Assembly: GCA_027619595.1 (NCBI GenBank)
Contig: JAQCHP010000046.1
Coordinates: 1-34,790 of the forward strand
Source of the DNA: Planctomycetota bacterium
GTDB lineage: Bacteria > Planctomycetota > Planctomycetia > Pirellulales > Pirellulaceae
Length of the DNA: 34,790 nucleotides
Reading direction: 5' to 3'
Below are positions 1 through 34,790 of this stretch, one piece after another. Within the stretch, counting starts at the first letter, position 1; every line of letters starts with the position of its first letter. Under the pieces are notes generated by a model. The model ran no database searches. It had not been told where the DNA came from and worked only from the letters and a program-made list of their open reading frames with translations. The translations under genes and the position numbers were made by a program.

Positions 1-197
1 CACCCCACTGGACGTCATCCGCCGGACCGAACTAGACTGCGTTCCCGTTGAGGTGTAGAGTCGATCTTGAAGATTCAACTGGGAACTAGCTGCGCGACCG
101 TCTGCCGACCGCGTTGCTATTCTACGCAGGGATACACGCTGCCGAAGTGCCATAGATGGCGCATTAGACCACGGAAGGAAGAACAAGGCCCCCTAAG

Positions 198-440
198 ATG
201 TCAAGCCAATTATTCGTAACGGCTCCTGAAAGAGCTCAGTCCGCACTATCCAACAGCCCGGTTTTTGATCTGCGCGAATTGCGGGTCGAAGAACGCGGCG
301 ACTCGCTGCTGATCAGCGGGAACGTGAGTTCGTATTACCATAAGCAACTGGCTCAAGAGGCCGTACGTAGTGCTATCGGCTCCAGTTGCCTGGACAATCG
401 CGTCCTCGTATCGGCAAGAGAGAACGAACGGTATCTGTGA
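198..440 (+). CDS. small BON-domain protein
   Basis: Encodes 80 residues. The segment from about residue 25 to 70 (LRVEERGDSLLISGNVSS followed by a KQLAQEAVRSAIG helix) has the beta-strand, glycine turn and amphipathic helix pattern of a single BON domain, a fold usually linked to phospholipid or envelope association. There is no signal peptide or membrane segment, so it is probably cytoplasmic or peripheral. A GGAAGGAAG run lies well upstream of the ATG and only a weak AAGG sits about 9 nt before it. The gene converges with the ABC exporter with 5 bp between stop codons. Stand-alone BON proteins of this size are frequent in Planctomycetes. The exact role is unknown. Confidence 0.75.
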   Translation: MSSQLFVTAPERAQSALSNSPVFDLRELRVEERGDSLLISGNVSSYYHKQLAQEAVRSAIGSSCLDNRVLVSARENERYL

Positions 441-445
441 TAGGC

Positions 446-2410
446 TCAAGCCGCTTGACGTTGTGAATCGTTGAGTCTCTGGTATTGGCTACAACGTGCC
501 ATCAACTCTTGATGGGTTCCCAGATCGCATACTATTCCACGGTCCATCACAAGAATTCGATCGGCCAGTCGCAAGCTCGATAAACGGTGCGTCACTAAGA
601 TTACTGTTCGGTTACGCGAAAATTCGGCCAGCGACTCATGGATCAACGTCTCACTTTCCAAATCGATTTGGCTTGTCGCTTCGTCCAGGATTAGCAATTC
701 CGGATCGCGTGCCAGGGCGCGTGCCAAAGCAATTCGCTGCCGCTGTCCCCCTGACAGGCGCTGCCCCGATACACCGACCGATGTTTCGTATCCAGACTCC
801 AGTTCGATCGCAAAGTCATGCACCCGCGCCCGCCGCGCCACCGACTCCAGCTCAAATTGCGACATCGTCATTTTGGCAGCGCGGATATTGTTTTTGACGC
901 TGTCGTCGAACAACAAGGGCTGCTGCGCTACGAACCCAATCCTGCCGCGTAGTTCGCGCAGCTTGATTTGTCGTAGATCAACACCGTTCCAGGTAATTTG
1001 CCCATGATCCGGATCCAAGAATCGAGGTAGCATATTGATTAGCGTCGACTTACCACAACCGTTTGCACCTACGATCGCTAGAGTTTCGCCCGGCCGCACC
1101 TGAAGGCTGATCGACCTGAGAACCATTTGGTCCGTTCGATAACCAAACGAGACGTTGTGAAACTCCAAAGCGGTTAACCCGGCTGGTAGAGCGACGCACG
1201 GGCGTGGAGACTGAATGGCGACTGGCGCATCCAACCAAGCGAAGAGGCGATCGGCCGCCGCCGACGCTCCTTGTATGGCATGAAATACCTCCGTCAACTT
1301 ACGCGCTGGTTCGGTGGCACCGATCAAAAATCCGAAGAACACCAACAGTGACGTTTGATCTAACGGTCGCTCTGACATGCGAATTCCGAATAGATGCGTT
1401 TCTTGATTGAGGACCAGATGGGCTCCTGCCAAGAGCGCAATACAAATCACGGCAATCCCCAGCACCTCGGTTACGGGCTTCGTCAAGGAATTGTAATAGG
1501 CAATACGCATACTCTTACGCAGACAATCACGCGACACCTGACGAAATCTCCGCCGAACCTGCGGCTCAAGGTTGTTCCCCTGCACCGTTTGTATGCCATC
1601 CAAGGTCTCCTTCACCACGCCAAAGAGCGCCGCCACATCTTCCATCGCACGACGGCTCGCCCGCTTGATCGATCCGGCGAGCAACTTCACCAACCAGGCA
1701 GTGATCGGTGTCAGCACGAGTGACAAAAAGAGTAGTTTCCAACTAATAAGTGCCGCACCAATCAAGCAGGACACGATTTTTAGTGGCTCGCGGATGGCAT
1801 GTCCGAATAGCCGGTCCATCCCCGTCGACAGGTAACCGATATCGGTGTGAAACCGGCTCATGAATTGGCTGGTTCCTTCCTTACCCCGCGAAACGAGATC
1901 ACTCTGCAACGCGTGTCGAAATAAGTCGCGACGTAAATCGTAAGTCATCCGCTGCACTAATCGCGCCAGCCACATCGCATTGAGGAAAAGGAACACCCCT
2001 TTCAGCGCCGTGGAAACGACCAACGCCACCGTGATCATCACGACGGTCGCGAATGCCGAGGCAGGAAACAACCGTTCGACCCATGGTTGCGCCGTCAGCA
2101 ACAGCTGCAAATGGCGATCACGGGCGACCTGATTCACTTTCCCTTCTGCCTGATTCACTGTCCCGTCCGGTTGTACGGATGTCGCAGCATCGATTTCCGG
2201 TTCTGTCGCCCGGAGGTCGCGTATCTCTTCCGCTATCCACGACTGGAGCGAGTCGCCTCGCAACGCCACGCGAATCACAGGGTAGAGCGCGCCAATATTG
2301 CCCCCCCAGAGGACCGCGACGCCTAAGGCGGAAATAAGAATACCGGCCAACGTACCGGGGTAACGGAAACATTGCCTTAGAGCACGCTTTAAATTCGCCA
2401 TGGATTTCAT
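446..2410 (-). CDS. MsbA-like lipid/polysaccharide ABC exporter (fused permease and ATPase)
   Basis: A half-transporter that homodimerises in the inner membrane and most likely flips a lipid-linked glycan or lipid A core. Numbered from the longer start at 2497, the N-terminal membrane domain covers about residues 45-400. The ATPase has Walker A GANGCGKST (477-485), a Q-loop at about 525, LSGGQ signature (581-585), Walker B LLILDE (601-606) and an H-loop His637. An unusually long hydrophilic stretch (about 80-145) lies between the first two membrane helices, where MsbA has a short periplasmic loop. I chose the ATG at 2410 (MKSMANLKR); an ATG at 2497, 4 bp after the upstream stop, is also possible. 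Neither has a good ribosome binding site. It is the last gene of a seven-gene glycosyltransferase operon, which supports glycolipid export. Confidence 0.9.
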   Translation of the reverse strand: MKSMANLKRALRQCFRYPGTLAGILISALGVAVLWGGNIGALYPVIRVALRGDSLQSWIAEEIRDLRATEPEIDAATSVQPDGTVNQAEGKVNQVARDRHLQLLLTAQPWVERLFPASAFATVVMITVALVVSTALKGVFLFLNAMWLARLVQRMTYDLRRDLFRHALQSDLVSRGKEGTSQFMSRFHTDIGYLSTGMDRLFGHAIREPLKIVSCLIGAALISWKLLFLSLVLTPITAWLVKLLAGSIKRASRRAMEDVAALFGVVKETLDGIQTVQGNNLEPQVRRRFRQVSRDCLRKSMRIAYYNSLTKPVTEVLGIAVICIALLAGAHLVLNQETHLFGIRMSERPLDQTSLLVFFGFLIGATEPARKLTEVFHAIQGASAAADRLFAWLDAPVAIQSPRPCVALPAGLTALEFHNVSFGYRTDQMVLRSISLQVRPGETLAIVGANGCGKSTLINMLPRFLDPDHGQITWNGVDLRQIKLRELRGRIGFVAQQPLLFDDSVKNNIRAAKMTMSQFELESVARRARVHDFAIELESGYETSVGVSGQRLSGGQRQRIALARALARDPELLILDEATSQIDLESETLIHESLAEFSRNRTVILVTHRLSSLRLADRILVMDRGIVCDLGTHQELMARCSQYQRLNDSQRQAA

Positions 2411-2500
2411 AGTATTTAAGTCACGTTTCTCTTGCGCGGTTCTAGGGACGCGCGGTTCTAACAAAGCCGCCCACCGCGGAGCAAGGCCATTCGCCATTTC

Positions 2501-3487
2501 TCAAGGGAGCCAAGTACTTGTGGGACGACCCGAACGGATCAATGCCCCTGGCAGCCAGACAACCGAAGCGATCACGGCCGCGCAGACCCTCAATTGGAGC
2601 CAACGCGTTCGCGCCGAGTAGCGATCGTTTTCAATCAGCCACGCTAAGTGCTTATGGCAAGCACGCATGTTTCTGCTGCGGAGCGCGGCACGAACCCAAG
2701 CCTCTCGTTGCCGCCTCTCTGTCACGAGGGCTGCTGTGCCTACTGCCTGACCACGGTACGGCGCCAGTTTGCGACGAAGGCGGGCATCTTGTACCGCTCG
2801 CCAAAGGAACAACTCTTGTTCATTGCGATGAACCGACCCAGCACTCCTCACGTGTTCACGATAATGCAGCAATACTTCACTTAGATTCGCCAATTGCCCC
2901 ACTTCTCCCAAACGCAGCCACAGGTCCTTGTCTTGAGCATAAACAAACTCTTCACGGTAACCGCCGATCTGATGCAGGCTAGCAGCGCGTATCATCGCCC
3001 CAGGATGAGGGAGCCCCCCTTCCCCACCTAGCAATCGTCGGTCGATTTCCGCGTGCTCACGCGGCCAGCGTCCGACGGCAATGGCATCGCCATCGGCGTC
3101 CATTCTCATCACCCAGCACCCCACGGCCACCGTTGTAGGATGCGTGCGGAGGTAGTCACGCTGACGTTCCAATCGATGGGGCACACAAATATCGTCGGCG
3201 TCCAATCGAGCGATAAATTCACCCCGACAACTCTGCAGCCCCAAGTTGAGTGCAGCTGTGACTCCGATCCGATGAGGGCTCGAAACAAGCCGAATACGCG
3301 AGTCGGCCCTGGCGTATGCTTGTATCTCCTCGGTTGACCCGTCGTCCGAAGCATCGTCCACCAGCACGAGTTCCCAATTAGAGATCGACTGGCGTAGGAC
3401 ACTATCGACACATGGCTCAAGGTACGGCTTGCCATTGTGCACGGGCAGCAACACCGAAACCGTCGGGACTTCCCCTGAAATTGTCAT
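2501..3487 (-). CDS. family 2 glycosyltransferase
   Basis: A GT-A fold inverting glycosyltransferase of about 328 residues. The N-terminus VSVLLPVHNGKPYLEPCVDS is the nucleotide-sugar binding start of the family. ELVLVDDASDDGST and ARLDADD supply the Asp residues and the DxD-type metal site, and the GAMIRA and YAQDKDLWLRL segments match the acceptor region. A positively charged hydrophobic tail (VCAAVIASVVWLPGALI) may anchor it to the membrane. I chose the ATG at 3487 because the domain begins immediately after it; a longer frame to 3526 adds 13 residues with no family similarity. Either start overlaps the upstream GT4 3' end out of frame, by 71 bp with the start used. Donor and acceptor are unknown, but the context points to LPS core or exopolysaccharide assembly. 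Confidence 0.9.
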   Translation of the reverse strand: MTISGEVPTVSVLLPVHNGKPYLEPCVDSVLRQSISNWELVLVDDASDDGSTEEIQAYARADSRIRLVSSPHRIGVTAALNLGLQSCRGEFIARLDADDICVPHRLERQRDYLRTHPTTVAVGCWVMRMDADGDAIAVGRWPREHAEIDRRLLGGEGGLPHPGAMIRAASLHQIGGYREEFVYAQDKDLWLRLGEVGQLANLSEVLLHYREHVRSAGSVHRNEQELFLWRAVQDARLRRKLAPYRGQAVGTAALVTERRQREAWVRAALRSRNMRACHKHLAWLIENDRYSARTRWLQLRVCAAVIASVVWLPGALIRSGRPTSTWLP

Positions 3488-4658
3488 CACAGTCTCTTTG
3501 TTCTTCCCACAGTTCTTCCAAGACACGATATTCCAGCGATGCGACGTGTTCTAAAGAAAACTGTCGCTCAATAAGTTCACGACCATGGATTCGCAAATGC
3601 TCTTGAAGCGTTCGATCTGCCAGTACCGTGTTGATAGCTCGGTGCAAGTCCAACGCATCAAGGCGGCACAAAAAGGCGGTCTGGCGGTGTTGCACTAACT
3701 CTTGAATTCCCGACACACGAGTGGCCACGACGGGTACACCGCAGGCAAGGGCTTCCAGAATCACTTTTGGATGTCCCTCTCCCGACGACGGCAACACGAG
3801 TATGCGTGCCCGGGTCAGGTAGTTAGGCAATTCTTCATGCGGAACGGAAGGAATCCATTGGATGTTTGGCCCACAAGAATCCATGCGACCGGCCCAGCCG
3901 GCCTGGTCATCCGCGGTCCCGATCAACAAGACTCGCCACTGCGATTGACTGGCAATTTGCAGCAAGAGATCCACGTTTTTTTCCGTAGACATTCTACCAA
4001 CGTACACAATGTCCCACTCGTAAGGCCTTCCCACTTGCGGGCGAAAGAGATGGGTGTCGACGAAGTTGGGCACAACACGAATACGATGAGCCGTCCCCTG
4101 CGCCACACGTACCGCCAGTGTATCGTGCATCACTTTTGTTGTAACGACGATCCTTGCGGCATGTTCATAAAGCTGTGCTTCTTCGCGTTGAGCCTGCTTT
4201 GCTTCGATGCTCTCAGTCCCATGTCGCCGGGCCTCGGTATCGGACCACAAGTAACCACTTCGAGCAATCAACGGTCGTCGGAAGGACCGTGCCACCGAAA
4301 CCGCCGCCGCGCCCCCCGCCGATTGATTGGTCTTGAACCAAGTCGAGCGCCGAAACACGTCGGCGTGCAATCTCGGCATCCAATGTTCATAGATCCAGCG
4401 AGGTAGTTTCCATCGGTTGTGGCAAACAATTAGCCAGGGAAATTCGCGTATGAATGGCAACTCTTCTGTTCCACCATAGCTAACAAGTGCGACATTGACG
4501 CCCTTCTGATGCAATTTTTCGTAGACCGCCAATTCACGACGGAGAACTCCAATCCGTGACCATTTTGCCAGAGACATGCGACGGGTCATGAAAACGGTCA
4601 GCAGCCGTCTCGTTGTCGTTTCCATCCCTTCCGTCATATGAAGTTGGCCGACTTGCAT
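3417..4658 (-). CDS. family 4 (GT-B) glycosyltransferase
   Basis: A 413-residue retaining glycosyltransferase of the GT1/GT4 superfamily. The donor-binding C-terminal half begins near residue 215 (DIVYVGRMSTEKN) and contains the E-x7-E motif at Glu294 and Glu302 (SGEGHPKVILEALACG). The N-terminal acceptor half is less conserved. The ATG lies 5 bp after the stop of the upstream GT4-GT4 gene, and an AGGAGGG element sits 14 nt before it, rather far for a ribosome binding site, so coupling to upstream translation is likely. The last about 25 residues overlap the next gene out of frame and look unconserved. Part of the minus-strand glycan operon. Confidence 0.88.
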   Translation of the reverse strand: MQVGQLHMTEGMETTTRRLLTVFMTRRMSLAKWSRIGVLRRELAVYEKLHQKGVNVALVSYGGTEELPFIREFPWLIVCHNRWKLPRWIYEHWMPRLHADVFRRSTWFKTNQSAGGAAAVSVARSFRRPLIARSGYLWSDTEARRHGTESIEAKQAQREEAQLYEHAARIVVTTKVMHDTLAVRVAQGTAHRIRVVPNFVDTHLFRPQVGRPYEWDIVYVGRMSTEKNVDLLLQIASQSQWRVLLIGTADDQAGWAGRMDSCGPNIQWIPSVPHEELPNYLTRARILVLPSSGEGHPKVILEALACGVPVVATRVSGIQELVQHRQTAFLCRLDALDLHRAINTVLADRTLQEHLRIHGRELIERQFSLEHVASLEYRVLEELWEEQRDCDDNFRGSPDGFGVAARAQWQAVP

Positions 4659-4663
4659 GGAAC

Positions 4664-6736
4664 TTAAGCGACCCTCCTATGTTCTGAGGCAGCGGACACA
4701 TCCCGGAGCAGTTCCAAATAGGCCTCCACCGCGACATCAAGTCGCGGGGGTCGCACCAATCGTCGGAAGGTAGGCAGATCGGCTGCCAACCGTTCGAGTT
4801 GCGAAATCACGTCATGTTCACCCTCGAATGGCAACCCCCCCGTACCCACAAGTTCGGGGTGTCCTCCGTCATTTCGATAGAGGGCCGGTAGTCCGCAACT
4901 GAGCGCTTCGATGAGCGCGTTGGAGCAGGGATCGTTCGCGCTGGCGGTGATATAGATGTCGTGTTGACGCACGATGTTGGCTAACTCCTCGGATGGCACC
5001 GGCTCCATCACGGTAGAGAGCTCCAACGGTACCGACGTGCGGCCGACAAACGTAAATTCGTACCGCTCACGATCAATATGTTGCTCCAACCATCGGTACA
5101 ATTCACCTCCCTTATTGGCATTGTCCGACCAACTGGTCGCAATGAGTCGAATTTTCTCCGATGGCGACCGTTCTACGTGACTTGCCTGGGGATAGAAAAT
5201 CTCTGGATCGACGCCGTTGTGCACGATGACCGGCGAAACGGGTTCGTAGCCATACGCGGCAATCTGTCGATAGGTCCAACTTGATTGGAGGACCGTAACT
5301 GCTGCGAAGCGTCGGTTGAGCGCGTAACAGAGATCGTCTTGCTCACGATTTCGTCCGCGAATCAAATGAATTGGTCCGTCGATGCGATGCACGATGGGGA
5401 CCGTTTGCCTCTCTGCCAGGCGAGTAAATCGATCCACATCAAAATGAACGGAATTGAGCACATAGGCGTCGATACGGGGATCGATACAATTTTCCAAAAC
5501 AGTCACGCCACGTTGTTGCAGTCCTTTACGAAGTGCGATCATGAACTGATTGCCGCCACCGTAGGGTGGTTTCACATACTTGTGCCAGAGCCCCACGGTA
5601 AGGCTCGTCTTGGGCGTGGGGCGTAACAAACGATGCCACCAATTTCGCCGTGGTCTTGATCGTGCGTGGGGGGGAACATGGGGTACCTGCACGTGCCGCT
5701 TGACAGCAAAGCGATCTGCGTAGAGTTGCTGAATCCGGGGCCGAGCGTGAGAAATCGTGTGTTGCGACTCAACGCGACGGGAATGCGCTGCCACGTGTTG
5801 CGCGAGAACTCGCTCATGAAAATCTGCTTCAACCAACCGAATTGCATCCGCGGTCGTTGCATAAAGGCACCGCGATTGCAGAACTTCGGGTGCCAAACCG
5901 ACGGGAGTACTCAAGATAGGACATTGAGCTGCGGCGGCTTCCAATAGCCCGCGTGGCCCTCCTTCCGATCGGCTTGTTACCAAATATAAATCCAATAGAT
6001 TGTACAACTCGTTGATTTGTTCCGGCGAACACGCATTGGCGGGAAAATCGTCGTTGTCTTGTACTTTGCCAATTTGCGTGAACGGAATGCCAAGTGAACT
6101 GAGTTGCGCACGCAGCCAATGCCGGCGCGGACCGGCAAGAACACAATGAATAGGTATTTCTTTCGCGTGCAGCCCCCGCACTATCTCCAAGAATACATCT
6201 GGCCCCTTAACGAGCTTAGGTAGCAGCAGGTTCTTCCCTTCGCTGTCACGTTGAAAGGACCCAATCAAATACGAATCGGCAGGTAGATTCCATCGCGCGC
6301 GGGCTGCAGTTCGGTCGAGCCGCGCAGCAGCGAGAGGCCTGAAGGCACTTGTGTCTACCGCATACGGTATGAGACTAAATGGAAATCCGATGCTGTTGAG
6401 CTGTCGGGCAGCCTGCTCGGACTGAGCAATCCAGCGTCCGATTCGCGGAACCACGTGACGAAAACGAGGCAGCCCTAAATAACGAAACGGTTCACCCGAT
6501 AGCTGGCAAACAATTCGCTTCCCCAACAGCCTTTCAGCCGGCATATCCACCAACGGCTCCCACCAAACCGCATGAACGATCTCCGCGTCTTCCACGCGAT
6601 CGACGACCTCGGCCCACCCACGTAAACCGGCCAAGAGGATACGACGGTCGGTCTCGAGCGCCCAAGCATGGGACTCTGTGGCAGTGAGCCACACACGCGG
6701 TCTTCGGTCACTTGCCGTCGACGTGAATCCTCGCAT
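4664..6736 (-). CDS. tandem two-domain GT4-type glycosyltransferase fusion
   Basis: About 690 residues with two successive GT-B modules. The first (about 15-370) has the SRSEGGPRGLLEAAAAQCP donor loop with an intact E-x7-E. After a basic Pro/Arg linker (HVPPHARSRPRRNWWHR) the second module starts near residue 390 (LTVGLWHKYVKPPYGGGNQF) and carries NDPCSNALIEALSCG, in which the first Glu is replaced by Asp. One polypeptide could therefore add two sugars in succession, or one module may be non-catalytic. I chose the ATG at 6736 because an AAGGAGAG element lies 8 nt upstream; a GTG at 6745 is in frame but lies 2-4 nt from that element. It sits between the methyltransferase and another GT4 in the operon. 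Confidence 0.85.
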   Translation of the reverse strand: MRGFTSTASDRRPRVWLTATESHAWALETDRRILLAGLRGWAEVVDRVEDAEIVHAVWWEPLVDMPAERLLGKRIVCQLSGEPFRYLGLPRFRHVVPRIGRWIAQSEQAARQLNSIGFPFSLIPYAVDTSAFRPLAAARLDRTAARARWNLPADSYLIGSFQRDSEGKNLLLPKLVKGPDVFLEIVRGLHAKEIPIHCVLAGPRRHWLRAQLSSLGIPFTQIGKVQDNDDFPANACSPEQINELYNLLDLYLVTSRSEGGPRGLLEAAAAQCPILSTPVGLAPEVLQSRCLYATTADAIRLVEADFHERVLAQHVAAHSRRVESQHTISHARPRIQQLYADRFAVKRHVQVPHVPPHARSRPRRNWWHRLLRPTPKTSLTVGLWHKYVKPPYGGGNQFMIALRKGLQQRGVTVLENCIDPRIDAYVLNSVHFDVDRFTRLAERQTVPIVHRIDGPIHLIRGRNREQDDLCYALNRRFAAVTVLQSSWTYRQIAAYGYEPVSPVIVHNGVDPEIFYPQASHVERSPSEKIRLIATSWSDNANKGGELYRWLEQHIDRERYEFTFVGRTSVPLELSTVMEPVPSEELANIVRQHDIYITASANDPCSNALIEALSCGLPALYRNDGGHPELVGTGGLPFEGEHDVISQLERLAADLPTFRRLVRPPRLDVAVEAYLELLRDVSAASEHRRVA

Positions 6737-6798
6737 CAATGTCACTCTCCTTCAAACTCGGACCAATCAAAAATCACCAACTCGCCAGGATTCGATCT

Positions 6799-7557
6799 TT
6801 ACCCCGGTTTGGCAGCAGTTATCCCGAACCCCGTCGTAAATCCCGCCATCGCACAATCCGGCGGAAGCGGAGCAGAATCCCAGCGTACGGCCGTCGATTT
6901 AGCCCACGACAGACCTCGGTGCACAATCGCGGCTAAAAGCTTCATCCGACTCCGCCGGGATTGATCCCAGCGGTTTGTAACGTGTCGAATCATGTCGACC
7001 AACACCGACCAGAAACGTCCCTGCGACTCCGTCTGTATGTCGACAAAACCCAATTTCTCTAACACCATCTGCCAGTATCGATCGGTATAACGCCCGTAAT
7101 CGTCTGGATCTGCGTGAATGTGGTAGAGAAAAGGTGAGCAGGCGATCAACCGTCCACCCGGCTTCAGAATTCGCAGCGCTTCCTGCAAAACGTCGACCGG
7201 TGACCGAACATGCTCCAACAGTTCCGAACAAACGACAACGTCGAAGCTCGCGTCCGCGCACGGAATATCGGCGGCATCGGCGATAATATCTGCGCCATGG
7301 TCGGGTGTTATGTTTACACAGATAACCTCGCCCTGGTAGGACCGGATATCGAATGAGCCTCGTTTCTTGTCCCGATGGCCTCCCAAATCTGCGATCCGAG
7401 CATTTGCCGGAATCTCCTCGAATTGCTGCCGATGAAATTCGTCAACGTAGTGGCGCCGCAACGATACATCGAGGCGTGATGAAGGAGGTTGTGTGGAGAT
7501 TCTGTGGCATTCGTTAACGGCAATTCGGCCCGTGTCCACCCAGGAGGAACTAAACAT
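6799..7557 (-). CDS. class I SAM-dependent methyltransferase
   Basis: 252 residues with a Methyltransf_11-type core. Motif I is IADLGG (near 55), the acidic strand end follows at CVNIT, and DASFDVVVCSELLEHV (about 103-118) and RILKPGGRLIACSPF are motifs II-III. The HADPDDYGRYTDRYW segment after it is common in methyltransferases of polysaccharide clusters. It overlaps the upstream GT2 by 8 bp, so translation is probably coupled, and GAGG lies just before the ATG. It likely methylates a sugar or lipid-linked glycan, for instance as a chain cap. The substrate cannot be told from sequence. Confidence 0.85.
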   Translation of the reverse strand: MFSSSWVDTGRIAVNECHRISTQPPSSRLDVSLRRHYVDEFHRQQFEEIPANARIADLGGHRDKKRGSFDIRSYQGEVICVNITPDHGADIIADAADIPCADASFDVVVCSELLEHVRSPVDVLQEALRILKPGGRLIACSPFLYHIHADPDDYGRYTDRYWQMVLEKLGFVDIQTESQGRFWSVLVDMIRHVTNRWDQSRRSRMKLLAAIVHRGLSWAKSTAVRWDSAPLPPDCAMAGFTTGFGITAAKPG

Positions 7558-8395
7558 GGGCCGCCTCGCGATGAACTCTGTTAGACAAGTGCTGGTCGAG
7601 GCCCAGCGTGCAACGCGATACTCGATCGTCCCGCATAAGATATCTTACGTTGGCACCGTCCCGCCAACGCCCAGGAACGGACGGACTCGGCGGGTGCCAC
7701 ATATGGTACGTACAGGTCCAACGAGCGATAGATCGTATCGCCACACCTACTGCGCGCAAACGCAAGCGCAAGTCATCGTCTTCACAACCCCAGCCATGAA
7801 ATTGCTCGTCGTATCCGTTGACTCGTTCATAGTCCGCCCGCCAAATACCTACATTGCCTCCAAATAATTTGGGCTTATGGGGATGTCGAATAAGTTCATA
7901 CCACATGCCTTGCCAAGACAGATATTGAAGACGCCGGCGTTCTTGTGGCGTCACAAACCTCCGAAACTCGCCTTGCACAATATCCGACAAGTCGATGGCA
8001 GCGGTGCAACTGCGGTCCAATCGCAGACAATACCCGGCCATCGCCGTTTTTTCTTGTCGTCGACGCAGATGCTCCGCGACGTGACCCGCAGGAATGAGAC
8101 AGTCGCCGTCTAAGAAAATCAGATAGGGTGCGGAACTCGCCGCAACACCTTCGTTCCGACAGCGAGCAAGGTGAAACCCATTGTGTTCATGTGTTGTGTA
8201 TTTCACGCGGAACGGTGCAACGGAGGCAAATTCTGCCACGACGTCGGCCGTCTCGTCCCGCGATCCGTCGTCGCTCACCACCACTTCCATCCCACCATCG
8301 ACCCTTTGTTGGCAGGCAATCGATGCTAGCACGCGCCGCAGATGGTGGGGACGCTCGAAAGTGGAGACCAGAACGGCAACTTGTGGGGCAGGCAT
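7550..8395 (-). CDS. family 2 glycosyltransferase with GT7-type C-terminal region
   Basis: A GT-A glycosyltransferase of about 281 residues. AVLVSTFERPHHLRRVL opens the fold, VVVSDDGSRDET gives the nucleotide-binding Asp pair, and FLDGDC is the DxD metal site. FGGNVGIWRADYERVNGYDE followed by GWGCEDDDLRLRL is the signature of the GT7 C-terminal region seen in galactosyl/N-acetylgalactosaminyl transferase-like enzymes. I chose the ATG at 8395 (MPAPQVAVLV) over an upstream in-frame start at 8485, since the extra 30 residues show no conservation pattern. The gap of about 195 bp to waaF contains no other gene. It overlaps the methyltransferase start by 8 bp. Confidence 0.88.
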   Translation of the reverse strand: MPAPQVAVLVSTFERPHHLRRVLASIACQQRVDGGMEVVVSDDGSRDETADVVAEFASVAPFRVKYTTHEHNGFHLARCRNEGVAASSAPYLIFLDGDCLIPAGHVAEHLRRRQEKTAMAGYCLRLDRSCTAAIDLSDIVQGEFRRFVTPQERRRLQYLSWQGMWYELIRHPHKPKLFGGNVGIWRADYERVNGYDEQFHGWGCEDDDLRLRLRAVGVAIRSIARWTCTYHMWHPPSPSVPGRWRDGANVRYLMRDDRVSRCTLGLDQHLSNRVHREAAHV

Positions 8396-8590
8396 GATCG
8401 CGATCCATCGCTTCGAGAAACCCGGCTGGCACCACGTTACCTTAGAGCGGTGTAAGGCGTCAACGCCAGCAAAACGACTGGCCAAACCAGGCGTGCAATA
8501 TTCGTCTCAAGGAGACTCTCTCAAGGTCCGTCGACGATGATTGTCGTCTACAACACTTCTCCACTTTGTTGTCTCATCTTGACGGATCGA

Positions 8591-9649
8591 TCAAGCCGCC
8601 CGCCGAACCGGGTTCAACAATTCGCAAAATCGCTCGTAGTATCGATAGACCCGTTCGGGAGTGAGATCTACCATGCATCGATGATGACCAAGTGGACAAA
8701 CGCGTTTTCCGCAGGGCGAACAGTCCATCGCTTCCTGAACGTGTATCGACTGAGGGTGGCGCGTCTCACTCCACTGCGGATCAGTCGGCCCAAAGATTGT
8801 CAGTACAGGGACTTGGAATGGGTGAGAAAAATGCCGTGGGCCACTGTCGGTTGTGATCATTCGTTGAGCACGCCGCACGACGGCTTTGGTGAGCCCAATG
8901 CTCGACGGAAATGCTGCCAGACTTCGGACTCGGGGATGTGCCGCCTGCTGTTCGATAAGGGTCGCTTGCTGACGCTCCGCCGGTCCGCACAAGATAATCA
9001 CCCACTCTTCTCGTTCCACTGCAATTCGCGACGCAAGATGCGAAAAGTAGGAACTCGGCCAGTGTTTTGCTTGACCATACGCGCCACCCGTATTTAACAC
9101 AACCACCGAAGCGCCCGCCGGGATCCCAAACGACTTCCAAACATGTCGAGCCGCATCGTCATCCGCTGGCAAAGTGTTGAGCACAGGAATTCCGGAGTCC
9201 TGGCCTGCGCCCAGCGCATAGGATAATTGTAGATAGTAGTCGACTGCCGAAATCGGTTTCCAGCCACCAGCAACACGCGGAGCCGTTAGAGCCTGTGTCA
9301 GTAACCAACGACGACCACCGCGCGCGTACCCAATTCTTTGCTGCGCACCTGACAACCACGCCAAAGCCGCCGACCGCACGGAATTCGTCAACAGCACCAT
9401 CACTTCCACGTTCATGCGACGAAGCTGCCTGCCTACCGACCAAGTATGGTGGCTTCGGTCACTCGATCGTGGGTCAAAAAGTACTTCTTGTTCCAACAGG
9501 TTCGATCCGGCGAGCACATCCCGTACGTACGGCCGCATCACGCCGATAAGTCTCACATCGTGGCCAAAATGTCGCTTCAGGTTGCGTAAGGTGGGCGTTG
9601 CCATGACAACGTCCCCAATCCAGTTCGGCAATACAACACCAACATTCAC
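8591..9649 (-). CDS. waaF: ADP-heptose--LPS heptosyltransferase II (GT9)
   Basis: 352 residues, the usual length of RfaF/WaaF, which adds the second L-glycero-D-manno-heptose to the LPS inner core in the cytoplasm. The N-terminus LPNWIGDVVMATPTLRNLK carries catalytic Asp13. The donor half has LNTGGAYGQAKHWP, TTDSGPRHFSHPF (about 266-278) and IFGPTDPQWS. The late four-cysteine cluster C-x2-C-x4-C-x6-C (310-325) is typical of this branch. The start is GTG, with GGGGAG about 10 nt upstream. It is the first gene of the minus-strand glycan operon and is divergent from a GT4. It is the best evidence that the cluster makes LPS core, although GT9 members with other substrates exist. Confidence 0.88.
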   Translation of the reverse strand: MNVGVVLPNWIGDVVMATPTLRNLKRHFGHDVRLIGVMRPYVRDVLAGSNLLEQEVLFDPRSSDRSHHTWSVGRQLRRMNVEVMVLLTNSVRSAALAWLSGAQQRIGYARGGRRWLLTQALTAPRVAGGWKPISAVDYYLQLSYALGAGQDSGIPVLNTLPADDDAARHVWKSFGIPAGASVVVLNTGGAYGQAKHWPSSYFSHLASRIAVEREEWVIILCGPAERQQATLIEQQAAHPRVRSLAAFPSSIGLTKAVVRRAQRMITTDSGPRHFSHPFQVPVLTIFGPTDPQWSETRHPQSIHVQEAMDCSPCGKRVCPLGHHRCMVDLTPERVYRYYERFCELLNPVRRAA

Positions 9650-9826
9650 GCGTACAATTCTCCCCAGAATGTTTGTTTCATTCCTTAGCCGCCAGTAACG
9701 CCACTGGAATCGAGACCGTGCGGGGCTGGAGGATACCCGATCGGCAGCCCGGCGTGAACTTCACTTTTTTCCGCTTGGGAAGAATTCGTGAATCTTTTTT
9801 TTCGGCAAGGGCGTGACATTTCGGAA

Positions 9827-9856
9827 TTGACCTCCCCTGCTATTCGCGCGTATAAG
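9827..9856 (+). promoter_or_regulatory. sigma70-type promoter of the divergent GT4 gene
   Basis: TTGACC (9827-9832) and TATAAG (9851-9856) are separated by 18 bp, a near-consensus housekeeping promoter pointing at the GT4 start at 9928. It would give a leader of about 65 nt. The opposite strand of this roughly 280 bp divergent region shows no comparably good match before waaF. Confidence 0.5.
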
Positions 9857-9927
9857 TTCCCACTCGTGTCGTCGGTCATAGGTGACGATGTCGGCCAGAG
9901 ACAAGGTGTTTGCCGGAGAATCGAGAA

Positions 9928-11103
9928 ATGATTGCCGTTGCTGCACACGCCCCAACCAGACATTGGCGACACATTTCCCCCGCCACACGTACCCTCCGTA
10001 TCGCCTTGGTGTCGACGCAACGGAGTTGGAGCGGTGGGGAGGCACAGGCTCACTTGCTAGCAAAGGGCCTACGTTCCCGTGGGCACGAAGTCAACGCATT
10101 CTCGCGCCAGTCAAGTCACTTTGCGGACCAAATGGCCACCGATGGGTTTCGAGTCCACTCATTCTTTGGACGTGGGCGCAATCCGTGGGGGGCTTGGCAA
10201 CTTCGCCATTCGTTAGGTCTCTTTCAGCCGGACATCATTCATATCAACGATTCGCATGCGCTCACGTCGGTAGGAATTGCGCTGACTGGGCAGCGCAGAC
10301 CAGCTTGTGTTGTTTCGCGCCGCGTCGATTTTCCAGTGCGATTGGCCCATCGCTATCGCTTGTGGTGTGATCGTGTGCTGTGCGTGTCCCATGCCGTGGC
10401 ACGAGTCTGCGCTAATTCGGGACTCCCCTCGAATCGCTTACAAATTGTGCCCGATGGATGCGATCCGAAACGGTTAGAACACGGAGACCGACGGCGCGGT
10501 CGAGAGGCAATGCAAGTTGCCCCTCACGAGAAAGTGCTTCTGACGGTGGCACGGCTAAGCGACCATAAGGGTCATTCGTATCTCTTGGATGCCATGCCCG
10601 AAGTCATTGCCCGCTACCCTCAAACTGTATTGGCACTGGCGGGAGAGGGCGAACAACGCCGGCCGTTAGAACGACAGACACGGACCCTTCGGCTGGAAAA
10701 ACATGTCCGATTCCTCGGCCACCGTAGGGACATCGCTGACGTCTTGCACGGCTCCGATATCTTTGTGATGCCGTCCCACTTGGAAGGACTGTGTTCCTCG
10801 GTCATCGACGCCATGCTAGCGGGACTACCCACCGTCGCGACAACCGCTGGTGGCATCCCTGACCTACTTGGCGCCTATCCGAACAGCCAAGCCGTTGGAA
10901 CGCTTGTGCCTCCACGCGATAGCAGCGCATTGGCCCGGGGGCTCATTGACGTGCTCAGTCGACCCGACCATTTCGTGCAACTCGCGCGACGAGCACAATC
11001 CCGAGCGAGGCAATTATTCACCGTCGACTGTATGGTCGAAGAAACCATTCGCGCCTACCAAGATCTGCTCGCCGAGAAGGCGCCCGTACTCGCTTTTTGC
11101 TAA
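9928..11103 (+). CDS. family 4 glycosyltransferase
   Basis: About 391 residues, GT-B fold. The N-terminal half has the glycine-rich acceptor loop RIALVSTQRSWSGGEAQAHLL followed by PDIIHINDSHA. The C-terminal half has LLTVARLSDHKGHSYLLDA, a strand VRFLGHRRDI and HLEGLCSSVIDAMLAGLP, in which the second Glu of the E-x7-E motif is Asp. The ATG at 9928 is preferred because GGAG lies 9 nt upstream; an in-frame TTG at 9910 is weaker. It is divergent from waaF and faces the phosphoesterase gene with 20 bp between stops. It most likely works in the same glycan pathway as the operon on the other strand. Confidence 0.9.
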   Translation: MIAVAAHAPTRHWRHISPATRTLRIALVSTQRSWSGGEAQAHLLAKGLRSRGHEVNAFSRQSSHFADQMATDGFRVHSFFGRGRNPWGAWQLRHSLGLFQPDIIHINDSHALTSVGIALTGQRRPACVVSRRVDFPVRLAHRYRLWCDRVLCVSHAVARVCANSGLPSNRLQIVPDGCDPKRLEHGDRRRGREAMQVAPHEKVLLTVARLSDHKGHSYLLDAMPEVIARYPQTVLALAGEGEQRRPLERQTRTLRLEKHVRFLGHRRDIADVLHGSDIFVMPSHLEGLCSSVIDAMLAGLPTVATTAGGIPDLLGAYPNSQAVGTLVPPRDSSALARGLIDVLSRPDHFVQLARRAQSRARQLFTVDCMVEETIRAYQDLLAEKAPVLAFC

Positions 11104-11123
11104 ATGAGTCACTCAATCCAACT

Positions 11124-13052
11124 CTAAGGCTGCTCTGCTGAACGATAGAAGAACCCATAGTTGGTGTTCCGTGATCGAACGTCTTGCGCGGGTCGCCATA
11201 GAATTTGTACATCTTGATCTTCCGCATCATCAACATCTCGGAGAACAGCATTGAGTTGAAAGCCACTCCACTCAGCGCCCTGCGGCTTTGTGATCAGGCT
11301 AATAGGTACGCCAATTTCGAAACGGTATCCTGTACGAGTCATAGCAACGGCGAATTCCGCTCCATTAACTGCCCCGGACGTGTCGCGCCGCGACTCCAAC
11401 TTCAATTTGCCGTACGGCGGCTTGTCGGTCGGAATCAGTTCAATGGCGTAACAATTGTCTCCCAGACGCGGATCCTTCTGTCGATCCGAAAGTAGTCTTG
11501 CGTCAAGTCCAAACACCAGCGAGTCACGGTCCGGAACAACTCGGTCGTCAAAAACTTCACCGGCCAAGTAGAGCCGTTCCCCGCCAAAAGCGACGCGAAA
11601 GCGTAGGGATGCGTCCTGTTTCCCCTGCCACTGGTTCGCTGCGCCAAAAATGGGTGGTTGGTCAAGATACACTAACTCCGTAGCTGTCCACTCACTCAGA
11701 TCGCCATCCAGAGTTACCGCGACTTGTGGGCATGGATAATTTCGATCCACTACGACCGGCAGCGTTAACTCCGCAGCCAGCGGAACATCTTCGACACTCC
11801 GAATGGTGGCCGTAACCGCCATCTGCCGGAACAGTTCCAGGTCGAGCGGACTCTCAAGTCGAAACCGAACCGTCGTGAGGGTGTGACCATGGGGCGGAAT
11901 CTCGATCGCAAATCGCTCCGGTTCCATCGTGAGTCCTTGCAGCGGGATGCCCTGTACTCGACCCTCGACCGATACCGGGCGATCAAACTGATTTGACAAG
12001 TCCACCAAAATTTCAGCCGACTGCACTTCCTTGCTGGCCTCGACCAAAATCGGCGCAACAGCAACGTGCACATCGCCTAGGAACCGCCGGAATCGGCCGA
12101 TGCTCGCTTCCGTCACAACATCTGGCGCCAAGATGCCGTCCAAAAGCAAATTGGCGATATGCGGCCCGTCGGGCTCCATTGTAACCCACGTGACGTGATC
12201 AAATTCTCCGTACTTTTGACCTCGCAAACCAGATGCCCCACCGGTTGTTGCGAGTTGATAGTACTGCCTACCATTCCGTTCAAATTGCACATACTGATGG
12301 GCATGCCCGGCGAACACGGTATGGGGTCGATTTCCTAACCAGGACTCGATTCGTTTCCAATGGGTCGTATCGGAATTTCCAGCGGCCAACTCGGTTTCGG
12401 CATAGACCCATAACGGTTTGTGCACGAACAGAAATGTCCAGCGAGCATCTTTATGTTCGGCCAAGTCCTGTTCGACCCAGGCTAATTGCTGGGAGCCAAG
12501 CGTTGATTCGGGATCCTCGGAACAAAGACAAACGAAGTGGACACCCTGGTAGTCGAATGAATACCACTCAGGTCCAAAATGCTTGCGCCAAATTTGGTGC
12601 ATAAGCGGATTAGTAAGATCATGGTTTCCAGCAACGAAGAAGAACTTCATCTGTAGTTGATCAATGAATCCGAGAAACTCTTGCCATTCGTTTTCAACCT
12701 GAGCTTCGTCTTCGGAATATCCCTCGATCAAGTCGCCCACCGAGACGACAAACTCGGGGCGCAACAGATTGAGGTTCCGCACGGCATGCATCCAAACACC
12801 CGGCCGATGGCCCCCCGTATTGTCGCTCATCACGGCAAAGTGGAACCGCTGCGGGTCATTGAGAACAGGCTTGTCCGACCACGGCTTTCCGGGGCCGGTC
12901 AGTCGTGGCAGGAGGATGGCCGGCGACTGGTGCAGCGGATGAGTCGATGTTGCATGCCTGCCTTCCTCGTCAGGCGGATGCGCGACGGCCGTCTCCGTCG
13001 ACAGAAAAACGCCGAAAATCGCCCACACGAACAACCGACCGACCAATCCCAT
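11124..13052 (-). CDS. exported calcineurin-like metallophosphoesterase with CBM9-like C-terminus
   Basis: 642 residues from the ATG at 13052, which is preceded by GGAGAGG at 5 nt; the longer frame to 13121 would place residues before the signal peptide. Residues 1-24 form a signal peptide ending ETAVAHPP. The phosphoesterase core has SDNTGG (about 76-81), GDLIEG (106), GNHD (142-145), HKP (211) and GHAHQ (249-253). The His of the first D-x-H metal motif is replaced (D-N-T). After a beta-rich linker, the C-terminal about 190 residues (VTLDGDLSEWTATELVYL, RLYLAGEVFDDRVV) resemble a CBM9/DOMON carbohydrate- or heme-binding sandwich. Probably periplasmic or surface phosphohydrolase; the substrate is unknown. 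Confidence 0.85.
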   Translation of the reverse strand: MGLVGRLFVWAIFGVFLSTETAVAHPPDEEGRHATSTHPLHQSPAILLPRLTGPGKPWSDKPVLNDPQRFHFAVMSDNTGGHRPGVWMHAVRNLNLLRPEFVVSVGDLIEGYSEDEAQVENEWQEFLGFIDQLQMKFFFVAGNHDLTNPLMHQIWRKHFGPEWYSFDYQGVHFVCLCSEDPESTLGSQQLAWVEQDLAEHKDARWTFLFVHKPLWVYAETELAAGNSDTTHWKRIESWLGNRPHTVFAGHAHQYVQFERNGRQYYQLATTGGASGLRGQKYGEFDHVTWVTMEPDGPHIANLLLDGILAPDVVTEASIGRFRRFLGDVHVAVAPILVEASKEVQSAEILVDLSNQFDRPVSVEGRVQGIPLQGLTMEPERFAIEIPPHGHTLTTVRFRLESPLDLELFRQMAVTATIRSVEDVPLAAELTLPVVVDRNYPCPQVAVTLDGDLSEWTATELVYLDQPPIFGAANQWQGKQDASLRFRVAFGGERLYLAGEVFDDRVVPDRDSLVFGLDARLLSDRQKDPRLGDNCYAIELIPTDKPPYGKLKLESRRDTSGAVNGAEFAVAMTRTGYRFEIGVPISLITKPQGAEWSGFQLNAVLRDVDDAEDQDVQILWRPAQDVRSRNTNYGFFYRSAEQP

Positions 13053-13204
13053 ACCGACCTCTCCGTCTGCACCTCTTGTGAATTCTGCCTGCCCTTTGTG
13101 CAAAATCATGGCACAAATCACGACCGATTCAATGGGATGCCACGCGCTGGGCCAACCATAACGCGACCAGTGAACAACTACCGCGTTGGATTGCCGTACA
13201 ACGA

Positions 13205-13528
13205 TCAGAAGGACGCGCGGCGGCGGGATCGCGTTAAGGAATGGGAAGCCGACTTCCGAGCAACACGGTTGCGGGAGACTGTCCGCAAGGCGTCGATCGA
13301 CTTACCAAAGCCCCAGAAGAGTGCCGAAACTGTCAGGGGAAATAGCGACAGAAAGAACATGCCGCGTGAAATGCCACCACAAAACGACGCGCCGGCACTC
13401 CATCCCAAGAGTCCCAGAACTGCCGATAGCACTCCGCCAACAATGGCCCAACTTACCAAGATGGCAAAAATCCAGAACCAGCCCAGCATCAGACCGCCCC
13501 TCCACGAAGTGGATCCGTCTTTCCCCAC
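13205..13528 (-). CDS. small integral membrane protein of unknown function
   Basis: Up to 107 residues. Two or three hydrophobic helices are visible (MLGWFWIFAILVSWAIVGGV, then ISRGMFFLSLFPLTVSALF) followed by a strongly basic cytoplasmic tail rich in Arg and Ser. The frame opens with GTG at 13528; an ATG at 13489 (MLGWFWIF) is a credible alternative. No family is recognised. It lies about 150 bp before the phosphoesterase on the same strand. A long opposite-strand frame covers the same place but has the composition of an antisense shadow. Confidence 0.5.
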   Translation of the reverse strand: MGKDGSTSWRGGLMLGWFWIFAILVSWAIVGGVLSAVLGLLGWSAGASFCGGISRGMFFLSLFPLTVSALFWGFGKSIDALRTVSRNRVARKSASHSLTRSRRRASF

Positions 13529-13715
13529 CCCAGATGTTTGTCCGGGGTGTACCGCCAGTGACTAGTGAATTATCACGATCTTGGTCCGCGTGACTAGGGC
13601 AGTCTTCGCAGGCCTGCCGGTGAAGGGACCGTTTCTCGCCGTTGAAAATCGGATTCTAACTGTTGCGCGAGTTCTCCGCCCAAGTCCCCTGAAGCTTTCC
13701 CGAAAAAAAACGGCG

Positions 13716-13744
13716 TTCATCGTTCGTGAGCCATCACGTATAAT
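13716..13744 (+). promoter_or_regulatory. candidate promoter of the PAP2 gene
   Basis: A perfect TATAAT at 13739-13744 lies 17 bp after TTCATC (13716-13721), a weak -35. It is about 70 bp upstream of the ATG at 13813 and is the best match in the 285 bp region between the divergent small membrane protein and PAP2 genes. Confidence 0.4.
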
Positions 13745-13812
13745 CGCCCCGAGACAACATTGGATTCAATAAGCATTGGATTGACGACACCGTACGCAAG
13801 GCAAACTCGTCT

Positions 13813-14607
13813 ATGACGCAGCAACAAACTCTCCCACTCCGAAGCAAAATTACTGCCGAACCACTGTCCGCCAAAGACCCGTCGAAGACCTTCGATCGAT
13901 CGGGCCATGAGGAGTTACCCACTATCTATTGGAGTTCGACTTGGCGTACAGCAATCGTGCTCGTTATTTTGGGTGTGGCAGCACTATGGGTTGATCTCCC
14001 ATTGGCTCGGTATTGTATGGCAAAAAATCTGCCTGGGGTCGTCCGCGAGTTCTTCGAGCGAGGCGAATCGTATGGACACGCCTGCGGCGTGATCCTGATC
14101 TCGTTTACGGTTCTCTTTGTGACGAAATACGGATGGCGACAAGCATGGCAGCTATCCGCAATTGCACTCGCTGCCGGCATCGCTGCCGATGTGGTTAAAA
14201 TATTGTTCTTTCGAATACGTCCTTGTCGCATGGACCCAGCGATCGTTTCGATCCGCGACACTTTCCTTGGATTCCTGCCGTGGCGAAACGGAATGGAGCA
14301 ATCCTATTCCCTCTTGGAGACCAGCTATCATTCGCTACCGTCGGCACATGTCGCCACGGCTGTCGCATTGTCGTGTTGCCTAACGACACTCTTTCCGCGC
14401 GGTCGATGGTGGTTTTTGGCCCTGGCCGCCCTTACCGCCGGAAATCGAATCGATGGGGGCGCACATTTTCTTAGCGACACTCTATGGGGAGCCGCCCTTG
14501 GTTGGATCGTTGGCCAATACGGTGTTCACCTTTCGCATAGACTATCAACCAGCCAACAAACATCATGGCACCCAACGGATGAATTAGCAGAAGTGGCGAG
14601 CAATTAG
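13813..14607 (+). CDS. PAP2-family membrane phosphatase
   Basis: 264 residues with about five membrane helices. All three PAP2 motifs are present: K129-x6-R135-P136, P176-S-A-H179 (Ala in place of the usual Gly) and R212-x5-H218-x3-D222. The family hydrolyses lipid phosphates or undecaprenyl pyrophosphate at the outer face of the membrane, so it could recycle the lipid carrier for glycan synthesis. The 3' end overlaps the convergent GT87 gene by 137 bp, so the codon of catalytic Asp222 (14476-14478) and the last helix lie inside the other gene. AAGG lies 11 nt before the ATG. Confidence 0.88.
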   Translation: MTQQQTLPLRSKITAEPLSAKDPSKTFDRSGHEELPTIYWSSTWRTAIVLVILGVAALWVDLPLARYCMAKNLPGVVREFFERGESYGHACGVILISFTVLFVTKYGWRQAWQLSAIALAAGIAADVVKILFFRIRPCRMDPAIVSIRDTFLGFLPWRNGMEQSYSLLETSYHSLPSAHVATAVALSCCLTTLFPRGRWWFLALAALTAGNRIDGGAHFLSDTLWGAALGWIVGQYGVHLSHRLSTSQQTSWHPTDELAEVASN

Positions 14608-15754
14608 GCACCCATGAGACAGTGAGCCTGCGCAGCACCAGTATCAAAACCGCCGCAGTCATAATAAGAATGCGACCCGTTAGGGGCGCAGGTTGGACGA
14701 GGCCCCAAGCAAGCGATGGAACGAGGAAAATATACGTTGGCGGTTCAACCGCCGGTCCGAACAGGACAATCCAGGCCGCTCCGCTGCCAAGTGCAATTAG
14801 CGCTAAGGTGTCGTGCTCTTCGCCGCGTCGCTGCCGGACTAAACACCAAGTGAGTGCGGCGACCGCGGCTGAGACTTGGATGAGTCGATAACGTGGCGAA
14901 TGTACGGGCGCTTTTAAATCGATCGGTCCTCCCGTGCGGTACGCATTCACCACCAAGTGAATCGTCCACGCATCACGAAACGCGGACCATCGCTTGCTCG
15001 ATGTTGACTGGCATTGCTGCACCATGTCTCGGTACTGCATAAGTACTCGCTCCGGCGGCTTCGTCAAGAAGGGTATTGCTAACCCCAACCCAAGCATACA
15101 CGCCAGTCGAGGCAGCAAGTGGCGAGGCCAGAGAGCCGCCAATAACAGGACGATCGGAATTGGAGTCAACTTAACCAAAATGGAACTGGCTAACCAAAAC
15201 GATGATCGCCAATAAGCGCCGCGTACGAGCGCGGCAACGCCTAGCATCAACAGACCGACGGCAAGTAGATTCGATTGACCATTCCACAGATTGGAAATCA
15301 CCCCAATCGTCACCGTCCAGAGAAACAGGGACTGACGCTGCAGATGCCATGATTTCGGCACCGCGTCGCGCACAAAATGCCAAGCTCCCCAACCCGCAAC
15401 GACTAGACAGAACCAGTGCCACAAGATGCCACCTGCCCGCAGTCCAAGTTTTTCGAACGGCGTGACCACCAGAGCAAAAAGGGGCGGATAACGAAACAAG
15501 TCTAACGGGGGGTAACTCGCGTAAATTGGCTGATCGTTCCACCAATGTACCGAACCGTTGGCATACACCGGGAAATTCGTGTGGCTGGCCGGCCTAAGGT
15601 AGGTCCGTACGCTGACGGCAATTCCGAGCACCAACCAAAAATTCAAAACATGACGTAATGGTCGAGGTATCTCAGAAAATAACGTTACCACGCCAAACCT
15701 CCTGTAGACCGACCGTAACTCGAACGACTCGAATACCGGCCACGTCAACGTCAT
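14471..15754 (-). CDS. GT87-type (DUF2029) membrane glycosyltransferase
   Basis: 427 residues with about ten membrane helices. The early periplasmic loop NFPVYANGSVHWWNDQPIYA and DLFRYPPLFALVVTPFE match the GT87/DUF2029 family, polyprenyl-phosphate-sugar dependent transferases related to mycobacterial PimE and arabinofuranosyl transferases. NGQSNLLAVGLLMLG and SILVKLTPIPIVLLL are further family segments. It is an integral inner-membrane protein adding sugars outside the cytoplasm. The start at 15754 has no visible ribosome binding site; an internal start is possible. It lies downstream of the SGNH hydrolase with a 206 bp gap in which I see nothing else, and converges on PAP2 with a 137 bp overlap. 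Confidence 0.85.
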   Translation of the reverse strand: MTLTWPVFESFELRSVYRRFGVVTLFSEIPRPLRHVLNFWLVLGIAVSVRTYLRPASHTNFPVYANGSVHWWNDQPIYASYPPLDLFRYPPLFALVVTPFEKLGLRAGGILWHWFCLVVAGWGAWHFVRDAVPKSWHLQRQSLFLWTVTIGVISNLWNGQSNLLAVGLLMLGVAALVRGAYWRSSFWLASSILVKLTPIPIVLLLAALWPRHLLPRLACMLGLGLAIPFLTKPPERVLMQYRDMVQQCQSTSSKRWSAFRDAWTIHLVVNAYRTGGPIDLKAPVHSPRYRLIQVSAAVAALTWCLVRQRRGEEHDTLALIALGSGAAWIVLFGPAVEPPTYIFLVPSLAWGLVQPAPLTGRILIMTAAVLILVLRRLTVSWVPNCSPLLLIHPLGAMMFVGWLIVYAKGEHRIGQRSNQGRLPIECR

Positions 15755-15960
15755 GCCAACACATCATCCAGCGACGCGTCCCACGATCATACGTAGTCCA
15801 AATACATCCGCAAGAAGAGATGTCCCCTAAGACAAAGTTTCCCAGCCTCACGCATTCGGGTTACGTGAACGAGGGAAGACAGGCGATCAGGGCCGGGGTG
15901 GGCCGAAGAGAGTTTGCCAAGTCGCCTTTCTTCAAGAGGTGTACTTAATACAGAGTAAGA

Positions 15961-16785
15961 CTATTCGCCGACCGCCCTCAACCAGGTATGCGCCATCAAA
16001 GACGCTCCATCGGCACTTGGATGAACTCCGTCCTTCGCCCAAACTTCTGGAAGCGCGACCTGCGAAGCGCGTTGAATCATCGCGTGAAATGGCACCCAGG
16101 TTGCATGAAATTCTTCGGCAAGTTTATGTGCAACTTCTGAAAACTCCTGAAACGTCGGCAGCCACGTCGCATCGACATTGCCGCACACGGCCAGAAACGG
16201 CTCGCAAAGTACCAATTTCACGTCGGGCAACTCCTTGTGAGTCCGTTCCAACAGCTTGCGGTAGTCAGTCGCGTACGTCTCAATCGTACCCTTATAATCC
16301 CCAACCTTATTGTGCCAATAATCGTTGACGCCGATCAAGATACTCAACACGTCGGGTTGAAGATCGACACAGTCTACCTTCCACCGTTCATTTAACTGAA
16401 AGACCTTATTGCCACTAATGCCCCGGTTATAGATCTTCAGATTCGCCGCTGGATAGTCAACCAACAACGAAGATGCCGCCAGCCATGCGTAGCCGGACCC
16501 CATTTGAGCTTGGGCATTCTCTTGATTCTGAGCATCGCGCGACCGCGATGCATCGGTGATCGAATCCCCCTGAAACAGGATGGTGTCGCCTGGACGGATA
16601 AGCGACTTTTCAGGCAGACTCCGCGTCTCCGCCGTCAAACCCTTGTCGGCCGCCTCAGCCTTGGTGGCGGGAAGCAGTGCCACGGTGCTTCCCACTGTAG
16701 CACCCCCTACGAAAATTCCGGTCGTGCGACGGATAAACTCTCTGCGTCCGGACAAATCATTTTCAGCATCACAATTATCAGGCAT
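15961..16785 (-). CDS. Tat-exported SGNH/GDSL hydrolase
   Basis: 274 residues. The N-terminus GRREFIRRTTG followed by a hydrophobic stretch and ATKAEAA is a twin-arginine signal, so the folded enzyme is exported. Block I is FQGDSITDAS with nucleophile Ser75, block II Gly is in NRGISGN (120-126), block III is GVND with Asn154, and block V is KDGVHPS with Asp252 and His255. Such enzymes are esterases or acetyl-hydrolases, often acting on acylated polysaccharides. The ATG at 16785 is firm: AAGGAG lies 7 nt upstream. It has a good promoter at 16833-16861. The substrate is unknown. Confidence 0.9.
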   Translation of the reverse strand: MPDNCDAENDLSGRREFIRRTTGIFVGGATVGSTVALLPATKAEAADKGLTAETRSLPEKSLIRPGDTILFQGDSITDASRSRDAQNQENAQAQMGSGYAWLAASSLLVDYPAANLKIYNRGISGNKVFQLNERWKVDCVDLQPDVLSILIGVNDYWHNKVGDYKGTIETYATDYRKLLERTHKELPDVKLVLCEPFLAVCGNVDATWLPTFQEFSEVAHKLAEEFHATWVPFHAMIQRASQVALPEVWAKDGVHPSADGASLMAHTWLRAVGE

Positions 16786-16822
16786 CGGGTCACTCCTTCT
16801 AAGGGACGGTCGGGGTCACATC

Positions 16823-16835
16823 ATTGGGTCCCAAT
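16823..16835. promoter_or_regulatory. 13 bp palindrome, candidate operator
   Basis: ATTGGG-T-CCCAAT is a perfect inverted repeat whose right arm overlaps the first bases of the -10 hexamer of the SGNH hydrolase promoter. That position would suit a repressor; no regulator gene is adjacent. Confidence 0.35.
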
Positions 16836-16861
16836 TTAGCCCGTCCCAGTTGCGATTTCAA
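16833..16861 (-). promoter_or_regulatory. sigma70-type promoter of the SGNH hydrolase gene
   Basis: Read on the minus strand, TTGAAA (16856-16861) and TAAATT (16833-16838) are spaced by 17 bp and lie about 50 bp from the ATG at 16785, which has a strong ribosome binding site. Confidence 0.5.
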
Positions 16862-17040
16862 GCACTTGCAACCACCCCCACCGCACGAAGGGAGATTCTT
16901 CCCCGCCACCCGCCGACATACCGCCCGCACCGCTCAACCGCAATCGCCGAGACTTTCTCTTAACTAAGCCTTCGACTACGATGGGAGCGGCTTCCGATGT
17001 CTCTACTTGATCGACCATTGCATCTCACAAGAACCGACTT

Positions 17041-17074
17041 CGTCTTCTGAACAACCACGTCTTCTGAACAACCA
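17041..17074 (+). repeat. 17 bp exact tandem duplication upstream of larC
   Basis: The unit CGTCTTCTGAACAACCA occurs twice without a gap (17041-17057, 17058-17074), ending 29 bp before the larC start. It may be a recent slippage duplication in the leader or a double binding site. Confidence 0.8.
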
Positions 17075-17103
17075 CAATAATTTACACGATAGGATCCACG
17101 AGG

Positions 17104-18015
17104 ATGAACACGCTTTACCTCGATATTTTCAGCGGAATTAGCGGCGATATGTTCTTAGGGGCGATGATCGACTTGGGCGTCGAGTTCACGCAGTTAAAAC
17201 AAGAACTCGCGAAGCTTAACCTGCCCGGTTATCACATACATGCGAAAAAGGATCAACGTTCAGGCATCGTCGGAGTCAAGTTCGACGTTCACTTGGACAA
17301 GAAGCCGTCGCATTCTCACCAGCACAGTCAGGATCACGCTGCGCACGACCATGAGCATCCGCACACGCACGAGCACCCTCATTCGCACACACACGAACAC
17401 TCACACGAACACTCACACGAACACTCACACGAACACTCACACGAACACTCACACGAACACTCACACGAAGCCACTGGACATAGCCACGGCGAGAGTCGTG
17501 ACTTCGCGCAGATCAAGCAAATGATTCGCAGTAGTAGTCTTTCGCCGTGGGTGCAGGATCGGTCGGTCGCCGTATTCCATCGCGTGGCCGTGGCCGAAGG
17601 AAAAATTCATGGCCAAGATCCCGAGAAGGTTCATTTCCATGAAGTGGGAGCGATCGACTCCATCGTGGACATTGTCGGAGCCTGTATCGCGTTGGAATTA
17701 CTGCAGAAGCCACGCGTGCTAGCCGCCCCGGTCGTTGAGGGGACCGGTTGGGTTGACTGTGCACATGGGCGGTTTCCAGTACCAACCGCAGCCACGCTCG
17801 AAATCTTGGGAGCACGAGGGATTGGCGTTTCGCAATGTGAAGAGCCCCACGAACTTGTTACTCCGACCGGCGCAGCCCTACTGGCGGAGTTTGCCGAGAG
17901 TTTTCAGCCGATGCAGGCGTTGGTCGCACGTCAAATCGGTTATGGCATCGGCACACGGCACAATAAGACTCGGCCCAACGTACTGCGTGCGATCCTCGGT
18001 GAGGTACAGGGATAG
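17104..18015 (+). CDS. larC: LarC-like nickel-pincer cofactor protein, LarC1 half only, with His-rich insert
   Basis: 303 residues. LYLDIFSGISGDMFLGAMIDLG is the LarC/DUF111 N-terminal signature, and KVHFHEVGAIDSIVDIVG, VPTAATLEIL, ELVTPTGAALLA and RPNVLRAILGE follow in family order. LarC inserts nickel into the pincer cofactor of lactate-racemase-type (LarA) enzymes. An insert at about 78-125 contains His/Glu/Ser repeats, likely binding nickel. The protein ends where the LarC1 half normally ends; the CTP-binding LarC2 half (starting with a conserved NIDDM-type segment) is absent, and the 81 bp to the convergent gene do not encode it in any frame. AGGA lies 9 nt before the ATG. No larA, larB or larE is in the window. 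Confidence 0.85.
   Translation: MNTLYLDIFSGISGDMFLGAMIDLGVEFTQLKQELAKLNLPGYHIHAKKDQRSGIVGVKFDVHLDKKPSHSHQHSQDHAAHDHEHPHTHEHPHSHTHEHSHEHSHEHSHEHSHEHSHEHSHEATGHSHGESRDFAQIKQMIRSSSLSPWVQDRSVAVFHRVAVAEGKIHGQDPEKVHFHEVGAIDSIVDIVGACIALELLQKPRVLAAPVVEGTGWVDCAHGRFPVPTAATLEILGARGIGVSQCEEPHELVTPTGAALLAEFAESFQPMQALVARQIGYGIGTRHNKTRPNVLRAILGEVQG
17395..17466 (+). repeat. six perfect 12 bp tandem repeats inside larC
   Basis: GAACACTCACAC is repeated six times without mismatch and encodes (Glu-His-Ser-His)6. More degenerate HEHPHTHEHPHSHTH coding flanks it upstream. The unit is a multiple of three, so copy number can change without breaking the frame. Confidence 0.95.
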
Positions 18016-18096
18016 CGGCACTTAGTACATGCCGTGGTTGCTTAACTCTTGGTAACGTGCTTCATTGCCGCTCGGCAAACGATCACGATTCGTCTG

Positions 18097-20082
18097 CTAC
18101 TCGTCGACCAAACTGCGTATCTCTGCCAAGATGGCGTCGGCTGACGGCACCACCGCTTGCTCCAAGGAAGGACTGTACGGTGTCGGGGTGAAGACACCCG
18201 TTAAACATCGGATCGGCGCATCCAAATCGTCAAATCCACCGTGCGTCACTTGAGCGGCCACCGAATGGGCAAAGCCACACGAAGCGGGTGGCTCGTCAAC
18301 GACGAGTAACCGACCGGTTTTCGCCACAGACTGCAAAATGGTTTCCACATCAAGCGGTGAAATTGTTCGGGGGTCAACCACTTCCACGGAAATTCCCTCC
18401 TGTTCAAGTTGTTCACACACCGACAGCGTCAGATGCGCCATCCTTGCTAATGCGACCACCGTAACATCAGTCCCTTCACGCAGAACGTTCGCACGGCCAA
18501 ACTCAATTTCATAGTCTTCGCTCGGGACATGGCATTTTGCTGTGAGGATTTCACGGTGTTCCAAGAACATCACTGGGTCGTCACATCGCAAGGCTCGCTT
18601 GAGGAGCCCTTTCGCATCGTAGGCATTGGAAGGCACAACGACTCGCAAGCCGGGAACTTGCGCGTACATACCGTAGTAACTCCCGGAATGATGAGTAGCC
18701 GCCGAATGGCCGATACCGATACAGCCTCGCAATAGCACAGGCATCTTGAGCCGTCCGCTGGACATGTACTGCATTTTCGCAATCTGATTGACGATCTCAC
18801 CCACCGCATCAAGTACGAAATCAGCGAACATAAAATCGACGACGGGGCGCGTGCCTGTCATGGCAGCGCCGCCAGCCAATCCCACGAACCCACGTTCAGA
18901 AATAGGAGTATCACAAAGCCGGTCGGTCCCATACTTGTCGTAGAGACCGGCTGTTGTCATAAAGTTCCCGCCACGTTTACCGATGCCTTCACCCATGACA
19001 AAGATCAGTGGGTTGACAGCCATTTCTTCGGCGAGCGCTTCGTGGGTCGCTTGCGTATAGGTGATCAGACGCGGTTGCGCGGCCTCGCGCGCCGGAGGCG
19101 TACGGCTCATCGGGGCAGGTTTAGGAACGGAATACACGTGCATGCTGGCCGTCGAAGCGTCGGGCATGGGGCTTTTTTCAGCAAGCTCACGCGACTGGGC
19201 CACCAAGGCCGCCACCTCGGCCTCAATCTGCTGCAATTGCGCCTCTTCAATTTGAAATTCCGCCAACATCCGCTGACGCAACCGGGCAATCGGACAGCGT
19301 CCTTTCCATTGCTCGACCTCTTCCCGCGTCCTGTACGAGAAATCACCCATCCCTTCGGCATGCGCGCGTGTCCGATAGGTCTTGCACTCGATCAGTGTCG
19401 CACCACCCCCAGCGCGTGCACGCGCTACTGCTTCGCCCGCCACTTCGGCCACGGCCAATGCGTCATTGCCATCGACCTCAAAGCCGGGGAGACCGTAATT
19501 GGCAGCCCGCCGCCCGACGTCCGGGATGCCGCTGGAGTATTGAAATGGGACCTCGGTAGCAAATTGATTGTTCTCACAAATGAACAAGACCGGTAGCTTC
19601 CAGATACTGGCCATGTTGAGCCCCTCATGGAACGCTCCGTTATTGACGGCACCATCACCAAAAAATGCAGCGGCAACGTGTCCAGATTTCATGATCTTCG
19701 AACTGTACCCACCTCCGCAGGCCTGTAGAATGCAAGGGCCCACGATGCCGCTCGTCCCCATCATGCCAATCTCGGGCGAAAAGAGATGCATCGAACCGCC
19801 ACGCCCCTGCGAACAACCCGTTGACCGTCCGAACAACTCCGCAATCAGTTCACCGGGCGGCATCCCTTTGGCCAAAGCGTGTCCGTGTCCGCGATGTGTA
19901 CTGAACACTGCATCGTGATGGGTCAAGTGAAAACACACGCCACTTGCAATCGCTTCTTGTCCAACATAGGTATGGCACGCGCCAAAAATCAAACCACGCT
20001 GGTGGCATCGAGCGAGTTCCTCTTCGGTGGACCGAATCACCAACATTGTACGAAAAAGGCGGAGAAGATCTTTTTTTTCCAT
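18097..20082 (-). CDS. TPP-dependent 2-oxoacid dehydrogenase E1, fused alpha and beta subunits
   Basis: 661 residues. The alpha part (1 to about 300) has the thiamine pyrophosphate motif GDG (142-144) ending at ENN (170-172), and the conserved STHRGHGHALAKG and GRGGSMHLF segments. After a Pro/Ala-rich linker (about 300-345) the beta part has TYTQATHEALAEEM, DTPISERGFVGLAGGAAM, and VVPSNAYDAKGLLKRAL, with the C-terminal transketolase domain VEVVDPRTISPLD. It decarboxylates a 2-oxoacid (pyruvate, branched-chain or acetoin-type). No E2 or E3 gene is nearby. The first codons contain eight A in a row right after the ATG. It is the last gene of the catabolic operon, 42 bp after the SDR. Confidence 0.9.
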   Translation of the reverse strand: MEKKDLLRLFRTMLVIRSTEEELARCHQRGLIFGACHTYVGQEAIASGVCFHLTHHDAVFSTHRGHGHALAKGMPPGELIAELFGRSTGCSQGRGGSMHLFSPEIGMMGTSGIVGPCILQACGGGYSSKIMKSGHVAAAFFGDGAVNNGAFHEGLNMASIWKLPVLFICENNQFATEVPFQYSSGIPDVGRRAANYGLPGFEVDGNDALAVAEVAGEAVARARAGGGATLIECKTYRTRAHAEGMGDFSYRTREEVEQWKGRCPIARLRQRMLAEFQIEEAQLQQIEAEVAALVAQSRELAEKSPMPDASTASMHVYSVPKPAPMSRTPPAREAAQPRLITYTQATHEALAEEMAVNPLIFVMGEGIGKRGGNFMTTAGLYDKYGTDRLCDTPISERGFVGLAGGAAMTGTRPVVDFMFADFVLDAVGEIVNQIAKMQYMSSGRLKMPVLLRGCIGIGHSAATHHSGSYYGMYAQVPGLRVVVPSNAYDAKGLLKRALRCDDPVMFLEHREILTAKCHVPSEDYEIEFGRANVLREGTDVTVVALARMAHLTLSVCEQLEQEGISVEVVDPRTISPLDVETILQSVAKTGRLLVVDEPPASCGFAHSVAAQVTHGGFDDLDAPIRCLTGVFTPTPYSPSLEQAVVPSADAILAEIRSLVDE

Positions 20083-20124
20083 GAACCTATCTATTCATTG
20101 CTAGTCGTTTGTTCTTGCGATATC

Positions 20125-20916
20125 TTAGCGATGACGCATCGACGCCCCGGCATTCGCAGCCAAATTGCCGCCATCCATCGGAATATTTGCTCCGGTAATC
20201 CACGATGACGCGTCGGAAGCGAGCAGAACGATCAGACCCTGAATATCAGTGGGCCGACCAAGCCGTCCGCTGGGAATACCACTTAACCACTGCTCTTGAA
20301 TGTGTGGATCGGCAGCAATACGTTTCTCCAAGGAAGGATTCATGACCTGTGCCGGCAGGATGGAATTGACTCGCACACCGTGCCCCGACCACTCCGTACT
20401 CAACTCTCGAGTCATCTGCACGACGGCACCCATCGCCATACTATAGGCGATATGCCCACGCCCCATCGCCGTAATACTCGCCAAGGAACCAATATTAACA
20501 ATACTCCCCTTCCCCACCTTGAGCATCCTGCGGCCAGCCTCTTGGCACATACAGAATCTGCCGAATACCAAGTTTTGAAATACCTCTTGCACTTGCTGCA
20601 GCGAAATCTCTTCTGGTTTCGCCAGGAATCCCTCGCCCGCAATATTGGCCAAAAAATCGATCCGCCCATACTCCCGATCTAATTGAGAAAAGAGTCGACC
20701 GATGGCCGCCGGATCCGATACATTGCATACCAACGCCGATGCTCGCCGACCCATTTTTGCAATTTCGTCCGCCGTTTTTTGCAATCCATCTTGGTTCAAA
20801 TCGGCGAGCAGTAAGTCGGCACCCTGTTGAGCCAACGCCAGTGCCGAGGCACGCCCCATCCCGCTGGCAGCACCGGAAACGACCGCGACTCGGTCTGACA
20901 AATCGAACAACGGCAT
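20125..20916 (-). CDS. short-chain dehydrogenase/reductase lacking the catalytic lysine
   Basis: 263 residues, classical SDR length. The NAD(P) loop is SGAASGMGR (14-22), Asp39 ends strand 2 (suggesting NAD preference), N91-I-A-G replaces NNAG, and Ser144 and Tyr158 are in place. The Lys of YxxxK is Met162 (Y-S-M-A-M), read directly from the DNA. The C-terminal ASSWITGANIPMDGGNLAA is typical of the family. AGGA lies 9 nt before the ATG. It sits between the transporter and E1 genes and probably oxidises or reduces a hydroxy/keto-acid intermediate, unless the missing Lys makes it non-classical. Confidence 0.88.
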   Translation of the reverse strand: MPLFDLSDRVAVVSGAASGMGRASALALAQQGADLLLADLNQDGLQKTADEIAKMGRRASALVCNVSDPAAIGRLFSQLDREYGRIDFLANIAGEGFLAKPEEISLQQVQEVFQNLVFGRFCMCQEAGRRMLKVGKGSIVNIGSLASITAMGRGHIAYSMAMGAVVQMTRELSTEWSGHGVRVNSILPAQVMNPSLEKRIAADPHIQEQWLSGIPSGRLGRPTDIQGLIVLLASDASSWITGANIPMDGGNLAANAGASMRHR

Positions 20917-20941
20917 TACAACAGTTCCTTCACGAGCATTT

Positions 20942-22534
20942 TCAAATTTGGAACACCCAAGTTACGATCACTGGGTAAATCACATAACGAAAAACGAGCA
21001 GGGCCAAACCAAGATAAAATATTCCACAGGCTACAAGACCTAGGGAATGATACCATTTGGGACGCACTTCTCGTGGCAATAAGACATTATTGATCCACAA
21101 TAATTGAAAGGCAGTGATCCCTAGTGCCAGATTGTTAAAGTTGGCGATGAAATCGGTCATGAGTTTCGGACGTTTGCTAAAAAAGTAGGCGCACACGAAA
21201 GACCAAAGCACATAACTGCCCAAAATCGCATAGTAAATGTACTTCACCTGATGCGACTGCATCGATGATCGTACGCGACTGTTGGCAGTCCAAATCGCAT
21301 CGGTCCACCGGCGACTGAAATCGTCTACAACGGACATCTGGCTGGGGAGCATAACCATCATGCCAGTGAAAAGGGCCACGATCCACAGTAGTTTCGCTAC
21401 CAGCGGAGTAAACATCGCATGGCGAATTCCGTCGGCAGTCACAACGGCCTGCGCTACCCGTAACTGATCTTCGGATGTGACCGTCGAGTACTGCGTGAAC
21501 TGCATGGAAATTAGGGCAGGTAGCGCCATTCCCATAAAACAGCCTGGTGCCCAGATAAGTACTTGATCGGTCCATACGTATTGCCACCAACCCCGCCAAC
21601 GACGCAAGTTTTCTGGGTTGAGCTCAAACACCTTTCCCACATGGCTGAGTGTGACGCTGCGGCCACCAACGGCACTGGGGATCGCACCAACTTGCCCCCC
21701 CATTCCCCAGCCCTTATCGCGTACAAAATTGCTGTACGTCGAATTGGCCAAGCCGCCCCCTCCGGCATATCCAGCAAAGGCCCCCAACATGACAATGCTC
21801 GCTACCGAAACGATGGGCCATTCCCCCTGCTCCCAATAGTGAAGCACCGCATTGGTTACCTTTTCCCCTTGCGCACCGTCACTGACCGGGACGTTGCCAA
21901 ACTTCACAAACCCACTGAAGACATTCCACCAGTTCTCGCGACTCACACACGTCACACCGATCAACAAACAAAATCCTAATACAATAGCCACTTTCGCCGT
22001 CATGACCGCCTGCAGTACGTCATAAACTTTTCCCCCCAACAGGATCGGAAACGCAACACCAAAAAGGCACGCATAGGCAAGCCACGAGACCAGTCCGCTA
22101 TCGGCTGTCGTCGGTGGTCGGTCCAAGATCAAGGAAGCGATCAAGGCGGCGCCATGCGTTGATAGCCCGGGCACGAGCGCTGACATGTTGAGCATCAACA
22201 TCAAGCCCACCCAGAACATGGGACCTGGTCGCATCCGCATGAAACCGGTAAACACCGGCTCACCGCAGTAGAGCGCATACCGACCACATTCCAGGTTGTA
22301 GAACACCTGTAAGACAATCGCGATCGTCGCGATCCACATGAGCCCACCACCGAACCGAGCGGTAACTGCCGGGCCGAGCAACCATTCGCCTCCGCCGATC
22401 TGGATCCCCATCATCACGATTCCAGGTCCCACAAAGCTCTTCCAATTCCGCCATGACAACGGCCGCGGTGGCGGAAGCTCCGCCGTTTCCCAGGGAGGTA
22501 TAGAACCGTCGGCATCTGACATGGCATGTGACAT
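20942..22534 (-). CDS. Nramp-related membrane transporter without canonical metal-site motifs
   Basis: 530 residues with about eleven or twelve membrane helices. The opening WKSFVGPGIVMMGIQIGGGEWLLGP aligns with Nramp helix 1, but the metal-binding DPGN is replaced by a GGGEW sequence. In the helix 6 region MLGAFAGYAGGGGLANSTYSNFVRDKG stands where canonical members have MPHN. It is therefore an Nramp-superfamily protein whose cargo may not be a divalent transition metal. It may carry magnesium or an organic substrate, given its position between the exported cyclase-family protein and the SDR. The start is the first of several in-frame ATGs and has no clear ribosome binding site. Confidence 0.85.
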   Translation of the reverse strand: MSHAMSDADGSIPPWETAELPPPRPLSWRNWKSFVGPGIVMMGIQIGGGEWLLGPAVTARFGGGLMWIATIAIVLQVFYNLECGRYALYCGEPVFTGFMRMRPGPMFWVGLMLMLNMSALVPGLSTHGAALIASLILDRPPTTADSGLVSWLAYACLFGVAFPILLGGKVYDVLQAVMTAKVAIVLGFCLLIGVTCVSRENWWNVFSGFVKFGNVPVSDGAQGEKVTNAVLHYWEQGEWPIVSVASIVMLGAFAGYAGGGGLANSTYSNFVRDKGWGMGGQVGAIPSAVGGRSVTLSHVGKVFELNPENLRRWRGWWQYVWTDQVLIWAPGCFMGMALPALISMQFTQYSTVTSEDQLRVAQAVVTADGIRHAMFTPLVAKLLWIVALFTGMMVMLPSQMSVVDDFSRRWTDAIWTANSRVRSSMQSHQVKYIYYAILGSYVLWSFVCAYFFSKRPKLMTDFIANFNNLALGITAFQLLWINNVLLPREVRPKWYHSLGLVACGIFYLGLALLVFRYVIYPVIVTWVFQI

Positions 22535-22592
22535 GGAACAATGATCGATTTCTACTCAAGAGTGGATCGGGTTCGTCTGGCTAGCGACAGCC

Positions 22593-24329
22593 TTAGGGTA
22601 GGCTCTTCAGCACGATGGCGCGTCCCGGGCCGCCATGGCAATCACGAATTTTGAGCGCCGCAAACAGGAAATAGTCGCCAGACTTGACTTGAGCGACATT
22701 GGCTAGGAATTCGACCCCCACCATTTCGCGGGACCCAAGTGCCCAATAGGTCATCGCGGCTCGCCGTGGATCGACGCCTCCCAAATCGGGAGCGTCCGTG
22801 GCTACACATCGAATCCCTTTGCTCTTAAGGTAGACAATGGTGTCGGGTCCCGGGGCAGGCCAACCTTCACTCTTACCTGTCAGTGGATCTGACCAGACCC
22901 CCAAGTGGTTCGGTTGCGCCCGAAAATACTTGTCGATATGTCCCGTGTAAAACAGGACCACGTCGCCCATCTTGAGAACACCATACTTCTTTTCGAACGA
23001 CTGGATATGTTCTGGTGTAATCGCCGGCGAGAAGGGCCAGTCTTTTGCCGACGTACTCCCCACCAGGGAATGAACGTCGATCACGCGCACCGTACCACAC
23101 GTCCAATCCAACGGAACTTTATCGGCGGTCATGGAACTCGTACCGCGCCGACCGTACTCCTTTTCAAATTCAGCCAGCCAAACACGCACCTCTTCCGCAT
23201 ATTGTGGATTGGCACCTTCTGGTGGCAATGCAAATGCTGGTGGTACAAGATGGGTACCGGCCATCGCATCCATCCAATGCGTGTGATGCCACATATCAAG
23301 ATAATCGGAATACAAGAAATCGACCTTGACGTACGCCTGACGATGCTCACCGGCACGACTCCCCGGGGATGTCACAGGAAAATCAGGCGCAAGGGTCGGT
23401 GAAAGATCAACAGCGAGCTTTTGTTTCGCGGCTTCGATCAGTCGTCGAGGCAAATCGCCCCCCACGATCGAAAACGCTCGACATTCTCCGTACGGCCCCC
23501 CCTGATGCTTAGGACCAAGCATGCAATAATACGCCCCGGTCGCTGGTAACGTACTGAGGTTCGTCGCGCTCTCCGTCCAAATCATCCCATACTTCAAGCC
23601 CGCGTAATGGGTAGGCTCTCCTAGATCGGGGAGCGGCCCCATACTGGCACTGTCGGTACCCAAGGCCATCACGCCACGTTTCCCCAGCAACTCCATGCAA
23701 TCGGGGTGAGGGTCGGGAAAACCGGGCGTCTCGCGTTCTAATGGATCGGCCACATAACGGCTACCCTCAGGAAAGGGCCGATAGTATTTATCCGAATAGC
23801 CGCTGCGGAACAGCACCACATCGCCGAACCGCAACTTTCGGTTCACCTTCTCGAATCGTTCGACATGCTCCGGCTGAACTAAAGGACTCACGCCATTGGG
23901 CGCCTGATCCAACAACTCGCGAACATCGACCACGCAGGCCTCTCCCCCAAACTGCCAAGGCTCAATCGTATCCGTATACGAGAGACCGAATGGCCCCGAT
24001 TTTTCTCGGTGCAGATCGGGCCGGGCGACGGAGTGGGGTGGGACGTCCAATTGTGTGCCCGTATTTCCGTCGATCAACAGCGTATCAACATTGTACACCG
24101 ACGATCGACCGATGGTCCTGGAGTGCACGATTTGAAATCGTGGAAATGGGTACGAGGGCCATGTGCAAGGGTAATCAGGTGCTACCAATAACGAATGGTC
24201 AATAAACTGCGCCGTCCCGTCACCCGCCAGAACCACAAATGGACTCATGGTGACCGTCAACAGCAACACCATAACTACCAAGTGCGGAATGGCAAATTGG
24301 CGAAAAAATCCCCCATCTCGACAGTCCAT
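22593..24329 (-). CDS. exported double-domain cyclase-family (kynurenine formamidase-like) protein
   Basis: About 578 residues from the ATG at 24329; a longer TTG frame (24374) would precede the signal peptide. A hydrophobic segment at about 15-35 directs export. Two cyclase-type modules follow (about 40-300 and 305-578). Each has GDVVLF.(S/T)G (169-177, 455-463) and the strand with GTDSAS (224-229) or ATDAPD (510-515). The family metal motif HxGTHxDxPxH is degenerate in both: N89-TGT-Q93-L-D95-VPP-H99 in the first and M356-AGT-H360-L-V362-PPA-F366 in the second. The family hydrolyses cyclic amides, lactones or formamides. The gene is preceded by the FAH gene (48 bp) and followed by the transporter. 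Confidence 0.82.
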   Translation of the reverse strand: MDCRDGGFFRQFAIPHLVVMVLLLTVTMSPFVVLAGDGTAQFIDHSLLVAPDYPCTWPSYPFPRFQIVHSRTIGRSSVYNVDTLLIDGNTGTQLDVPPHSVARPDLHREKSGPFGLSYTDTIEPWQFGGEACVVDVRELLDQAPNGVSPLVQPEHVERFEKVNRKLRFGDVVLFRSGYSDKYYRPFPEGSRYVADPLERETPGFPDPHPDCMELLGKRGVMALGTDSASMGPLPDLGEPTHYAGLKYGMIWTESATNLSTLPATGAYYCMLGPKHQGGPYGECRAFSIVGGDLPRRLIEAAKQKLAVDLSPTLAPDFPVTSPGSRAGEHRQAYVKVDFLYSDYLDMWHHTHWMDAMAGTHLVPPAFALPPEGANPQYAEEVRVWLAEFEKEYGRRGTSSMTADKVPLDWTCGTVRVIDVHSLVGSTSAKDWPFSPAITPEHIQSFEKKYGVLKMGDVVLFYTGHIDKYFRAQPNHLGVWSDPLTGKSEGWPAPGPDTIVYLKSKGIRCVATDAPDLGGVDPRRAAMTYWALGSREMVGVEFLANVAQVKSGDYFLFAALKIRDCHGGPGRAIVLKSLP

Positions 24330-24377
24330 GATCCATTCCCCCAAGATTACGATGCTCGCCGACACTGGCAACAAGAA

Positions 24378-25184
24378 CTAAACAGTTTCTTCAATCACAG
24401 GATTCGTTAGCGATCCAATGCTGCCGATTTCGATGGTAACTTTATCTCCCGGCTGCAAGAAAACGGGGGGCTTTCTCGCGCTACCGACTCCATGCGGCGT
24501 TCCGGTCAAAATGACCGTCCCGGCAAGTAGCCGCGTACTGCCACTCAGAAATTCAATCAACGTAGGGACATCGAAGATCATGTCGTTTGTGTTCCAATCC
24601 TGCATGGTTTGGCCATTGAGCACCGTCTTAATGGGCAAGGAATTGGGATTGGCAATTTCGTCAGCTGTAACGATCCACGGCCCCAACGGACAGAAAGTCG
24701 CAAACGTTTTTCCGCGACACCATTGGCTCCCCCCTTTTTGGATCTGCCAATCTCGCGCACTCACATCGTTAGCGCACGTATAACCCAATACATACTTTAG
24801 CGCATCCGACTTTTTGACGTTGTAGCATTCACGTCCGATTACAACTGCCAGCTCACATTCGTAGTCGACGGCATCGCTCCGAAGTTGACGCGGCAGGATG
24901 ATTGGATCTTCTGGATTCTGTAGTGCGCCAACATTCTTCATGAATACGACGGGAAACTCGGGAATAGCTTGGTTCCCTTCAGCGGCGTGCTTGCGATAAT
25001 TCAGTCCGATACAAATGATGTCTCGCGGCTCGATCGGTGCCAGGAGTTTCTTGACGTCAGCCGTCTCATTGGTATCGGTCCACGACTCGAGTGGATTCCC
25101 CGTGATCCGCGTCACACGCCCATCATCATGACGGCGACCATAACTCACTGTACCGGAACCGGTCTCATAACGCACAAGTTTCAT
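24378..25184 (-). CDS. fumarylacetoacetate hydrolase (FAH) family protein
   Basis: 268 residues. ICIGLNYRKHAAEG opens the catalytic beta-roll. The metal ligands are Glu109 and Glu111 (DYECELAVVIG) and Asp140 (CANDVSARDWQ), and TGTPHGVG is the conserved C-terminal loop. All ligands are intact, so an active Mg/Mn-dependent C-C hydrolase, acylpyruvase or decarboxylase is likely. In known sugar-acid routes this family splits 2,4-diketo-3-deoxy acids. It lies 99 bp after the Ldh gene in the operon. Confidence 0.9.
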   Translation of the reverse strand: MKLVRYETGSGTVSYGRRHDDGRVTRITGNPLESWTDTNETADVKKLLAPIEPRDIICIGLNYRKHAAEGNQAIPEFPVVFMKNVGALQNPEDPIILPRQLRSDAVDYECELAVVIGRECYNVKKSDALKYVLGYTCANDVSARDWQIQKGGSQWCRGKTFATFCPLGPWIVTADEIANPNSLPIKTVLNGQTMQDWNTNDMIFDVPTLIEFLSGSTRLLAGTVILTGTPHGVGSARKPPVFLQPGDKVTIEIGSIGSLTNPVIEETV

Positions 25185-25283
25185 CGTTGAACCATCTCTA
25201 CTTTCAAGAAAAATCTTTTCGAACCAGGAACTAAGAAATTGCGATGTGGATACGCCAGTGTAAAGTACGCCAGCGGGATTGAC

Positions 25284-26330
25284 CTAACCGAAGGCGGGAA
25301 GTCCAACACAAGCGGCAGCCTGTGATAGTTTTTCTACGACATCGGGCGGCAGGTCAATCCCCTCCGATTGTACTCGATGAAAATTCCGCCATTCCCGTTC
25401 CCCCGGCAACAAAATTCCTTCCACACCTTCCGCAGTCGGAGCCGCATGGATTTCATCGATTAACGCCTGCAATCGCCGCTCAAATTGATCGCGGGGCACC
25501 ATCGCCCCCACATCCATCGCGATAAAAGAAGCGTTGTGCCAAGAAGGCCGAGCCGGATCGTCAAAAATCCAGCTGCCAACCTGCCACGTCATGTTACCCC
25601 CGGGCAAAATCGCTGAAAGAATCTCACACCATAAGCCGAACCCATACCCCTTGTGTCCAGCCATGGGTGCCAGGGCCGCAGACTGCGGGTAGAGACTGCC
25701 ATCGGTCGTTGGTTTACCGTCCGGACCGATCAGCCAATTTGAGGGAATCGACTCGCCCCTTTGATGAGCGGCATAAACTTTACCTCCTGCCACGGCCGCT
25801 GTCGCAATGTCCAAGAGGATCGGATCCCCTTGGCCAACCGGAACACCGAAAGCAATGGGATTGCTGCCTAAGACAGCCCCAAGTGAACCGGGAGCTGCAA
25901 CGCTTGGAATATCGTTTCCGGTTACCATTCCGATGCACCCTTCTCGAGCAGCTAAAGCGGCATAATAACCGGCCGCGCCAATGTGACCCGCGTTACGCAG
26001 TCCCACGTACGCGATCCCCACATTTCGTGCCTTGGCAATCGCCGTCTGCATGGCAAACGCACTACCTATTTGCCCCAAGGCCGACCCGCCATCAACGATC
26101 GCCCAGCCGAGTCCCTCTCGCTCGATTCGTGGCACCGCAGTAGCTTGGTACCCACCCCCTTGCAACTTTTTGAGATACCCGGACAACAATTTCGTACCAT
26201 GCGTGAATACACCCATTGCGTCGGTGGTGACGAGCGCCAAAGACACGATTTTCGCATCACGTAGCGAGACATCTGCTTGCGTCAGGACGCGAATACAGAA
26301 GTCGTTGAGCGATTCAAACGAGATATTCAT
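25284..26330 (-). CDS. Ldh-family malate/L-lactate/2-hydroxyacid dehydrogenase
   Basis: 348 residues of the Ldh_2 (MDH/YlbC/DpkA) type NAD(P)-dependent oxidoreductases. The catalytic His44 is in MGVFTHGTKLL. The nucleotide-binding part has RNAGHIGAAGYYAALAARE and LGSNPIAFGVP, and MAGHKGYGFGLWCEIL is the family signature near residue 235. It oxidises a 2-hydroxyacid to a 2-oxoacid or runs in reverse. It is the second gene of the operon, 51 bp after the epimerase. No ribosome binding site is evident. Confidence 0.9.
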   Translation of the reverse strand: MNISFESLNDFCIRVLTQADVSLRDAKIVSLALVTTDAMGVFTHGTKLLSGYLKKLQGGGYQATAVPRIEREGLGWAIVDGGSALGQIGSAFAMQTAIAKARNVGIAYVGLRNAGHIGAAGYYAALAAREGCIGMVTGNDIPSVAAPGSLGAVLGSNPIAFGVPVGQGDPILLDIATAAVAGGKVYAAHQRGESIPSNWLIGPDGKPTTDGSLYPQSAALAPMAGHKGYGFGLWCEILSAILPGGNMTWQVGSWIFDDPARPSWHNASFIAMDVGAMVPRDQFERRLQALIDEIHAAPTAEGVEGILLPGEREWRNFHRVQSEGIDLPPDVVEKLSQAAACVGLPAFG

Positions 26331-26381
26331 CGGGTGATGTCACCAATTCTTGAGTCGGTTGCTCGCGAACGTCATCGCCTG

Positions 26382-27344
26382 CTATCGACAGTTTTCGTGG
26401 CCGTCTATTGTTTGACGATAAAAGTCAACCGTGCGTCGAACACCCTCTTCCAACGTCGTGCTTCGCCAGTTGGGAAAGAGCCCCGTGATGTAATTCGGTT
26501 GCGGAGGAATATTCGCCGGTATCGCAGGTCCGTCGACTGTCAGACGTGCGCCGGCACCCGGTACGACCCGGTCAATTACTCGCACAAATTCTTCGGTTGT
26601 CGCCACCTGACCAGGAAGATCGACAACATGGGATCCGGGGGGAGTCTCCAGCACCGATTGCACAAACGCTCTGGCTACATCTTCCACGTAGTCGTACCCA
26701 ACCTTACCGGTGTAATTGATCGTATAAGGTTCGCTAAGTGCTGCCGCTCGAGCTGCCTGCGATGGCCCTGCGGTGAGGCCAACGACGCGTTCCGGCCCAT
26801 ACACAACATGGGGCCGAATCCCAACCGAAGCGATACCAAAGTGCCGCCAATATTGTTCGGCGATGAGATCCACCGCCATCTTGAAAGCTCCATAGAAGGA
26901 TGGCGGTCGGTTGTCCGCCAACTTCAATCCCAGTGAACTGTCATCCACTTCGGGACCGTAAACTGCAAACGAGCTGGCGTAGGCAAATCCTCCTATTGGT
27001 CGGGCACTCGTGCGAGCCAACTCGAACAGGGCCATACTCCCTAGCACGTTCACCTCGCAGCCCGCATAAGGGTCCTGTTGGCAATTGGGAGTGAGCAGTG
27101 CCGCTAGGTGCACAATGTGGGTCACTTGATGGTCATCTGCCGTTTTCTGGAGCAACCGTCGATCCAATAAGTCCCCTGCGACGAAACTGACTTTTGCTTC
27201 ATCGGCGCCCAATACTCGGCGCCATCGATCGGAGTTCCGCTGCATGTCGTAAACAACCGGTCGCATCCCGCGCGCGACGAGTTCTCGAAGCACCCACGTG
27301 CCAATAAAGCCGCCACCCCCCGTTACCAAAACTGAACCGCTCAT
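26382..27344 (-). CDS. NAD-dependent epimerase/dehydratase-family (extended SDR) protein
   Basis: 320 residues. VTGGGGFIG (7-15) binds NAD, Asp33 ends strand 2, Ser124/125 (YASSFAVYG) and Y151-x3-K155 (YGAFK) complete the catalytic set, and GIRPHVVYGP is the substrate-binding loop. Members act on nucleotide sugars or, in catabolic operons, oxidise sugar acids such as tetronates. Being the first gene of a hydroxyacid operon favours the second role, as inference. A palindrome lies 34 bp upstream of its ATG. Confidence 0.88.
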   Translation of the reverse strand: MSGSVLVTGGGGFIGTWVLRELVARGMRPVVYDMQRNSDRWRRVLGADEAKVSFVAGDLLDRRLLQKTADDHQVTHIVHLAALLTPNCQQDPYAGCEVNVLGSMALFELARTSARPIGGFAYASSFAVYGPEVDDSSLGLKLADNRPPSFYGAFKMAVDLIAEQYWRHFGIASVGIRPHVVYGPERVVGLTAGPSQAARAAALSEPYTINYTGKVGYDYVEDVARAFVQSVLETPPGSHVVDLPGQVATTEEFVRVIDRVVPGAGARLTVDGPAIPANIPPQPNYITGLFPNWRSTTLEEGVRRTVDFYRQTIDGHENCR

Positions 27345-27377
27345 GCTGCCTCATAAGTCCGCCAGACGCCCGTCAAA

Positions 27378-27394
27378 ATACCGAAATACGGTAT
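27378..27394. promoter_or_regulatory. 17 bp palindrome, candidate operator of the catabolic operon
   Basis: ATACCG-AAATA-CGGTAT is a perfect 6 bp inverted repeat with 5 bp spacer, starting 34 bp upstream of the epimerase ATG. The size and position fit a repressor site of the GntR or LacI type. No regulator gene is in the window, so the protein is unknown. Confidence 0.45.
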
Positions 27395-27454
27395 CCAATT
27401 ATGGTCATATTGTGGTGTGCGTGGTGCGATTGCCGCAACCCCACGTAACCCATA

Positions 27455-27606
27455 GTAGAGCAGCTGTCCCCAGCTGCTTCGCGTACCAAACGACGTCACA
27501 ACACATCCGAACCCCAGAAACTAAATCTCGCAGCTTCATTGTAGAGCAGCTGTCCCCAGCTGCTTTGCGTACCAAACGACGCCGCTATACATCCAAGACC
27601 CAGAAA
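27455..27606 (+). repeat. 86 bp-period imperfect tandem pair of a stem-loop repeat (copies R1, R2)
   Basis: Copies at 27455-27520 and 27541-27606 share most of about 66 bp. Each contains AGCAGCTG-TCCC-CAGCTGCT, an 8 bp perfect hairpin with a 4 nt loop (27459-27478 and 27545-27564), followed by the shared TGCGTACCAAACGACG-like segment (C for the first T in R1) and CCCAGAAA. Confidence 0.85.
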
Positions 27607-27637
27607 AAAATCTGGTAAACCTCTCGCGAAACGCAAA

Positions 27638-27692
27638 AACAGTTGAGGACAACTGTTCTACAATGTAAACTATCTGTCCCCAGCTGCTTGGC
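27638..27692. repeat. inverted copy R3 and degenerate copy R4 of the same repeat
   Basis: R3 lies on the minus strand: AACAGTTG-TCCT-CAACTGTT when read in repeat orientation (27638-27657), flanked by ATTGTAG as in R2. Relative to R1/R2 it has two G-C/A-T changes, each compensated on the other arm. R4 (about 27662-27692, plus strand) keeps CTGTCCCCAGCTGCTT but its left arm is mutated, so the hairpin is broken. Confidence 0.8.
27643..27671 (+). promoter_or_regulatory. possible promoter of the NHL gene within the repeat
   Basis: TTGAGG (27643-27648) and TAAACT (27666-27671) are 17 bp apart and about 70 bp from the NHL start. The match is modest and coincides with repeat copies R3/R4, so it may be accidental. 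Confidence 0.25.
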
Positions 27693-27742
27693 ACTCCGAG
27701 CATCCGACGGTACAAGAACGCAACTCGAAAAGGAATCAATTT

Positions 27743-28663
27743 ATGAAGCGACCTTCAAATACATCCGTGCGGCTGCTACGTAGTCTCCTGCTAATTGGGA
27801 GCCTAGCGGCAACGTCATCCGTTTTCGCCGTGGAGACATTCAAATACGAACCTCAGCTCGACTTCTTCAAACTCCCCACGTCGATTCAACTGGCCGGCTG
27901 TTCTGCCGCCGCCGTGGACAGCCAAGGCAACTATTTCTTGCTGCACCGCGGTCAACATCCCGTCATCTGCTGCGACAAGCGGGGCCAATTCGTGCGCACG
28001 TGGGGTGACGGCGTATTTGCCAAACCGCATGGAATGCGCATCGACCATGACGACAACATTTGGATCACCGATATCCAACAGCACGTAGTTCGCAAATTTA
28101 CTCCGACGGGCGAACTTCTGCTTACGCTCGGCACTTTAAATAGTCCCGGAGCCGCCGAAAATCAGTTCAACAAGCCAACCGATATCGCTTTCGGCGCCCA
28201 CGGTATCGTTTATATCTCTGACGGATATATCAATACCCGCGTCATGACATTTGCACCGGACGGCAAACTAATCAGGACTTGGGGCAAGCCAGGCAGCGGA
28301 CGCGGTGAGTTGAGCGTCCCGCACTCGATCGCTATCGATTCCAAGGGACAAATTGTCATCGGCGATAGTGGCAACAAACGCATCCAGGTGTTCGACAAGG
28401 AGGGAAACGTCTTGGAAGTATGGGATGGAATGACCGCCTTAGGACTCGCCTACGACCCGCAGGGCAACTTATTCGTATCGTGTGGCCCGGAAAACCGAAT
28501 CTTGCAGCTAAGTGATCAAGGCAAAGTGGTTGCCACGTGGGGCCAGGAAGGGATTCTTCCGGGTGAGTTCCGTATTCCGCACATGTTGGCCGCCGACGCC
28601 GAGGGGAACCTCATTGCCTGCGAGGTGAACGGGATGCGATTTCAAAGGCTGGTCCGAAAGTAA
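27743..28663 (+). CDS. exported NHL-repeat beta-propeller protein
   Basis: 306 residues. Residues 1 to about 29 are a Sec signal peptide ending SSVFA. About six NHL-type blades follow, each with a GxPxGMxxDxxxNIWxTD-like core and an R/K-x-F-x-x-x-G strand, for example KPHGMRIDHDDNIWITD, HSIAIDSKGQIVIGDSGNKR and IPHMLAADAEGNLIACE. The fold is a six-bladed propeller related to peptidyl-alpha-hydroxyglycine lyase and other extracytoplasmic binding or lyase proteins. AAAAGGA lies 8 nt before the ATG, a strong ribosome binding site. Divergent from the catabolic operon; a functional link is possible but unproven. Confidence 0.88.
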   Translation: MKRPSNTSVRLLRSLLLIGSLAATSSVFAVETFKYEPQLDFFKLPTSIQLAGCSAAAVDSQGNYFLLHRGQHPVICCDKRGQFVRTWGDGVFAKPHGMRIDHDDNIWITDIQQHVVRKFTPTGELLLTLGTLNSPGAAENQFNKPTDIAFGAHGIVYISDGYINTRVMTFAPDGKLIRTWGKPGSGRGELSVPHSIAIDSKGQIVIGDSGNKRIQVFDKEGNVLEVWDGMTALGLAYDPQGNLFVSCGPENRILQLSDQGKVVATWGQEGILPGEFRIPHMLAADAEGNLIACEVNGMRFQRLVRK

Positions 28664-28723
28664 AATGTTAATAAAGTGTGGGAAGGACCACAGCAAATTC
28701 TCTTGACGATCGGCACATGGGAG

Positions 28724-28948
28724 TCATCGAGAGAAGTAGCGAAACAACCAAGCACACGCGGTCAAGACTAGGCTCAGCAGAACACAAGTCACAACGGGAA
28801 AATAGAAGCGAAAGTTTTCCCGTTCGATCGCGATATCCCCCGGCAGCCGCCCCAGCCAGGGAATTCGAGCCGAAAATGCCCAGGCCACACCACACGCCGT
28901 GATTAAGATCCCCAAGCCTGCCACCAACCATCCCGGATGCTGATTCAC
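28724..28948 (-). CDS. DUF2905 small membrane protein
   Basis: About 74 residues, two membrane helices separated by the family signature WLGRLPGDIAIERENFRFYFP, where the R-L-P-G-D and F-R-F-Y-F-P residues are diagnostic. The second helix ends in a WLFRYFSR tail. Function of the family is unknown. I chose the GTG at 28948 because AAAGG lies 5 nt upstream and the protein then begins just before helix 1; an in-frame GTG at 28975 is the alternative. It lies 113 bp after the phosphatase-cytochrome gene. Confidence 0.85.
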   Translation of the reverse strand: MNQHPGWLVAGLGILITACGVAWAFSARIPWLGRLPGDIAIERENFRFYFPVVTCVLLSLVLTACAWLFRYFSR

Positions 28949-29061
28949 TTCACCACTCCCTTTCCATTCACTCACTGACTATCAAGGCGCATTCGTGAAT
29001 CTCAGTCCTAATTTGTCTGTCAGGCGGTTCTCTCGAAAACAACGGAGCAAAGAGCGTCCGC

Positions 29062-30075
29062 TCAAGACGCATCATGCTTTTCGTTCAAAGGGACATCGCG
29101 AAACTTTTCGTGGCACGCGTTACAGTTTTTTGTGATACGTTGGATCAAGCTACCCAATTGTTCCGTGCCTCGATCCTTTCGACTGACTTCCTGGCCGAAG
29201 TCTCGTAGCACCTGTTCCATCTCTTCAGCCGCCAACTCGGAATCACGAATTAGCTTGCCAAACTCATCTGGCTGCTTCTGGACATTTTCGATGCGCAACA
29301 GCTCCGTGAATTGTTCACGCAACAACAATGCTTCGTGAGATGGCTCCAAGCCACGCTGATCGTGTGACGCCTGCCATCCGGCCGCAGCAAACGCATTGAG
29401 GTGATCGAGAATACGCTCCAAAGCGACCATCGCATCGGCGATCGGCGGGACATCGACCTGACTCCGAAAATCGACGACCAACCGATCAAGGTCCGAGCCG
29501 TCCACCGGCGTCGCATCCTTGACCGACTGGTAGAGTCCACGATAGCCACGATTTGTCCCGGCGATTTCGAGCACTTCGATCGCTTCAGCCGGTAGCAACA
29601 ATCCAGCCGTAACACATGCCACTGCGGCCGCTGCTGGGCTTCGGTGCATGCCGTGGTGGCAGTGCAAATAAATGGGCCCCTCAAAGTCACGCACTCCCTT
29701 GGCCAGTTCCTTCGCGCGAGCCGCCGAAATACCGTCGTAGCCATGGGGCAGGTGCACATATCGTAGACCGTACTTTGCGGCAGTTTCGACATCGGGAACA
29801 GCCCCGTCGACACTGATAACGGTTTTGATGCCGAACGCCTGTAGCTCCTGATATCCCAATTCACCGTCCGGTTGGCCGCCCGAAAATACCTTCTCGTTAA
29901 CCCGTATGCAATTCGGCAAATGATCTGTAGACACTTTGGTCGGCAATCGCTGACTTGAGACAGTGGCCGGACCGGCCTTTCTTGCTAACTCGTCGTCGGC
30001 GAGCACGGACGGAATCCCAGCCCCCACCAATAGGAACACGATGACCGGTCTGAGCACGAACCACTTCCGGTACAT
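29062..30075 (-). CDS. exported dual-specificity-type Cys phosphatase fused to a class II cytochrome c-like domain
   Basis: 337 residues from the ATG at 30075, where a signal peptide begins (ending PSVLA); a longer frame to 30129 adds residues before it. The phosphatase domain covers about 50-200: KVFSGGQPDGELGYQEL, then the P-loop H-C139-x5-R145-S (HCHHGMHRS). The region from about 205 to 330 is helical with a single heme c motif C318-N-A-C321-H322 near its C-terminus, the position typical of cytochrome c'/c556 four-helix bundles. Export would put both domains in the periplasm, where heme c is attached. This is a rare domain combination; the phosphatase substrate and any redox or gas sensing are unknown. 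Confidence 0.85.
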   Translation of the reverse strand: MYRKWFVLRPVIVFLLVGAGIPSVLADDELARKAGPATVSSQRLPTKVSTDHLPNCIRVNEKVFSGGQPDGELGYQELQAFGIKTVISVDGAVPDVETAAKYGLRYVHLPHGYDGISAARAKELAKGVRDFEGPIYLHCHHGMHRSPAAAAVACVTAGLLLPAEAIEVLEIAGTNRGYRGLYQSVKDATPVDGSDLDRLVVDFRSQVDVPPIADAMVALERILDHLNAFAAAGWQASHDQRGLEPSHEALLLREQFTELLRIENVQKQPDEFGKLIRDSELAAEEMEQVLRDFGQEVSRKDRGTEQLGSLIQRITKNCNACHEKFRDVPLNEKHDAS

Positions 30076-30337
30076 AACACACTGCCTATTTTCTTCGCCG
30101 GGAAGGTCAAATGATTTGGGGTGACGCAATGGTAAGCACTACGATCCGACCTCGATTTTCAGGCTCGCACGACCGTTACCGCCGCCATGACCGCAACGAC
30201 CGCCAGTCCAAAATACCGCCGTTGGCCGTCGTCAAGCAGATCCCTCACCCGATTTACACGCCCATTCCTTGGCGTGATCTAGACTTTCGCACGGCCGATT
30301 TCCCGAGTCATTCTACGAACTATTGCCAACCCGTCGC

Positions 30338-30988
30338 ATGATTCAACTATCTTCTATTCTACGCAACGACACAATTCGGCCACTTTTTGTTGGCGTAGTA
30401 GCCTTCTGCGTCGCCATGGCCATTTCGCTGACCCGTTGGCCAACGCCGATCATCCACGATGACTTTGGCTACCTTCTAATCTCCGATACTTTGTGTCACG
30501 GGCGTTTGGCCAATCCAACACCCCAGGAGTGGACTGCCTTTCAATCAGTGTACACAATCTTTGAGCCGTCGTATGCATCCAAGTATCCGATTGGAACTGG
30601 ATTGCTGCTGGCTTTTGGAACGATCTCGGTGGGAACGGAGGTGGCTGGCCTTTGGATGTGCGCAGGACTTGCTTCGGCGTGTCTCACCTGGGCTCTCCGC
30701 GGCCACTTTCCGCGTCGTTGGACTTTGTGCTTGGGGCTCTTGGTGGCGTTGCATCCCGTATGGCAAATGTATTGGTCACAAAGGTTCACCAACGGATGGG
30801 TCGCGATGGCAGGAGCGTCCCTCGTATTGGGCGGACTCCTGAGATGCCGACGTCTTAAGCACCACACGACATGGAAACAATCCAGGATGGTTCAAGCGGT
30901 CTTGGCGCTCGGCGCTGGTGCAGTCTTGCTTGCGTTTTCCAGACCGGACTCTTCTGCCTCATGGCGGGCGGCTACCTGCTCTACCTAA
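30338..30988 (+). CDS. N-terminal part of a frameshifted multi-pass glycosyltransferase-like membrane protein
   Basis: The ATG at 30338 starts a hydrophobic protein with helices (PLFVGVVAFCVAMAISL, VAGLWMCAGLASACL, LCLGLLVALHPVWQ) and the early loop HDDFGYLLISDTLCHGRL, whose acidic pair is typical of GT39/GT-C-type transferases. After LLAFSRP (about 30943) the frame runs into unrelated residues and stops at 30988. The natural continuation is in the -1 frame (next entry). An in-frame TTG at 30323 is less likely as start. Together the halves would make a protein of about 530 residues. Confidence 0.7.
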   Translation: MIQLSSILRNDTIRPLFVGVVAFCVAMAISLTRWPTPIIHDDFGYLLISDTLCHGRLANPTPQEWTAFQSVYTIFEPSYASKYPIGTGLLLAFGTISVGTEVAGLWMCAGLASACLTWALRGHFPRRWTLCLGLLVALHPVWQMYWSQRFTNGWVAMAGASLVLGGLLRCRRLKHHTTWKQSRMVQAVLALGAGAVLLAFSRPDSSASWRAATCST

Positions 30989-31926
30989 CGGTGCAGAATA
31001 GATGGTGGTCGCAATCAAGATGCTACGTCGCGGCGATACCTGGATTGTTGGTCCTAGCGGCTGGCATGACACTGCAAGTCATGCACAACCATTCCGCCAC
31101 AGGAAGATGGACGGAGTTGCCCTACCAATTTCACGAAAAGCAATATGCGATTGCCCCCAATTTCATGTGGGCGACCCCTAACACTCCGACGCAGCCTTAC
31201 CATTACGATTCGATTCGCCAAGTCTATGAGACACTAGCGATGGACAACTATCGCGAAGCGCACACCGTGTTGGGGTACGTTGAGCGTTGGGGGAGACGAA
31301 TCCTCCACATCGTGCCTGGCTGGAGCATCTTCGGCATCCTGCCATTTTTCTGCCTTTGGATTCAGCCACGCCCGCGCCTGTACATTGTTCTAGGACTCAT
31401 GTTTGGAATTCAATTCGTTCTCCATAGTTTCGTGCCCGCTGTGATGTCGCATTACGTCGCCCCCTTAGTGCCGATCGCTGTGATATTCACCGGTGTCGCG
31501 CTACGATGGCTGAAGAATCAAATCGATCAAGCGCGTGGTGCTCACGCTACCCATACGTTGGGACACGGCAGTGGATTCGTCCTAGCATTAGTCGCCTTGC
31601 AGACGATTGCACTCGCCGTCACGTGGTCGCCGCATTTCGTTAACCCCATCCATTGGTCCCAACGTCGCACTCAAATGCTGTCGCAGTTACAACAAGATTC
31701 ACGCCCCAGTATTGTGTTCGTAAAATACAATCCGGAGCACAATGCCGAAGTTGAATGGATCTATAACGGCGCCGACCTCGCAACGTCGAAGGTACTTTGG
31801 GCGCACGACCGAGGACCGGAATTAAACGCCAAGGTGTCAAAGTGCTACCCAGGGCGACAGGCTTGGCTCCTGCAACCGGATGAGCCTGACTCTCCCTTAG
31901 TCGCCTATCCCGGCCTCGAAGGTTAG
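30871..31926 (+). CDS. C-terminal part of the frameshifted glycosyltransferase-like membrane protein
   Basis: Real coding similarity begins at about 30946 (GLFCLMAGGYLLYLTV), joining LLAFSRP of the other frame; the residues encoded from the nominal ATG at 30871 up to there look random. Several helices follow (YVAAIPGLLVLAAGMTLQV, LYIVLGLMFGIQFVLHSFV, HYVAPLVPIAVIFTGVALRW) and a soluble C-terminal domain (SRPSIVFVKYNPEHNAEVEW). A one-base loss (or two-base gain) between about 30943 and 30946 explains the split. No canonical slippery heptamer is seen there. It converges with the TPR gene 64 bp downstream. Confidence 0.7.
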   Translation: METIQDGSSGLGARRWCSLACVFQTGLFCLMAGGYLLYLTVQNRWWSQSRCYVAAIPGLLVLAAGMTLQVMHNHSATGRWTELPYQFHEKQYAIAPNFMWATPNTPTQPYHYDSIRQVYETLAMDNYREAHTVLGYVERWGRRILHIVPGWSIFGILPFFCLWIQPRPRLYIVLGLMFGIQFVLHSFVPAVMSHYVAPLVPIAVIFTGVALRWLKNQIDQARGAHATHTLGHGSGFVLALVALQTIALAVTWSPHFVNPIHWSQRRTQMLSQLQQDSRPSIVFVKYNPEHNAEVEWIYNGADLATSKVLWAHDRGPELNAKVSKCYPGRQAWLLQPDEPDSPLVAYPGLEG

Positions 31927-31945
31927 ATCCCACGTCGTCACCGTA

Positions 31946-31974
31946 AGCTCCGCGAAACCCTCTTACCGCGAGCT
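31946..31974. terminator. weak bidirectional hairpin between convergent genes
   Basis: AGCTC-CGCG and CGCG-AGCT (one bulge, 12 nt loop) lie between the membrane-protein and TPR stop codons. No T-run follows on either strand, so an intrinsic terminator is only possible. Confidence 0.25.
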
Positions 31975-31990
31975 GTGTTACGTAGGCTAA

Positions 31991-34735
31991 TCAATCGCCA
32001 TTATCGCCTGTCGTCTTAGCTCCTTCCTGAATTCCCGCCCAGGGAAGTGGCTGGATGTCCTGTTGCTGTAAGCGGCGGAACCCAGCCAGTGTCGCGGCAT
32101 ATCGAAAGTAGTTGGGGGGTTCAGCGATAGACGCGTCCCACATCCCCGCAGCCCGCGCCTCATCCCCTTGTGATGCCAGGATCTCTCCCAGAATCGCCCC
32201 TTGATCGCGCACTTCGTCCAGGATTGTTTGCACGAGAGCATCTTCGACTACTCGGTCATTGATTCGATCGATTATGGCTCGCGTAATCCGGGAATAGACT
32301 CCAGAACCTCCCGCCGCATCGTCCACTTGCGCGAGCAGATTTGTTAGTTCATCGAGCGTACTCTGACGAACTTCTGTATCGTCAGAGCGCAGCGCCAACA
32401 ATGCCAAATGCGCGAGATACCACGACTCGTGCCGTTTTTCGAATTCCGACCGCATGATTTCCGCAGCGCGGCCGGTCGAACCGTCCATCATTTCGACCAA
32501 CGCAACATCGATCGCGTGATTTGACTTGTCGTCCCTTTGCACTTCGTCAGCATACTTCCGAGCCATTTGAAGGGCAGCTGCTACATCTCCATGTCCGGTA
32601 CGACGACAAAAGAGATACCATTCGAATCGCGATTCTCCGCCATAGAATTCGCTGAGACGTTGCCACCAAAGGTGCGCCTCGTCGTATTCTTTGCGGGCTT
32701 CGTAACAGACGGCAGCGACCTGAAGGCCCATCGCTGAATAGGGCTTCGCAGCTTCTAGCCCATGCTTGAGAGCCTCGTCCAATCGATTGAGCCAAATGAG
32801 GCCATAAGCTAGTTCCGTGTGGGCATCGACGTGCTCCAAGCCCATAGGCGGTGTTTCGAGAAAGCGATTCCAAGTTAACTCCCATTTCTCCACCTCGTTC
32901 TGTCGCCAATAAATGTCAGCCAATTGTTTAAAAGCTGTTTCCTCTTGTCGGAGTGCCAAAGCACGCTCCAAGCAGCGAATCGCGTCCGGAACCAGGGCTT
33001 TGGAAAGATAGTGTTGCGAAAGTGCATGCATCGCTTGAAAATTGTTTTCCGCTTCCACTTCCCATTTCTTCAGTTGAACTGAGTCGGCGTCGGAACTGGT
33101 AGAAATTGTATATTGAAGCGCATAAGGGGAATGCGGCGAGACAGCTCGTAGTTCTTTGGCGATCTTCTCTTGCGTCTTTGTCGACGTCGTGTAATTAGAA
33201 AACGCATACTCCAAGTCATGCGCGAAATGCTCTCGCGTCATCAAATCTGTGAAACCCTTCGAAACATCGGGACTACTATGGTAAAACACAGCACTCCGAA
33301 AGGACTCCATATGCCAGCGAGTATAGCCCGGTTTCAATCGATCAAGCGTCGAACGACGGGCGGCCTGTTCCGTGGATTTATTGAACGCAAATGATTCTAC
33401 GTAGGGCGCATAGCGGTGCCCCTTCACCAGTGGCAAGAGGGCTTCCACTTGGTCCCGCAAGTCGGACTCGACCGCGTTGGACGCATTTTCGAGCTGCCCC
33501 ACGACCATCAAGAACAGTTCTTCATCCACCAGAAAAGCGATGTTTCGCCAGGGAAGGCCATGGATCGCAGTTGTCGTGTCGGCCTCGCGGAGTAGTTCAG
33601 AAATTCTCCGTACGGAATAAATGAGACCAGACCCGACATCTAGCAACTGGGCGGAATCGTTCGCCGCGTCCCCAACTACGTCGACATATTTTCCTGCCAA
33701 TTCTTTGATGGCATCAGGTATTCCCGCTCGCGCTGAGCAGACGAACAAGAATGTGTTGGCAATTGCCAGCGGAGTTGCCCGCGCGGACCATCGCTGCATC
33801 CTTAACGCCGAGGCGGATCCTAAACGATAATAGACTCCTAGGTCGCCAGGAGCGTATTCTAAGGTATCCATACCCACCGCCTGAGACAATTGGATATCGC
33901 CTTGAGCGTTTGCCGCGTCGAACGATAAAACATGCGCCGCCTGTTCGATCGATGGCTCCTCTCCGGCAAGGGAGTGCAGCGAATCCAAATCGTATTTGCA
34001 AACTGGGGCGATCAATCGACACCACGGAGCAGGAACGTCGTTTCCCGACCCTTCGGGCTGCTGTGCGATCCAGTCGAGATCTTCTAATGCAAAAGCATGA
34101 CACCCTGACAATGCTGCCGCATAGGCGCGATGCCATCGACCGATCGTCGCATCACGATTGCGGGCCACGAGTCGTTCCGCATAGAGTAAGGCCCGAGCGG
34201 AAAATACTTCGCTCGTGTAACCCCAGTAATGTCGCGTGAGAACACATAGGTGGGCATAACCGCGCACAATCGCTCCCAAACTTTCTGGCGATTCTCCCTC
34301 TTCCCGCATAAGCCGGTGCAAATCGCGCACTGCCAGTGACTGGGCAACCAAGTCCATCTCCTGCAAATTCGCTTCGATTGCTTCAGGCAATGTGCCTGTA
34401 TCGATCCATCGATTAGGGGAACCTGTGAAATTGCACACCTGCGCAACTTCTAAGATCTCTTTGTGGGATGCGGCCTCGAGTTGTGGAAGGATCGTTGGAA
34501 TGAGTTTCTCGGGCTCCAGGCTAATGGGGAACGAAAAAAACCAAAGTGGCTCGCTCAATTCGCCCAGCCGATTCTCGTCGTCCGGGTGAATAGCGAACTT
34601 GCGGAGTTGTAAACTGAGTTTGCTATCCGTGTATGGCCACGCTTCAAGTAGGTATGCATCTTCTTCGCTGCCCACCGCCATGCGTTCTTCGAACGAGCCA
34701 TCGGCTAGATCAATCTGAAGCTCCCTTTGTGTCAA
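31991..34735 (-). CDS. large TPR-repeat protein
   Basis: 914 residues, soluble, without signal peptide. The C-terminal two thirds are helical repeats of TPR type, clearest at about 560-720 (ALVPDAIRCLERALALRQEETAFKQLADIYWRQNEVEKW, EHVDAHTELAYGLIWLNRLDEALKHGLEAA, MGLQVAAVCYEARKEYDEAHLWW). The N-terminal about 110 residues (SEPLWFFSFPISLEPEKL) are not recognised. The frame opens with TTG at 34735; an ATG at 34681 is the next option, and a GGGGAGGA element lies 17 nt before the TTG. Such proteins scaffold complexes; partner unknown. Confidence 0.8.
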   Translation of the reverse strand: MTQRELQIDLADGSFEERMAVGSEEDAYLLEAWPYTDSKLSLQLRKFAIHPDDENRLGELSEPLWFFSFPISLEPEKLIPTILPQLEAASHKEILEVAQVCNFTGSPNRWIDTGTLPEAIEANLQEMDLVAQSLAVRDLHRLMREEGESPESLGAIVRGYAHLCVLTRHYWGYTSEVFSARALLYAERLVARNRDATIGRWHRAYAAALSGCHAFALEDLDWIAQQPEGSGNDVPAPWCRLIAPVCKYDLDSLHSLAGEEPSIEQAAHVLSFDAANAQGDIQLSQAVGMDTLEYAPGDLGVYYRLGSASALRMQRWSARATPLAIANTFLFVCSARAGIPDAIKELAGKYVDVVGDAANDSAQLLDVGSGLIYSVRRISELLREADTTTAIHGLPWRNIAFLVDEELFLMVVGQLENASNAVESDLRDQVEALLPLVKGHRYAPYVESFAFNKSTEQAARRSTLDRLKPGYTRWHMESFRSAVFYHSSPDVSKGFTDLMTREHFAHDLEYAFSNYTTSTKTQEKIAKELRAVSPHSPYALQYTISTSSDADSVQLKKWEVEAENNFQAMHALSQHYLSKALVPDAIRCLERALALRQEETAFKQLADIYWRQNEVEKWELTWNRFLETPPMGLEHVDAHTELAYGLIWLNRLDEALKHGLEAAKPYSAMGLQVAAVCYEARKEYDEAHLWWQRLSEFYGGESRFEWYLFCRRTGHGDVAAALQMARKYADEVQRDDKSNHAIDVALVEMMDGSTGRAAEIMRSEFEKRHESWYLAHLALLALRSDDTEVRQSTLDELTNLLAQVDDAAGGSGVYSRITRAIIDRINDRVVEDALVQTILDEVRDQGAILGEILASQGDEARAAGMWDASIAEPPNYFRYAATLAGFRRLQQQDIQPLPWAGIQEGAKTTGDNGD

Positions 34736-34790
34736 TGACCCTGAGACAGTTTCCTCCCCAATAATTAGACTCTAGGGCGAGGAGAAAATC

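Follow-up and report, generated by a model that had tools for sequence, protein, structure and literature searches.

The window, the whole 34,790-nucleotide stretch of planctomycete DNA analysed here, contains a 398-base intergenic region between two divergent genes, encoding an NAD-dependent epimerase and an NHL-repeat protein. This region holds an array of short hairpins, in two sequence types (A and B), with the following features.

26382-27344, minus strand: NAD-dependent epimerase gene, left neighbour of the array
27345..27742, no strand: intergenic region of 398 bases between divergent genes
27455..27478, plus strand: REP copy 1, type A; tag GTAG at 27455-27458, hairpin at 27459-27478 with an 8-bp stem and the loop TCCC
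27541..27564, plus strand: REP copy 2, type A; tag GTAG at 27541-27544, hairpin at 27545-27564
27541..27661, no strand: REPIN-like unit (DNA fold), copies 2 and 3 head to head with the tags outside (heterodimer)
27638..27661, minus strand: REP copy 3, type B; tag GTAG (minus) at 27658-27661, hairpin at 27638-27657 with the loop TCCT
27665..27688, plus strand: REP copy 4, decayed type A; tag GTAA, left arm mutated
27743-28663, plus strand: NHL-repeat protein gene, right neighbour of the array

The original prediction placed four copies in this one intergenic region, and three intact copies and one decayed copy are indeed found between 27455 and 27688. The coordinates of the two plus-strand hairpins, AGCAGCTG/CAGCTGCT, were confirmed; with their tags, these type A copies read GTAG-AGCAGCTG-TCCC-CAGCTGCT. 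The inverted copy, of type B, reads GTAG-AACAGTTG-TCCT-CAACTGTT on the minus strand, and its arms AACAGTTG/CAACTGTT differ from type A at two stem base pairs, with both partners altered in each, exactly as claimed. Copy 4 (GTAA-ACTATCTG-TCCC-CAGCTGCT) had been described as having lost its left arm; the arm is mutated rather than gone, and the predicted fold retains three inner pairs, although the hairpin is barely stable (-0.7 kcal/mol, with 146 of 200 shuffles folding as well). Copies 1, 2 and 3 fold as single-stranded DNA at -9.1, -9.1 and -7.2 kcal/mol, respectively, energies matched by none of 200 shuffles, and the unit at 27541-27661 has a DNA folding energy of -23.9 kcal/mol (z -5.73). 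Four matches with no more than three mismatches are present in the window, against 0.24 expected, a number reached in 0/100 shuffles. These hairpins have the form by which REP elements are defined, a palindrome of 20-40 bp with an unpaired GTAG-like tag at one end. The array ends about 55 bases ahead of a start codon.

Copies in the window's own genome

The assembly containing the window amounts to 5.18 Mb in 281 contigs and is 96.4% complete. A covariance model (R1) of the family yielded 39 matches in this genome at E <=1, and 38 at E <=0.001, on 12 contigs; the model was trained on 26 of 37 rows, all from this genome and with one reverse-reading artefact among the 37 excluded, so these scores are partly high by construction. 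Simple word searches gave 32 places for a 16-mer at up to two mismatches (seven for the reversed control) and 22 places for a 20-mer (none for the reversed control). This copy number is modest, which counts against a REPIN/RAYT reading; the abstract of a 2010 RAYT paper gives a usual REP copy number of more than 100, and 39 is lower. The TGCGTACC flank put forward as a general feature of the family proved not to be general, since the flanks differ between the two types: the common part of the 3' flank is approximately TTTGCG after type A, and the sequence after type B is mostly CCTGCAG or CCGCAG.

The order of neighbouring copies was mapped in six clusters (the window, C6, C10, C40, C159 and C190). 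All 21 pairs of neighbours in opposite orientation consist of one type A and one type B copy (10 head-head and 11 tail-tail), and all seven same-orientation (head-tail) pairs are of like type. The arrays have periods of 125, 155 and 158 bp. Inverted REP doublets in alternating arrays are the anatomy of REPINs and BIMEs, and this is the anatomy of the clusters in this genome.

The surroundings of the clusters were judged by eye against mechanically called ORFs of at least 100 residues. Five of the eight clusters inspected (C6, C40, C73, C159 and C190) are enclosed by convergent ORFs, just past gene ends, C230 lies between unidirectional ORFs, and the window array is the one divergent case. The family is repeated and mainly extragenic, the eight clusters inspected being extragenic on this judgement, apart from C10, which is ambiguous. 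The hairpin form, together with the position of those five clusters, would suit RNA-level elements (terminators, attenuators or mRNA stabilisers) kept for host gene control. This explanation is, nevertheless, quite improbable, given that a promoter and terminator scan of 27300-27800 revealed no terminator-like site, an Rfam scan of the window gave no match, the window array stands between divergent genes, and the hairpins form strict inverted heterodimers and occur on both sides of RAYT genes (see below). These hairpins may have a secondary RNA role. No promoter was predicted in 27300-27800 either.

RAYT genes and their hairpins

In relatives of the window's organism, RAYT genes are flanked by these REPs. 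One such gene, in a genome from a different family of the same order (G053), carries an internal stop and has TGTCCYCA hairpins on both sides. Another, in an uncultured Pirellula sp. (G141, contig CAIYZV010000347.1), encodes a 233-residue RAYT with four hairpins upstream and three downstream; relatives of this protein are present in 130 of 241 genomes, and among the named holders of the clade are Rhodopirellula europaea 6C and Aporhodopirellula aestuarii, which points to the family Pirellulaceae. Paired TGTCCYCA hairpins were found at 16 of 30 fetched loci of the G141-RAYT clade, on both sides of the gene at 15 and on one side at L228. When the best NF047646 matches in 60 relatives were tested in the same way, 1/30 loci had them (L093, which is the G053 gene); in 24 hairpin-bearing genomes the figure was 3/30 (L170, L171 and L173). 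The hairpins, therefore, belong to one part of the RAYT family and not to RAYTs at large. The TGTCCYCA hairpin was absent at the other 14 of the 30 clade loci, which counts against the REPIN/RAYT reading; three of them (L208, L210 and L217) bear a version with a 3-base loop, in a scan that took only loci with an ORF fitting its motif.

On a tree of 32 RAYTs, loop type is clustered, the TGTCCYCA loop requiring five changes, against a mean of 9.8 for shuffled labels (1/500 shuffles as low). The RAYTs with this loop do not form one clade, which likewise counts against the REPIN/RAYT reading; forks are open and branches long, and a single origin of the loop type is, for these reasons, not claimed. 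A distant RAYT of the clade, in a Verrucomicrobiia MAG (L250, WYBW01000030.1), has GTAG-tagged hairpins of the CGCAGACTTCCAGTCTGC type on both sides, and REPtrons of this clade may, on that basis, extend beyond the planctomycetes.

The 14 clade proteins compared all contain N-H-(V/I)-H, WQ and Y...NP motifs, and the WQ motif is WQPEPFDH- or WQAEPFDH-like in 13 of them; 11 match Pfam Y1_Tnp. The representative RAYT scores 65.7 bits against NF047646 (REP_Tyr_transpos), below the curated cut-off of 80, which is a point against its assignment. By profile, the solved protein nearest to it is E. coli TnpAREP together with a REP hairpin (4er8; E 1.2e-7). The same structure is the closest by fold (E 3.9e-5) and the sole match at E <=0.001, with modest TM-scores of 0.40 and 0.55, in a comparison made with a predicted model (mean pLDDT 81.5). 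The clade enzyme has, in summary, the HUH and Y...NP motifs of a RAYT and a fold predicted to resemble that of TnpAREP.

Another explanation is that the repeats are not REPs but the ends, or MITE derivatives, of an IS200/IS605 insertion sequence. IS200-like genes are present in the genome and the HUH fold is common to both groups of enzymes, but no hairpin of the family lies beside the IS200-like loci (L031-L037), the flanked enzymes match REP_Tyr_transpos in 14/14 cases at E <=0.001 and the IS200 model in 2/14, the best solved match is TnpAREP and not IS608 or ISDra2, and the hairpins carry a GTAG tag. This origin is, accordingly, very unlikely.

The search for a RAYT suggested by the original prediction thus succeeded in relatives, where the genes are flanked on both sides, and failed in the window's own assembly, where none was found beside the GTAG/TCCY-loop family. 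The latter result counts against the REPIN/RAYT reading, since a REPtron would be expected to have its REPs and the cognate RAYT that they border in one and the same genome. Several candidates were considered and rejected. The seven Y1-transposase-like matches L031-L037 have no hairpin of the window's family alongside, nor does the RAYT L092 (G000:C154:287-745; 95.8 bits to NF047646), which lies close to a contig end among GGGAACGAG-type / CTGGGAACGAG-type repeats. The RAYT L106 (G000:C206; 215 residues; 46% identity to the clade representative) has copies of a different, GTCG-tagged REP family on either side, with repeats of the form GTCG-CCGATCGC-TCC-GCGATCGC at 2995-3017 and 3973-3995 of the contig; this type of repeat occurs at 15 places in the genome, versus none for the reversed control. 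C206 represents a second REPtron of this genome, and C154 a third, more distant RAYT.

Stem covariation and spread among relatives

Stem pairing was assessed on rows picked without any demand for pairing, namely every GTNR-N6-TGTCCYCA-N6 in 32 RAYT loci. This yielded 99 matches in 17 loci, with 24 distinct arm pairs. The Watson-Crick fraction of the right arms was 0.91, against 0.57 for shuffled arms and a maximum of 0.69 in 2000 shuffles. For covariation, a single match was retained for each combination of locus and arm pair, 38 of the 99 in all, with 30 distinct rows; in this set the GT, the loop and two inner pairs are constant because the search pattern demands them, and the right outer arm was free. 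Both partners change at five of the eight stem pairs, so the covarying stems that the original prediction asked for do exist across genomes. Double-sided changes fill 48 cells, versus 13.5 in shuffled sets, a value reached in 0/500 shuffles that take no account of the kinship of the rows. A slid-register control reached at best 0.297, against 0.496 for the true pairing. The number of double-sided pairs is less striking by itself, since 39 of 500 shuffles reach it.

The original prediction had read selection for pairing from the window. That was too strong a conclusion from the window alone, because the stems of this genome come in essentially two fixed types, which amount to one paired difference; on its own copies just two pairs covary. 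The inference of compensatory change does hold, but only once other genomes are added, in which covariation is repeated. The short palindromes inside the stems, such as CAGCTG, could suggest that the repeats are immobile target sites of a DNA-binding protein. However, stem sequence varies freely while pairing is kept, the opposite of what is expected of a site read by its sequence, and the hairpins flank RAYT genes, which makes this explanation extremely improbable.

Beyond the 39 matches of the window's own genome, the further copies anticipated by the original prediction are abundant in the family: under strict filters, the model has matches in at least 54 of its 241 genomes and in 16 of 68 genera, with per-genome counts resting on 29 scored candidates. 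The loop TGTCC(C/T)CA and the GTAG tag reappear with different stems in relatives. In one genome (G122), a RAYT fragment interrupted by a stop, with 69% identity to the G141 protein, lies next to a hairpin that is exactly the window's type A.

An orthologous locus of the Rhodopirellula group was matched in 13 genomes and inspected in five, in which it contains two (G185, which we take to be R. baltica SH1), one (G195), one (G184), three (G189) and no (G187) hairpins. Alongside similar 3' sequence, the arms are CAGTTG/CAACTG in G185 versus CAATTG/CAATTG in G195, G184 and G189. Compensatory change or conversion has occurred in place at this locus, together with gain or loss of copies; the change in copy number could be due to tandem recombination. 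An additional hairpin, GTAG-CACGGTGG-TCT-CCACCGTG, is interleaved with the TGTCCYCA family in the Rhodopirellula array (L273, G185:C1:1139800-1141000). Local tandem duplication without a dispersal mechanism would account for the constant array periods and perhaps for the Rhodopirellula copy numbers, but with copies on 12 contigs and in 16/68 genera it can practically be discarded as the sole explanation.

Interpretation and comparison with known systems

The array is very probably a small REPIN/BIME cluster, in which GTAG REP hairpins of two stem types form inverted heterodimers that are non-autonomous and predicted to be spread by a RAYT. The REP/BIME/RAYT interpretation originally proposed is supported, at the level of sequence, by heterodimer order, genome spread, stem covariation and the flanking of RAYT genes in relatives, all of which were observed, as were the anatomy of the clusters and the variable copy number at one locus in five genomes. 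Single-strand recognition, cleavage and dissemination are inferred from published REPtrons. By analogy, the REPIN units would be non-autonomous elements, the REP would fold when its strand is single, for example at the lagging-strand template, and a cognate RAYT (an HUH single-tyrosine transposase) would recognise the tag, loop and stem, then cleave and rejoin single-stranded DNA next to the REP, so that the doublet spreads. The REPINs of the window's genome may be orphans, may rely on the enzyme of a different REP family, or may depend on a RAYT missing from the assembly because it falls in a gap. More tentatively, and with some doubt, a planctomycete RAYT branch with a long N-terminal part might read the constant pieces of the REP (GTNR tag and TGTCCYCA loop) while stems drift in a compensatory manner, the window's REPINs being either orphans left after RAYT loss or substrates, in trans, of a RAYT that belongs to a different REP family.

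REPs and REPINs are a known kind of element. GTAG REPs, head-head dimers and heterodimers were defined by Di Nocera (2013; PMC3733652), who noted several REP families and numerous tyrosine transposase genes in R. baltica; GTAG repeats and RAYTs have, thus, already been reported from this species. The window family shares with those families the 5' GTAG tag, a 6-9 bp stem with alternative complementary residues, head-head dimers, heterodimers and clusters, and differs in its loop, TCCY closed by TG/CA; it may or may not be among the 24 GTAG families of that paper. REPINs, as defined by Bertels and Rainey (2011; PMC3116915), likewise have an inverted REP doublet as their unit, are extragenic and lie close to specific RAYTs. 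In contrast, the arms here are always of different stem type, tandem arrays are long and no cognate RAYT was found in the window's own assembly. PMC2817692 lists RAYT/REP pairs, and the words baltica, Rhodopirellula and Planctomycet are absent from its text; a literature search found no paper devoted to planctomycete REPs.

The E. coli REPtron (TnpAREP, 4er8; PMC8266576) has in common with this system an HUH-Tyr enzyme that is the closest by profile and fold, a GTAG tag and a hairpin substrate. Unlike the E. coli hairpin, the family has a perfect palindrome with no bulge, as in the second group described in PMC8266576, and a fixed TCCY loop, and the HUH motif of the clade RAYT lies near residue 152 of 233, leaving a long N-terminal part. 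TnpAREPs of the perfect-palindrome group are described as tolerating no change at certain loop positions (PMC8266576), and the fixed loop of the TGTCCYCA family is consistent with this intolerance. Within the classification of TnpAY1 enzymes in PMC6006769, subclass 2.7 shares the NHVH and WQ motifs, long REPs with GT[AG]G tags and a variable N-terminus, whereas its Y motif, YI[LR][NQ]NP, is, by motif description, not usual in the clade RAYTs (e.g. YIIDNP).

The family provides many natural variants of tag, stem and loop beside matching enzymes, and is, thus, a data set on how RAYTs read hairpins. In the window's own genome, it also raises the question of how REPINs are maintained when a cognate RAYT was looked for and not found.
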